The translations under genes were made by a program, and so were the position numbers. From Paramacrobiotus metropolitanus (Eukaryota > Tardigrada > Eutardigrada > Parachela > Macrobiotidae), in the NCBI RefSeq assembly GCF_019649055.1, contig NW_026570424.1, forward strand, positions 62,001 to 126,000: a stretch of DNA of 64,000 nt, given 5' to 3'. Under the pieces are notes generated by a model, which was not told where the DNA came from, did no database searches, and saw only the letters and a list, made by a program, of their open reading frames with translations. Of the stretch, positions 1-64,000 are shown in pieces; within the stretch, counting starts at the first letter, position 1; the number at the start of each line of letters is the position of its first letter.

Positions 1-214
1 GGATGGCCCAACCTGTGGTGAGGTGAAGCACCTTCCTGTTAGTGTTAGATTTTAGATTACTTATGTGGCTGTTCGGCCGGCTAAAGCCTCGTTGGTTTAT
101 ATCTATCGCAATTAACTCGACTACTTGTATTAGTTGTTTTACTAGTACTTGTATACATACAATATGGGGCCAAAATAAAGCAAACCTCAGCTAATAAGCC
201 CGTGGTGCGCAAAT

Positions 215-905
215 CTGTGCTTCTTGCCTTTGACCTTTCCATATTATGGAAATACTACGTTGGCAGATAAGAACTGTTAGATTCTCTGCTCGCAGTGACG
301 TTTAAATGGTTCGAACCGAGACAGAAAAGTGCTTACTCAAGTCGACGAAAAAAACCTTAGTCGGAACAGAACGTCATAAGGAGTCGAAAAAATCCTAACC
401 TTGTAGGCCTTTACCGAAGGCCAATTCCACGTGTAGGAATTCAGAAAAACCTAATTTCTGGAGGGATGGAATACTTGCGTTAGTTGCTATTTGCAGAAAT
501 TTCCTTAAATAATACTGTAGCACTTCGAGAGCAAAGGTCACAACGACGCGCCCGAAATGCTCAGGGCGCTGTACTACGCCATAACGGTTAGAAACTTTTT
601 GCAGTGTTGACAGTGCAGTAGCGTAGCGAACTGCTCGGACTGCCAGTGGATGACACTACAGAGCAGAACCATTTTTCGAAGCATCAGCTTCAGCAGTGCA
701 GAGTTATAACATACGGAATACGGTCGATGTACAGACAGTACAGTAACGGCAGCAGTCGGACTGGAGTGAGACGGCGAGGATTACTGTCTTTTTGCTCTGC
801 ACAAAGTTTAGAAGGATCCGTAATATTGGAAGGATCCGTAACTCTAGATTTGCAGTCACTTTGCAGTTCGCAGTACCGTTCGCTCAACCGTATTACTAGC
901 GTTGC
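215..905 (+). repeat. Dispersed repeat R1, copy 1
   Basis: This stretch shares long blocks with 11205-11625 and 12273-12865. Shared landmarks in the same order are the 'gacctttccatatta' block, the 'ttccacgtgtaggaattcag' block, 'gatggaatacttgcgttagt', the 'tgctcggactg' block, and the 'gcacaaagtt..gaagg.tccgtaat' block ending near 'accgttcgctca'. Copies are clearly diverged. No reading frame is conserved between them, so I treat the short open frames here as chance. The element class is unknown; no terminal repeats were recognised. Confidence 0.75.
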
Positions 906-1442
906 CAAATAAGTAATTGGCGGAGTCAGCGTATCAGACTTGAGTTAATCGAAAAAACTTGGAGGAAAGTCAAGTTATTAACTTGAACTTTCGAACCCTT
1001 TTTATGTACTGTAAATATGGGCCGACGCACTTCGCTTTTGCCGTTTCAGTTTGCCTTTTTCAACTTTACCGTCGCCTTTGGCTCTGCCGCCGGAAAAGCC
1101 GTTAACATACTAATTTCCCGTTCCAGAACGCCGTCTTCAAAAGCCTGTGCTCTTTGCAAAACGAATTACCGTTAACACATTGCCTATTCCACACACTTTA
1201 TTTATTGTGCTGGTTCCGGTTTTACGTTCTTTCACATTATCTACACATGTTATGTGCACAATCCATTCGCAAAAGCGCTGCAGCTGTACTCATATCATAC
1301 AAACAGGCTAAAATAAACATGAAAAGTTAAGAATCCCGTTAACATTTTGTGTTATACTATTCCAATAAACATACAAAAAAAAATGTAGGAAATTAAATCA
1401 TACTAAGGACATCTAGCGAAAACGCCACTGCGAAATCCACAA
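906..1442. other. Intergenic / 3' flank of the 1443-4433 gene
   Basis: No coding sequence is supported here. On the minus strand an AATAAA motif lies near 1199-1207 (plus-strand tttattta), about 240 bases past the stop of the neighbouring gene, and could be its polyadenylation signal. The first 214 bases of the window also hold nothing I can name. Confidence 0.4.
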
Positions 1443-4433
1443 TCAACCACGCGCATCAAACCACACATCGCCGAACTCATCCTCCACACCCCCATCGCCC
1501 GCCTTCCCATCCGCCGAACGAACGTCGACACTGCTGCTTTCCAGTCCCGGCACATTACCGCCACGACGCTTCCCGTGTGATTTGCCGGCCACCGCTCCCT
1601 CTCCGCACAAACAGACACTGCCTCCATGAACGCCGCTGTCCGTAGCGGGCGCTACTGGGATTCTCTCGACCAGGGAGGAGCTGACGGTCGCCTGCTGGCC
1701 GCTGCCGTCGTGGGCTGGACGGGGCGTGAAGGCCGCTTCCGACGGGGGCAGGCCGGTGTACAACGCGTCCGCTGGATGCGCAAAACGTCCCGTCTGCAGA
1801 CATTCCGCATGATTGCACAAATTCTGTTCAATGTTCAGATACGATGCCAATTGTACTACCTGTGAACGAAAACGAGCTGCTTTCTGACCGCGGAAGGAAG
1901 CGTTAAAAGCGGTCCGGGCTTCTGCGGCCGTGTCGGTTATGCTAATCAAATATCCCTTCGCGGAAGAGCAGCTCGGTTGCGCGGCATCATTGCTGCGCAC
2001 GAATTCTATGGAAATTTCAGGCTCATTGCCATGAGCTGCACAAACACTGAAGACTGCCCGACTATTCTGTAAACGAGTGCTACAAGCCGCATCTCACCTC
2101 GCGATTCCGCTTGACCAGCCAGTTCACGCTGCTTTTCACCGTGGCCGGCAGCGCTGGCCTTAATGCTGGGATCAGACTGCAGTGTGGTGGACACCTTTCC
2201 TGGAACCCGGCGTCGTGGTGCCGCAATGGTTTCGACTGGAGCAGCAGCGCGTGCTGCCTTCTTTCGCGCAGCGGGGATCGTCGCGTCGGAAATGGCGTTG
2301 GCCCGGAAATGCTCTATGGAACCGTTGAGATTTCGGGCACCCGAGAACTCCGCACGTTGCTCTTCGGATGAGTCGGCATCCTCCTGAACGTATTCCGCGA
2401 CCGCTCCTGTGGGCGGTGGGCTGGACGGGGGTGCAGAGTCCCCTTCGTCGCCAGTGTCATCGTCAGATTCGCCCGCAGACTGCTGATCCGAATCGTCAGA
2501 CTCATCTGACAAGTCATCGTCCGAATCCTCCTCCTCCTCCAACGCATGTTCCACTTCCTCCTGGGCGGGTTGGTTCAGCACCTCCGGATGATGCACCGGG
2601 GCAGGTTGGTTCACCACCACCGGATGATACTCGTTCGGGAAGTTGTGCAGCAGCCAGGCAGTGGTCGCCCGAACGTAGAACGCATCCACACCAGCCTGCG
2701 CTGTCCTGTAGGCCGGAGCGACGACGTGAGCGGTGCCGTCCGCTGGCGGCTGCGATCCGTCCAAATACTGCCACCCGTCGTACATCCAATCCGGGTCGTC
2801 ACTCGGCGGCGGCATACTGACGCGCGTCCAGGCATTAAAGTAGTGTGTCTGGGTGACGCCCGCTTTGAAGCTCCCCAAACTCCAAAACTGTGTTCCCTCG
2901 TACTGAAAATTGCCCTCCTTGTCGAAGAAACGGTACGCTGGAAACTGATCGGGCAACTCGCCGAACAAGTAGGTATTCTGGTAGCGCGGATTCATCAGCC
3001 AGGCTCTGCAGGGCTCTTGTCCAGATGTCGGGTCACCCAGCATGTGCGTCTCCGCGTAATCTTTCTGCCAAAACTGCGTATCCCAGTCCCGGCAGTAAGG
3101 ACAAAAGTAGAACCGTCCACCCTTCTTGGTTTTCCGCTGGTTCTTAGCGGCCGTTAGTCCATTTTTCCAACTGCAACAACACGGTAATTAGACACAGCCA
3201 CTCTGTAATATATGCCTGCAAATGGCGACGTTTCTACAGGACAACTACCAACAGAAGCACTGGACGATTCCCAGGAAGTCTTACAACACGCAACCACATC
3301 ACCATTTCACATTAATAATACTGTTTAGATCGTTTTCGGTGGCATTTTAAAGCAACGATTACGCGAGTGTGCGGCACGTACCTGTTTGGTGGCGGCCTCC
3401 TCCTTCTTCTTCTTCTGGACGGCGGCAGCGCGGATTCCCGTTGGACGGCGCTCGCGTGGCTGCAGGGACGCCCGTTTTCGTCCGCTGTGGCGCGTCTGGC
3501 GGGTGACAGTCCGTTGTGGAGCAGCGTCGTCCGTGCTCTGCAAAGATTTGGTCCATTTGGCCAACTGCAACAACACGGTGACTAGATGCCGACATTCTGT
3601 AATATATGTTTTACTACTAACAAAAGCACTGGAAGATTTCCAGGAAGTGTTACAAGAAGCAATCCCACCACCATTTTACATTAAGAATGTTGCTTACAAG
3701 GTTTTTTTGGTGGCGTTTCAAAGCAACGATTATGGGACTGCACTGGACGTACCTGTTTGGTGGCGGGCTCCTTCTTCTTCTTCTTCTGGACGCCGGCGGT
3801 GCGGATTCCAGTTGGACGGCGCTGCCGTGGCTGCAGCGGTGCGCGCTTCCGTCCGTTGTGGCGCTTCTTCGGGCCAACCTTCTCCGATGAAGCGGCGTCC
3901 ATGGTCTGGGAGGATTTCGTGGCTGTGGACGGCGCGGAGACGGCGTGCGAGGCAGTCGACGGCGGGCTGACCCGGTGCTCCGGCGCTTTGAAGCGGCATG
4001 GCGCCGTCTGACGTTTCCGCGGCGGAGGTGATGGCGACGGCATGACTCGCGTACGCACCGTCTTCTTCGCTGCTGGTGCGCTATAATAAGAACACGCAAC
4101 GGTATAAGATCCGACAGTGCCGTTACCCTTGGTTAATTTACAGAAACAGTATAACTCCGCTTCTCCTCACCGTTTAATGGGGGAAAAAGCTTGCAAAGCG
4201 CTGGTGCTTGCCTGAGGCTGCTGCGCGACAGCGCTCTTGTACATGGCTGGTGCCAGGGGGATGATGGAGACTAACGGTGCTGTTTGGAACTGGCAGGAAG
4301 GCTTTCGCGTTCGTTGAGCCGCCTGCGCCCTCCCTTTTTGCACAACCGAAGCAGAGGTAGCGTTGGACGACGAGCCGGCGAGGAGTCTTAAAGAGCCAGT
4401 GTGGCCAGCCGGGATCTGCGGTGCAGCCTTCAT
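1443..4433 (-). CDS. Unrecognised basic/acidic low-complexity protein with a C-x2-C motif, 5 coding exons
   Basis: Proposed exons in transcript order are 4433-4171, 4080-3753, 3564-3382, 3142-2098 and 2035-1443; all junctions are GT-AG and phases close, giving about 803 residues. The N-terminal third is rich in Ser, Pro, Arg and Lys. Exons 2 and 3 each end in a near-identical block, RRPTGIR followed by a run of lysines and ATKQ. Exon 4 starts with a possible zinc-binding stretch (FYFCPYCRDW, then a His about 15 residues on) followed by an aromatic-rich segment, then a long Asp/Glu/Ser tract. I recognise no family. Charged low-complexity sequence suggests a nuclear protein, which is inference. 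The start is uncertain: an open, correctly phased upstream exon (about 4866-4589, donor CCCG|GTAAGC) can splice to 4437 in frame and would lengthen the N-terminus. Confidence 0.6.
3170..3890. repeat. Intragenic tandem duplication of an exon plus intron
   Basis: About 390 bases are repeated: 3170-3558 matches 3559-3890 in order. Shared pieces are the acceptor region 'ccaactgcaacaacacggt', the intron stretch with 'agcactgga' and 'tccaggaagt', the donor 'gtacctgtttggtggcgg', and the exon encoding the lysine-run block. The duplication produced the adjacent third and second exons of the gene. The leftmost copy of the acceptor now reads into a stop (frame LEKWTNGR then TAA at about 3147-3149). Confidence 0.8.
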
Positions 4434-5871
4434 GGCACTAAAACACAGAAGAACCATCCTTGCGGTCTGTCCGCCACCTGAACCTACCAATCCGCAGCTC
4501 TTTCGCCGCCCGTCTAACACCTCAACGATCACTGGTATTTCAAGCCAACGGTAAGAGCAACACTCCGCACATTTTCTGCTTTGCTTACCGGGTTGTGATG
4601 GGCGCCACCGTCGTACCACTGCTCGGTTGGTCGTGCATTAAAGTTGCTACACGGGCTCTTCGTGTGACGTTTTTCGGGAGGACGCGAGGGGAATGCAGAG
4701 CAGCACGTTTGCTACTTGATTTCCGGTCCGGGGTTTTCGCAGTCGAATCGATCACACGAATACGAGGTGAGACCATCTTCGGGGAATCCGGCAAACCCGA
4801 CGGTGCGCTTGAATTTGGTAGCAGGATCCTGGGACGCCGCAGATGTTGATGGCGCTTGCGGAAACTAAATTATTTTGCAGGCTCAACAGAATAACAAACG
4901 CAGTCACATACAGGCATCAGTCGATGGCTAGACAACTAGATTTAACGAAATCAAGAAAAAGTTTTTGATGTATTGGGTACAATAGTGAAGCCGAAGGGAA
5001 AGCAGAAAACTTCTGGTCTTCAGCAGCAGCCTGTTTGTGGTGCGGTTTGCTCACAGTCAGCTGCATGCGTAATGCTGAACTTTCATGCCTGCGCATGCCA
5101 GATGCAGCAGTGCGTGCATAGAGGGCGCATGCGTCAGATCTGAGATCTTGACAACTGCAATTATCAGTGCCGCTACAATTCGGTTTTTATACAATACTAA
5201 CGAGTAAATATTAAAAGAACCGCTTGCAAGTACTGTACTTTATATAGGTGGGAATACCGCATAGTACCGCTTTAATGCTTGATTCTAACTCGACACCAAA
5301 GCAACTAAACTGCTGCCACGTAAGGACAACGGTCGCAAAGGAGTAAGGGATATCGCGTACTACATATGCAATGTCATAGTATATCTCGCAAGGACAAATG
5401 TACAAAACGATTTAATTACAAAACTAAGTTTACTGCCGGTTAAAAGGCGCCAGTGCCGTATATGACTGCGTAATATACTCGTACTGTGCTGGCGGAAAGG
5501 GAAAGTACTAGCACCTAACTACAACTTTACTAACACAACAGGCAGGCATAACAAAGAGATGGAAAGCAACAGGAAATCGTAGACCGATCGCTGGAATGAT
5601 CGATATCATACACAGCAGAGCAGCACCTCAATAAAACGCATCATGCACAAACACAAGTTTAGCAATAAAGCTCATAAACATAATCGCCTTTCAAATGACC
5701 GCTATGCGTACACCGGGCGTAACACGGTAGTTTTCCCAAATAATTCCCGTAAAATTAATCCACAGCCCGTTGGCTACTTTGTCCATACTTGTATGCAAAC
5801 AACAAAACAACAGAAGAAGACATGCAAGTTAACAACAAAACAAAACAAAGACCCTGGCAAAGGCAAGTTTT
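4434..5871. other. Flanking region with possible 5' exon, otherwise no gene
   Basis: 4589-4866 is open in the frame that continues into the 1443-4433 gene and may be its first or an internal exon; a weak acceptor-like tttag precedes it. The rest, 4870-5871, shows no supported coding sequence. The plus-strand frame at 5643-6014 is Lys/Asn/Thr-rich at first and then overlaps the last exon of the neighbouring pseudogene on the other strand, so it is likely spurious. Confidence 0.35.
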
Positions 5872-8074
5872 TTATTCATCCCCCTCTTCGTCCTCACGGC
5901 TGGGTTGCTCCGCGTGACCGGACTGGTCTTCGTGATTCCAGTCCTGCAGGCGGTGCGTTAAGGCCGCCAGGCAGGATTTGTTCAGCTGGCCGACGTCCAC
6001 ACTGGCCATATTGACCAAGGACCCACGGCAACCGCGGTAATGCGCCGACAGATGCGGATCGCTGGCTTGGTACTCATGCACAATCTACAACAGATAAGTA
6101 CGTCATCTTTCAAGAGACCTGAACTACTTTGACAGCAACTACATTTCAGCAGCTTCTAAAATTATAAAATCAAGCGCAAGCAACGGGAGAACCAATTTAA
6201 AATTGGAAAAAAATGGCGTTAACCTGGTTCCGTGCAGAAACAGTCTTTATACCTAAGTAAATGTACGGGGATGGTTCGAGTAAGATCGGTCTTCACATTG
6301 GCAGTGTCAGTACTGTTCATGGTGCCATGGCCTTACCTCATTCCCTTCTTGGATCCTCGCTTCGCTGTCAGTCCGATCGGCCAGGCAGTGCGCAATCCGC
6401 TGAGCATCCGCCGACGGTCCTTCGCAGCGCAGAAGCTTCTCCAGCAAATCCCCATTCTCCGCCTCATCGACACTGCCTCCACTGATGACAGCTAGGGGAA
6501 GGCGGTACTCGAAGAGGGGCGCCCCGGACCTGTCTTCCACCACGGTAAGGGCGAAATCTTTCAGGATCAGAACATCACACAGTGAGGCCAGCCGAGAATG
6601 GATCAAACCCGTAGTGATCTCGGAGGACAGACCTCCCCGTTTCCACTGCGCCAGTTCCGTCTCACTGAGCCGGTACGAGCGCCGGTCCACAATAAGACGG
6701 TGCAGGCGGAGGTCGTCCTTATCCAAGAGATACTTCATTAAGAAGAACGCTTCATTGCCATACGCTCCGCTTTCGCGCAGACTGACGGTGCGGGCGACGG
6801 GCGTGATGTGCTTCCCCAGGCACGCGTACAGGAAGTAATCATCCTCGAAGCGGTGCTGCGGCCGCGCGACACGCACATCGCTGCACATGTCCGCTGTCGT
6901 CAGAAGGTCTGCCCATAGTGTGCAGACGCGGCGGCAGCGCACGCGGTCGACGGTGTCCAGCGAGAGGAAGATCTCTTCCAGCACTTCCACCGACAGGATC
7001 AGCGGCTGCTTCCGCTTCGGCTCAGCATCCGTTTCCTCGTTTTCCGTAAGGGATTGGATTTTACGGTGAAAGTCAAGCTTTGCCCTCTCTTTTTCAAAGA
7101 CCAACGCCTGTATAGCACGAATAAAATTATGTATAACTAATTTTATCCAGTTACAAAAAAAGAGTAGCCAGCCGTTCAAATCATGATAAACAAAATCTGA
7201 CCAGGCACTTTAGATTTACTTAGTTTTCGTTTAATTCAGAAAATGTTTACTTTCGTTTTGGTTTGATTGTATGAGACGAGTTTTACGGTTTGCCAAACCT
7301 GGAAATGGGTGTGAGAGCAGACTGAGCAGTCATCACTGAACATTCTCACCATGCCAAAATTGTGCTACTGATCCTTTACTTGACTGATGACGACCGCCAA
7401 AATACCCCAATGCAGTTGCAGGTAACTGAAAAATCTCCAACTTCAACAGCGACTTACCACAGCGTCTTCCTGAACAGGCTCCTCCTGACGCCGTCGCAGA
7501 TAGCGCAGCGTCTGACCGAGAACCGGGACACATCGCAGCTGGTACGTATTCTCCACTTGCTTGATCAGGAACGCCGATACCGACGGCTGCAGGGCCCAAC
7601 AGCCATTGGGCACGTTGCACGTCTCGGTGACGAAATGGCCCGCTGCAAGAAGCCCGGACCGTGCTGCTTCTTCGCAGGCGTCGCGAACCTGCAGCCAGGG
7701 AAGCAGTTCGCGACGAGACTACCCGTTCACCACCACCTCCACCAGCGCCATCTCCTCCAAGTCGTCAAAGTGCGAAACCAGCATCTTTCCGCGATACCAG
7801 GTCCAGTGCGGGCCGTCACGCAGCAGCACTTCCACAGCAGCTCCTCGCTAGGGAATCCGCTAGCGGATGGATTCCTGGAGCACTCCCAGATCTTCCCGTA
7901 CGCCACCGGCACCGCCTGTTCTGTCGGGCATCCCAAATCGACCAGCAGACGCGGGGGACCGCTCTCGGTCTCTTCCAGGCCGACCACGTGGCCGTGCAGC
8001 AACCGACCGTCAATCTCCACATCCACAGCGTTCCATACGTACAACGATCGTCCGGTATTTTGGTACAGGTGCAT
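5872..8074 (-). pseudogene. Tudor-like/F-box family, broken copy (three exons)
   Basis: Exons by comparison with the intact paralogue at 8640-10772 are 8074-7458, 7107-6337 and 6084-5872, all with GT-AG borders. Exon 1 starts MHLYQNTGRS and encodes the Tudor-like part, but it is 617 bases against 615 in both other copies. After the PYGK/AYGK..WEC motif the frame shifts near 7835, so the block matching VEVLLHDGPHW is in another frame, and a TAG at about 7720 replaces the Gln of the NGQ/DGQ position. The F-box exon is still open, with LSVEVLEEIFLSLDTVDRVR near its start, and the last exon keeps the YQASDP...SVDVGQLN block and an acidic tail. A shortened protein starting in intron 1 (ATG about 7179) is possible. 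The gene lies head to head with its intact paralogue 565 bases away. Confidence 0.75.
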
Positions 8075-8639
8075 TCTTTACTGGGCTGGTCAAGAGAGGC
8101 GGGAAATGCACGCTGGATGGCAAAGATTTATTACGTAAGAAACGGCGATATTACAAGTTACCAAACGGTTTTTAAACAGAAAAAATAGTACAGTACTGTA
8201 CTGTACATACTGGGCAGCTTTCGCTGACACGACTGATAAGTGATAGTACTTGTACTACTCGTACAATTGTCCACCGTACTAAGCACGTACTGCAGCACGT
8301 ACTAGTAGTACCGAGTACGTGCTGCAGCTGTTGCAGCACGCACTACTACGTACGTGCTGAAGCGCTGTTGCAGTTCGCAACTTCGCATGAGCGCTGACGC
8401 TATGCACGCACTGCTGCTGCATGCCCAGACATGAAAATTCACGCATGCAGCTGACGGTGAGCAAGCGCACAAACCGTTCATCAGCTAGCGTAGCCACTGT
8501 CCATAATTTCTTTCGTTTTCTAGAAAAGCAGCATTGTCGAATTTATTTGTAGTGGCATGCTTGGCAGCCTTACGTCCACTCGATTATTTTCAAACGCGTC
8601 TCATTTTCTGCCTCGAAAGTACAAACCAGGCAGACAGAA
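8075..8639. promoter_or_regulatory. Divergent intergenic region between two Tudor-like/F-box copies
   Basis: This gap separates start codons of two paralogues on opposite strands and must hold both upstream regions. It contains a perfect 14-base inverted repeat, ctgcagcacgtact at 8290-8303 and agtacgtgctgcag at 8314-8327, within a GTAC-rich, simple-sequence stretch (about 8190-8360). No conserved promoter element was identified. Small open frames on both strands look spurious. Confidence 0.4.
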
Positions 8640-10772
8640 ATGCATCTGTACGAAGACACGGGACGATTGGTGTACGCCTGGAATGCTGTCGATGTGGAGA
8701 TGAAGGGTGGACTGCAGCACGGCCACGTGATCGGCCTGGACGAGAACGACAACGCTCCACCGCGTCTGCTCGTCGATTTCGGATGCCCGACTCAGCCGGC
8801 GGTGCTGGTGCCCTATGGGAAGATCTGGGAATGTTCCTCACGGCGATTCACTGTCCTAAATAAGGGAACTGCGGTGGAGGCGCTGCTGCACGACGGCCCG
8901 CACTGGAAATGGTACCCGGGGAAACTGCTGAAGCCCCGCTTCGACGACCTGGAGGAGATGGTGCTGGTAGAGGTGTTGGTGGACGGACAGCAACGTCGTG
9001 AACTGCTTCCCTGGCTGCAGGTTCGCGGCGCTTGCGCAGAAGCAGGGAGGCCAGGACAGATTGAAGCGGGCCACTTCGTCCTGCAGACGTGCAGTGTGCC
9101 CGACGGGTACTGGATTCTGGAGCGATCGGTAGCGGCGTGGCTGTTGCGAGAGGTGGAGAGGATGCACCAGCTGCGCTTTGTCCAGGTTCTTAGTCAGACG
9201 ATGCTCTATCTGCGTTGCCGACGGGACATGACGTGGGGCGGTGAAAATATGGTGGTAAGTCGTGGCTTGTGATGGAGGACTGCACAACGCTTCAGACCCG
9301 TTTCACAATCAACCATAATTACGGACATGAATTATGGTCGTGAAACGTATAGATTGTATTCGGTGAAACGGCGCGTTGTGAAGATCGGGTTATGAACTGT
9401 CGTGTAACGATGACAAAAATAACTGCTTTTCAATTTCATGGAAATACAGTTAGGTAATGATATGATTTCATTCTGTTGTCATAGGCGATCGAGTTCGAGA
9501 GAAACAGAAACTTTTACAATGAGCCACTGAAGAACGCCGGGACGTCGGCTGACGCTGAGCCCAAGCGGAAAACACCGGTGAGCGTGGGTGAAAAGCACCT
9601 GGCGTTGCCGTTGGAAGTGCTGAAGGAAATCTTCCTGTCGCTGGACACCGTCGACCGCGTGCGCTGTCGCCGCACCTGCCAGCTGTGGACCAGGCTGCTC
9701 ACTGCGGACGACGTGGGCAGCGAGGTGCGTGTGGCGCTCCCAGAGGACCGCGTTCGGGATGTCTACGCCCTGTACGCTTGCATCGCCAAGTCCATCACAC
9801 CCGCTACCCGCACCATCTCCCTGCGCGAAAGTGGAATGTATCGCGAAGAAGTGTTCGACGTGGCGCAGAATCTGCTGAATGATGCCGGGATCCGCATCCA
9901 CCGCTTCATCGTGCACCGCCGATCCAGTAGCCTCGAGGAATCCGCTGTGACGCTGCCCGCGCTGTCCTCCGAGATGACCGCGGGTTGGACCGAGCTGCTG
10001 CCCTACTGTCAGCGGCTGATTGTCAAGGATTTCGCCCTGACCGTGCTGGAGGACGAGCTAACCGTTATGGAGTTCCGCCTTCCCCTGATCGTCTTTACCC
10101 GGGGACAGGTCGATGAGGCGGACGTCGTGGACCTGTTCGAGAAGCATCTGCACCACGAGGGGCCGCCGGTGGATGTGCAGCGCATCGCCCAGTGCATGGC
10201 CAGTGGGATGGTCAGTAAAGAGAGGGCCAGAGCCGTGAGAAAGGTGCGTCTGGAGTAACTGATGATATAGTATTATTAATACTGAAGTACAGTATTTAAG
10301 AAGCATAGAGGAAGCTTTTCTGTTATAAATGCCGTTTGTTTCATACATAGTTTGTACTGGCATTATGATACTTATTGAAGGTGATACTGCTTTAACAAGC
10401 AGCATCTTTATGATGCTTCTTTCAATTTACCAGACTAAAGGAAAATATTTGTATGGGAAGACGTTCCTCGCGTGACCGAATGTTAGAGGCGTTTTCCTGA
10501 CAATTTATTTGTTTTCTGGAATAATAATATGACGTAGAACGTGCTGAACAATTCTGCAGATTCTGCAAGCCTACCAAGCCAGCGATCCGCGTCCCTCGGC
10601 GCACTATCAGGAACACCGATGGTCCCTGTACAACATGGCCAGCGTGGACGTCGGCCAGCTGAACCACTTCTGCTTGTGCGCCTTATCCCGCTACGTGAAC
10701 GACTGGCGGCACGACGACGACTTGTCCAGCGATTCCAGTGATAACGAGTCCGATGAGTCTGACTACTGGTAA
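8640..10772 (+). CDS. Tudor-like/F-box protein, intact copy (three exons, about 528 aa)
   Basis: Exons are 8640-9254, 9485-10243 and 10560-10772, all phase 0 with GT-AG borders. Residues 1-205 (exon 1) contain two similar modules: one around AWNAVDVEM...VPYGKIWEC, the other around VEALLHDGPHWKWYPGKLL with a later VDGQQRRELLP. Each has the spacing of a Tudor/Agenet-type barrel, which is inference. Exon 2 carries an F-box at about residues 236-275 (LPLEVLKEIFLSLDTVDRVR followed by CRR..CQLWTRLL), the motif by which F-box proteins bind Skp1 in SCF ubiquitin ligases. The rest of exon 2 is helical, variable sequence. Exon 3 encodes SVDVGQLNHFCLCAL and ends in a Ser/Asp/Glu-rich tail. A likely role is substrate recognition for ubiquitination; substrate unknown. 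An AATAAA at 11069-11074 may end the transcript. Confidence 0.8.
10290..10395 (+). mobile_element. 3' end fragment of a LINE-like element, inside intron 2
   Basis: The block starting 'gcatagaggaag' and continuing through 'ttataaatgccgtttgtt', 'catagtttgtact' and 'atgatacttattgaagg' matches the region just before and after the stop codon of the reverse-transcriptase remnant at 11795-11850, and the end of the insertion at 12190-12235. It is a 5'-truncated copy, as expected of non-LTR retrotransposons, sitting in the second intron of the intact Tudor-like/F-box gene. Confidence 0.6.
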
Positions 10773-11068
10773 AAGGCATCCCTTTTTGTTTTTGAGGACT
10801 GCTAATCAGCTGAATGTTAATGCGGTAGGCAAGCTCTTCGCGCGCGTGACACGTACCGCTCGCATCACAGTCACGTGGTTAGCTGAGCGCTATTTATGTG
10901 TTTTTCTCATGTTTTATTCTAGATATTTTCTTCAGTTTTGATATTTTTCCGGATCCGCACAGGGCACAGGTTATCGGTTAGAAGGATTTCGTTGTGCAGT
11001 GCGAAGTGTTGAGTTCGCCGCCGTCCTTGTGATACGGCTGTGTTCGTTTGTTGATTAGCGTGCTGTTG

Positions 11069-11074
11069 AATAAA
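11069..11074 (+). terminator. AATAAA polyadenylation signal
   Basis: A canonical hexamer lies about 300 bases past the stop codon of the intact Tudor-like/F-box gene, followed by an A/T-rich stretch. It is the first good signal in that direction. Confidence 0.45.
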
Positions 11075-11625
11075 TAATTTAATAAGGACATTAATTGTGT
11101 GCTCATTGAGCCAAGTACTCTGTAGTAGCCTCGCGCAGGTAAACCCACAAGGTATCGTGTCGCAGTGGGTCAGCGGTTCGCCAATTTACACTTGCTCTCT
11201 GCAGTTTTGACCTTTCCATATTATCAAAGTACTTTCTTAAGCATACCACTTTAGCAGGTAAGAACTGGTACATCTGTACTCGTAGTGACCCTCGAAAGTC
11301 CCACAGCTTAAAGGTCAGTACGAGTGCAGTTTCTGTCTTGGTTCCAACTTGGATCCAAGACGGAAAACTGCTATGTCTAACCGACGAAAGAAATGTTGTC
11401 AGTAAGAATATCTCTGACCTTGTACCCAAGGCCAGTTCCACGTGTAGGAATTCAGAAAAATCTCATTTGTTGCGGGGATGGAATACTTGCGTTAGTTACT
11501 ACTTACAGAATATGCATGACTAGTACTTTCATGAGCAAAGGTCACAATGATGCGCTATAAAGAGTGTAAGATGCTGTACTACGTCATAACGGTTATAGAT
11601 ATTTTGCAGTGTACAAGTAATAGCG

Positions 11626-12272
11626 GTATTACTAATGGAGACGGTACTAAAAAGCTAGTGGAAACGGTTGGAAACGGTATAGCAACTTCAACTGGCCAAA
11701 AGCGGGCGAAAGAGTTTTTTAAACAGCGAATATCTATGCAAATACAACGGGGAAACGCGATTTGTGTAATGGGTACGATCCCCGATCAGGATAGCATAGA
11801 GGAAGTGTTTCTTTTGTAAATGCCGTTTTGTTCTGGTGCATAGTTTGTTTGTGGATGGTGTAGCGGTCTGGGCTGGCAGACCGCTACACCATCCAACCGC
11901 TGGCGTTCGAAACAACCGGAACTTTTGGACCGCTGACGAAAAAATTCTTCAAAGACCTATCTAGAAAGATTTGCGACTGTACGGGCAACCCACGCTCAGG
12001 CGAGTTTCTGCGCCAGAGAATTGGTATCGAGATTCAGCGAGGAAACGCAGTTTCTGTCCTCGGTACATTTAGCGACATGGTTGAGAAAGAAGATGTGTAT
12101 TTTGCATTTAAATTAGCTGAACGGGAATGAGTCCTTGGACTTTTGTTATTGTTACTATAGTTCAAACGGTGTGAAACTATTGATAACCAAATGTAGCTGT
12201 TTGTACTCGTACCATGATACTTATTAAAGGTTTTTGATTTTTATGTTAGGATGACACCGTCAGGGATATGTA
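11626..12272 (+). mobile_element. LINE-like reverse-transcriptase C-terminus remnants, inserted with an 11-bp target duplication
   Basis: Two related coding remnants follow each other. The first (about 11626-11819) ends with KEFFKQRISMQIQRGNAICV followed by an MGT motif and a stop. The second (about 11896-12130) has FETTGTFGPLTKKFF, then FLRQRIGIEIQRGNAVSVLG and a stop. The '(R/K)QR(I/L)S..IQRGNA..(V/I)(L/M)GT' block is, to my knowledge, typical of the extreme C-terminus of some non-LTR retrotransposon polymerases. No catalytic domain is present, so the copy is dead. Flanking direct repeats AAGTAATAGCG fit target-primed integration. Between the two remnants is a near-perfect hairpin. Confidence 0.65.
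11852..11895. repeat. Perfect 19-bp hairpin
   Basis: Arm 1 (11852-11870) reads tggatggtgtagcggtctg and arm 2 (11877-11895) is its exact reverse complement, with a six-base loop ggctgg. It lies exactly at the junction between the two reverse-transcriptase remnants. Confidence 0.9.
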
Positions 12273-13751
12273 AAGTAATAGCGTAAGTATTGGAATGCTC
12301 GGACTGGAAGTGTTGTGGCACCACAGAGAAACCGTCTTGGGAAACATCAGCAGTGCAAAGTCACCTCGACAATGCGGTGAGAGGTTATTTGGCAGTTGCG
12401 TTTTGGATAAGTTTAGAAAATACTTCTCAAATCTCCCAGATTCAGTTTTCTCCACACCCGAGGTAACCAATGTAGAAAACTGAATTTTCCCCAATTTAGT
12501 AACCGGCTTACACTCATCACCGTGGCAAAAGACGTAATACAGGGGTTTAAAAGCTGTGCAACTGGAAAGGTCTCTGTATTGTAGTGTCAACAGCAGCGAA
12601 ACAGTAATGACAGCAGGAGGGGGCGGGGAGCAGTAGACCAAGTACAGCTGTCTTTTTTATTCCGCACAAAGTTTGGAAGGGTCCGTAATATTAGATTTGC
12701 AGTCATTCTGCAGTTTGCACTTTGCACTATACATTCACGCAAATGAAAACTTTTTTAAAGGAGACTGCGCAAGTAAGAAGACCTTTGCGCGAAAAACATT
12801 TGTCTGGTTTTTCCGACACCTCCCCCAGAGATGCAGCACCGTTCGCTCAGTCGTATTACATGACCGCCTCCCCCTGGGTTCACCACAGCCGTCAGACTCG
12901 TTGCAGATTTTTACTTTTCAGTTTACAGTTTACACCCCTCTCTGGTCTACTAAAAATATGGTCTATCATCTATGGATTTCCCATAACTTGCTAGTCATAG
13001 AAATTAGCAGTTTTTAGGTGTTGATTTGGCTGAGCCATTCACCTTATTACGTACACAAGGCCCATTTTTTTGCATTACAGTCGCCAGCGAGACAGATAAG
13101 AATGCACCTGTTAGAAAACACCGAATTCCCTGTGTACGCCTGGAACGCGGTGGATGCGGAGATTGACGGGCGGCTGCAGCACGGCTACGTCGTCGGTCTG
13201 GACGAGAACGACAGCGCTCCACCGGGTCTGCTGATCGATTTCGTGTGCCCCGGGCGGCCGTCGGTGGCGGTTCCCTATGGGAAAATCTGGGACTGCTCCG
13301 CCCATCGATCCAGCGACCCCGGGAAGGGAGACGTCGTGGAGGTGCTGCTGCACGACGGCCCGCACTGGAAATGGCACGCGGGGAACATTCTGATTCCCGC
13401 GTTCAGTGACATAGACAAGGTGGCGCTGGTGGAGGTGCTGGTAGACGGGCAGCGGCGGCGCGAACTGCTTCCCACCAAGCAGATTCGCGACGCTTGTGGA
13501 GAAGCAGGGAGACCCGGACTGCTTGCCGCGGGCCATTTCGTCCTGCAGACGTGCAGCGTGTCGGGCGGCTACTGGCGTCTGGAGCCGTCTGAGTTGGAGT
13601 TTCGCAAAAGTCGGATTGAGCGCAAATTCCGTCTGAAGATTGTCAGGGTTCTCAGTCAGACGATGCAGTATGTGCGGCGGTGGCAGGAGGTGCCCCCTTT
13701 GGGGGACAACGATTTAGTAAGTCGTTGTTGGGTTCATTTTCCCGGTTCAGA

Positions 13752-14485
13752 GGGCGATTCGTGAACAATAGTGCGCAATGGCTTTAAAATGATAATGGCG
13801 CATTGTATTTTTCGCTATTCACTTTGCGCAAGTAACCGGTCGATTCGCAAACCGGTGGAACATGGGCGATTCGCGAACCTTTCCCGTACAGCATTATTTT
13901 ATATGTGTGTTTCAACTCACTTTCACTTATTACTGTAATCAACCAAAACATTTGATGTCGCTATGCGATGAACATGCATTTATCAACAATCATCAACAAT
14001 TTAATTACTTATGACTAGGGTTCTTTATGACATAGTTAGTGCAGCCAAAGTTATGACTCCATCCGATCCTAAACTATTCAAACTTAGCTAACGTGTGGGT
14101 CAATTGGGAAACAAACTCCATCTCCGTGATGTTTCCGTCTTTTAGTTGGAAAGTAGCTAGGAAGATATTAGTTGTGATGTCCAGATACATTTGTCTACGA
14201 GGATTGACCGATAAATTTATCGAGGAGTACCCTCGATAAATTACTGCCGGCTGATTACGTTTTGTTGTAGTAATGACGAGCCCATCCATTTTTCAATCAG
14301 CGGCTGTTGCGTTTAAAAAAATTGTACTTTTATTTTTTGCATATACCACAACTAATTTGTGGTAAAATTAAAAGGTTCGCGAATCGCCCCTACGGGTTAG
14401 CGAATCGCCCGGTGAGTAACAATGGACACGGATCCAACGTTGCACAACCCGGATCTGGTAATGGATCCGGGTTAGCGAATCGCCC
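13752..14485. mobile_element. Nested terminal-inverted-repeat element(s), family GGGCGATTCGC
   Basis: The first intron of the third Tudor-like/F-box copy holds an exact 19-base inverted pair, GGGCGATTCGCGAACCTTT at 13864-13882 and its reverse complement at 14371-14389. Outside it are more copies in matching orientation: GGGCGATTCGTGAAC (13752-13766) and a diverged one (about 13838-13852) on the left; GGGTTAGCGAATCGCCC at about 14395-14411 and 14469-14485 on the right. This looks like a non-autonomous DNA transposon that landed in, or was rearranged with, a relative. No transposase is visible; the short minus-strand frame at 14074-14289 resembles nothing I know. Confidence 0.65.
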
Positions 14486-15040
14486 ATGATACCCATTTTC
14501 CCTAATACACAACTGTCAACAAAAAGAGCATCTGCATGTTTAAACTTTGAAGATAGTCTTAACACAAGCTTGTAATCGTAAAGTGAGGAAAAGTCAGGCG
14601 TGCCAAGTACAATACTTGTGAACCATGGCATGGACAGCGATATCTAACGGTGCATCTCGATAAGTCACTGTGCTACTTAGTAAGTACTCTAATTAATTTT
14701 GACCCTAGGCCACCGCGTTCGAAGCGGAGCAGCATGACGACGGACCTTTGTCGGAATTTCAGTTATCGGCACAAGACGAAGACTCGGATGATGAGCCGAA
14801 ACGCAAGAAATTAAACCCTTGCGCTTCGACTCAACGTGCCGTTGGGCGTTGCCGGTGGAAGTGTTAAAGGAGATCTTCCACACACTGGACACCGTCGACC
14901 GGCAGCGCTGTCGTCGCGTCTGTCCTCTGTGGGACGCCCTCCTCACGACGGCGGAGCTGCGCCGCACGGTGATGGTGTCGCAGCCGCCGGGCGGCACTGC
15001 GTCGCCCACGCCGTGTACATGTACATGTAAGTCTGATGTA

Positions 15041-15233
15041 GCTGTACATGCCGGAAGGTATGTACAGCTTAGGACGAAATGGTCGCATCGACGCATACCC
15101 AACATCTCCACATTCAGTACGTATTCAGCGCAGTGCACTGTACGACTGAGTTCAAAATATCCGTTTCGTACAAGTGCACTGCACCGCTTGCGTACAGAAT
15201 GCTGGGTATGGGGCTATGCGACCATTTCGTCCT
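15041..15233. mobile_element. Foldback (MITE-like) element inserted in an F-box exon
   Basis: Arms at about 15071-15145 and 15166-15233 are imperfect reverse complements over most of their length. Matching pieces are 'aggacgaaatggtcgcat' with 'atgcgaccatttcgtcct', and 'cagtgcactgtacga' with 'tcgtacaagtgcactg'. A second small hairpin (gctgtacat / atgtacagc, 15041-15068) precedes it. Comparison with the intact paralogue shows that coding sequence stops just before (VYMYM) and resumes just after (MYACLFKHLTPATR). Confidence 0.7.
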
Positions 15234-16405
15234 ACATTGTACGCCATGTACGCGTGCCTCTTTAAGCACCTCACGCCGGCCACCCGCATCTTCTGCCTGC
15301 GCTCCGAGTAGCACCTGTGTATCGAGGACACGGTGGGCGTCATCCACGACGTCCTGGACGATGCCGGCATCCGCCTCGACCGCTTCATCATGGACCGGCG
15401 CTCGCTAAGCGTCATGCCTTCGATATTTGCCAGCTGGAACTTCCGTCTGCTGGAAAAGGATGTGCGCTGCGAATGGCGGGCGTTGGATGTGGAGCGTGCT
15501 GCCCAGTGCCCACTGCGTGGCCAATCTGATCGATAGCGAAGTGAAGGCCAAGAAAGTAATGAAGGTACGGACGTTAGCAGTAGTCCTGGTGTGTTGTCTC
15601 TGATTTTAAGACACTTTTCTGACCGACAATTTGCTTTTCTACAAATTCCCTGTCCGAAATCCTGCCGAAACTATTAATTTTCGTTAAGCGACAGCTTAAA
15701 TTTTGTCGATTTGCTTCTTATGTCTTGAATGTTTTTTCTTACCAGTAGTGTCCGGATAGTGCCAGATTCCTCTAAAATTGAGACTTACATCACTGAGTAC
15801 GATAAAATATGTACTATTTCCATAAAGTTGTTACTTTCCGGTAAGTATCGTCGGTTGCCGGTATCGCACTGTGTCGCAGTGTAAAGAAAGTAAATATTTA
15901 CGTGGATGCCTCGTTTTAACGCATATTGCTCCAGCAAACACTTACCTGCGCAGTGTTCATGATTTATGCGTGTTGTTCTGTTTAATATTCCTCTTGCATG
16001 ATTTGAATGATTCTGTACGAGTAATTAGTTTATGCATTGTAGAAAGTATAAACAGTTGTAATGTAGCCTTTCTGATTGTTTGGTTAACTTGTAAATGTTA
16101 ACTGATTTGTACTCTGCCGTCGTTTACAAATAAAAGCTTTCTCGTTGTAATGTTATGTTCAACCTGCTGCGCGCGTAATTCTGCAGATTATGCGGATTTA
16201 CCAATCGTGTGATCCGCGTCCGTCGGCGCAGTATCGGGGTCACCGGTGGTGCGTGTACAATGTGGCCGGGGTGGACGTCGGGAAGCTGAACAGTTTCTGT
16301 CTGTACGCCTTTGCGCACTACACGCAGGACTGGTTCCAAGCAGCCGTGGAGGACAGTGCATCCAGTGATGCACTGTCCTCTACGGCCAGTGAATCCAGCG
16401 ACTAA

Positions 16406-17300
16406 GAATTCCAGGAGGAAGAGGAGGAGGAGTGAGAAGCGGAGACTTTGAAAGATTGCTGTGTTTTCTTCTTGCTACTTAACTTAACTTTAATTTTGTT
16501 CTAGGCGACAAACTAGTCACACAGATAATTAGTAGGTTTGCTCACACAGATATATAATAAGGCAGCAATAGAGAAAATACGAATAAACAAATTGGTGCTG
16601 GGCGTGATAGCATTAAAAGGTGGTAAAAATACATGGTTTTATAATATAACAAGTGGGCAACTGCATAAATTATGTTTAAGGAAAAAATAAAAGGACGGCT
16701 CCAAGGTAAATCATTAAAATGTTAGAATTATCTTTAGCATGTTAGAAACAGTAGCGAAAGGAGTCCTGGAATGGCTGGATTTAATGGTTGTTGGCTTTAA
16801 GGTGTTGCTGAATGGCATCGGATGCGTGGCGTTCCCATTGCAGGGTGTCGTAGCGTACAATGAAATCGGCGTTCGGTAGTGTGTGGTGTGTTTATAAAAC
16901 TCGTTTCATGGTTTAAGTGTTATTCATGGTATACGAAACAGAATAGGAACCGGCATTTGTGCATCAGTTGGAACTGTACTGTATCAGCGATATTTCGTAA
17001 TCATTTAACGGTTTCTTAGGTGGGCAACCGGACCCGCGCGCGTAGAGTTTAAGAACCTTTATTGCCTTAATAACCAGTTTGATCGAATTTACGGCGTTTA
17101 GAGAATTTACGGCCTTATTCTGGGTTTAGTTCAGTTTTTATTCATTGAGCAGTCAAATCCTGGAGGCATTTTCAAGTCTGGTCAGTAGACTCAGTACAAT
17201 GCTTGAACAAAAACAGAAAAACTGAAATTTCTTGTAGAACCACAAGAAATTTTGAGATTTTAACAAGGACAGGTAAGTCTTTAGAAAAGCACAACCAAAC
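16406..17300. other. Intergenic, no gene recognised
   Basis: A/T-rich sequence with several AATAAA motifs (for example near 16583 and 16686) that could end the third Tudor-like/F-box copy. No coding sequence or repeat was recognised between about 16450 and 17300. Confidence 0.4.
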
Positions 17301-17319
17301 AACTCGTTTCCGCTTCCCA

Positions 17320-17760
17320 CTACTTTGTTAAACAAATCCTTCATCCTCATCGCCAGGGTTGTCTTTGCAATTCGTAGCTTTGCCGCAGGTACATTTAAAC
17401 GTTCATTCCGACGGAAGTCGCACCTCGTGCTAATGTCACTGAAAGGAACAAGGTCACACATGTAAAGCTGTCGCGGTTGCGAATCTTATACAGCCACACT
17501 GCTTCCTTTTGGCGCCATCGCTGTCTGTTGGGACTATGCCCAGCTGCTCGTGCAGTTGCGGCGTTACCCGAACCGCATCGTCGGTGATAGTCCGTAGGGC
17601 GGCGTGCTGTCGCTTCGTTAACTTCTCCCAGTCCCCCGCATACGCTGCTGACCAGACCAGTGCATACTGCATAGTAATCGATGTATGGCTGCACAAACGC
17701 GTGGTGAAGAGGGACTCGCTGGGAGATCTAAACCAGACCCGATTAAATGCGGTCGTACTT
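17320..17760 (-). mobile_element. Non-LTR retrotransposon reverse-transcriptase C-terminal remnant
   Basis: On the minus strand one frame (17696-17454) reads LVWSAAYAGDWEKLTKRQHA, then ALRTITDD and HEQLGIVP. This resembles the conserved segment after the polymerase domain of Jockey/CR1-type LINEs, where 'L...Q..ALR.I' and 'lH..LgI' recur. The continuation switches frame at about 17450 and reads RLNVPAAKLRIAKTTLAMRM, like the closing segment of the same proteins. At least one frameshift and no catalytic core make it a dead fragment. The family assignment is from memory of motif shape, not alignment. Confidence 0.55.
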
Positions 17761-18135
17761 CCTGCCTGCTATCGGTGTTGGAATTGTTACGAACTTACGA
17801 CGCATCAGGCACATTTCGCCCGCCAGCCGCACCCTCTGCATCCATGAAAGCGAAATTCCACCTCCAGCCGTGCAGCGGTCGCCGCATTCTGGCATCTCCT
17901 GATGGATTGGTGCTCCATGGCATAAACGAGCAGTCGAGCACTGACTTGGTATAAACTGGACATGATGGTTTTTTCGAAAACTGTACTACATATATTTATT
18001 GGTCGTTTGGGCAGTCAGTCTTTTTGAAACGAAGGAACGTGAAATTAGTCCGGAAACACATGGAATTCTAAGTTTATTCTGGAAATGTTTGCAACGTTTG
18101 TCTGTACGAATGTTCGAATGGGCTCAACCTGTCCA

Positions 18136-20492
18136 TCACTGAGTGATAAACGTGGCCTGCATCTCGAAAGAATACCGCCATTTGTCTTGACACTCGTGTA
18201 GTCGGGCCGCATCGCCTTCCAGTCTACTGAGCGGTATCGTTGTCCACGGTCCACATCGGTCCGCATCATAGATGTGCATAAAGGACATGGCTAAGGTGTC
18301 TCGACAGTGTTGGTAAACGTAAATCCGTGTGCCGTCCACAAAGGCACAACGCAGTTGCAGCCGATGCTGAGGATGCTCCGGTAGAGGACGCATGGATTCC
18401 CACGTTCGAAGATTCATATTCAGACGCCAACAAGAGCCTGATATCTCTTGGCAGCTTTTGTCCTGCTCCTTCCATCCACCCAAGACATACAAATACCCTT
18501 TTAGGGCAACCATAAGAAAATCACTATTCGTAATGCATTTTGGCAGGTATGAAAGCCTCTCCCATATGTTATTGGCCGTATCAAACAACTCGAATGCTCC
18601 TGGCAGGTGTCGGCTGTAGCCGTAATAGATTATACCACGATCACAGTGTGCGGCGTGGCTGATATAGCGCAGGGGAACGCTACAATAAATCGAGAAAATA
18701 TTACTTAATTAGATAAGTATTATTACCTCCTGAAATTTAGTACATAAGTCAGTATCAATTATTGAGTAAACTACTCCTATGAATTTCAAGACCGTAATTC
18801 AGTGTAATAATTGGTACATGCGCAAGCCCGTACCATTCTCGCAGCTTCTTGACCGACCCTGCTAAGTAGGTGAATCCGTCAGTCGAAAGTTGGCATTCGA
18901 AGAATAGCGTTCTATCCTTTTCATATATCCAGAAAAAAAGATGATTTCCCTTCACCATAGGATAGTGCACACGCTCGAATAGCGAATTCACCGTCGCATC
19001 AACAGGTGGTTGTACATGGTAGGACGTTTGTTGTGCGGCGTTCCAAATCGAATGCAACTGGGCAGTATTCTCGCTCTTTTTTAAGCAGAGAAAGCCTCCT
19101 TCAACTGGCACAAACTCAAACCTACCGTCTTGTTTTGCATGCACCGGTACGTTGGTGCATGGCAGCTGTCCTATTGCAGTAGAAAGGGGATCAAATGCTT
19201 CGGCCAAACAAGCAGGCGCCCCGAATGCACCACTGCTGTAGAGGATTATCCACAGCTTTCTCGACGGTTGGATATCGGTTCTCGCGGGGATATCACACTT
19301 AGCCTGCGACAGTTGTGCCAGCAATTCAGCTGGGGATATCCGGACACTGCCGTCTGTGCCCAAGCATCGGCGTATGCAATCCGATAGGCCCGCTGGAATA
19401 GCGGCACTGACAAACGGGGTATAACCGTTAATAATCAGAGCGGCAAATTCGTTGTCGGTCAGTCTACTTCCAGCTTCGACTACAGTGTTGCCTTCAGGAT
19501 TAGTCAGGCGCTTGGCCACCGGTCCAGCAAACAATAAACATTCCGCCATTTCCAGCAAAATGCAACCTAAACTCCAAATGTCCGTCTTCCGGCCCGGCGG
19601 ATTGGTGGTGAACTGTCCTACAAATTTTCTTACCATTTCAGGGGACATGTAGCGAATAGTACCGCGCAGGTGGGAAATGTCGTACGAACAGGTCGCACTG
19701 TGCTGCATCTGCACCAGGTCATCGAGGTCGGCGATCACTAGAATCCTTATGCCGGTGCCTGATTGTTTGATGAGCACATTTCCTGGCTTAAGGTCACCGT
19801 GTATTACGTTGTTTGAGTGCAGGAATTCCAGCCCTTTTGTAATGTCGGCTGCATAATGAATGACAGATTCCACAGCGAGTACAGCCTCTTTCGCTTTTGC
19901 TGTCTTCATGAGAGAAGCCAAATCCCCGGCTGCAAAATTAGACAACAACAACTGCACAGTAGCACAACCCTGTACATGTACTGTATATCTGTTGTATATA
20001 ATATATATAAAATTGACGTAGAACCTCTGTATATACAAAATATATAGCTCTGTTAGTATGTATATACGAAAATACGAAATGTATAAATATACGGAATTTT
20101 CGTTAGCAACATGCTCATCACGTACCAGCGTAATAATCCATTAGCAGTTCAACGGACACTCCTCCAGCGCAGTATGTGACGGTCACTTTGCGATACGTCG
20201 CAACGTTGGCATGCCGGAGACTGGTCAGGGTCTTCATTCGTCCAAGCCATTTGGACCGCTTTTCAGGCGAAGCAAAAAGTTCGTATTCATTATGGAAATA
20301 AACAGCCTTGACAGCTGCAAAATCAAAATCATACGGATTCCCTTGCTTTGTGACAGTGGCTTTGTAGACAATACCAAAGGCTCCTCTGCCAATATAATCT
20401 GTCGTCTTGTATTCATACTGACAACCACTACCAATGGTCTCCACATGGACGTTCCCCGCTGCAAACGGTCGCATATCATATATCTCCCCCAT
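18136..20492 (-). CDS. Protein kinase fused to kelch-like repeats (three exons, about 668 aa)
   Basis: Proposed exons are 20492-20126, 19929-18834 and 18679-18136, with GT-AG borders and closing phases. The N-lobe has a glycine loop (IGRGAFGIVYKA) and the ATP-binding Lys in FAAVKAV. The C-lobe has GLEFLHSNNVIHGDLKPGNV, so the usual HRD is HGD while the catalytic Asp, Lys and Asn remain. The DFG motif is DLD (VIADLDDL) and the activation-loop end is YMSPEM, then DIWSLGCILLEMA. It is therefore probably active, with unusual HRD and DFG variants. After the kinase, residues from about 400 onward look like beta-propeller blades; the last exon has kelch features (FDTANNIWERL, YLYVLGGW). The start is uncertain; an upstream exon may exist, since the frame stays open to 20528. 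The donor after LRE is supported by the same position in the duplicate near 23 kb. Confidence 0.7.
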
Positions 20493-20528
20493 TCCCCAAC
20501 AAATGGTGCCATCACATAACAAAATCAC

Positions 20529-21446
20529 ATAACAAAATCGACGACATTAAACCGATAAATATTGTTAAAACATTTTTATTTTATACTACTATACCTAATT
20601 ACACTGTATTATTATTATTTTTTTTAATTAATGAGATTCTTATAATAAACCACCGAATGTATGTAAGAAATGTAACTACTAACTACCCATTTTTATACCA
20701 GCCAAAGCCTAAAGGCAGACCTCTACTTTTCAGTTGGTTGGAGAAATGCGTTGCAATGGACTTCGTGCACAACTGCAAACCGACAAGAGCTCAGTTGTTC
20801 GCTACATAGATAGTGGGCAAGTGAATCATGGATGATATCCCATTAATCATTTTGATATCCAAGCACAGCGTCATATCACTATTACACATACCTTGCTTTC
20901 ATTATGTGGCATAGGTTTGCTACGGTGTTGCTATCAGTGTTTGGTCAATAGAGAGAGCTCAGTGTGTCATCCTGCAACAAATACCAAATCGTGACACATT
21001 AGAAATCGCAAAATCAATAAGGGCGGTACTGCCGGTATACGTACAATATATGTGATCCAGTACTTACCGTTAGTATGCATTCTGATTCTGCTTGATACCG
21101 ATGGTCAATGGCCATTGAGATTAGGCATAAAAAAAGCTTCGATGAAAGCGACATAGGAAGCAGTGAGAAAACGGCTGATCACCTTATAGTAGCTACTGAG
21201 TACTTTGTAGTTTTAGGTAGTAGGGTAAAGAATCTGTACAGGGCCGTATCCCAAAGAATCAGTGCGTTGACATCCTAAAATGAGCCCGAGGCGCTAAAAT
21301 AAGTACAAGCCGTACTGTAGCGGTACAGATAGCAAAGATTTATTTTTAATTTTATGGGTGAGTTGGTGCAAGGGAAGTGTGTCATTCAAAACGGCGGCCT
21401 AGAACTTTGACCGCTCTGAGCACCGCTAGCTGGCTTTTGACTACCC
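20529..21446. other. Intergenic, nothing recognised
   Basis: No open frame with coding character and no repeat was recognised. A tandem 15-base repeat (gattttgttatgtgatttt..) lies at the edge next to the kinase gene, and the region otherwise is plain A/T-rich sequence. Confidence 0.35.
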
Positions 21447-21453
21447 TTATAAT

Positions 21454-22755
21454 CGGCAGTGGATAAAAGGTGGCAGTGGCACCTGCCACTGGCAACTGCC
21501 ACCGGCAGTGGCAGTTGCCACTGCACGTTCTGGAAAGCTATAAAACGTGGCAACTTTAAAAAATTCAGAAACTGCTTGAAACGATTCTGCCATTCAGCGA
21601 TAACTCCTATAAAGAGAAAATTAATTTTTATTTTTACAGATCGACTTTATAGAACATATGTTTTCTTATGTTTTTTATGTTTTTTAGCGTATTCTTGTGT
21701 TCATAAATTAAAATAAGTAACAAAGGAAAAGTATGGAATACAAGAAGAAAGGAAAAAACAGAGGAAACCAAAAAAAATAAAACTGTCAAGAAAACGGTAT
21801 CGAATCGGTAAGTTATACAAGTCAAGTGATCCAAGTTTTAGTAATCCAAATTCCAAATGCGATTCCGATATTCTACGGTGGTTTTATTTTTTTCATCCAG
21901 AATGTGCCACATGTCAAAAAAGATCAAACAGTTTGTCGAGATTGCGTGCTCTTATCTGAATACACGAATGGAACGCTTCGGCTGAGATAACTTAACTTGG
22001 ATTTCTTTGCTGCTGACTTTAAAACTTTCGGACCCTGGGGAGACGGAACCAAAAAACTATTGTAATGGAGAAGGTTCGAAACGGTATAGCGGCTTCCACA
22101 GGCCGGAATGAAAGAGTTTTTTAAGCAACGAGTATCTATGCAAATACTACGGGGAACGCGCTTTGTGTCATGGGTACTCGTACGCTAAAAGACATTTCGC
22201 CTAACAATTTGATTCGAATCATAAAAACAAACTAAGAAACCAAAAAAACCAAAGAAAACTCAAGAAATCTAAGAAAACCTAAGACACCCCAGGAAGCATG
22301 GAGATTTAAAAAAAAAAGAAACCAGAAGAAAACGTTTTCGGTATTAGCGTTATTTATGATTCGAATAGAATTTATAGGCGAAATTTTCCGTAGGCGAAAT
22401 GTCCCATAGATGAAGTGGGATGATACCAGTTTTCTGTTATAAACGCTGTTTGGTTATATATAGTGCCAATTTTGTACTTGTATTACAACCAGAAAGCAAG
22501 TACGTGGGAACAGGGATATGCGGGATTCTTTTAGATACACAAAAAACGTTAAAAAGCATGCGAAAACATCTAATAGAGTGGATTTGTGAAAATACAAAGA
22601 TACTTTCTTTATAACTTATCGTTTGATGGCGAAATCATTTCGAGGCGAATTCTAGCTGATTCTGAAATTTGCCACGTTTTATCGCTAGCCAGAACACGTA
22701 GTGGCAACTGCCACTGCCGGTGGCAGTTGCCAGGCACCTTTTATTCCCTGCCTTT
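21454..22755. mobile_element. 1.3-kb element with about 105-bp terminal inverted repeats
   Basis: The left end (21454-21575) and right end (about 22641-22755) are reverse complements at roughly 85-90% by eye. Both contain a GGCAG start, 'ataaaagg', 'tggcaactgccaccggcagtggcagttgccact', 'gttctgg' and 'ataaaacgtggcaa'. The bases TTATAAT flank both sides (21447-21453 and 22756-22762), fitting a 7-8-bp target duplication like that of hAT-type elements. No transposase frame is visible. Inside is a fourth copy of the LINE C-terminal remnant (about 22020-22185), so the element has been invaded or is composite. Confidence 0.7.
22020..22185 (+). mobile_element. LINE C-terminal remnant inside the TIR element
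   Basis: Sequence runs parallel to 11640-11785: 'ttcggaccctgggg', 'acggaaccaaaaaact', 'ggttcgaaacggtatagc', 'gaaagagttttttaa', 'tatctatgcaaata.tacgggg' and 'tttgtgt.atgggtac'. Small indels break the frame. It is closest to the first remnant in the 11626-12272 insertion. Confidence 0.6.
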
Positions 22756-22762
22756 ATAATCA

Positions 22763-23125
22763 CCCAAAACAGAGCAGTCTGGCTGGAACGGGAACTATTG
22801 TTGGCTGTATCAAACAGCTCAAATGCTCCTAGACTTCGGTGTAAGGCCAAAATATACCGCGAGCACGGTGTGCGGCATGGCGGGGGGGGGGGACGCTGCA
22901 AACATTGAAAACAACAAGTTTTTCAAATTTTAATATCAACACGTAGTTAGAGATTTAATTGATAAATCTGTCAGCTTGACGACCATTGTCTTCACTAGGC
23001 TCGTACCTGTTCTCGCAGTTTCTTAGTTGACAAATACCGGGTAGCGCCATCCGTCAGTCGACAGCTGGCATTCGAAAAAAAGTGGTCCTATTCTTTTCGG
23101 GTATCCAGTCAAATCACCCCTTCAT
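22763..23125 (-). pseudogene. Partial duplicate of the kinase-kelch gene
   Basis: The stretch 22790-22890 matches the start of the kelch exon (GAFELFDTANN is preserved on the minus strand), and 23000-23115 matches the end of the preceding exon, including the donor after 'ctgcgagaac' and the block 'ttcgaatgcca.ct.tcgactgacgga'. Frameshifts and stops break both pieces, and homology ends abruptly where the TIR element is inserted and again near 23125. It is a duplicated 3' segment, not a functional gene. Confidence 0.65.
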
Positions 23126-23700
23126 TGGGTGTTTTATTATGGAGATCAAAATTCTTAATTTCCTACAGTTTATTGGGCGCATCTCGCAGTCGTAATTGTC
23201 TTGGAATTAGTCTTGCTACAGCTGTCTCCGAACTTGCTAATTATTTTCTGCTACGCGCTTCCGCGCTTCGTGCCCCGTGCTTATACTTACACATCTTCAT
23301 CAGCTTGCGCTCGCTGAATCTTGCTTTGTGTACTTGTTAATAAACTCTCGATGACCTTGCATTACCTTGCTTGGCCGCCATGGCATGATCGCGCATCTCA
23401 CACCGCTGTCACCAGTGTAAACGGTAGTCAGCTTCCGGGGTCAGCATCGCTGCCGACCGTGCCAGCCGTCGCCACACCCACAGCCGACAGATCGTGGTGC
23501 GGTGGATTAACCAGCCCATTAGAACAGTAACCAAACCGGCTACTGTTATACTATACTTACGGTGCAAACTGGACTATGCGATTACATCGAACAGGATTGC
23601 TGTGTCTGGCTTCGCTTCGGTCTCGTAGTGCTCAAAGCGGTTGCTAGTAATTTGATATCCTCTGGCAATAACTCTTCGATGGATACAAACGGACAAACCT
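23126..23700. other. No gene recognised; AATAAA on plus strand
   Basis: An AATAAA motif at about 23339 is followed by a frame starting in a strong start context (gccgccatggc at about 23370), but the predicted peptide is short and low in conserved features. Nothing else is supported. Confidence 0.3.
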
Positions 23701-23704
23701 CGTG

Positions 23705-24803
23705 AAAGTTGCAGATATTGAGCAGTGTAGCGCCATACGCAAAACTAGAGAACGCTACAGAAGGAAGTGGCATTCCAGACAAACAGCTACGTTGCATCTT
23801 GACAGTGCCGCTTGTAAGTTGTACAGATGCAAACGGAGATTTAGAAACCGACTGCAACACCGTTCCCCACATTCCAGAAACGATTGCCCCGCAGCCGACA
23901 GCGTTCCCGTTTCGGACAGATCTGCTAACACGCGGAGAATGTCTGCAGTATGTACCTCTGCGGCAGAATGACGCTACCTGTTCCCCGGTTTTCGAAGACG
24001 AAGGATGATATCCCCGATCGGACGACAAATATCGCATGTTTCTAACCTCGAGAACGTACATTGCCGTTGACTGCTTATGGGGAAAGCGGACCGTATTGAT
24101 GCGACAAAAACGTCCATTTAATTAGCCCAACGCGAGCGACTACCATCGGTTTACTGGAGCGAAACGACACGACCGATCCAGTCCACCCCGAGGTCATCCA
24201 TCCTATCCGCGAGAAGCTCGTTGAACTGCGGGTCGCAGTGGGCACGCCCTTCATCAGCGCCAAGATATACAACATAGGACTGCGCATGCTGCCGAATCTG
24301 TTCGTTCCTCACCGTTCGAGAAATCCAGAAGCGGCACTTTGCACGGATGCCCCAGATACGCGGTATCACCTTCCGGTACTGCACCACGGCCACGCTGGAG
24401 CCGTACACCTTCACCAAAAAAATTTACCGCATTTGCAGAGCTTATCGCTGGAAGACGGTGTCGCGTATGTTCTGTATATACCACTTAGACCCACACTCTC
24501 CGATTTTGCGAAAGAGGAAGCTGCCCATGGAAGACGATTTGCAGATGATCCAGAGACTACATTGTCACTGCTCCTATGCGTGGTATCGCAATGCAATTTT
24601 GCAAGAAAGGCAAAGTTGCTGCGGTAGGGAATTATGTCGCAGAAGCGGTCTTCATGGCGTTCTCAGTTGCTCCAGTGATGCGCATAGACTGCGCGCAAAA
24701 TCTGACTATGGATAATGTTCGCGATGGCGCCGGCAGTAGCCAGTATTCTTATAATACATCTTTTGCTATCATTTGCAGTGCTGTTAAGAAATCAAGCTTC
24801 TAG
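23705..24803 (+). pseudogene. Decayed plus-strand gene with a probable extracellular domain
   Basis: Several plus-strand segments look coding but lie in different frames. 23709-24008 is Cys- and Pro-rich with CTDANGDLETDC. About 24145-24290 gives LLERNDTTDPVHPEVIHPIR. About 24300-24555 gives FARMPQIRGITFRYCTTATL and KKIYRICRAYRWKTVSRMF. 24560-24803 gives RDYIVTAPMRGIAMQFCKKG through to a stop. The last two join after a one-base shift. The order and the 'Y.W..V' style recall the ligand-binding (ANF-receptor-like) fold of receptor guanylate cyclases, which I can only suggest. AATAAA motifs at 24843-24853 directly after the stop support plus-strand orientation. Some shifts could be unrecognised introns. 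Confidence 0.4.
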
Positions 24804-24842
24804 ATTTAATGAGTTTTTGTCTAGAATCTTTTGACTATCGCC

Positions 24843-24853
24843 AATAAAATAAA
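24843..24853 (+). terminator. Overlapping AATAAA signals
   Basis: Two overlapping hexamers (caataaaataaaatg) lie about 40 bases past the stop at 24803, the right position for polyadenylation of the decayed plus-strand gene. Confidence 0.5.
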
Positions 24854-25124
24854 ATGACGATCAATTACGTTAAGAATTCGCTGTTAGTGTATTCTAGGAT
24901 GGCTATTTGAAAGATACTGCCTCACAGTTAAGATTGTTAATGTCGCTCAACGGCGTATCTGACCCTTGCGGGTCGAATCTTTCCCGCCAAAAAATTGGAA
25001 GGAAGGTTTGTGTTATGGTTATTTGGAGTATCTTCGCACAGAGAAGCGAACGACGCAGTGTTTGTTTGCTGTTTGCCTCTGGAAGGATTCTGAAGGCTTT
25101 AGAATATAGTGAGTGTTAAGAGCG

Positions 25125-28100
25125 TCACACGGTGGTGACTTTTTTATTCATGGCCGATACCGCGAACACTTCAAGCTCGTCAAAAAACTGTGTGGCATCA
25201 CTGGACAACGGGACATCACCGACATGCTTTACTTCCGCGTTCGTCTCTTCAGCGGGATCGTACGTCGACAACTGGCGTTGGTACAAGAAGCAGCTGCTTT
25301 CCATACGAGGAGGAACAGGAGGCGGAACGTCGGGTGACGGGAACGTTGATAACTCTACACTGACCGCATTCTCCTTAATCCAGACATCGTCGTCTGCAAA
25401 AACCGGAATACAACGCAGAATCTGGGCAGTGTGGCGCTGCACTCTTACCTTAATATGTACCTGATTGCGGAGGGTTGCGGCCGGAACTCGTCCGTATAAA
25501 CGCCACCGTCGGCTGTTCACTCTTGGAGTACGTGGCAACCATCTCCCGAACCACTGTCGCCTGCTGCGCTTCGGCCGCGGACGGGAGCGCCGTCAGGACC
25601 ACTTCCGGTTGGGCGGGAGCCGGCGCCACCCGGCTGCGTTTGGACGAGCGCCGTCGACCGCCTTGGGGCGTGGCAACGGTATCGGGAGCGTCCACGTTGG
25701 AGAGCTCTGAGTCGACGCTGCCGGTCTGCGAGGTGGTGCTGATCTGTTTGCGCAGGTCGCTGCGGCTTTTGGACATCGTCGAGGAGGACGCGCCGCGCTG
25801 TCCGCTGGTGCTGCGCTCCTCGTCGTCCGCTTCGCGGATGCAGATTAGGAAGGGGAATTTGTGGCGGAGAGCGGCGCGATACTTTGGGTGACTGATAGCA
25901 TAGACTGCAATGATATTCCACTGTGACCTTTCATGATTGTAATTGCATATATTAATACCCTAACAGCGTATAAAGAAAACGTTTTTATAGTTTCATATGT
26001 AAAAATCGTGACCTTTAATACTAATAAGTGCATATATTGATGACAGCGTACAGTACAAACGTTTTGATAGTTTCGTATACAAAACCGTGACCTTTAATAT
26101 CAATAGAAAGAAAACTACATATAGTAATATATCTTTACAATTTAATTTAATATGACTGCGACCTTTTGAATTAATGAAGTTTTATATGCAGACAATAATA
26201 TTTTACTTTCATACTGCTATGATGTGATAACCCCGTGACCTTTGTTTAGATATCTGTTAAAGATAAAAGAAGTAAATGTTAGTTACCTATGGGATTGTAG
26301 ACGGCGGCTGTTTTGCAGAAAAGCGCCGGTAACTGGGACACGATGGGCGTCAGCAAGCTGCCGTTGGTGGCGATACCTATCAGTGCGACTGTAGCATAAG
26401 GTGTCCAGGCGAACACCCATAGCGCAATGATCATGCCTGCAATCTTGGCGGTTTTGAGCTCCTTCTTTTTCTTGATTTCTTCCTCATTGGCCTTTGCGCC
26501 CTTGCTGGCCGCCGTGCGGTTGGCGGCGTGCTTGAACTTCTTGGCGTGGCGGTAGACTTCTAGCGTGATGAGGGAGTAGCAGACGACGATGGTGGTCAGC
26601 GGGGCCACGTAGGCGCCCATGAAGAAGCAGAAGATGAGGGTTCGACTGGCAGCGGCTTGGTTCATGTAGTCGATGGTGCACGTGGTCAGGAAGCCCTCCA
26701 ATACCTGCGCGTTGAACCGTGAATTAAATTATTAAACAGAACCGTTTTCAATCAAAGAAAATGCCACATACGTAATCGCTGATGCCCGTAAGAGGAAGCG
26801 ATGCCCAGATTGCACTGCAATTGAAATACGCGGAATGAAGCATTTACAAGGGAGACAGTGAAGACTGACAAGTGCTGATCAGCTGTTTCCCTTGCTGTTC
26901 TAATGGAATTCGCTATTAATCAAGAGTGTCATGGTAAATCACGTATATAACGTGGTTGTTGTTTCCGGCCAATGAGATACGAGCCAGACGTACGTTAAAA
27001 TAGCCATTGGTCACTGAGCAACTGTCGTCTGCATGCAGCGTTCCGTTGCGCAACCGGCTATAGCCGCAAAACCGGTTTTAAAGCGGTGACACGGTCGTTG
27101 TACGTACGTGCAAATAGCCGCTAAGTGATCAGTGCAGCTGTCATCTGGATGTCGGATACGGTGCATACGACAATTTTATTAGTACCTGTATATCCATACG
27201 CAAGCCACGGCCAGTTTGGCGCGTTCACGGGTCATGGCGCTCTTCATGATCAGGAAGGGTTTACTGTAAAACATGATAATACTTTCTAGTTTGAAGTGGT
27301 TTCTACGTATTTACAACTTTTTCTGCAGTTGGCAATTTAATGCGGAGCGTGGGCTTACCATATCACAAGGTATCTGTCGACGGCGATGGCTATTGAGAAA
27401 CACATACGCTGCGTTGAATTTCGTGACATCGTGAGCGGGAAGATGTAGTCGACATTTTCAGCCTGACTAACCTGTCATGGTGAGGATGGACGCGCAGCCG
27501 AATATGCCGCCAGTGAAGCCATAGAAGCGGCACGCTGCAAGGATTACGCATTGTCAGCTGATTACACGCTGCTTGCGCGTCCATACCTTGCACGCCGAAT
27601 ATCCATTTGCCTTTCAGACTGCTCATGAAGTACATCGGACAGTTCGTGATCATCATGCCGAAGTCGGAGATGGCCAGGTTGACAATCAGCGCGTTGGACG
27701 GGTTGCGTAAGCCTTTCGTTCTAGCAAATAAACAAACTGAACTAAGCATGTCGTCAGGGCTTCTTTGTCTGCGTGTCGATCAATGCGGCATTTACTGTGG
27801 ATTTGCGGATTAATTTGATAAAAATAGAGACAGGTTACGTACATTGCAAAGAAATGCAGAATTTGTAATTAAATTTGCCCTCGTGCGTTATGAGATTATG
27901 AGATTGTAATTATCAACTTACGTCCTACCAACGTTTTAACCTAGTTACAAAATTTCTTTATTTAACGTTTTCTAGTAATTCGTTTGATTTCCGCTAAAAG
28001 TATTTAGATAAATCATTGCGTTGTCGAACAGTGCGGCTTACTGCGTAAAAATATAGGCCACCGCGGCGTTTCCCGAGATGGAAATGACTCCCAGCAGTAG

Positions 28101-28259
28101 AACGATGATGGCCAGTGCCAGGTGCCAGAGATAGGAAACCGGAGGAAAGTGCTTCCAGTGCTCGTGGATGAGCGGCTCCATCTCGGGATAATAGTCCAGA
28201 TCGTACCATTCGCCGGACGCCGCCTCGGTCGTGGCCGCGGAAGGGCCGTGCATATACAT
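25125..28259 (-). CDS. Rhabdomeric-type opsin, nine exons, about 565 aa
   Basis: Exons in transcript order are 28259-28042, 27720-27587, 27534-27472, 27389-27359, 27263-27186, 26814-26772, 26704-26287, 25904-25461 and 25393-25125. All borders are GT-AG and the total is 1698 bases, an exact multiple of three. Helix 1 has GVISISGNAAVAYIF and helix 2 KGLRNPSNALIVNLAISDF. The DRY motif follows in AVDRYLVI. Helix 6 has ALWVFAWTPYA. Helix 7 has LPALFCKTAAVYNPIVYA, with the retinal-binding Lys at about residue 320 (codon 26314-26312), and then HPKYR, a hallmark of Gq-coupled visual opsins. The product should be a seven-helix photoreceptor of the plasma membrane, binding retinal by a Schiff base. The long cytoplasmic tail (about 230 residues) is Ser/Thr-rich and unusual in length. 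Confidence 0.93.
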
Positions 28260-29242
28260 GGTGCAGTGAAGAAATACCCGAGATTAAGCCATTACATATA
28301 TGCTGGCTATGCATATATCGAGCGGCTGCTGTATCGATCGGTTTGTAAGTCAGGATTAACGAGTGGTGTAGGTGGAATACGTGCAATCATCGCGGTGGTT
28401 ACTTAAATGCACAATTCCATAATTATAATAACACAGGCGTTGGCCTGATCAAATGGTAATTCACTGGTTGACGCATCGGCAAAGTGCCCGCTGATCATGA
28501 GCCGGCCATCCCAGTTATCACCATTTGATCATGCAGCAACGCTAGCGACGTCATCCTCCACATGTGCATTCATTCACTGGGATATCAAGAACAGACAATC
28601 CGCTTAACGAGACTACTAGGTCTTCAATATCCGGTGAATTGTCCATTAACAATAAAGGAGCAACGTGATCGCACGTGCAGTGAGCGCGGACTGCAAGAGA
28701 CGGCGTTATTACGGTTTATACTCACTTGATGGGTGGTCCACTCATCGGCTGCACTGGACACTCTGAAAGGTCACCCGGCACAGACCTTAGCGTAGAATTA
28801 TATACCGCTACACGCACGAATTATGGCGACTACATAGATATGTTTCGACCGCTTTAGAATTTAAGCGCCTGGCTGCTGTTACATGATTGTTGAAAACTGC
28901 CGAAATTCTGTGCCGATATGCGGGGTTTATATAGCGTACAGTTATCCTGCAGCCGGGCGCTGATTGTCCTTTTCGGGATACGTGCGTTGCGTCCAGTGGT
29001 CCGCATTAGTCGTTTCGCATGCGCTCCTTCATTGGTCTTTTTCATTCTTCAAATATGTATTAAAGTCTACGAGTAAAGAAGGTAGTCAACCGTAGTTAAT
29101 ATACAGAAGCTGAACTTTTCCGGTCAGTTCCTTATATAGTATTCATCGGTTCACTTCGTCTAGTCGATGGACGTCATATTCAGAATTCAACATGCCGCTA
29201 TATACTTATTAGTACTTCATAATATTTTGCACTTATAATACT
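28260..29242. promoter_or_regulatory. Upstream region of the opsin gene
   Basis: No coding sequence is supported. This stretch must include the opsin promoter and any photoreceptor elements, but I could not assign a specific site. Short open frames on both strands (28122-28406 plus, 28854-29045 minus) have no conserved features. Confidence 0.35.
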
Positions 29243-29246
29243 ATGA

Positions 29247-29440
29247 ATGTATATTTTACCAACTACAACAACAGGACAAAAAATACGACAGGAAACTGGC
29301 GAGAAACGAGCCAAGGAATATCTTCGCCAGCGGATCAGCATCGAAATCCAGCGAGGAAATGCGGCATCGATCATGGGGACGGCGCCGATGGGAGCGAATT
29401 TAGACCAAATTTTCTCTGTTATTTCCGTCGTACCGTAAAA
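29247..29440 (+). mobile_element. LINE-like C-terminal remnant
   Basis: The frame reads GEKRAKEYLRQRISIEIQRG followed by NAASIMGTAP, the same C-terminal motif as the remnants near 11.7, 12.0 and 22.1 kb. It is followed by A-rich sequence (about 29445-29500), as in the 3' tail of a non-LTR element. No more of the polymerase is present. Confidence 0.6.
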
Positions 29441-29512
29441 AAGACCACAATAATCATAAAAAATAATAATAATATTAGAAGAGACCGCAATAATAAAAAT
29501 ACCACTCTTTTT

Positions 29513-29636
29513 ATAGTTCGCTGGTACTGTACGTACCGGTACGGTATATGTACCATATTGCCATATTATGATATTATTATGGGAATATGGTACAACCGTA
29601 GTCGTATCCTCGTATGTACGTACAAGCGAACTACAT
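29513..29636. mobile_element. Foldback (MITE-like) element, about 124 bp
   Basis: The left end atagttcgctggtact...gtac and the right end gtacgtacaagcgaactacat are reverse complements with mismatches, and inner pieces (gtaccatat / atatggtac) also pair, leaving a short A/T-rich loop. There is no coding capacity. Confidence 0.55.
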
Positions 29637-29639
29637 AAA

Positions 29640-30338
29640 CCGCAAAATTAATCAGCATTATCGCAAATTAACGAAAATCTTTGTTAATATTTCGGGGTGT
29701 TTTCCTTTAGTACGTACCTGAACAAAATTTTCGTGTGTAAATTAGCTCTGTCTGATTTTCTTATTTTTCGGTGGCTAAAAAGTCATAAGAAAACTGGGTA
29801 CAAATTATAATTCCAATAACAAAGTGGAACTGGACGCATTGTGCATTGGTATGGAACATAACGGGTGCTGAAATCGGCTGAAAGTGGAATTTCCACTTTC
29901 CGAGTACAGTAATGCTGCATCACGTGCGCGTGTGCACAAGCGACCACCCAATCAGGCTGGTTACGTGAAAACCACTCGCTTCCTGCTTCGTGAATTTCAT
30001 GCTTTTTCAGCCCGTTGAGCAGCACAGTGCAGTGCAGCGATCCTGTCATTTTTATTTTTGCGTTGGTTGATCGTCTCTCCATACTTCCCGTATCGATGAT
30101 CTGATCACTGAAAATTCGCAGGCCGTTGGTATTTTTGAAAAGGGAATTTAATAGTGATCAACTGATCCCTAAAAGCAGGCCGTTCGCTGGTTAGCAGTGT
30201 AACTGTCGTCAGTGGCGCACAAACGACGTTGTGGGTCGCCACTGCTTTTCTCCGTTTTCTGACTCTCCTTTCCCTCGTCCGTTGGTGGTGATTGCGGCGG
30301 TGGGATCGTCCGTCCTCTGGCCAGTCGTTGGCAGCGTG
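29640..30338 (+). promoter_or_regulatory. Upstream and 5' untranslated region of exportin-1
   Basis: No coding sequence is supported from 29640 to 30338. The frame containing the exportin-1 start is open back to 30231, but the resemblance to exportin-1 begins only after 30339. A transcription start could not be placed. Confidence 0.4.
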
Positions 30339-33300
30339 ATGGTGACGATGAGCAGCATGAGCAACGGCCAGGTCCCGCTGGCTGCGTCCGCCTCCAGTTC
30401 CTCCTCCGTCAACGCTTCCTCGGAGGCCAGCAAACTGCTCAACTTCGCGGAGCGCCTGGACATTGCGCTGCTGGACAAGGTGGTGGGCTACATGTACAGC
30501 GGCGCCAAGTACGAGCAGTCGGAGGCGCAGAAGGTGCTGACGGAGCTGAAGGAGCACCCCGACGCCTGGACGCGCGTCGACGCCATCCTGGAGTACTCGC
30601 AGAACCCCGAGACCAAGTACTTTGCCCTGCAGATCCTCGAGAACGTCATCAAGACGCGCTGGAAGGCGCTGCCCCGGGCGCAGTGTGAAGGTGAGGCGCT
30701 GAGCATTTTTACAGCCGATTTTAACGCTTGTTCATTTTGACTTTGTATCGAATTTTCTCCTATTTTTTTGACGAATTTAAGAATATTATATTATTATTTT
30801 GAATTTCTCCTTCAACTTGCTTGACGGCATTCTTCCTATTATTACTTATTACTTGTAATTTTTACAGTTATAATCAGTTTATTTTTATCGCCATTCGAAG
30901 AGGTAAAAGAGGAATAAATGGATTAATGGAAGCTAAATGTCGTCATCAAACAATTCATTTTCGTTGGAATTTTTCGTTTCTGCTGATTTTTGCGACGGCA
31001 GTTTTCACTCGCATTTTATAATTATTTTCGAATTATTATTATTATTAAGCAAGTGTTAGAATTTTTGAAGTAATAAAAATTTTAGAAACAGAAAGATAGG
31101 TGTCGGTACCGGATAATTTATTGAAAAGCGGAAACCAAATTTTCAAGAAAAATTAAGGGAAGAATTGACGGAAAATGCAGAAATAAATATAAATAAATGT
31201 GAAAATAATCATAAAAACGGGGAAATTTTACGACAGAACGGTTGTTTATTTGCAGGAATCAAAACATACATTGTTGGCCTGATTATTCGCACATCTTCAA
31301 ATCCAGAAATGCACGAGAAGCACAAACTCTACTTGACGAAATTAAACTACGTACTGGTTCAGGTGAGGACGAGTTCTTTCTTTTTTAAAATTTACACGCA
31401 TTTTCTGCTGCTGTTCACTGCGATTTATTCCGAAATATTTTGTACTCTTATCATTTTAATTAATGCGAAATTGTGGCAGATTCTGAAGAAGGAGTGGCCG
31501 AAGAACTGGCCGACCTTCATCGCCGACATCGTGGGCGCCAGCAAGACCAACGAGTGGCTCTGTCTCAACAACATGGAGATCCTGCGTCTCCTGAGGTACT
31601 TTAAGCAATTTTAACTATTAATTAAATTTTAAATTAATATTATTGTAATAAATATGATTAAAAAATTGAATATCTTTATTAAATGGATAATATTAAATGG
31701 ATATTATCATTATAAAATTGATAAATAATGCCACATCGATAAATTGATTATTAATCTTGGAATTGATGATTAAATGGGCGGTTGTGATGGCGTGCTGTAG
31801 CGAGGAGATCTTTGACTTCTCCTCGGGCAGCATGACGCAGGCCAAGACGAAGCACCTGAAGGACTCGATGTGCAGCGAGTTCCAGCAGGTCTTCCCGCTG
31901 TGCCTCTTCGTCCTGGACAACAGCACCAACCCCCCGCTGGTGGCGGCCACGCTGCAGACCATGCTGCTCTTCCTGGGCTGGATCCCGCTCGGCTACGTCT
32001 TCGAGACCAAGCTGGTGCCCAGTCTCATCCAGAAGGTGTGCAATCCTTCCCTTTTCCTCGAAATCTCTTTGTAATCAGTTTAATTTCGCAGTTTCTCATC
32101 GTGCCCATGTTCCGCAACGTGACGCTGAAGTGCTTGACGGAGATCGCCGGCATCTCCGTCTCGCAGCATCCGCAGTACGAGGCCGCCTTCAAGGACATGT
32201 TCCGCGGCACGATGGAGCACTTGAAACAGGTTAGAGAGATTGTACGGCTGGCCCGGGCTGGGTTCATCTGTTTTGCTCTGTTTTGTATTTCTTTAGCATT
32301 AACTTATCTTATTTGTATTTGCTTAGCTATTATTTAGTGCAGTTTTTAAACTTTTTATTCTCTTTCTAAATCTTGACGCTTGATTGATTAATTTTTTTCC
32401 CATTATTTTTCCTTTTCTTTTTATTTACATCGTTTATAATTAGAATTATTTTTTTAGTGAAATAACTGCGGCATCAGTTTTCAATTTTTTTTTGTCATTT
32501 TTCACTTTTATTATTACTTATATGTTTGTCTGTGAATTGATTGTGCGATTAGTTTGCTCTGCTTGGATATTTTTTAAGATTCGATAGGTTTATACTTTTG
32601 CCATGTTTATGTTACCGGATTTCGTAGTGTAGGGACATCATAGCCTCCTACTTCGCAAGATTGTAAAGTTATACTGCTCCACTACAGTAGCTTTCATTTA
32701 GAATTTCGGCACTTTCCACTTGTTTTTGAATTTATTAATTTTCTTTGGTATATCCTTGTAGCATGAATTTTTAATTTTTTGTGGCATTGTTTTAATTTAT
32801 AACTTGTTTTTATTGTATTCATTACCTTTAATTGTTTACCTGGTGAATAGAGGCAACATTTAATTTTTGTTGCGGAATTGTCGCTTAATCTTTTTATTGC
32901 ACTGGTGAAATAATTGGGCTACGTAGTATGTGCTTTTATTGGAGTATATTCCGTTTATTTTGTGAATTATTCGTCGGGTGAGGTAATGTTTGCGGCATTG
33001 GTTGAGATATTTCTGGGTATATGTTATCTATGTTGCGGCATTAATTGTGGGCGTTTGTTAAGATTCTGCCGCTGGAGACGGACATCCGCGCGGCGTACGG
33101 GAAGGGCACGGACGACGAGCAGAAGTTCATCCAGAACCTGGCGCTCTTCCTGGCCACCTGCAGCAAGGAGCACGGCCAGCTGATCGAGAAGACGGCGGAG
33201 CTGCGGCCGCAGCTGCTGGAGACGCTGCGCTACGTGCTGCTCATCTCGCTGGTGGAGGAGATCGAGATCTTCAAGATCTGTCTGGAGTTCTGGAACACGC

Positions 33301-36300
33301 TGGCCTCCGAGCTCTACCTCGAGCACCCCTTCAACGCCTACCCCGCCTCCGCCGGCGCCATCTTCTTCCCGCCCTCCCTCATGAAGAGCGGCGGCCTGGA
33401 ATCTCAGGCGCAGCACACGCGCCGCAAGTTCTACGACGGCGTCCTCACCGAGGTCCGCTGCATCATGATCGCGCGCATGGCCAAGCCCGAGGAGGTGCTG
33501 GTCGTGGAGAACGAGCAGGGCGAGGTGGTGCGCGAGTTCATGAAGGACACCGACTCCATCAACATGTACAAACTCATGCGCGAGACACTCGGTAAGTTGA
33601 TCACCTTTTTTTCGATTTATTTTGCAATTATTCTGTTTTGTGCATTTTATTTTGAATTGGTCCATTTTTCACTGTACTTTATTATTTTATTTGCTTATTT
33701 TGCCGGTTATGCCGTGATAATTAATTTGTAATTAGTGGATATGCTAGAAACTGTTCATGAATTAAGTTCCAATTATTGTGGAAATTACTATTCGTATTTT
33801 TTAAATTGATTTTTCTCATATTGTTATGGTACTGTATCGTATCCGGTAACGGCGTTGTACGGCGTATTTTTATGGATTTGTTTAATAGTAATCATATAAA
33901 AAAACTCCACAGTGATTAAGCAACGCAATTATGGATAATATTATTAATAAATAATTAATATTAATATTATTAATTATCCAATAAATAGTAATTAATTGGT
34001 AATTAACTGCGTCTAAATTGGATTAAATTATTAATAATAATATTAATAATATTATGGATTTTTTTGATTGAATTGTATGAATTAAATGTTGACTGGCCTG
34101 TAATTGAGAATTGTTAGAGTAAATTGGGGTTGGTTTGTGCAGTGTATCTGACGCATCTGGACCCGGTGGACACGGAGCGCATCATGACGGAGAAGCTGCA
34201 CCTGCAGGTGAACGGCGCGGAGTGGTCGTGGAAGAACCTGAACACGCTGTGCTGGGCCATCGGCTCCATCAGCGGGGCCATGCACGAGGAGGACGAGATG
34301 CGCTTCCTCGTCACCGTCATCAAGGTCAGTCAATATCTCCTGAAATTAATTACAATTAATTATCCAATAAATGGCAATTAATTGGCAGTTAATTGTATTT
34401 AAATTGGATTAAAATTATTAACGTTGGTGTTGGTGTGCAGGAGCTGTTGGGGCTGTGCGAGCAGAAGCGCGGCAAGGACAACAAGGCCATCATCGCCTCG
34501 AACATCATGTACATTGTCGGGCAGTACCCGCGCTTCCTGCGCGCCCACTGGAAGTTCTTGAAGACCGTCGTCAACAAGCTCTTCGAGTTCATGCACGGTG
34601 AGGGACATTAGTCTTGTTGTTCGATGGAAAGGAAAGGTATTGGTTGTGTATGTAGAGACGCACGATGGCGTGCAGGACATGGCCTGTGATACGTTCATCA
34701 AGATCGCGCAAAAGTGCCGCCGGCACTTTGTGACGGTGCAGGTGGGCGAGTCCATGCCCTTCATCGACGAGATCCTCCTCAATCTCCGCTCAGTCATCTG
34801 TGATCTTGGCCACCAACAGGTTTGTGTAGACGTCTGTCTTATTGTCCTCGATCATTCAGCCAATAACGGGCGCTCTCGCCTTTGCCTTGCTATAGGTGCA
34901 AACGTTCTACGAAGCGGTGGGCTACATGATCTCCTCGGAGGTGGACGACAGCCAGCAGGCCTCGCTGATCGAGCGGCTCATGTCCATGCCCAACGCCATC
35001 TGGGACGAGGCCGTGCAGCAGGTCAAGGCCAACGCCGAGACGCTCAAGGACGTGGAGTGCCTCAAGCAGTTCGTCTTCCTGCTGCGCACCAACTACCGCG
35101 CCTGCACCTCCCTCGGCAACGTCTACGTCCACCAGGTAAAGTCAACCCCCTTTGCACTCCTTTCCTGTTCCTTCACGCAGCGATTCATTACAGATTAAAT
35201 TGGAATTAATTGGGAATTAATTCAGTATAAATTAACCATTAATTGAATGGTGTGTTTGTGTTTGGTGTGCAGTTGAAGCGCATCTTCTACGACTCGCTGC
35301 AGCTGTACAAGTTGCTGAGCAGCAACATCAGCGCGGCCGTCTCGGTGGGCGGCGAGGCCGTGGCCAAGGGGCCGCTGATCCGCGCCATGAAGGCCGTCAA
35401 GAAGGAGATCCTCCGCATCCTCTCCTGCTGGATCTCCAAGTCCACCAATCCGCCCCTGGTCAGTGTCCATGCATTGCTCATTTTATTTATGGCATTAGTG
35501 TTCTGTTATAATTTTTTTATTTAAGCTAATTTTTAAAGTGACCTTTGTGCTTTGTTGTAAATGTGTGTAATTTGATTAGGTGTACGAGTACTTTTTGCCG
35601 CCGATGCTGGAGGCGCTGCTGCTGGACTACAAGACCAACGTGGCGGAGGCGCGCGAGCCGGAAGTGCTGTCGCTCCTCCGCTCCGTCGTCGAGCGCCTGG
35701 AGAGCCTCGTCACGCCGCGCATTCCCGAGATCTTTGACGGGGTCTTCCAGGTCCGTTTTGTCTAACACCAACATTAACATTTACGTGTAGAGTAATTCCC
35801 AATTAATTAGAGAAAAATTACCAATTATTGGAATTAATTCCAGAAAAATTACGAATTATTGAGAATTAATTACTGGTTAATAAAAAAAAATTACTAATTA
35901 CTGAGAATTAATTGCCAATTAAATAGAGAAAATTAAAAACTATTGAGAATTATTTGGAGAATAATTACCAGTTATTGTAGAAAAATGCCAGAATATTCGT
36001 GAATGATTCCGGTAATTATTTGGCATTGTGGGAAGTGATTTAAAGTGTGTGTCTCGTTGTTCAGTGCACGCTGGAGATGATCAACAAGGATTTCGCGGAG
36101 TACCCCGAGCACCGCACCAACTTCTTCCTGCTGCTGCAGAGCGTCAACCAGAAGTGCTTCGCGGGTTTATTAAGCATCCCGGGCGCGCAGTTCAAGCTGG
36201 TGATCGACTCCATCGTCTGGGCCTTCAAGCACCACACGCGCAACGTCGCCGAGATCGGTACCGAGTTGACTGCGCTCGTTGGCGGCGAATAATCAATTAA

Positions 36301-37221
36301 TAAAGGATTTTCTGGCTTATTCAGGCCTGCAGATCCTGTACACGCTGCTGAAGAACATCGCCAACCAGCCGGCCGACGTGGCGCAGTCCTTCTACAAAGC
36401 CTATTATTTAACGCTCCTCGAGCACCTCTTCTCCGTCGCCAGCGATCCCACGCATTCCGGCAGTACGTCCTTTTAATTAACCAATTAAGTGCTAATTAAC
36501 TGCCAATTAAATTCGATTTATTTGCCGATTAATTAGCCAATAAATGAAATAAATGGGAAATTAAATTGTAATTAATTGCCAATTAATTAGCCAATAAATG
36601 GGAAATGGTGTTGTTATGTTAGATTTGAGTCTGTTCTCGATGATCCTGGCGTACATGTTCAGTCTGGTGGACGACAAGAAGGTGCTGGTGGCGCTGGACC
36701 CGGCGGCCCCGCCCAACGTGCCCGGCGGCGACAACGTGGCCTTTCTGCTGCAGCACCTGCACCAGGTGCTCAAGACGGCCTTCCCGCACCTCACCGAGTA
36801 CGCTCATCCCTGTTTTGTCCTCTTTTCTGTCGCAGAGTGGGTGGTGACTGATTCGCCTGTCTGTTTCTCAGGTCGCAGATGAAGATCACTCTCCAGGGCA
36901 TGTTCAACCTCGACCAGGACGTGGCGCAGTTCAAGGAGCACCTCCGCGACTTTCTCGTCCAAATCAAGGTACAAAAAATGACTGCCGAAATTATTGCTGA
37001 TTTTGTAACGGAATTATTTACTTGACGGAATTTCCGTTGTTTTTTGACGAAATTATTGTTATTAATAATATTTGCAGGAGTTGACGGGCGACGACGACAC
37101 GGATCTGTTCCTGGAGGAGCGCGAGACGCTGCTGCGCAAGGCGCAGGACGACAAGCGCAAGATCCAGATGGCCGTCCCCGGCATCCTCAATCCCCACGAG
37201 ATCGACGACATGGAGGACTGA
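30339..37221 (+). CDS. XPO1: Exportin-1 (CRM1), nuclear export receptor, 17 exons
   Basis: Exons are 30339-30690, 31256-31362, 31480-31595, 31801-32035, 32092-32229, 33063-33591, 34143-34324, 34441-34597, 34656-34819, 34896-35135, 35273-35458, 35580-35750, 36065-36257, 36325-36462, 36623-36797, 36872-36968 and 37078-37221. Together they encode 1107 residues; human XPO1 has 1071. Resemblance is continuous: [133 protein letters not shown]. The protein is a HEAT-repeat karyopherin that binds leucine-rich export signals with RanGTP at nuclear pores. The reactive Cys of the cargo groove lies in [15 protein letters not shown] (codon 34250-34252, residue 529). The N-terminus has an extra Ser/Ala-rich stretch. 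Introns are A/T-rich. It converges with UPF2. Confidence 0.97.
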
Positions 37222-37930
37222 TTTTCGTACAAAGAAAAAGCCTGTGCAATCCACGCGCTACCTGTTTCGCCAAAGTGCAGTGAAGAAAAAAGGGGCAATT
37301 ATTGCTGCGTATTATTCAGTTGGGAGTGGAGTTGATTAACCATTGCTATATAGAAATAGCCAGTTATTTTCTAGCTTTCGTTGCAGTCGGTTCGGCTGTT
37401 GGACCGCAGCGAGCGTTTATGCGATTTTGACACGGGCGCACTGCACTCACTGTGTTTGCGAAGGCGTTTGATTATTTTCTCTTACTTTTACTTGTCTGTA
37501 ATAAGCTGATTTTTGCATTACCGTTCGCCAGTGACGTCAAGCTGCCACAATAAATATCGAAGTATTTATTTATTTATTTTCATATTTATTATTCGTCAGT
37601 TATTGTATTTTTTATTCATTCCGTACTATTTATTTTGCAATTTATTTCAAAATTATTTAGTATTTTATTTCGCGATTTATTTCCAAATTTATGCTTTATA
37701 ATTTTATTTATTTTTACACGTAGTCAGTGAGGCAACGCAGCAGAAAATGCAGTAAAAGGCGTTTAGAAAACATGAAGCAATATTAAATATTCCACTGAAG
37801 AATCAACGAGCAAAAATCAGGCAGTTGATGACGGCGGGGAATGGAGCGTGGCACTGCACTACAACAGTGCATGGTCGCGCGCAGTGTTGGTCAGTGAATC
37901 CATTTCCGTGTCGGATGACGGTTAATTCAG
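37222..37930. other. Convergent 3' untranslated regions of exportin-1 and UPF2
   Basis: AATAAA at 37549-37554 can end exportin-1 transcripts. On the minus strand tttatt motifs at about 37630-37710 can serve UPF2. A run of tttattt repeats (about 37563-37720) lies between. No gene is seen in this gap. Confidence 0.5.
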
Positions 37931-38681
37931 TTAATTGGCGCGGTAGTAGTGCTGATTGGCCGCGTAGCCGTAACCCTGGGCACGCTGCTGCTGCTGCTGC
38001 TGCTGGCCGCCCGGTCCCGGGGCGGTGGGCGCGCGCAGGGGCAGCCGCGGCCGCATCCCGCCGGCGGGCAGCGGTCGCGACACCGATCCCATCAACGCTG
38101 CGCAAACAGCAAATAGACCAGCGTTAAACAGATCCAAATAAACTGAATAATAGCTGAACAGACGAAAATCGGTTGGATAATTCAATCGAAGCATAGTTGC
38201 ATGCAAATAAAACAGGTTAAATAAAGAAGGAGTACTGAGGTTAATACAGAAACATTTAGTGAACAAGTTGACGGTGAAATGGCGCCTTTACAATGTACGT
38301 TCTTTACTGACCTTCGTATTCTTCGCGTTCCTGGCGCTGGCTCATGTCCAGCGTCAGCCTGAGCATCTCGCTGCGCTCCTGCCGCTCGTGCTCCTCCGCA
38401 GCACGCCACAACGTCACGTACTCCGTGTCCGCCGGCATCTCCATGAACTTGATATGCTGTCAATAGAATTTTCTATGAATTTCCATTTTCTAATAATTAT
38501 TACTGATTTTTCTGTGAATTAATGAATAATTAGTTGATAATTATTATTGTTGACGGAGTGACTTGTACATGGACAAATAATTCATTCAGTTGGTTGGAAG
38601 AGCGAACGTGCCGGCACGTACGTGTTGTTTCTGGCCCTTCTTGGTCATGAGGCCGACGCGGACGAGGCCGGCGGAGCCCGG

Positions 38682-38723
<42 letters not shown>

Positions 38724-41700
38724 GCTGTCGGCGTCGGGGGCGTCCAGGCCGGGCGTGGCGGGGTGCAGCGGCGTCCCGACGTTGGCGTCGGCGGCGTGGC
38801 TGGTCTGCAGCTGCTCCTTGACGGTGGAGGGGATGGCCGACTTGAACTGCGGCACCTTGCTCGCCGCCTGACTCTGCACAAACACATCATACACCCATTA
38901 ACTGCACATTAATTGCACAGACAAAAACAATTCCTACTAATTACCCAACTGGATAGTAAAAAAAATTCAATTAAGACGAAAAACACGAGAAAAAACTATT
39001 GAATAAATCGCGATACAGATGCATTTGTGCAGCGAAGACTACTACTGCAGCTGTGAACGGCTGGAAATTTTCCACATAGCCACTGCACTACAACGTACTC
39101 CTACATTCAGCAACGTTTAACACGCATTTTTCTGTGGTAGATACATTAGGAATCTGCTGTGATTTCGTCTGACGATAGAAATACCTGGTAGCTCTCGGAG
39201 GAGAGCCGGTCGAAGACGGCCATAAAGTCCACGTCCTCGGCGGTGACGGGCGCCGGTGGCGGCTCCTCCGTCACCAGCGCAGCGCCGTCGGCGGGCGGCT
39301 GCTCTTCGCCGCCGCTGAGCAGCGTCAAATCCACGTTGCTGCCGTACCGACTCCCGCTCTCCGACGACGACGCCGAACTAACCACGGGCTCCTCCTTCTT
39401 CCCGCCCACCGCCGCGGCCGCGCTCACCGAGTCCACATTCACCTTCTCCTAAATAATTAAATCGACCAATAAATGACAAAAAAAGCTAAAACAAAATAAC
39501 TAACGTGCCTGTAGTTTCTGGTTGAGTTTGTTGAGGGCCTCGTCGGCCTCGGCGAGGCTCTTGAGGAGAGGGAAGTCGCGGCGCAGCGCGCCCAGCGTGT
39601 CCTCCACGAGATGCTGGATGGTGAGCGGGAAGGGCGTGCGCTCGTTCCACACGGGGCTCTCCTTCTTCAGCCACAGGTAGCGCCGGAACAGCACCAGGAA
39701 CTGCTCCAGCCGGCGTCGCGCGGCGCCGTGGCTGAAGTACTCGCCGCAGGTTGATAATAACACGCAGACGAGGCGCAGGCGGAGCAGGTGCTCCGGCGGG
39801 TCCAGACTGGTCGGCGCGTCGCCCACCCACCCGAACAGCACCAGTGAGTACAGCGTGTTGAAGATCACAGAAGACTCCACGATGCGGTACTGCACAGTAA
39901 TACAAACAAACAATTAAAATAAATTCAGTTTTTTCTATTTCAATTTAGCCATCAAACGTAATATTCCCCTTTTATTTTTTCTTAAATTAATTTTGTATCA
40001 TATTATAATAGAAATTAATTTTATTATAACAGAAGTGTACCCATCAAAAAATTCAGAATAAAACTGCCATACAAATAGGAAGAATTGTTTTCCTGTTAGC
40101 AACTAACAATGTAAGTAGTGTAGTAATAATGTAGTGCAGTGGAACAGCTGCGCACGAAAACACAGAATCATCCAATTAAAACACTACCATCATGATGCTT
40201 GCTCGAATTTCACCATTCTGATTTGATTCGAAATTTTTATGCAGTTTAATTTTCAATAAAAATCACCTCACCATTTTCTTCTAATTTGTTTTTAGCTTAA
40301 TAATTTCATTTTTTTTATTTCACCTGTACAAAACCTAAAAAAGGGGAGAAAAAAGGCAAATAAATACAGAATAAAAAATCCGAACAATTTTCTATCTCAA
40401 TAAACGTACGAAAATAATTCTAAAAAAATTGCAAATAAATGTGAATAATTATAAAAAAATTTGCAAATAAATGTGAATAAATATAGAAAAATCACAGTCA
40501 AATATGGTGATTTTCATACGTACGTTGTACATTTCGGCGAGGTAGCGCACCATGGCCAGCCGGCGCTGGTTGAACTTGGGGTTGTTCAGCTCCAGATGCA
40601 CGCGAATGTCCTCCAACACGTTGTCGACGACGCGCACGGCCACGTCGTCCTGGTAGTTGGCCAGTCCGGCTAAAATACTGGCCAGCGCGGGGATCGCGGC
40701 GTAGTTGAGCTTCCACGCCGCGCTTAAATACCGCACGCCGTACTCCAGCGTCGCCGGCTCGTCCCAGGCCAAGCGCCGCAACAACCCCATCAGCACCGTC
40801 GGGTCCGCGCCCGTGTTCAGCTCCGAGAGGAACAGCTTGCGGATGAACAGCTGCATCGGTGTGCGCACCTTCAGCACCTGCAAAAAATGGGCAAATAAAT
40901 AATTTCTACACATTAACAATATTTTTATTCATTTTTATTCAGAATATTTGCTGGTTTATTTTCATTAATTAATTTTACTGATTATTTTATCTATTATTTC
41001 TGAATAAATCAGGACACCACGAATATTGTATATTGTTATTTATGGCAACATGGAAAATAATGACTAAAATTATTAACATTTATTGCGATTTAGAAACGAA
41101 TAAATACCTGTATAATTATGGCAAAAAAGAACAATTTTAAAAATCAGCGATTATCGAGCCAATTAAAAATGATTTAAAATAATCAGGAATTAATCTAGTC
41201 CGATGAGGATACAAGCGGAAAACGGGCCTACCCGGCTGCTGGCGGAGCGGCGGTTGGCCGTTTCGGGCGTGGCGCAGGCCAGGTAGGCGTTCTCGATCAT
41301 GCTCTCGATGCGCGCGTCGAAATGCTGCAGACCCTTGCGCCGCAGGAACTCCTCCACCAGAATCTTCATCCTGCAAATATCCACACAAAATATTTACTAA
41401 TCATCCACTCAGAAATCCAGAAAAAATTATATAACCATCAACGAAAAAATCGTCAAAACCAAAATTACTGCAAAAACACTTCAATGACAGAAAAATAACC
41501 ATTATTAATAAAAATTGCCAGATATTTATTTAGAAAGAAATCCAGAAGGGAAGCAAATTATTTATTAACGAGAAAATTATTACAACAGAAGTAAAAAAAA
41601 CTTGGTAAAACGAAAAAATAATCAATAAAAAAATTAGAGAAATAATCCAAAATAAATCTGAGAAAATGCCTGTCCGATAAATAGGAGAAAATGCGGCATT

Positions 41701-44700
41701 TAACGGCGACGTGACTGACCGCGGGTGGGAGTCGGGGGACCAATAGAGGAAGCGGCCGGCGTGCTCCAGCAACGAGCAGGCCATCTCGACGTTGTGGTGC
41801 TTGAAGTTGTTCAATAAAATCTTCAGCGCCAGCAACGTCTCGGCGCGCGGCACAATCGTGAACTTGGTCAGTTCGGCCATGAATCTGACGTTGCGGATCT
41901 TGGACTCGAGGCGGAGGGGGTCCTGCTTGCGCACCAGCCATCTAAATTGCCGGCGCAGCGCCTCGCTCAGCTCGCCGCCCACGTCGGGCATCACGGGGTT
42001 GAGGATGGCCACTAGGCGCGCGTACAGCGGCAGCAGGTCGGGCCGGTTGCGCGGCACGCCGTACAGCGCCGCCACCAGCCGGCGCCGGTAGTTGCGTCGG
42101 TTCAGATTCGTGCAAAAGTCCACCGCCATCTGTGTATTACACGCCCACATTAGCACACCAATTTTTTTTATTATTATACGCTACAAATAAATTCCTAAAA
42201 CAAATTTATGTGATTCAAAAAAACTGATTCTCTGCCATTTTGGTTTCACACAACCAAGCCATATTTCCGATTTTTTGTTGCCTAATTTTTTTTCGTTGCC
42301 ACAATTTCAAATTTTCGAAAAATACCTCGATATTTTCCCGTTGCTAGTCTAATAAATTTTTTGATTAATCGAATACAAATTCACATTTTCTAAAAATACG
42401 GCTGTATATCTAGATTTTCCAGTCCAGATTTTTGCGCTGTTTTCTCACATTCTAAGCCAATTTTGTCAAAAAACACAGCGCAATTTTACTTTCCTTCCAA
42501 ATGCAGATTTTCAAGATTTTAAAAAGCGTAATTTTACTTTCCTTCAAAATGCCGATTTTCCAGACTATAAAAAAAAATCTTGTGAAAAAAATTCAACATG
42601 AAATTGTTCAGTTTAATTAAGAATAGTTTTTTCACCTTGTCGATGGCTTCCTTGGACGACACCTTGGGCAGACTGACGATAAACGCGTCCAGAATCTGCC
42701 TGAGCGCGCTGGTGACGCTGTCGTACTCCTCCTCGACGGCCACGCCCGGCTCCTCCTCCCCGTCGCCCTCCTCCCCCTCGTACAGGGTGTCCAGCAGATC
42801 CGCCAGCCCGCTCTTCCGCCCGCCCTTCAGCGCCGCGCCCAAGCGCCGCGGCAGGGCCACCGGCTTCCGCACGCTCTCCGTCTTGGTCTCCTTGGGCGCC
42901 GGGGCCTCCGCGGCCGCTTTGGGGGCCTCCGGAGGGGCCTCGGGGGTCCCGGGGGCGTCGGCCTCGGCATCGGCCTGGATGACGGCGTCCAGCAGCGTCA
43001 TGGGGTCCTCGGCGGGGGCCGGCGGGAGGGTGGAGGCCGATTCGGCCAGGCTGTCCTTGTAGGCCATGCTCGGCATCGTCGCCTTCAGGTCGGGCAGGTT
43101 CTCGTACAAGTCCCGCTCGTCCTCGTCGTTCCAGATGGGTGCCAGCCCGGCGCGGTCGCCTACCGGAAATTGCCGCCAATTTTATTGAGTTTTCATTAAG
43201 TAATTAAATTTAATTTATTTTGCCATTTTATTCTGGGAATTCGTACCGATATCGACGGTCAGCAATTCGATGGTCATCTTGGTGTCCTCCAGTTCCTCGC
43301 GCGGCGCCAGCACGGGCAGCTCGCGGTCGATGGCGTCGCCCAACACCAGCATGGCGTTCTTGAGCTTGTTGAACTGGGCGAGGAAGGCGTCGTACTTGTC
43401 GAGGCGGTCGGCGGGCACGTCGCCGCGCGAGGCCATCAGGCGGCGGTGCGCCTTCTCTAGATCGCGCAGCCGCTGGTTCTCGCTCTCTAACTGCCGGCTC
43501 AACGCGTCAAAGTACTTGTCCAGCAGGGCTTTGAAGGCCGCCAGCGTCTCGGGCGGGAGGAAGGTGGGCGGGGGCAGCGGCAGCGCCTCGGGGGCCGCCT
43601 GCTCCGCCAGCAGCCGCATCTTCTTCGGATGCACCCCTACAATCAATTAATCAATTAATTCTAATCCAAAAACAATTATTCTAATTAACTTCCATTTTCT
43701 CAGAATTAATCTCCAATTTTATTCGAATAAATCTGGAATTAACTGGAATTTACATTGAAATTTATTTGTTGATAATTTCCAGTTAATTAATTTTCGTATT
43801 TCGAATTTGCTCTTCATTTACTCTAATAATTCTGTATAATGTATTTAGTTTAACTTCAAATCACTTATTTTATTTGTTAATTGTAAATCATTTACGAGTA
43901 ATCAGTTTGTAATTACGAGGTAATTCAATCCATTTCACAATTACGTACGTTTTCATTTTGCAATTATACAGGAATTTTCAAATTAATTTTGTCAGCAATT
44001 CATACAAAATGAATATCAATATCCTAATTTAAATTAATTACTGGCACAAGATTCGATTAATTTATAAAAATTCACTATTAATTAATTCAAAATAATAAAA
44101 GAATCGCCAGCCAAATTTGTACAAAATACAGGAAAAAATAAAGAAAAAAATTTACAATTTCAGGAAAAACAGGAAAATAAATGCACAAAAATTGGGGAAT
44201 TGCGGCTAAAAGAATTCTTAACGCACCGAGGAAATCTAAGGCAAAGTTCTTGGCGAAGACGGTGAGGAGGGGCAGCAGCTGGCGGTCGTCCTTGTCCTGG
44301 TCTATTAAGGCGGCGAGGCAGTCCTTGAGGAGGGCGAGGGCGGGCTTGAGCGGTATTAGGCCGGTGAGGAGTTGTTCGGGGAGGAACTTCAAGTCGACGC
44401 GCAGTTTGGAGGGGTTGCTGACGGGATCGCTGCGCGTCAAAGGCAGCACGCGGCGCCACGAGTCCAGCATGCTGCTGGCGAAGTCGGCGTAGCGGCGCTG
44501 CAGCAGGCCGCTGACGTGCAGGGCGGTCGGCACGTCGCTCACCTTCAGCTTGGCCTCCGCCAGCGCCTGCGTCGCCTCCGACACGTACCGCCGCAGATTC
44601 AGACCTCAAACAATCAACACAATATATTCACAAATATTCACAAATAATTTCCAATATTTTTTATTTTTATACATCTTCAAAATAATTTTTCCAAGGTTCT

Positions 44701-45779
44701 CTGCTGATTTTTCCTGCTGCTTTATTCCATCATTATGTGTGAAATAATTAGAATCCTGTTATTTTTAGATTAATCATTTTCACAAATAATTTCCAAATTT
44801 TTTTAATTTTATACTATATTCAAAATAATTTTCCCAGGGTTTTCTGTTTATTTTTCCGGCTATTTTATTCCATCATTAGTTGCGACATAATTGGGATCCT
44901 GTTATTTTTAGATTAATCAGTGAAAATATCCCAACGATTACAAATAATTACAACAATTTTTGCGATTTATGGTATTCCTTTTTTAGGCTGTTTGATTGCT
45001 TGAATGATTGATTTAATTTCGAGTAGCCAAGCCCGTAAACCGGTAAACGGGCACTCTCACCTATCCTTATCCGTTGAAGAACATCGATTACCGATTTACT
45101 TCATCACTCGTACCATAATAAACAATTGGAAATCGTCAGGTTATGATTATTTTTATTTATTTCTTGTGCTTTTGAATAATTTACCATTAATTCACCGTAA
45201 TCGTACGACGAAAAAGTACGAAAACAATTGCGAAAAAATCGTATTATCTGTTTGGTTGGAAATCGTAAAAAAATAATTCTACTTATATTAGCGTATTTCA
45301 ATGGCTGAATTACACTAATTTAACTGAATGATTGTCAGGAATATTCTCTAAATGTTCAACTGCAAAAACAAATGTTTGTAATTTCTTGTGTATTTACCGT
45401 GGAAGTCCTTGTCGAGGGTGTCGTGCTGGGACTCGGTGAGGTTCTTGAGCTTCTTGATGTACCCCGTGCAGGACTTGAGTTTGGAGTCAAGGGTGCTGTA
45501 GAAGTCATCCTCGGGGTACTCGGCGCTGGCGGCGCGCTGCCGTTCCGCCGCGCGACTGGCGGCCAACTGGCTGACAGCCTCAAGGTACTCGCTCACCTTG
45601 CGCTTGTTCTCCGCCTCCGTGTCCACCACGGGCGCGTCGCCCGCGCCCGCCACCGGGGCCGGAGGAACAGCAGGATCCCCCGCTGCAGCGCTGCCTGCTT
45701 CCACGGCCGGGGAGACCGTAGCGGACACGTTCTGCGCGGGAAGAGCGCTGCTGTCTCCGCTCGGATCGCCTGACTCCAT
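37931..45779 (-). CDS. UPF2: UPF2, nonsense-mediated mRNA decay factor, 12 exons
   Basis: Exons are 45779-45398, 44604-44227, 43636-43247, 43159-42636, 42129-41720, 41370-41232, 40877-40524, 39889-39509, 39448-39185, 38873-38622, 38456-38312 and 38097-37931. Phases close and give about 1261 residues (human UPF2 about 1272). Conserved blocks are GYIKKLKNLTE, AEAKLKVSDVPTALHVSGLL, QRRYADFASSML, the second MIF4G stretch LDLLPLYARLVA-like (RPDLLPLYARLVAILNPVMP), RFMAELTKF, HHNVEMACSLLEHAGRFLYW, the third MIF4G stretch PKFNQRR and SLDPPEHLLRLRLVCVLLST, and the C-terminal UPF1-binding region (LRLTLDMSQRQEREEYE). UPF2 is a cytoplasmic and perinuclear adaptor joining UPF1 to UPF3. One intron starts with GC instead of GT, and the acidic tail carries polyAla and polyGln runs. 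Confidence 0.95.
38682..38722. repeat. GGC/GCC trinucleotide run encoding polyalanine in UPF2
   Basis: An uninterrupted GCC run in the tenth UPF2 exon encodes 13 alanines between DADSG and PGSAG. Such runs are prone to length change. The plus-strand reading as polyglycine has no support. Confidence 0.85.
44639..44920. repeat. 141-bp tandem duplication in UPF2 intron 1
   Basis: The block starting cacaaataatttccaa at 44639 recurs at 44780 with the same internal order: 'tcaaaataattttcc', 'ttattccatcatta', 'gaatcctgttatttttagat' against 'gggatcctgttatttttaga', then taatca. The copies differ at scattered positions. Confidence 0.8.
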
Positions 45780-46566
45780 CGTCGCCACAACGCTGTGCAG
45801 TCACTTCGCGCTGCCCGTCTCAGGCTACAATTTCATCACAGATCACTGCAATACTAAGATATAGTCCAGAAAAACTTCAAATAAACACTCAACATGCAGG
45901 TGGACATTTCTCAAATCTAACAACTCAAAAGACAAAGTCACAAAATCACGAAAACGCTGGAAAAGGAAAGGTGCATTTTGTTAGTGTTTGCCAGTTTGCA
46001 GCTGCATTGGCGCGAGTGACTGCAGTGGCTGGAGCGCGCGCGCGACCGCCCACGCGACGGCAGCCAGCTTGGCCAGTCTCATTCAATTTCTCTCTTCCGC
46101 TTCCGCCGTTGCGCTATGGTCAGACAAAAGTTGAGAAAATCAAATAATTCCATTTACACCTGTCACAACAACCTACGCAATGAAAAAGCAAACAAATCTG
46201 TCGATAATAACGTAAGCTTGAATAGAATTTGTTGGTCTCTGCCCGTGAGCGGAACAGCCTTTAGCAGCGCAAGCAGGGCAACGTGCAGATAGCAGCCACT
46301 GTGCTACGATACGCGGCTGCATTCCTTACGTCTTGTTTTGTTCGGTCTCTTCCGTTTCTTTTATCACTTGACCCCCTGCCACCATTTAGCGCTAATACGA
46401 TACTGGCATGAATGTCAAGCCGTACGAAAGTTGGTTATATTTTTCCGTTTTAGTTTTGACTGTTGACCTTTCTTCCATTTTTCTCATCTATTGGACTTAT
46501 TCCTCATTTATTGAATTTGCAGTTTGCAGCGCTGCGGAAAATCGTTTTGTGAATCGAAGAAAATAT
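45780..46566 (-). promoter_or_regulatory. UPF2 upstream region
   Basis: No coding sequence is supported. It lies between the UPF2 start and the presumed polyadenylation signal of the E78-like gene (46567-46572), both on the minus strand, so it should include the UPF2 promoter. A CG-rich stretch (gcgcgcgcgcgaccgcccacgcg) lies at about 46033-46056. Confidence 0.4.
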
Positions 46567-47193
46567 TTTATTAGAAATTAGGCAAGACACAACAACAAAA
46601 ACAGCGCAAATCGAATCTGGAAATTAAACACGGCGTATAAAACGGTGCAAACCGTCGAATCGGAATCGGACAGATCAGGCAATACTTGGTCATGAGAGAG
46701 GAAAGGAAAAGGAAGAGAAGAAATAAAATTCACATCGAGAACGTTCCGACGATCATCCGTCTGGCTGGCTTTCCAAGGCGAGCATTGCGAGTACATTAAC
46801 CGAATACAAAAAGAAGAGGCAAGGATAATTCAAATCAAAATCCAGTTACTATAACGTCATCTGTATCAGAATAGGCAACTAGTCATCTCTAACAACGTAA
46901 AACTACAATCCAACTGCAGGCGCGCACTGCCGGCCCAATCATTTTCCACAAGCAATATCCGGGCGTCCACCACGAAAGCCGATCGGTCCACACGCTCATC
47001 ACCGCCGCTGCAAAGGCAAAATAAATACATTTACAACAGTATTTTACTATTAAACACTTTCTACAAGATACTGCAATATTTTTCGCAAATTTATTTCTAT
47101 TTTAATCAACAATTGCAAATAATTTTTATTTCTATTGCAAATTTATTTCCGATTTCCTCGACCAACCTGCTCCGCTGTCTGTACATGGCGGCG
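46567..47193 (-). other. 3' untranslated region of the E78-like receptor gene
   Basis: An AATAAA on the minus strand (plus-strand tttatt at 46567-46572) follows the E78-like stop by about 620 bases. A donor-like GCAG|GTTGGT near 47169 and an acceptor-like TTTGCAG near 47009 suggest an intron within the untranslated region. The open frame at 46578-46796 lacks coding character. Confidence 0.45.
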
Positions 47194-50100
47194 CTCATGA
47201 GCAGGCGGCGCCGTTGTTGCACATCATTTGATACTGCAAATAGAAGAGTAACGCCATAAATTAAACTAAAAAGGAAAATACTGAATAATTCAAGCAATTT
47301 AAATGGTAATAAATCGGCGATTTTAATAATTTAATGTGAGCAAATGAAATGGGTGTACCTCGAGGTCGTTCTTGGGTATGTCGAATATCTCGGCGAAGAG
47401 GGGCGGCATGTGCGTCAAGTAGTTCCAGTTGGCGCGGAACCAGTCCAGCTGCTCGCCGTGCAGCTGATTCACACTGCGCAGCTCGCCCAGCAGCGCCATC
47501 GCCGACTGGAACAAGAAGGGCTCGCCGGCGCGCTGCCGGCGCAAGTGGACGCGCAGCGCCTCCTGCAGGCTCTCCTGCAGCTGCTCCACCAGCCGCGGCT
47601 GCAGCTCCCGCTCCATCGCCGCCACCGCCGACGGAGCGCCCCATCCCACGCGGTCTACCGTAACACGCGGGAAACAATCACAATTATTTCAGTAAAAAAA
47701 AACAATGCTTAATTTAATTCCAATTAGATCCAATTAAAATTTAACTGAATAAACAAATTAATACATCAGCTGACGACGTACCGGGCGTGTAGAGGACGAT
47801 GGCCGAGAGGAGACCGATGTCGGTGTCGGTCAGCTGCAGACTCTGCATGTCCGCGCAGAACTTGAACATCCGCCCGGCCACGTCTGCCTGCAATGCACCA
47901 GAAGGTTACCCACTTTATCAAACAGCTGAATATGTAGGAGAAAATTATATCAGCGACAAAGCATTAATTTTGCTCTCGTTTGACGAATTTATCCTGCAAC
48001 ATAAGTAACTGTAGCAGCGGATGACCGACAAAACTCTAGATTGCCACCGCACTACGATAATTCCTGTGAATACTGGTAAGAAGCGTGGAAAACTGCGCAA
48101 AAATTCAAGAAACTTATTGAAATAAAATGGACACATAATTTATCAACGTGGAAAAATAATTCAGTAAATTATGAAAATAAATCAGGAAATTATTAGACAG
48201 ATTAGGAAAATAATTGTACAAATCAGGATAATAATACCGTAAGGTAAACGAGAAAATTAATTCCAATTTAATGGAGAAACTGTAATTGTTTTACCTCGAG
48301 GATGAGTTCGAGCTGTTGGCGCGTGACGTAACTGCCGTCATGGAAGGTCAACTGGCCGTGCACGCCCATCCGGCCGATGTGCAGCATCCACATCTCGAAG
48401 AAGGCGCCCTTGATGAGGATCAGCTGCTCCGTCTGGCTCAGCTCGCCGAAGCGCGGCGTCCTCTTCGCAAACTCCACACTCCGCTGGATGGCGGGATTGA
48501 TCAGGTTGGCCAGGCTCTGCCACATGAGGATCCGCTGCAGGTGACTGCTGTCCGGCGCGCACTGCGGCTGCGGCCCGCCCTTGGGCAGCCGCGGCGGCGC
48601 CGCTTCCGGCTCGGTGAGGATGGCCGGGTGGCGCGTGTTGAGGAGCTGGCGCACCTTGTCCTCGGTGTAGAAGCAGTTGGCTGTGTGCGCCTGGCTGACG
48701 GTGAGGATGACGCTGTACACCGACTGCAGCTGCTGCTCGCTCTCCACGCCCAGTTCGCTGAGCTCCCCGGGGAGCTGGCCGTGGGACTGCGAGTCGGGCG
48801 ACTCGCTCTTGATGACCCCGCCGGGGTAGGCCGCGGAGGAGGAGTCCACGAGGGGCGCCGACGGGGGCGGGTGCTTGGACGTCGAGGGGTCCGCGTGGCG
48901 CGGGGTCCGCGATTTCGGCACGCGCCCGTACCGGACGGCTGCCGTTACATCACAGTTATCACCATCTTTTTCAATAAAAGTTAAATTTTTAAAAAAATTA
49001 AAAAAAATTCAAAGACATCTACATAAACAATTAATAAAACAACAAATTTTAAACTATTTAATTAAATTATGCGGATTAAATCACATTCAATAAAACTAAA
49101 CGTATTAAGTTAAAAGAGATTTAAATTAAACAAACTTTAAACCAGGTAATTCAAACTAATTTCAACTGGGTACTTAATTATTCGAAAAGTAAATTTTAAT
49201 TTCGATTATTTTAAAATTTAAAACAAATAAAAAATGTCAGATTAACATTCAAAAATTCGAGATACTGAAACGAAACAAATTTGAATAACTACTGCAGAAA
49301 TGAAAATAAAAATTGGACAAAATGATTGTATGTATGGACGTACAGTCGCGGGACATGCCGACAGAGAGGCACTTGCGGAAGCGGCAGAACTGGCAGCGGT
49401 TGCGGTTGGCGCGCTGCACCGTGCAGCGGCCTTCGCGCAGACAGCGGTACTCGATCTGCTTCTGGATGGAGCGCCGGAAGAAGCCCTGCACCACAACGAC
49501 CATTAATATCTGTTCAAAGAGACGACCAAGGCGAAAAGCAGGACACACCTTGCAGCCTTCGCAGCTGGTGACGCCGTAGTGGTAGCCGCTGGCCTTGTCG
49601 CCGCACACCTTGCACGGCACGGCGATCTTGCTGGGCGTCGAGGAGTTGGAGTCGGCCGCGGCCTGCAGACTGCCGTCTAAGAAACCACGCCAATATTAGA
49701 TTAATAAATCAGAATTAATTGCAATGTATTTTTACAAATTATTTTTCTGTGGAAACAAGTGTACAGCAGCACTTACCGGCATCCTTGGTGGTGTGGAGGT
49801 CCAGGTCGGAGATCTCGGAGGTGGTGGTGCTGGCCTCGAGGTGCTGCAGCGCCCCCTGCAGCGGATCACTGCCGTCGCTGTCCGTCAGACCCAGCGCCCG
49901 CCGCTGCGCCTCCTCCCCCGCCTCCGCCTCCCCGGCCCCCTCCAGCTCGCCCTCCAGGCCGCCGCCGCCGCACCCGTACACTTCCGTCGAGTGGAACAGC
50001 AGCGGATCCTCGTCGGCTGACTGCAATCAGACCAACTGCCAATTTCCACTCACACAGCCAACCAACTTCATGCCGGCAACGGTCAAATTATTCACAAACC

Positions 50101-50671
50101 AAATATGATGTAACCGAATAACTGCTTTGTAAAAAAAAGATTGAAAAAATCAGAAAATTAATTTTTAAAATAGAATAATCATGAATTTTGAGAATTTCAA
50201 GTGGAGAATTTTATCTAATTTTTCCTGCTGAAAATAAAATAAAGTTTAACGCAATCCGCGCAAAAGCACCATTCAAATTCGTAAAAAATTCAAATGCAAA
50301 ATAAATAAAATAAATATTTCGCCATACGAATCCATCAAAATCGTGAACGTGGCAATTCCAAAATAAATTTAAATTATCTGCAAATAACAGGAATATTTCG
50401 CTGGCACGCGCACCTGTTCAAAGAGGACGACGGATCCCGGGAAGAGGGTGCCGGCGGGATAATTGAGGACCTTGCCGCTGATCTGGTCGATGCTGAGGTG
50501 GATGGTGCCGGCCTCGAAGACGGCGGGACTGTTGCTCGCCGTCTTGCCCTTCATCGGCATCGGTAGCGACCCTGCGCCGCAGCCGAGGATGCCGGCCTTC
50601 TTCTGGCTGCTGTCCGCGGCCCGGTGCACCGCCGACGTCGCCTCCTTGCTGCTCATCGCGCCGCGCCACAT
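47194..50671 (-). CDS. E78-like nuclear hormone receptor (NR1 family), eight coding exons
   Basis: Exons are 50671-50414, 50020-49777, 49676-49549, 49485-49344, 48938-48295, 47887-47782, 47654-47359 and 47232-47194, giving about 618 residues with closing phases. The DNA-binding domain spans exons 3-5: [20 protein letters not shown], then [20 protein letters not shown], a second finger ending [18 protein letters not shown], and the T-box VRYGRVPKS. All eight zinc cysteines are present. The wording is closest in memory to insect Eip78C. The ligand-binding domain runs from about residue 290, with [18 protein letters not shown] in the region of helices 3-5 and [11 protein letters not shown] as the probable AF-2 helix. 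It should be a nuclear transcription factor; in insects E78 belongs to the ecdysone response. The last coding exon adds only 12 residues. The N-terminus is Ser/Gly/Glu-rich. Confidence 0.9.
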
Positions 50672-53600
50672 TCATTCACAGCCACCAACACTAACAATTA
50701 ATCAACCAATTTTTATCCAACAATTATCAAGTAGAACAACATCGACACGATCACGATATTAAAAATTAATTTTAAAACAAGCGCTAGACAATTTTCAAAA
50801 CAAGTACTACAACAAAATCCGTCATTCCGCGTAGAATGCACTAACAGACGATTCAGCAGCGGTGCCAAAACCGATCGATAGCCGCTCGGCCAGCGTCCAT
50901 TCAGGCTTTAGCATGCGCGCTCACTTGTCTGTTGCTCTTTTGTGCCGCGGTGCACAGCGCAGACCAACGTCCACTCGGTACGTACGTACAACGGCTTAAC
51001 AGCAAGTGCAGCGAGTGCGGCAGACAGCAGCACATGTCTCACTTCACTCACACGTACTGACAAGTACGGTTGCGTAATGCGCGAGGTCAGTGACCAGCTG
51101 CGCCAAGGCTGAGCGTGTACACCGCCAGCTGATCACAGCCCATTGCGTAACCGGTTAAGGACGTTCTCGGGAAAGCGAAAAAGTGAAGCGGGCTGCGAAG
51201 TGGGATATCCAGTAATCTTACTCTCTGGCGTCTGGCGGATTCACATAACGCGGGAATAATTATTGATAAGAGATTGTGCGTATCTCTTGCATTTGCACGC
51301 GCCTGATACGGCAGACTGGGCGCTCGCTCGCGGTCATTCACCTGCGCGCGCACAATGGGTTTCGCTGCCATCTCACTACGATTACGGATTAGTAGGCTGG
51401 CTACACCGATGCACCACCGTTTAACACTCGCCGACAATCTTCCCATCGTTTAACACACATTTTTTCTAATTGCTAGTTATCAAAAATGGCCATTTCACAA
51501 TTGGCATAATATTACTGCCGCTGCGCGTTCAATCTTATTGTGTATTTTCTTTTGAAGAAAAAGCGAATACCTCATAATTTGCCAAAGATATTTCACAGAT
51601 AATCAAACTGATTCGGTGCCACATATTAAAGATTTTAATTCTGCAACAATATATTTAATTATAGTACTTTCGTTCGCATTTTAGCATTTTCCCCAAACTA
51701 CGTTATAAGTATTCTTACAAAAATTCAAGCCTAAATCGCTGCATTTTATTTTTTAATTTAAATTCTGGTAAAACCAAACGTAAACAATCATACGCCCGCA
51801 TTCCAATTTTCACATATAAATTTGTTTTGCTAATTTAAAACATTTTAAAACGCTGCGGTTTCTATTATGCAATGCCGCTGTGCAAACTTCAAGCAACATT
51901 TGTACATCTATCCAAACAATGATCATGTGATCGTGTTTCAAAAATTTATTCAGGATGGAAAAACGACAGATGGCGTGGAAATTTTACAGATGATCAGGAA
52001 CTAATCTGATTGGAAATTTTCAATTTTCTGTATACATTTCAGAACCGCTCTGCATGTTTATCTTGGCAATCTGAGCACAGAAGCAGAAGGGCGCAGAGCA
52101 CGAGAATTCTGTAGGCGGAGTGACTGGTCAGACAGAGAGCGGCGGATAGCCGTCGTAACTGGCCAGAAAGAGATAGCCGGCGCGGCAGCTGTGCAGCCGC
52201 AGAATGAACGAGAGGTCATTGCCACTGCACTGACTCGCGCAGGCTGCTATCGCTATCGCGGTGTCATTGACCCGCGCGGAATATGTAATCGCTCAACACA
52301 TGCACACACTCACTCACTCACACACACTGCTGGCTCTCAACCTTGACCACCACCACTTCCGGTTTCGCGCTTCTAACCCAATCACCGTCATTACGTCTGT
52401 GCACAAACAAAAGGCTGCTTTTTTGGAACGGGGCAAATTGGGTCGCGTCTGCACGCTTCCCTGCATGCGCTGCTGCTGCATCGCGCTGCCGCGACATGCA
52501 AATCACGGACACTTGAGTTTTCGATGACCACTGCAAAATCTGTTCGCCGAGAACGGCAGATTCTTTTACAGGGCTCGCCAAATAAACGCTGGCTCAGTTT
52601 TGTCAGTCGGAGATAACAATGAGGGAAATCGAGGCCTTTCTCATTTCCCAATTCCGACCATCCAGGCCTTAATCAGAAAATCAATTCTCAGAAAATTACA
52701 GAACTTTTTGTGCCAAAGATTAAGAAATAATTAGATAAATTTTTAAGATAATTAGTTTCATGTTCGTAAATTCAATGTTCGTAAATTCAATCAAGTTTAA
52801 AATAGTTGTTGAACAAATTTCTACAAACAAAGCAAAAAAAGCAGCAATTGTACGAAGCCTGTAATTACAGCGAACGAGCTTAATATTCCGTACAGTCAAC
52901 GAGCCACACGCAGCCTCAGTACAGTGATCTAACTACTTGCGCCACTCGCGCTAACTGCACAGCCTGACGGTCGATGACCGAGCGTCCGAGCAGCAAGTGA
53001 ACGATGACATAACCGGGAGCAGCATGTCCCGACATGACCGGTTTACGCGCGTTGTTCTCCAGAACTACATTCCAAAAACGTCCAACTTACTTGCAAATCG
53101 TAAAGTAATCCGACAAAACACTATAATCCTCTGTATCCACACCAATTCGTCGGGAATGACTGGCAAATCCAAACACAAACAAAGAAAAACTTGGTAGAAA
53201 ATTCGAGATGATCGAAATTAATTTCGAACTGAAATTCAAAAATTCTCAGACAGTCGAATGATGTGAAATTCCTGTATCAACAGGGGATTCCAAAGACAGG
53301 ACGGACAGGGAATCGCTAATGAGCGGAGTGTTTACGTCAGTAATTAATCACATTGTGCAATGCGAATTTTCCACAAAAAAATGACATCAAGATACAGAGG
53401 AAAACAGCCGATTCAGCGAATCCGTTCCACTGACAGTCTCGAAAAACAAACACGCGAGCGGAAGACGGCGAAGAGACGATGATAATAATCCGCAGAAGAA
53501 GAAGATACGGCCGCGTTCCGTTCTGTACGTTCGTCATTGTATGAATCGCAGTACGATGCGCGCCATTGTGTGAGTCGAGCTGGCTTATCCGTATCGACTA

Positions 53601-54789
53601 TCGAGCAGCCCGATAAAGCGCAGTGGCCAGTCAGAAGCGGCCTTCGCGGCTCAGAAGGCGTGACGCAGAACCGAACACAACAAAACACCACACAACGCCG
53701 CTCGCTCGCCGACCGGCCACTTTCATTGCATGCGCAATTTCGCAGCCAACTTTTTTTTCCACTGGCCGCTCAAAGCATTCAACTGGTTGGATCTGGAATA
53801 TTTTTCTATGGTACTTACATTTTTCCTGTTAGCAGTTTCCTTGGTATAATTCATTTTCAGATGGAAGATTTTCAGATAACTTTTAATCTGATTTGAATAC
53901 TTAGTAACTTACTTAACGTGCCAATTCGGTTTGTTACGAGCCGCTACAGGCATACTGCGGCTTGCGCTCAGTAACGAATTTTATTTTCAATTCAATAAGT
54001 AACTGTATTTTTTGCGGTAATGTTACTATTATGACGTAGTCAGACGTACGCATACGATACAACCTTGCAAAAAATTTAATAAAAACTTTAAATTTTTTTG
54101 AATCAAAAATTTGATTGAATAGATAAATCTTGTTATTCGATCCCGTACGTTACATCGTTTTAAATGAGCGCGAATTAAAGTATTTATTAACTGGAACTTT
54201 ACAGTGGCATGAAACGCATTGTGTAACAAGGGAAAAAACAGCATAAAAGGAATATCGACGGACTGGACACCGGGCAAGAAAACGAAGGTCCGCTGAGAAA
54301 TCACTGAGATCGCCACGAAATCAAACACCCTTCAACATCACCCAACTGAGCCAAATAATAATTATAATTTCTCCCGAAAATTCCCGCTAAAATTCCGCCG
54401 CTGAGCCGAGCGCTGAATAATTACAATTCCATCCCGAAATTCCCGGCATTCCCGTTTGGATCAGCCGGTGAGCCAGGCGCTGACGCGGCCCACCGAATCG
54501 CCGACCGACTGATGACCGCCGCCGTCACCGACACCTGCCCGCCCGCCCTGGGGGCCCCGCCACCCCCGCCACCCCCGGTCCGCTGGTCATCGCACAAACG
54601 GCACGGCACGGCACGCACAGCACCGCGCACGACGGGACGGCCGCGTCCGTGGGTTTACGCGGTGGAAATGGAGCGCGCTTCCGGGTCCCGGGAGGAAGGC
54701 TTCCCAGTGTTTAATCAGCTGCCGAATTTGTAGATTTACTTTTTATCCATTTTTGCCACGATTTTCTAAGCGTTTTGTCGCCGTACCTG
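50672..54789. other. Long non-coding stretch upstream of the E78-like gene
   Basis: About 4 kb without a supportable gene. It should hold the E78-like promoter and perhaps untranslated first exons. Observed features are a GA-rich and CA-rich stretch near 52290-52330 (cacacactcactcactcacac), the repeated phrase 'catgttcgtaaattcaat' near 52765, and a C-rich run near 54540-54590. The open frames here (51087-51446, 53537-53896, 54029-54328, 54512-54733) have no splice context or family resemblance. Confidence 0.4.
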
Positions 54790-57334
54790 CTCTTGATGCA
54801 GCATGAGCTCCTGCACATATTTCACCGGCGTCTCTTTAAAGTCCTTGACGCGGATCTTGCCGAAGCGCTCCATCTCCTTCTTGATCATCTTGGAAATATC
54901 GTTGAAATCCTTCTAGCCCTGCTCGTCTTGTCCTTTCACTAAAATATACTGAATAAATAAAATTCCAACAACTTCCCAAAAGTAGAGATATTATTTCGGA
55001 ATTTGCTGATTTACAAAATTCAATTTATTCAGCATATTCAACAGTATATCCGCCAAAAAATAGAGATACGCCTGCTATAGCTTCTTTATCAGCTAAGCTA
55101 AACTTCTTCACATTTATATTATTTCAGCAATTTCGTTATTGAAATCCAGGCCAACATATTAACAAAAATGATAAATAATAACACCGACCTCGAGGACTGC
55201 GTCGGACGGGGCCTGGATCTTATCGGGCCTGCTCGGCAACTCCCGCTTTTTGGCCAGCCCGCTGATCTAGTTGGCGCACATCTTTGATCAACGGTGAGTG
55301 CTCTCAACAGTTGGCCAACATCCCCGTCGCGCTCGACAAATCTGCACAAATTAATTTTCAAAAAAATTTCACACATTAATCCGTAATAAATTAAATCAAT
55401 CACTGAAATAATCTGAAACATAAACTAATTAAAAATTATTCAAATCAAAATTTAATCAAAGTAAAATTAATTAAAAAGACTGAAAAATACCTCCATAAAA
55501 TGAGCGAATTTATTCAAAAATTAATCCGTAAAACCCCAGTTAAAATTACTGAAATAAATAATTAAAACATAGATTAATCAGTTTTAAAAAGCTGAATTAA
55601 ACTGAAAATAAACAGAATTAAACAGATTAAAAATAAATCAGTAAACGCAATTAAATCGAAATCATTATTCGATGCCAGTCTCGCTGACCGACTGAAAAAT
55701 ACCTTCATAAAATGAATGAATTTATTCAAGAATTAATCCGTAAAAACCGAGTTAAAATTGCTGAAATAAATCATTACGTAGATTAATCAGTTTTAAAAAG
55801 CTGAATTAAACTGAAAATAAACAGATTAAAAAATACATCAGTATATCCATTAATTCAGATTCACTATCCGACAAACTGGATGCCCGTCCCGCTGACCTCG
55901 ACGGTGGTGGTAGAGCGATTCGACGCTGGCGTGCAGCTTCTTCAGCTGCATCTCCATGTTGTCGATCTGCGAGGTCTTTTCTTCGAACCACTGCAAAAAC
56001 CACCCAAATAAAACAACCAGCATCACCGACGAACAGTCAGAAGAGCATACTTCGTCCTTCTCCTCCATCTTGTTGGTGATGCGCGTCACCTGCTCGCCGA
56101 CCTTCCCGAACAAGCGCATCACGCCGGCCCCGCTGAAGGCGCTGGTGTTGCTGGCCTTGGGCAGCGTCTCGTCCATCTCCAGGAACTCCCGCAAGTCGGG
56201 GTCCATGCGCAGCACCGGGTGTTGCGCCGTGCGCGCCAGGAAGCGCTCCAGCGCCGCGCGACGCCGCTCCACGAATTCTCCTGTAAAAAACCGCCAAATT
56301 AATTTTAAGATTAATTCTTAATACGAAAATAAAATTATAAAATCAAATAAATTCCATTTTTAATTCAATGAATCAACCAACTAAATGTTATAAAATCATT
56401 CGTAACAAATAAACATCTTTTTACCGGAAGCGCCGTCGGGCGCGGTGGTGTCGCCCTTGGACATCTTGACCTTGGCCATCCCGGCCACGCTCTTCTCGGG
56501 CGCCGGCGGCACGAAGCGGCCGACGTGCACGTGCTTCTCCTGCAGCTTCTCGTGCAGGCCCAGGAAGTCGCTGAAGCGGCGCACCACCGAGAACTTGCGG
56601 CGCCGGAAGACGGCCAGGTTCGTCTCCGTGCTGACTTTGTACTGCACGTACGCGTTCAACCCCTCGTTCACCTTCTGCGGCTCGCTCACCGTCACCGTCA
56701 CCGTCACGAACTTGTCCTCCTCCTCCTTCGCTTCCTTTGTGATCTGTTCAAATATTTTTTTTATTTGTTCTCGGATTTCATAGGAAACTCCACATGAAAA
56801 CCAGAAGTAAGTAGAAAAAATCACGAATATTTTTAAATCACGAAGTCTGCTGTACATTTCTACGTAACGAAATAAAATATTAAATAGTTTAACCTGCTTT
56901 TTCATAACATTTCACCAGCATAAATAAGCCAAACAAATTATTTCTATCGTAATTCGTAAATAAACATCAAATCTGTTTCAGTCAACTGATCAGCGCTATA
57001 TAACTAAATACGTACTGCAAACGAAATTAACGGATAATACGCAGACGAATAAAACATGAAATTTACATTGTACAACTTACTACGCGTTTGGGCGCTGCGA
57101 AGGGCTCGTCGCGGTCGCGCGCGGTGGAAGAACTGGAGTCGGAGACGTAGCTGATCTTGAGACGGCGGTGGACGTCAGCGACGTCTGCGAGGCGTCGTCG
57201 CGGTCCGCGCGGGCCGCCTCCTCGCGACTCTGGCTGTCCCGGCCCAGATCCATCTTCCGCAAGTCCGGTGGCGTCATGCCGCCGCCAAAGGGATTATCCC
57301 GGCCCGCGGCCCATTCATCGCTCCGAGTGCTTTC
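54790..57334 (-). pseudogene. SNX1/SNX2-type sorting nexin with eroded BAR half
   Basis: Recognisable exons are 57334-57081, 56743-56425, 56281-56050 and 55990-55897. The second carries the PX domain: KVNEGLNAYVQYKVSTETNL, then RRFSDFLGLHEKLQEKHVHV and PPAPEKSVAGMAKVKMSKGD. The third and fourth match the PX-BAR linker (ERRRAALERFL, DPDLREFLE, SGAGVMRLF, WFEEKTSQIDNMEMQLKKLH). Intact SNX1/2 then has a long BAR domain. Here only fragments remain: about 55330-55192 (LAKKRELPSRPDKIQ) and 54915-54790 (KDFNDISKMIKKEMERFGKI, RVKDF) with TAG in frame just before KDF, and most of the middle is missing. In the first exon the 3' part (KISYVSDSSSS..EPFAAPKR) is in a different frame from the 5' part. Normal family members bind PI3P on endosomes and form retromer coats. 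A PX-only product is possible. Confidence 0.65.
55479..55838. repeat. Tandem duplication of about 212 bp in the decayed sorting nexin
   Basis: gactgaaaaatacctccataaaatga at about 55479 recurs as gactgaaaaataccttcataaaatga at about 55691, followed in both by 'aattaatccgtaaaa', 'gttaaaatt.ctgaaataaat', 'agattaatcagttttaaaaa' and 'gctgaattaaactgaaaataaacag'. It lies where BAR-domain exons would be expected. Confidence 0.8.
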
Positions 57335-58094
57335 CTGCAGAGAAACAGGCGAGGAAATCAACCACAGATCTGCTTTAATCGTGCTTCCACAGTCAACACT
57401 GGCGCAAGCTAAGCGGTCCATGTACTGCACGCTGCACTCTACCTTAACTACAACAGGGAAGTGCGAAGATAAGCCCCGTTTGCAACAGCCAAATGCATAC
57501 TGTACGTCTTCACACTCTCACTGCAGTTTCTGTCAGTTTCCACTTTCCAGGTAAAAACGGTCTCCGCCATGCGCGTTAAATTAAGGAAATTTTCGGTCAA
57601 ATAAAAACGAACCTCCAGAGTGGACTGGCACTTTTCAAATAATTTATAATTTAATAAATTCCGTCAAAACCGAATTTAAATAAATTTCGTACGTTCAGCG
57701 CACAAGTACGCCAGCTGTGCGGCCTGTGCCCAATCGCAGCTTCCGTCCATTGTTCTCGGCTGCGAGCGGTGCAGTGTGACTCACCAGCTTATCACACGGT
57801 GAAGCGTGCTTCATCGTGAAGTCTGTCGATCAGCTGCAGCAGCTGGTCAGCTGGCGCGGAATTCTTATTTTGCTTGGTGCCGCGTGCACGCTACAGCGGT
57901 CGTTGATCGAGATCCAACAACGGAAAGTGCCTCGGCACCTGGAGTCTGATGCTTACGACTGTAATTTTTTGCTGCACGCCTAAATCTGCAAGTCACCTTT
58001 GCCAGCTTCATCTCGTTTTGCAGAAATTATCGATCAAAGTGCTTACTGTACGAAACCGTTCCGTGTGAAAGTCTTATCTGTTCAGTTGCGTGCA
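57335..58094. promoter_or_regulatory. Divergent upstream region
   Basis: The decayed sorting nexin reads left and the next gene reads right, so both upstream regions fall here. A minus-strand ATG at about 57570 (MAETVFTWKV) is a possible sorting-nexin start but could not be joined in frame. No other coding sequence is supported. Confidence 0.35.
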
Positions 58095-60704
58095 ATGGCC
58101 TCGAAGAAGGATCCCAAGAAGCGCGCCGCTCCAGACGACAGTGCCGACCTCGGCAGCCCGTCCAAAAAACCCGCGGAGGAATCGCCCAGTCCGTTTGTGT
58201 TGGTCATGGAGATCCGTGAGTAGAGTGAGGGCTTACACAGTCCGCTCCGTAGTCTAATTAAATATTTGTCTGTTGTTTATTTGTCTATTTCTGTCAGCAT
58301 TTGCGCATTCTGCTATTTGCATTTCTCAAGCAGCGTTTATGCCAGTGTTAAAAAAAATGCGGATTTTGATTATTCCTGTAAGATTTAAGCTTTAATGGTT
58401 GTGTGTGACTGTATGGCCATAGTTAAAGCAAATTATTATTTAATAAATTAATTTATTTATAAAAATAATAAAAAGTCGTATCAAGGTGAATTTGTTTAGA
58501 GAGAAGTCTGGCCTTCGAGAACTTTGGCGAACTGGAAAGCACGCTTCACGGCCAGTCGCCACCGGATGCGGTTACCCTGCTGGACACAGTCAATGCGTGT
58601 ACGGATTTCGTGCAGCCGGAACGCCTAGCTTCCACCCGGCATCATGCGGGATCCCGGATTTTTCAGCTGCCGCGATACGAGTTGCAGTGGCCTGGCGCCG
58701 ACGATGTAGTCATGATGGAGGGAATTAACAGGAAGATGTGCGAGTTAGGAATACAGTAAGTGTGATTTCACTGCGAATTAATTCGATCTGGGACGCTCTG
58801 GTCGTCTCGTCTGCAGATGGGAATTATTTTTATAATAAAACAAAAAATGCTATTATTTCTTACATTTTTTTTAATACGTAGGTGTATGTGCTTACTGCGT
58901 GGAAATTACTAAGCAGTTTATTCATATGACCGATAATGTAAATTGTTTAGGAACACTTGAAGGTCGAAACAAGCCGAGCATTAATTTTTTACGTCATTAA
59001 CGTGGTGAATTATCTGTACATAACTGACGTTAGTACAATTTCTGGCATCGATTTAGTCAGTTTCGTTATTAGCGGATGTGTTTAATCTACCCTAGGGCTT
59101 TTGGCGAGCGGTACGAGAATCGCGGTGTGAAGTTCTACACCCGGGACGGCTTCCCCGAGAACAGCGTCCCGATCGCGGGCAGCAGCAGTCGCGCGGCGGA
59201 TGCGGCGGTGTCGCATGTGCCCGGCGGTGTGATTATGCGGGCTGGGGCGAGTAAGATCACGGTAAGAAATGTTGCGCTGTTTCTACTGTCGGGAGGCGTA
59301 CAGATCCAGTCCCTAGTGTTACCGGTTAACCCGTAAAATTCTGAAAAAAAAATTTGTTAAATCAGTTTCTTGTGTAATTTTATTTGGGTCCGACGACACC
59401 CTCCGAGCTGAAGTTTGCCAGTTGCCACAGGAGGAATTCGGTGTGGCAGTGTAAATGCAGTTTTTATCTCAACGAAAAATCGTTCGTAGGTGCAGGATCC
59501 ACCCGCAGCCGTTCAGCACACGCAGACACCCCGCTCGTCGGTAATCGTTGGAATGGTATGCATATGTACTATGCAACGCGCCCGCAAAATTAACGTTAAA
59601 TTGCGAAGGATATTCATGTCATTTTGAAATAACGACAGTGCCGAAAAACAAGTTCTTGTACTGTAGCCGCTCGCATATCTTCGACCGTAATTGTACAGTT
59701 GCTTTGGTTTTACACGCGATTCAGTCAAACTTTTTTTTTGGTTGGGAAGTGATGAATTGTTTGTCGTTTAGATTGTTCAGCCTGTGGTGTCGAATCCGTC
59801 AGCTGGAACCGGCGGAGGGGTGCAGGAATCCGGCGAAGACGACGACATTGTGCTGGTTTGCCAAGGTTGGAATTAAATTTCATTTCCCAATTTTATTTTT
59901 CGTACTCTTTTATTTTTTAATTGTAAATTGATTACCGAATGCGTTATTATTATTATTGTGAAAAACATTTGAATTTTTGAATGAATTTCGGATTTAAATG
60001 TCTTTCCGAATTTGGTTACTGAATTTTAATTTTAAATGAAACGTGTTGTGTTGGGTTATTCCAGCGAACGTATGTAAACACAAAATTACGGTTACATCAT
60101 TTCAGCACATGATGTAATTCATTCTAAATTAGTTCGAATATTATGGTGGCGTCTTTCTTATGACTAGCAGTGTGATCTGTTGTTATTACGGTTTGCAGTG
60201 ATCAGTGAATAATTTGTTATTATCGCTGTGATTCACCATAACTGTTAATGATTAAGATTAATTTTTGTTTACGCAGGGGTCAGCGCCAAACCGGCCGGTG
60301 AGGCGTCGGACGGAGCGGAGGCCGCGCAGCAGACGGTACAGCGGGAGAAAAAGGCGAAGGGAGTTGGCGGCGGCGTGCAGCAAGCGCACGGATCGGAAGG
60401 GGAGCACAGCGGGGATGCCGCGGATCCGAAGGAGGACGCCGACCGTTCCGGACATTCCGCCAGTGCCGACGCCGGCGTCGGCGCCGGCGCCAGCCAGCCC
60501 CCCGCCGTCAGTCAGCAGCGCGAGGAAGTGAAGGAGGTCGCGCCGGGTGAGCGCCGTCGGGCGGAACCGGAGCAGGTCGACCAGGGCCGGGACGCGGAGC
60601 GTGCCGAGTTGGCGTCGCTGGCCGTTGATCTGCGGCGCCTGGAGGCGGACGCCGCTGCCCTGGCTGCGCGTGTCGAGCGTCGGGCGCGGGACCGCCGTGA
60701 TTAA
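58095..60704 (+). CDS. Unrecognised protein with basic N-terminus and C-terminal coiled coil, six exons, 368 aa
   Basis: Exons are 58095-58215, 58500-58755, 59096-59261, 59490-59540, 59781-59865 and 60277-60704; borders are GT-AG and phases close (1107 bases). The N-terminus MASKKDPKKRAAPDD plus SPSKK is a plausible bipartite nuclear localisation signal. Residues about 40-180 form the only ordered-looking part (SLAFENFGELESTLHGQSPP, FQLPRYELQWPGADDVVMME, AFGERYENRGVKFYTRDGF). The middle is disordered, and the last exon is Ala/Glu/Gln-rich, ending in a likely coiled coil (ELASLAVDLRRLEADAAALA). I recognise no family. Some exon-2 residues look like a small globular domain. A nuclear role is inference from the basic signal. 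AATAAA at 60947-60952 is a good polyadenylation signal. Confidence 0.7.
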
Positions 60705-60946
60705 TTACATTTCAGTATTACTTTTGCGGCGTTTTTCCTTTTGGGCGGTGTTTCTGATTGTTCTTCCTTGGAGACTGTTTGTTCGGGATGTGAAAGAAGC
60801 ATTTTTGTGCAGCATTTATTGCGCCATTGTTTTTCATTAATTTTTATGGCATTTTGTACGGGATTAGTATCGTATCGTATATTTTCTCTGCAGTTTATTA
60901 ATTTTTTGGTCGTACTGCTCGTTGCACGGGGAGAAAGTACCGTACA

Positions 60947-60952
60947 AATAAA
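60947..60952 (+). terminator. AATAAA polyadenylation signal
   Basis: A canonical hexamer about 240 bases past the stop codon of the six-exon gene at 58095-60704, followed by TGCAAATTATTGTGG; it is the first such signal downstream. Confidence 0.5.
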
Positions 60953-61143
60953 TGCAAATTATTGTGGCTTCCGTTTTCCACTGACTTCTCTTCCCACATT
61001 CGCCAACGACAGCACAACGGACAATACATATAACTATGTTGTACTTGTACATGCATGCAGCTGACTGTGAGGAGAATGCCATAAAGCGGACTTATTTAGG
61101 AATTCTCATTAATGGGCGAGTAAACTAAAACACTGGTCAACAG

Positions 61144-61302
61144 TCAGCACTCCTTTGATTCATCAGTAATAAAATACTTCGTAATTTGCTCCAAATACTC
61201 TTCGTACTTGTCGACGTAATGACCCTTCAAGGCACCGGTCGGCGCTGAATAATCCCATCCCGTCGCGAACGCTGAAGGAGTGCACGGCCGCATTTCCTCC
61301 AT
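61144..61302 (-). CDS. Possible short or terminal exon (52 codons)
   Basis: The frame starting MEEMRPCTPSAFATGWDYSA and ending YLEQITKYFITDESKEC has balanced composition and a natural stop, so it may be real. The frame is open further upstream to 61572 but loses coding character. I found no convincing acceptor or polyadenylation signal and recognise no family. The opposite strand at 61394-61645 is another weak candidate (MYNAGPYGRHAYPRQRTAVN) whose end runs into a transposable element. Confidence 0.25.
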   Translation of the reverse strand: MEEMRPCTPSAFATGWDYSAPTGALKGHYVDKYEEYLEQITKYFITDESKEC

Positions 61303-61642
61303 CCCCAGTAAGAAAATTTGCAGTATTGCAATAAATTGTTTTTTCGGGTAAGTTTTTCTTTTTATGTGTAACAAGCATCTGAAGTAATTAAGTATGTATA
61401 ACGCGGGGCCGTATGGGCGCCACGCGTATCCTCGACAGCGAACAGCGGTGAACCCGGATGAGGCTTTATTGCCGAATCTAATGCGCACCGTGGCGCAGCA
61501 ACACCAGACTAACGAGGAAGGATTCTGCAGCCAGTGCAACTGTGCTGCAGATCCGTCAAAAGAGCGCAGCAATGTGCGGGGTGGAAATCCCCAGAAACAG
61601 CGAATAGCTACTCATGAGGGCGGAGCGTCCCGCCCTTACATA

Positions 61643-62107
61643 TGAGAGACCGTTCGGTGACGCCTACGCGCGTCCATCAAAGATGCCGCCCACGCGCATC
61701 TGAGATACCGATCTCCACTCCGATCTTGAGCGCCGGCTTGCCTGTACGGCAGCTGCGTTAGCCATAAAAGAATTATAACCTTTATTCGCTCTTATGTTGT
61801 TCTACATAGGGCGTCGACATATTACTATAATTTTCATGATTTTTGAATCTAGAATTCTTTGAACAGCAATTTTTCTGGTTCGTAGATCCAGAAACAACAA
61901 TTACGCCGCTCAGTGCTCGGAAGACACAACTGACTTTCCTTATGGTTAGCTCACACAGAATCCGTAAGTATGATAATCCAAGTTATCCAACTGATAACTG
62001 ATAATCGTGCGATGCAGCATATCCGATCCGAAGAGAAGATCGGTATCTCAGGTGCGCGATGGGCGGCATCTTTGATGTGCGCGTAGACGTCACGGAACGT
62101 TCTCCCA
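61643..62107. mobile_element. 465-bp MITE flanked by TA
   Basis: Left end TGAGAGACCGTTCGGTGACG and right end, read in reverse complement, TGGGAGAACGTTCCGTGACG begin inverted repeats of about 85 bases (61643-61727 and 62023-62107) that share 'catcaaagatgccgccca' and 'tgagataccgatct'. TA dinucleotides flank both ends (61641-61642, 62108-62109), as for Tc1/mariner-type integration. There is no coding capacity in the 300-base interior. Confidence 0.75.
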
Positions 62108-62109
62108 TA

Positions 62110-62651
62110 CTTACTTTAGAAGATTATTACCCAAAAACAGTAAAACTTACCCGAAAACTGCCTTTTTCCCGCTCTAGCCTCCCGCCAGCACGTCCTGCCC
62201 GGCTGCCCTTACTACTCTAGTTATTACGGCCGATTTTCATGCGCCTCCGCGCATTCCCGTTGCTGGCAAAGGTGACCAGCGAACAACAAGAGATAATCCG
62301 TGTCAGAGACCGCTCACTCGAGGCGGTAGACACCTCTTGTGGCTTGCTCTGGCACCCGCACCCAGGTGGCCACGCCACTCGTGCCGCTCATATACGCTGG
62401 CTACGTCAGCGTATACTTTGTCTACGCTGACCAATCAGCGTTCGCTATGCACTTTTGGAGGTGTGGCCCAGCGCTACGAGCGATGCCATTCTTTGCGGTA
62501 TCAGCCGTTACGCAGCTGCAACACGCCGCATCATTATCACGATATCACCGAGCTCGCTGGCAGCCACTTTTTCCACAGCTTTTCCGCATTGGTTTTCTGT
62601 TGGTTTTTGTGGTTGCTTTATTGTTACAAAATAAAGGAGATCGCTCCCTTT
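62110..62651. other. No gene recognised; minus-strand AATAAA
   Basis: A minus-strand AATAAA (plus-strand tttatt at 62617-62622) lies just past a candidate terminal exon. The short palindromic phrase around tacgctggctacgtcagcgta (about 62395-62415) is the only other structure noticed. Plus-strand open frames overlapping it lack coding character. Confidence 0.3.
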
Positions 62652-62800
62652 TCATCCCTGCTTCTGTGTCGTTCTGACATCCGCATCGGGGTATTTTTGC
62701 TGCAGCGCCGACAGGAACGTCACTTCCGGCCAGTCGTCCCAATTTTCTTCCATTACTTCCAGTCTCGCCGTTTCTGGCAATTTCCATCCACAGGCGAACG
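62652..62800 (-). CDS. Possible terminal exon of a minus-strand gene
   Basis: The frame reads WKLPETARLEVMEENWDDWP then EVTFLSALQQKYPDADVRTT and stops, with acidic and aromatic residues spaced as in real protein. The AATAAA about 30 bases past the stop supports a 3' exon. The upstream border is not defined and no family is recognised. The rest of the gene, if real, was not found in the window. Confidence 0.35.
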
Positions 62801-63516
62801 CAGCGCTGGTTCTTCGCAGGCACTCTGATGAACAGCGCGCTATCAATCCACAGCGCAGCCAGTACGGCAATACCATGGCAAATCATACACTGTATTATGC
62901 CTTGGCAGTACGAGTGCCAGTACCTCTAACTGGACAATAGCATAAAGGGCTCCGGCAAACGGCCTCACGGGAGTTTGCCCACGACTGCTATCAGAATCAT
63001 CAGATAAGCTGCCGCGCAACCAGCAGCATTACGTAAGAACACGAGTACTCAGTACTGTCGGCAGCGTCGAGGAGAACTCTTGAGAAATTCTTGAACGATG
63101 GTACTTTAACAAGCCATCTGATTTGTCGGCCCGCCAAACGCCTAATATCGGCTTGCCTAACATACATACTTCATTTTGCTACACGTAACCTTCGCTTTGA
63201 GCGATTGTGCATTGTAACCACTCACCAACCAACCTGCTGTTACTACTGCTGCTGTTACCTGCTGTTGCTACTTGCCGTTACGGCGTTACCGTCGGCGGCT
63301 AACTGCTGCGGTTACACTGGGCAGTTGCCGCCTACTCTTAGCAAGCCGCTGTAAAGTGTGAACTTGTTTTGCTTTGCTTCTCTCTTGATGGCGATGGCGA
63401 CCAGTTTATGCGAACAGGCTAGCACTTAGCTGGAGAGAAATTTGAGAAAAGCACGTGGCCACTGGTCATGCATTACTCATATAATGTCGTTGTAACAAAT
63501 TCTATAAACTCCTTCT
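62801..63516. other. No gene recognised
   Basis: A CTG/GTTAC-rich simple-sequence stretch at about 63235-63330 (tactgctgctgttacctgctgttgctac...) is the only notable feature. Open frames in this interval have no splice context. Confidence 0.3.
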
Positions 63517-63862
63517 ATGACTCTGCAGTCTACGAGACCTGCTGAGCTCTGCATAAACGGATCCCGTGATTATTCCATCGAATCGGATGGGGATTCCACT
63601 GGAATCTGGAACCGCACTACCTTCGCCTACCGGACCGGTTTAGCTGCAGTTGTGCTTGTACTGCTTGCACACTGCACCTGCAGTGAGTACTCTAGGAGAG
63701 AGAACACATATTTTGCAGCTCACCATCAGTAGCGCGTCAATCATTGATCATAATTTATTATTTGCATCGTGAAAATAAGGAATCTGATGCTTTCACTTTA
63801 CAGTAAACGAAAAACTGCACCAATGGCTTTTACTTGTAGTGTTTGACGGAGATACTTTATGA
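63517..63862 (+). CDS. Possible small membrane or secreted protein, two exons, 74 aa
   Basis: Exon 63517-63682 encodes a hydrophilic start and a hydrophobic segment (TGLAAVVLVLLAHCTC) and stops at a strong donor, CTGCA|GTGAGTA. A following acceptor, tttcactttacag at 63803, restores the frame and gives a short second exon, INEKLHQWLLLVVFDGDTL, ending in TGA at 63860-63862. Length and phase agree, but nothing else supports it, and no family is recognised. The hydrophobic segment could be a signal anchor. Confidence 0.3.
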
Positions 63863-64000
63863 TCGATGTACGGTAGACAAATATATTTATGGTCTGTTTA
63901 TTACCTATTTAAGATATTAACTATATCATTTTGTTTAAACATTGTATCTACATCTCAGCCTTTTAATATTTTGATGTCTTCTTATCATGGACGAAAGAAC

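What the first reader, a model, noticed from the sequence alone, without database searches (positions are those of the whole stretch)
5872..16405. A three-member gene family pairing a Tudor-like double module with an F-box, caught at different stages of decay
Seen directly: three copies share a 205-codon first exon, an F-box exon and an acidic last exon with identical phase-0 borders. The copy at 8640 is intact, the one at 5872 has a frameshift and a stop in exon 1, and the one at 13102 has a broken F-box exon but an intact exon 1. F-box proteins normally carry WD40, LRR or kelch substrate modules. An F-box joined to a possible reader domain would be a distinct class of SCF adaptor. The head-to-head and tandem layout suggests recent local amplification.
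Basis: partly seen in the sequence, partly recalled or inferred. Interest (0 to 1): 0.75.

Follow-up and report, generated by a model that had tools for sequence, protein, structure and literature searches.

The report
Hundreds of Tudor–F-box genes, tardigrade-like genome
The window holds three of several hundred related gene copies, intact and broken, that join a probable double Tudor 'reader' module to an F-box: an unusual and greatly expanded kind of ubiquitin-ligase adaptor in what is probably a tardigrade genome.

Summary
Three copies share a 205-codon first exon, an F-box exon and an acidic last exon with phase-0 borders. The copy at 8640 is intact (528 aa); the one at 5872 is broken in exon 1; the one at 13102 is broken in exon 2, where a repeated 181-bp inverted-repeat element sits.

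"Three-member family" is far too small. Four exon-1 queries of the window's own 170-Mb genome give 519 merged loci, though each search scored only part of its candidates. An F-box exon follows in 5 of 5 distant members sampled.

Exon 1 is most likely a Fragile X-type tandem Tudor/Agenet module: a 66-row profile matches this genome's FMR1 N-terminus at score 43.3, against at most 20.4 in 200 shuffles. A weak model suggests one barrel; the second rests on sequence alone.

The copies are not recent duplicates of one another. Best reading: a lineage-expanded set of SCF substrate receptors with a Tudor-type recognition part. Expression, Skp1 binding and ligands are untested; the species (Paramacrobiotus metropolitanus) is inferred from assembly size.

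The parts
8640..9254 (+). copy B exon 1: tandem Tudor/Agenet-like module (about residues 11-66 and 76-130) plus a C-terminal tail (131-205)
9485..10243 (+). copy B exon 2: F-box (exon residues 40-72) and a further ~180 residues without a Pfam match
10560..10772 (+). copy B exon 3, acidic tail with stop
7458..8074 (-). copy A exon 1, broken by a frame change in the linker and an in-frame stop
6337..7107 (-). copy A exon 2 (F-box exon), open
5872..6084 (-). copy A exon 3, open
13102..13716 (+). copy C exon 1, open
14709..15564 (+). copy C exon 2, broken: frame changes, stops and an inserted element; F-box core readable in another frame
15062..15242 (.). inverted-repeat element (44-nt arms, 84% complementary) inside copy C exon 2; 39 further copies at 93-94% identity among the 40 scored of 341 candidates
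16187..16405 (+). copy C exon 3, open

Best explanation
The genes encode F-box substrate receptors of SCF (Skp1-Cul1-F-box) ubiquitin ligases. The N-terminal exon supplies a tandem Tudor/Agenet module that recognises the target, the F-box in exon 2 docks on Skp1, and the variable region after the F-box and the acidic tail add further contacts. The family has grown to several hundred loci by tandem and dispersed duplication with continual gene death, so that many different targets can be sent for ubiquitylation. Shown here by computation: the architecture, its recurrence, its scale, constraint on the coding sequence, and profile similarity of exon 1 to a Fragile X-type tandem Tudor. Inferred: Skp1 binding, ubiquitylation, and that the Tudor module is the target-binding part.
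For: F-box in B at E 2.2e-7 and in 43 of 43 exon-2 members given. Exon-1 profile of 66 rows: its three best PDB matches are ARID4A, FXR1 and FXR2 Tudor entries, at weak E-values of 0.41-0.87; the two FXR alignments run along both barrels. Agenet is the commonest Pfam match, in 4 of 66 members, best E 0.0016. hhalign to this genome's own FMR1 N-terminus: probability 84 and 90 with score 43.3, against maxima of 20.4 and 18.4 in 100+100 shuffles; the FMR1 KH part and the F-box-exon profile reach a probability of 0.1 at most. The 16 distant rows alone give probability 80. An Agenet search of the genome gave 7 weak matches, none over the cut-off; 3 of them (two on C137, one on C168; E 0.026-0.36) lie inside exon-1 loci of this family. 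AF2 model: of the 50 VIA-align entries shown, all matched at about residues 12-69, 47 are Tudor, chromo/chromobarrel, Agenet or SAWADEE domains and 3 are myosin VI; FMRP tandem Tudor has Z 6.2, rmsd 2.3, 54 aligned. F-box exon downstream in 5 of 5 distant exon-1 loci. 69 of 150 F-box hits have a module locus of the merged list within 3 kb on the 5' side, against 5 of 150 on the 3' side; 6 of 8 F-box loci picked by hand have the module upstream. Constraint: F-box dN/dS 0.28, module 1 0.34, module 2 0.51. Four Skp1 matches in the genome.
Against: Copy B and copy C exon 1 alone match no Pfam family at E<=10; the Agenet matches of 4 of 66 members are weak, and the PDB profile matches are not significant. 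Models rest on window rows only and are poor: exon 1 pLDDT 45.7 (about 56 over residues 11-60), exon 2 37.7. No Foldseek match reached E<=0.001, and VIA-align Z values are in the range the tool calls middling. The 36 closest rows alone give only probability 38 to FMR1. The first Tudor half of FMR1 alone (14.4) and an Agenet-like piece of this genome, L091 (17.3), score at shuffle level; the second FMR1 half carries the signal (32.5). 81 of 150 F-box hits have no locus of the merged list upstream, though four of these were shown to have the module by the profile; 2 of 8 picked by hand show none. A ligand-binding aromatic cage was not tested. No expression data.
Confidence: 0.66

Rival explanations
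1. Exon 1 is not a Tudor module but an unrelated beta-rich domain specific to this lineage; the proteins are F-box adaptors with a new substrate fold.
For: Only weak Agenet matches in 4 of 66 members; poor model; FMR1 Tud1 alone and the Agenet-like piece L091 are not matched above shuffle level.
Against: FMR1 match far above 200 shuffles and the other controls; 47 of 50 structural entries shown for residues 12-69 are Royal-family domains.
Confidence: 0.2
2. Largely a decaying relic: most loci are dead duplicates kept by duplication rather than function.
For: Two of three window copies are broken; a number of genome matches hold stops; some loci look like duplicates or haplotigs (C35 and C195 with nearly equal spacing).
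Against: 44 of 60 modelled loci have both main exons open with a start codon and splice sites, though these loci were mostly chosen for long matches in both exons. Pooled dN/dS is 0.49 and 0.51, lowest in the F-box; the pairs come from rows without stops.
Confidence: 0.1
3. The F-box part works outside SCF (for example as a scaffold or chromatin protein), with the Tudor module reading methylated proteins.
For: F-box proteins with non-SCF roles exist (recalled). Skp1 gives 4 matches from 6 candidates here, against 23 Skp1-related genes in C. elegans (PMC12919956, passages read).
Against: The F-box is the most constrained part (dN/dS 0.28) and keeps its Pfam identity in 43 of 43 members given.
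Confidence: 0.08

Closest known systems
Caenorhabditis F-box-FTH and F-box-FBA2 families
   Same: Lineage-specific F-box expansion of hundreds of genes, at least 43-74% by tandem duplication in the four species tabulated; F-box under stronger constraint than the rest (PMC8665587, passages read).
   Different: There the substrate part follows the F-box and is FTH or FBA2; here a Tudor-like module precedes the F-box. No dN/dS above 1 was seen here in 524 exon-1 and 331 exon-2 pairs, whereas that paper reports windows above 1.5 in 73 of 95 C. elegans pairs. 23 Skp1-related genes in C. elegans, 4 Skp1 matches here.
Fragile X proteins (FMR1, FXR1, FXR2) N-terminal tandem Tudor/Agenet
   Same: Profile match along both barrels to this genome's FMR1 and to FXR1/FXR2 chains.
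   Different: An F-box exon follows; no KH domain is among the Pfam families listed for 66 exon-1 and 43 exon-2 members; hundreds of loci.
UHRF1 (tandem Tudor plus RING E3; architecture recalled)
   Same: Would work alike: a Tudor reader coupled to ubiquitin transfer; UHRF1 tandem Tudor entries are among the structural matches.
   Different: UHRF1 is a RING-type E3 (recalled); these are F-box adaptors, inferred to serve a multi-subunit ligase.

Membership tests
F-box proteins | F-box domain above the curated Pfam score | tested here: met
   31 bits against a cut-off of 20.5 in the 528-aa protein; PF00646 at E<=1 in 43 of 43 exon-2 members given
F-box proteins | Binding to Skp1 in an SCF complex | not testable with these tools
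   Skp1 matches exist in the genome; binding cannot be tested here
Tudor/Agenet (Royal family) proteins | Profile match to the family | tested here: inconclusive
   Agenet in 4 of 66 members, best E 0.0016; the call gives no scores for them, but (E 0.00041 = 21.2 bits, cut-off 27) they should fall short. Strong FMR1 match against 200 shuffles
Tudor/Agenet (Royal family) proteins | SH3-like barrels | tested here: inconclusive
   First barrel suggested at pLDDT about 56 over residues 11-60 and 32 over 61-70; second not resolved
Tudor/Agenet (Royal family) proteins | Aromatic cage for methylated residues | not tested
   Conserved W14, F47, W89, W91 noted but not placed in a cage
Nematode FTH/FBA2 F-box families | FTH or FBA2 domain after the F-box | tested here: inconclusive
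   Neither is among the 13 Pfam families listed for 43 exon-2 members at E<=1; remote likeness not excluded

The most novel reading that the evidence does not exclude
This animal lineage has independently evolved an arsenal of several hundred SCF adaptors whose target recognition uses a Tudor-type reader placed ahead of the F-box, so that modified peptides (for example methylated lysine or arginine on histones, germline, transposon or pathogen proteins) are turned into degradation signals on a scale that my searches found no description of.
Probability: 0.35. Interest if true: 0.85.

Novelty: new variant of a known kind. Interest (0 to 1): 0.62.

Why it matters
If true, it adds a class of F-box adaptor (Tudor first, then F-box) and an animal F-box expansion in the size range of the nematode ones (300-500 F-box proteins in the C. 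elegans lineage by PMC12919956, passages read; 519 merged module loci here, fragments included), built on another recognition module. It would let one ask why some animal lineages multiply ubiquitin adaptors, and whether reader domains can be recruited as degradation receptors. I found no description of it in these searches: 'tardigrade + F-box + gene family expansion' (0 papers), 'tardigrade + F-box protein' (3 papers, on other subjects by title and abstract start), 'Tardigrada + F-box domain' (on another subject), 'agenet + F-box + domain architecture' (on other subjects). The library holds open-licence papers only, and no other tardigrade genome could be searched.

Tried and rejected
Recent local triplication: not supported by dS and the tree (the tree's bootstrap had not settled). 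Positive selection as in nematodes: no pair with dN/dS above 1 and no 15-codon window with pN/pS above 0.89, so an arms-race reading has no support here, although pooled counts on paralogs are a blunt test. Viral origin: one scan of viral contigs, with one pattern, gave 5 pattern matches, none a relative by tblastn. RNA genes in the window: no Rfam match at the gathering score. Exon-2 fold: model too poor, not searched. A single-sequence PDB search of exon 1 gave two chance-level matches (E 0.14 and 1.2). Broader paper searches: (F-box/Tudor terms, 22 papers, 20 listed; tardigrade genome terms, 64 papers, 12 listed) showed nothing on this pairing by title and abstract start; of the papers in those two lists, none was opened.

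Rows dropped: alignment A1 used 64 of the 67 exon-1 references that passed (L026, L046 and L068 left out) plus two window rows; 13 of 80 loci had been dropped for stops or short matches. A2 used 42 of the 52 exon-2 references that passed plus one window row; 8 of 60 had been dropped for stops or short matches. The exon-1 list pasted has 149 rows of the 161 matches; the rest were not printed, except one printed row (C444:12290) that I left out. In one search I pasted 150 of the 157 matches (the rest were not printed), 138 of 138 and 150 of 150. Of the 62 full-gene stretches chosen I fetched 59 and added L068. Of 44 exon-1-only stretches I fetched 20, leaning to distant members.

Full report
Observation. 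Copy B reads as 205 + 253 + 70 codons and a stop, 528 aa, with GT/AG phase-0 borders. Copy A (minus strand) has the same borders; its exon 1 changes frame in the linker and has an in-frame stop, while exons 2 and 3 are open. Copy C has an open exon 1 and exon 3. Its exon 2 keeps both splice sites but is out of frame, and it holds a 181-bp inverted-repeat element at 15062-15242. That element is a common repeat: 40 of 341 candidates were scored, and the 39 other than this copy match at 93-94% identity.

Scale. The window is part of contig C204 of a 169.8-Mb assembly in 533 contigs. The copy-B exon-1 query gave 161 matches with 150 of 652 candidates scored; exon 2 gave 154 with 150 of 876 scored. 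Of 149 listed exon-1 matches, 104 have an exon-2 match within 4 kb downstream on the same strand. Three further members as queries gave 157 (150 of 1074 candidates scored), 138 (131 of 867) and 150 (150 of 760) matches. Merging the four lists gives 519 loci on 107 contigs, 440 of them spanning 450 bp or more. It is a lower bound in that each search scored only part of its candidates; on the other side it counts fragments and some duplicates. C35 and C195, for instance, hold matches with nearly the same spacing and scores, which may be haplotigs. Most of the distant matches to the last two queries were not checked for an F-box.

Architecture. Of 60 loci modelled for splicing (59 chosen for long matches in both exons, one added by hand), 48 have an open exon 1 with start codon and donor, 54 an open exon 2, 44 both, and 25 of those also a third-exon model (the third exon often found no match in the fetched stretch). 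In 5 of 5 distant exon-1 loci taken for a test, the F-box exon follows. Pfam F-box: 150 of 1080 candidates were scored and all 150 pass the cut-off. 69 of these 150 have a locus of the merged list within 3 kb on the 5' side and 5 on the 3' side; 81 have none on the 5' side (the strand of the module locus was not used). Of 8 F-box loci picked by hand, 6 have a recognisable exon-1 module upstream (best E 9e-26 to 1.7e-9) and 2 (C54, C147) do not; four of the six count among the 81, so 69 is too low.

What exon 1 is. Exon 1 of copies B and C has no Pfam match even at E<=10. Across 66 members the commonest Pfam match is Agenet, in 4, best E 0.0016. The 66-row profile ranks ARID4A, FXR1 and FXR2 Tudor entries first among PDB chains, at E-values that are not significant on their own (0.41-0.87). 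Against the N-terminus of this genome's own FMR1, found with the Tudor_FRX1 model, hhalign gives probability 84 and, on match columns only, 90 with score 43.3. The highest of 100 column-shuffled profiles is 20.4 and of 100 shuffled FMR1 sequences 18.4; reversed controls give 14.1 and 17.5. The FMR1 KH part and the F-box-exon profile reach probability 0.1 at most. The signal comes mostly from the second FMR1 barrel (32.5), not from the first alone (14.4), and an Agenet-like piece of this genome (L091) scores only 17.3. The 16 distant rows alone give probability 80, the 36 closest rows only 38. Conversely, an Agenet search of the genome gave 7 matches, none over the cut-off, of which 3 (C137:271138, C137:262559, C168:31133) lie inside exon-1 loci of this family.

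Structure. In the exon-1 model, residues 12-69 look like a barrel (pLDDT about 56 over residues 11-60, 32 over 61-70). Foldseek gave nothing at E<=0.001, though many listed matches are Tudor or chromo-type domains. VIA-align, which only re-aligns Foldseek's own candidates, gave MRG2 chromodomain Z 6.5 (rmsd 2.0, 53 aligned) and FMRP tandem Tudor Z 6.2 (rmsd 2.3, 54 aligned); 47 of the 50 entries shown are Royal-family domains and 3 are myosin VI; the tool warns that Z under 8 may be only a common arrangement. The second barrel is not resolved. The exon-2 model shows helices in the F-box region, at a confidence that cannot be used.

Evolution. dN/dS over disjoint close pairs is 0.49 for exon 1 (21 pairs) and 0.51 for exon 2 (13 pairs); by part: F-box 0.28, module 1 0.34, module 2 0.51, tail 0.57, region after the F-box 0.54, linker 0.88. 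No pair exceeds 1 among 524 of 2145 exon-1 pairs and 331 of 903 exon-2 pairs with dS 0.02-1. In a 68-row tree (bootstrap not fully settled), copy B pairs with L010 of the same contig (96/90), copy A with L007 (88/41, weak), and copy C lies at the base of a 7-row group holding them all (97/95). So the three copies are older neighbours, not a fresh triplication.

Organism. A paper on Paramacrobiotus metropolitanus gives a 170-Mbp genome and a longest scaffold of 4.48 M for the published assembly (PMC11191345, passages read; 'F-box' does not occur in its main text). Here the assembly is 169.8 Mb and contig C1 is 4,484,719 bases. I infer this species; no marker gene was compared.

Mechanism and comparison. 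The most likely function is substrate reception for SCF ligases, with the Tudor-like module and perhaps the post-F-box region as recognition parts. The nearest parallel is the nematode F-box expansion; a review that I read in passages puts it at 300-500 F-box proteins in the C. elegans lineage and says that targeting of intracellular pathogens was proposed, with evidence still lacking or limited (PMC12919956). Here Skp1 gives only 4 matches from 6 candidates and no positive selection was seen, so I do not press an immune role. A second paper, read in passages, describes Caenorhabditis F-box subfamilies with FTH or FBA2 domains (PMC8665587); in a third, a search for five terms found no mention of tardigrades, Tudor or Agenet (PMC12062965).

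Noticed in passing
window 15062-15242: 181-bp element with 44-nt inverted arms inside copy C exon 2; 39 other copies at 93-94% among 40 scored of 341 candidates
   Followed up: partly
window 18758-20140 (-): Protein kinase domain, Pfam Pkinase E 2.5e-25
   Followed up: no
window 48271-49008 (-): Nuclear hormone receptor ligand-binding domain, E 4e-6
   Followed up: no
L068 (C31:211300-212900) and C31:183040-184575: Members whose exon-1 and F-box-exon matches lie in one long open frame (526 and 534 aa), perhaps intronless copies
   Followed up: no
L091:1411-2325 (+) and L092:838-1740 (-): Frames of about 300 aa with Agenet matches below the cut-off (E 0.00041 and 0.00058); L092 also weakly matches the exon-1 profile (E 0.00039)
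   Followed up: partly
contigs C35 and C195: Family matches with nearly the same spacing and scores on both contigs, possibly haplotigs or a segmental duplication
   Followed up: no
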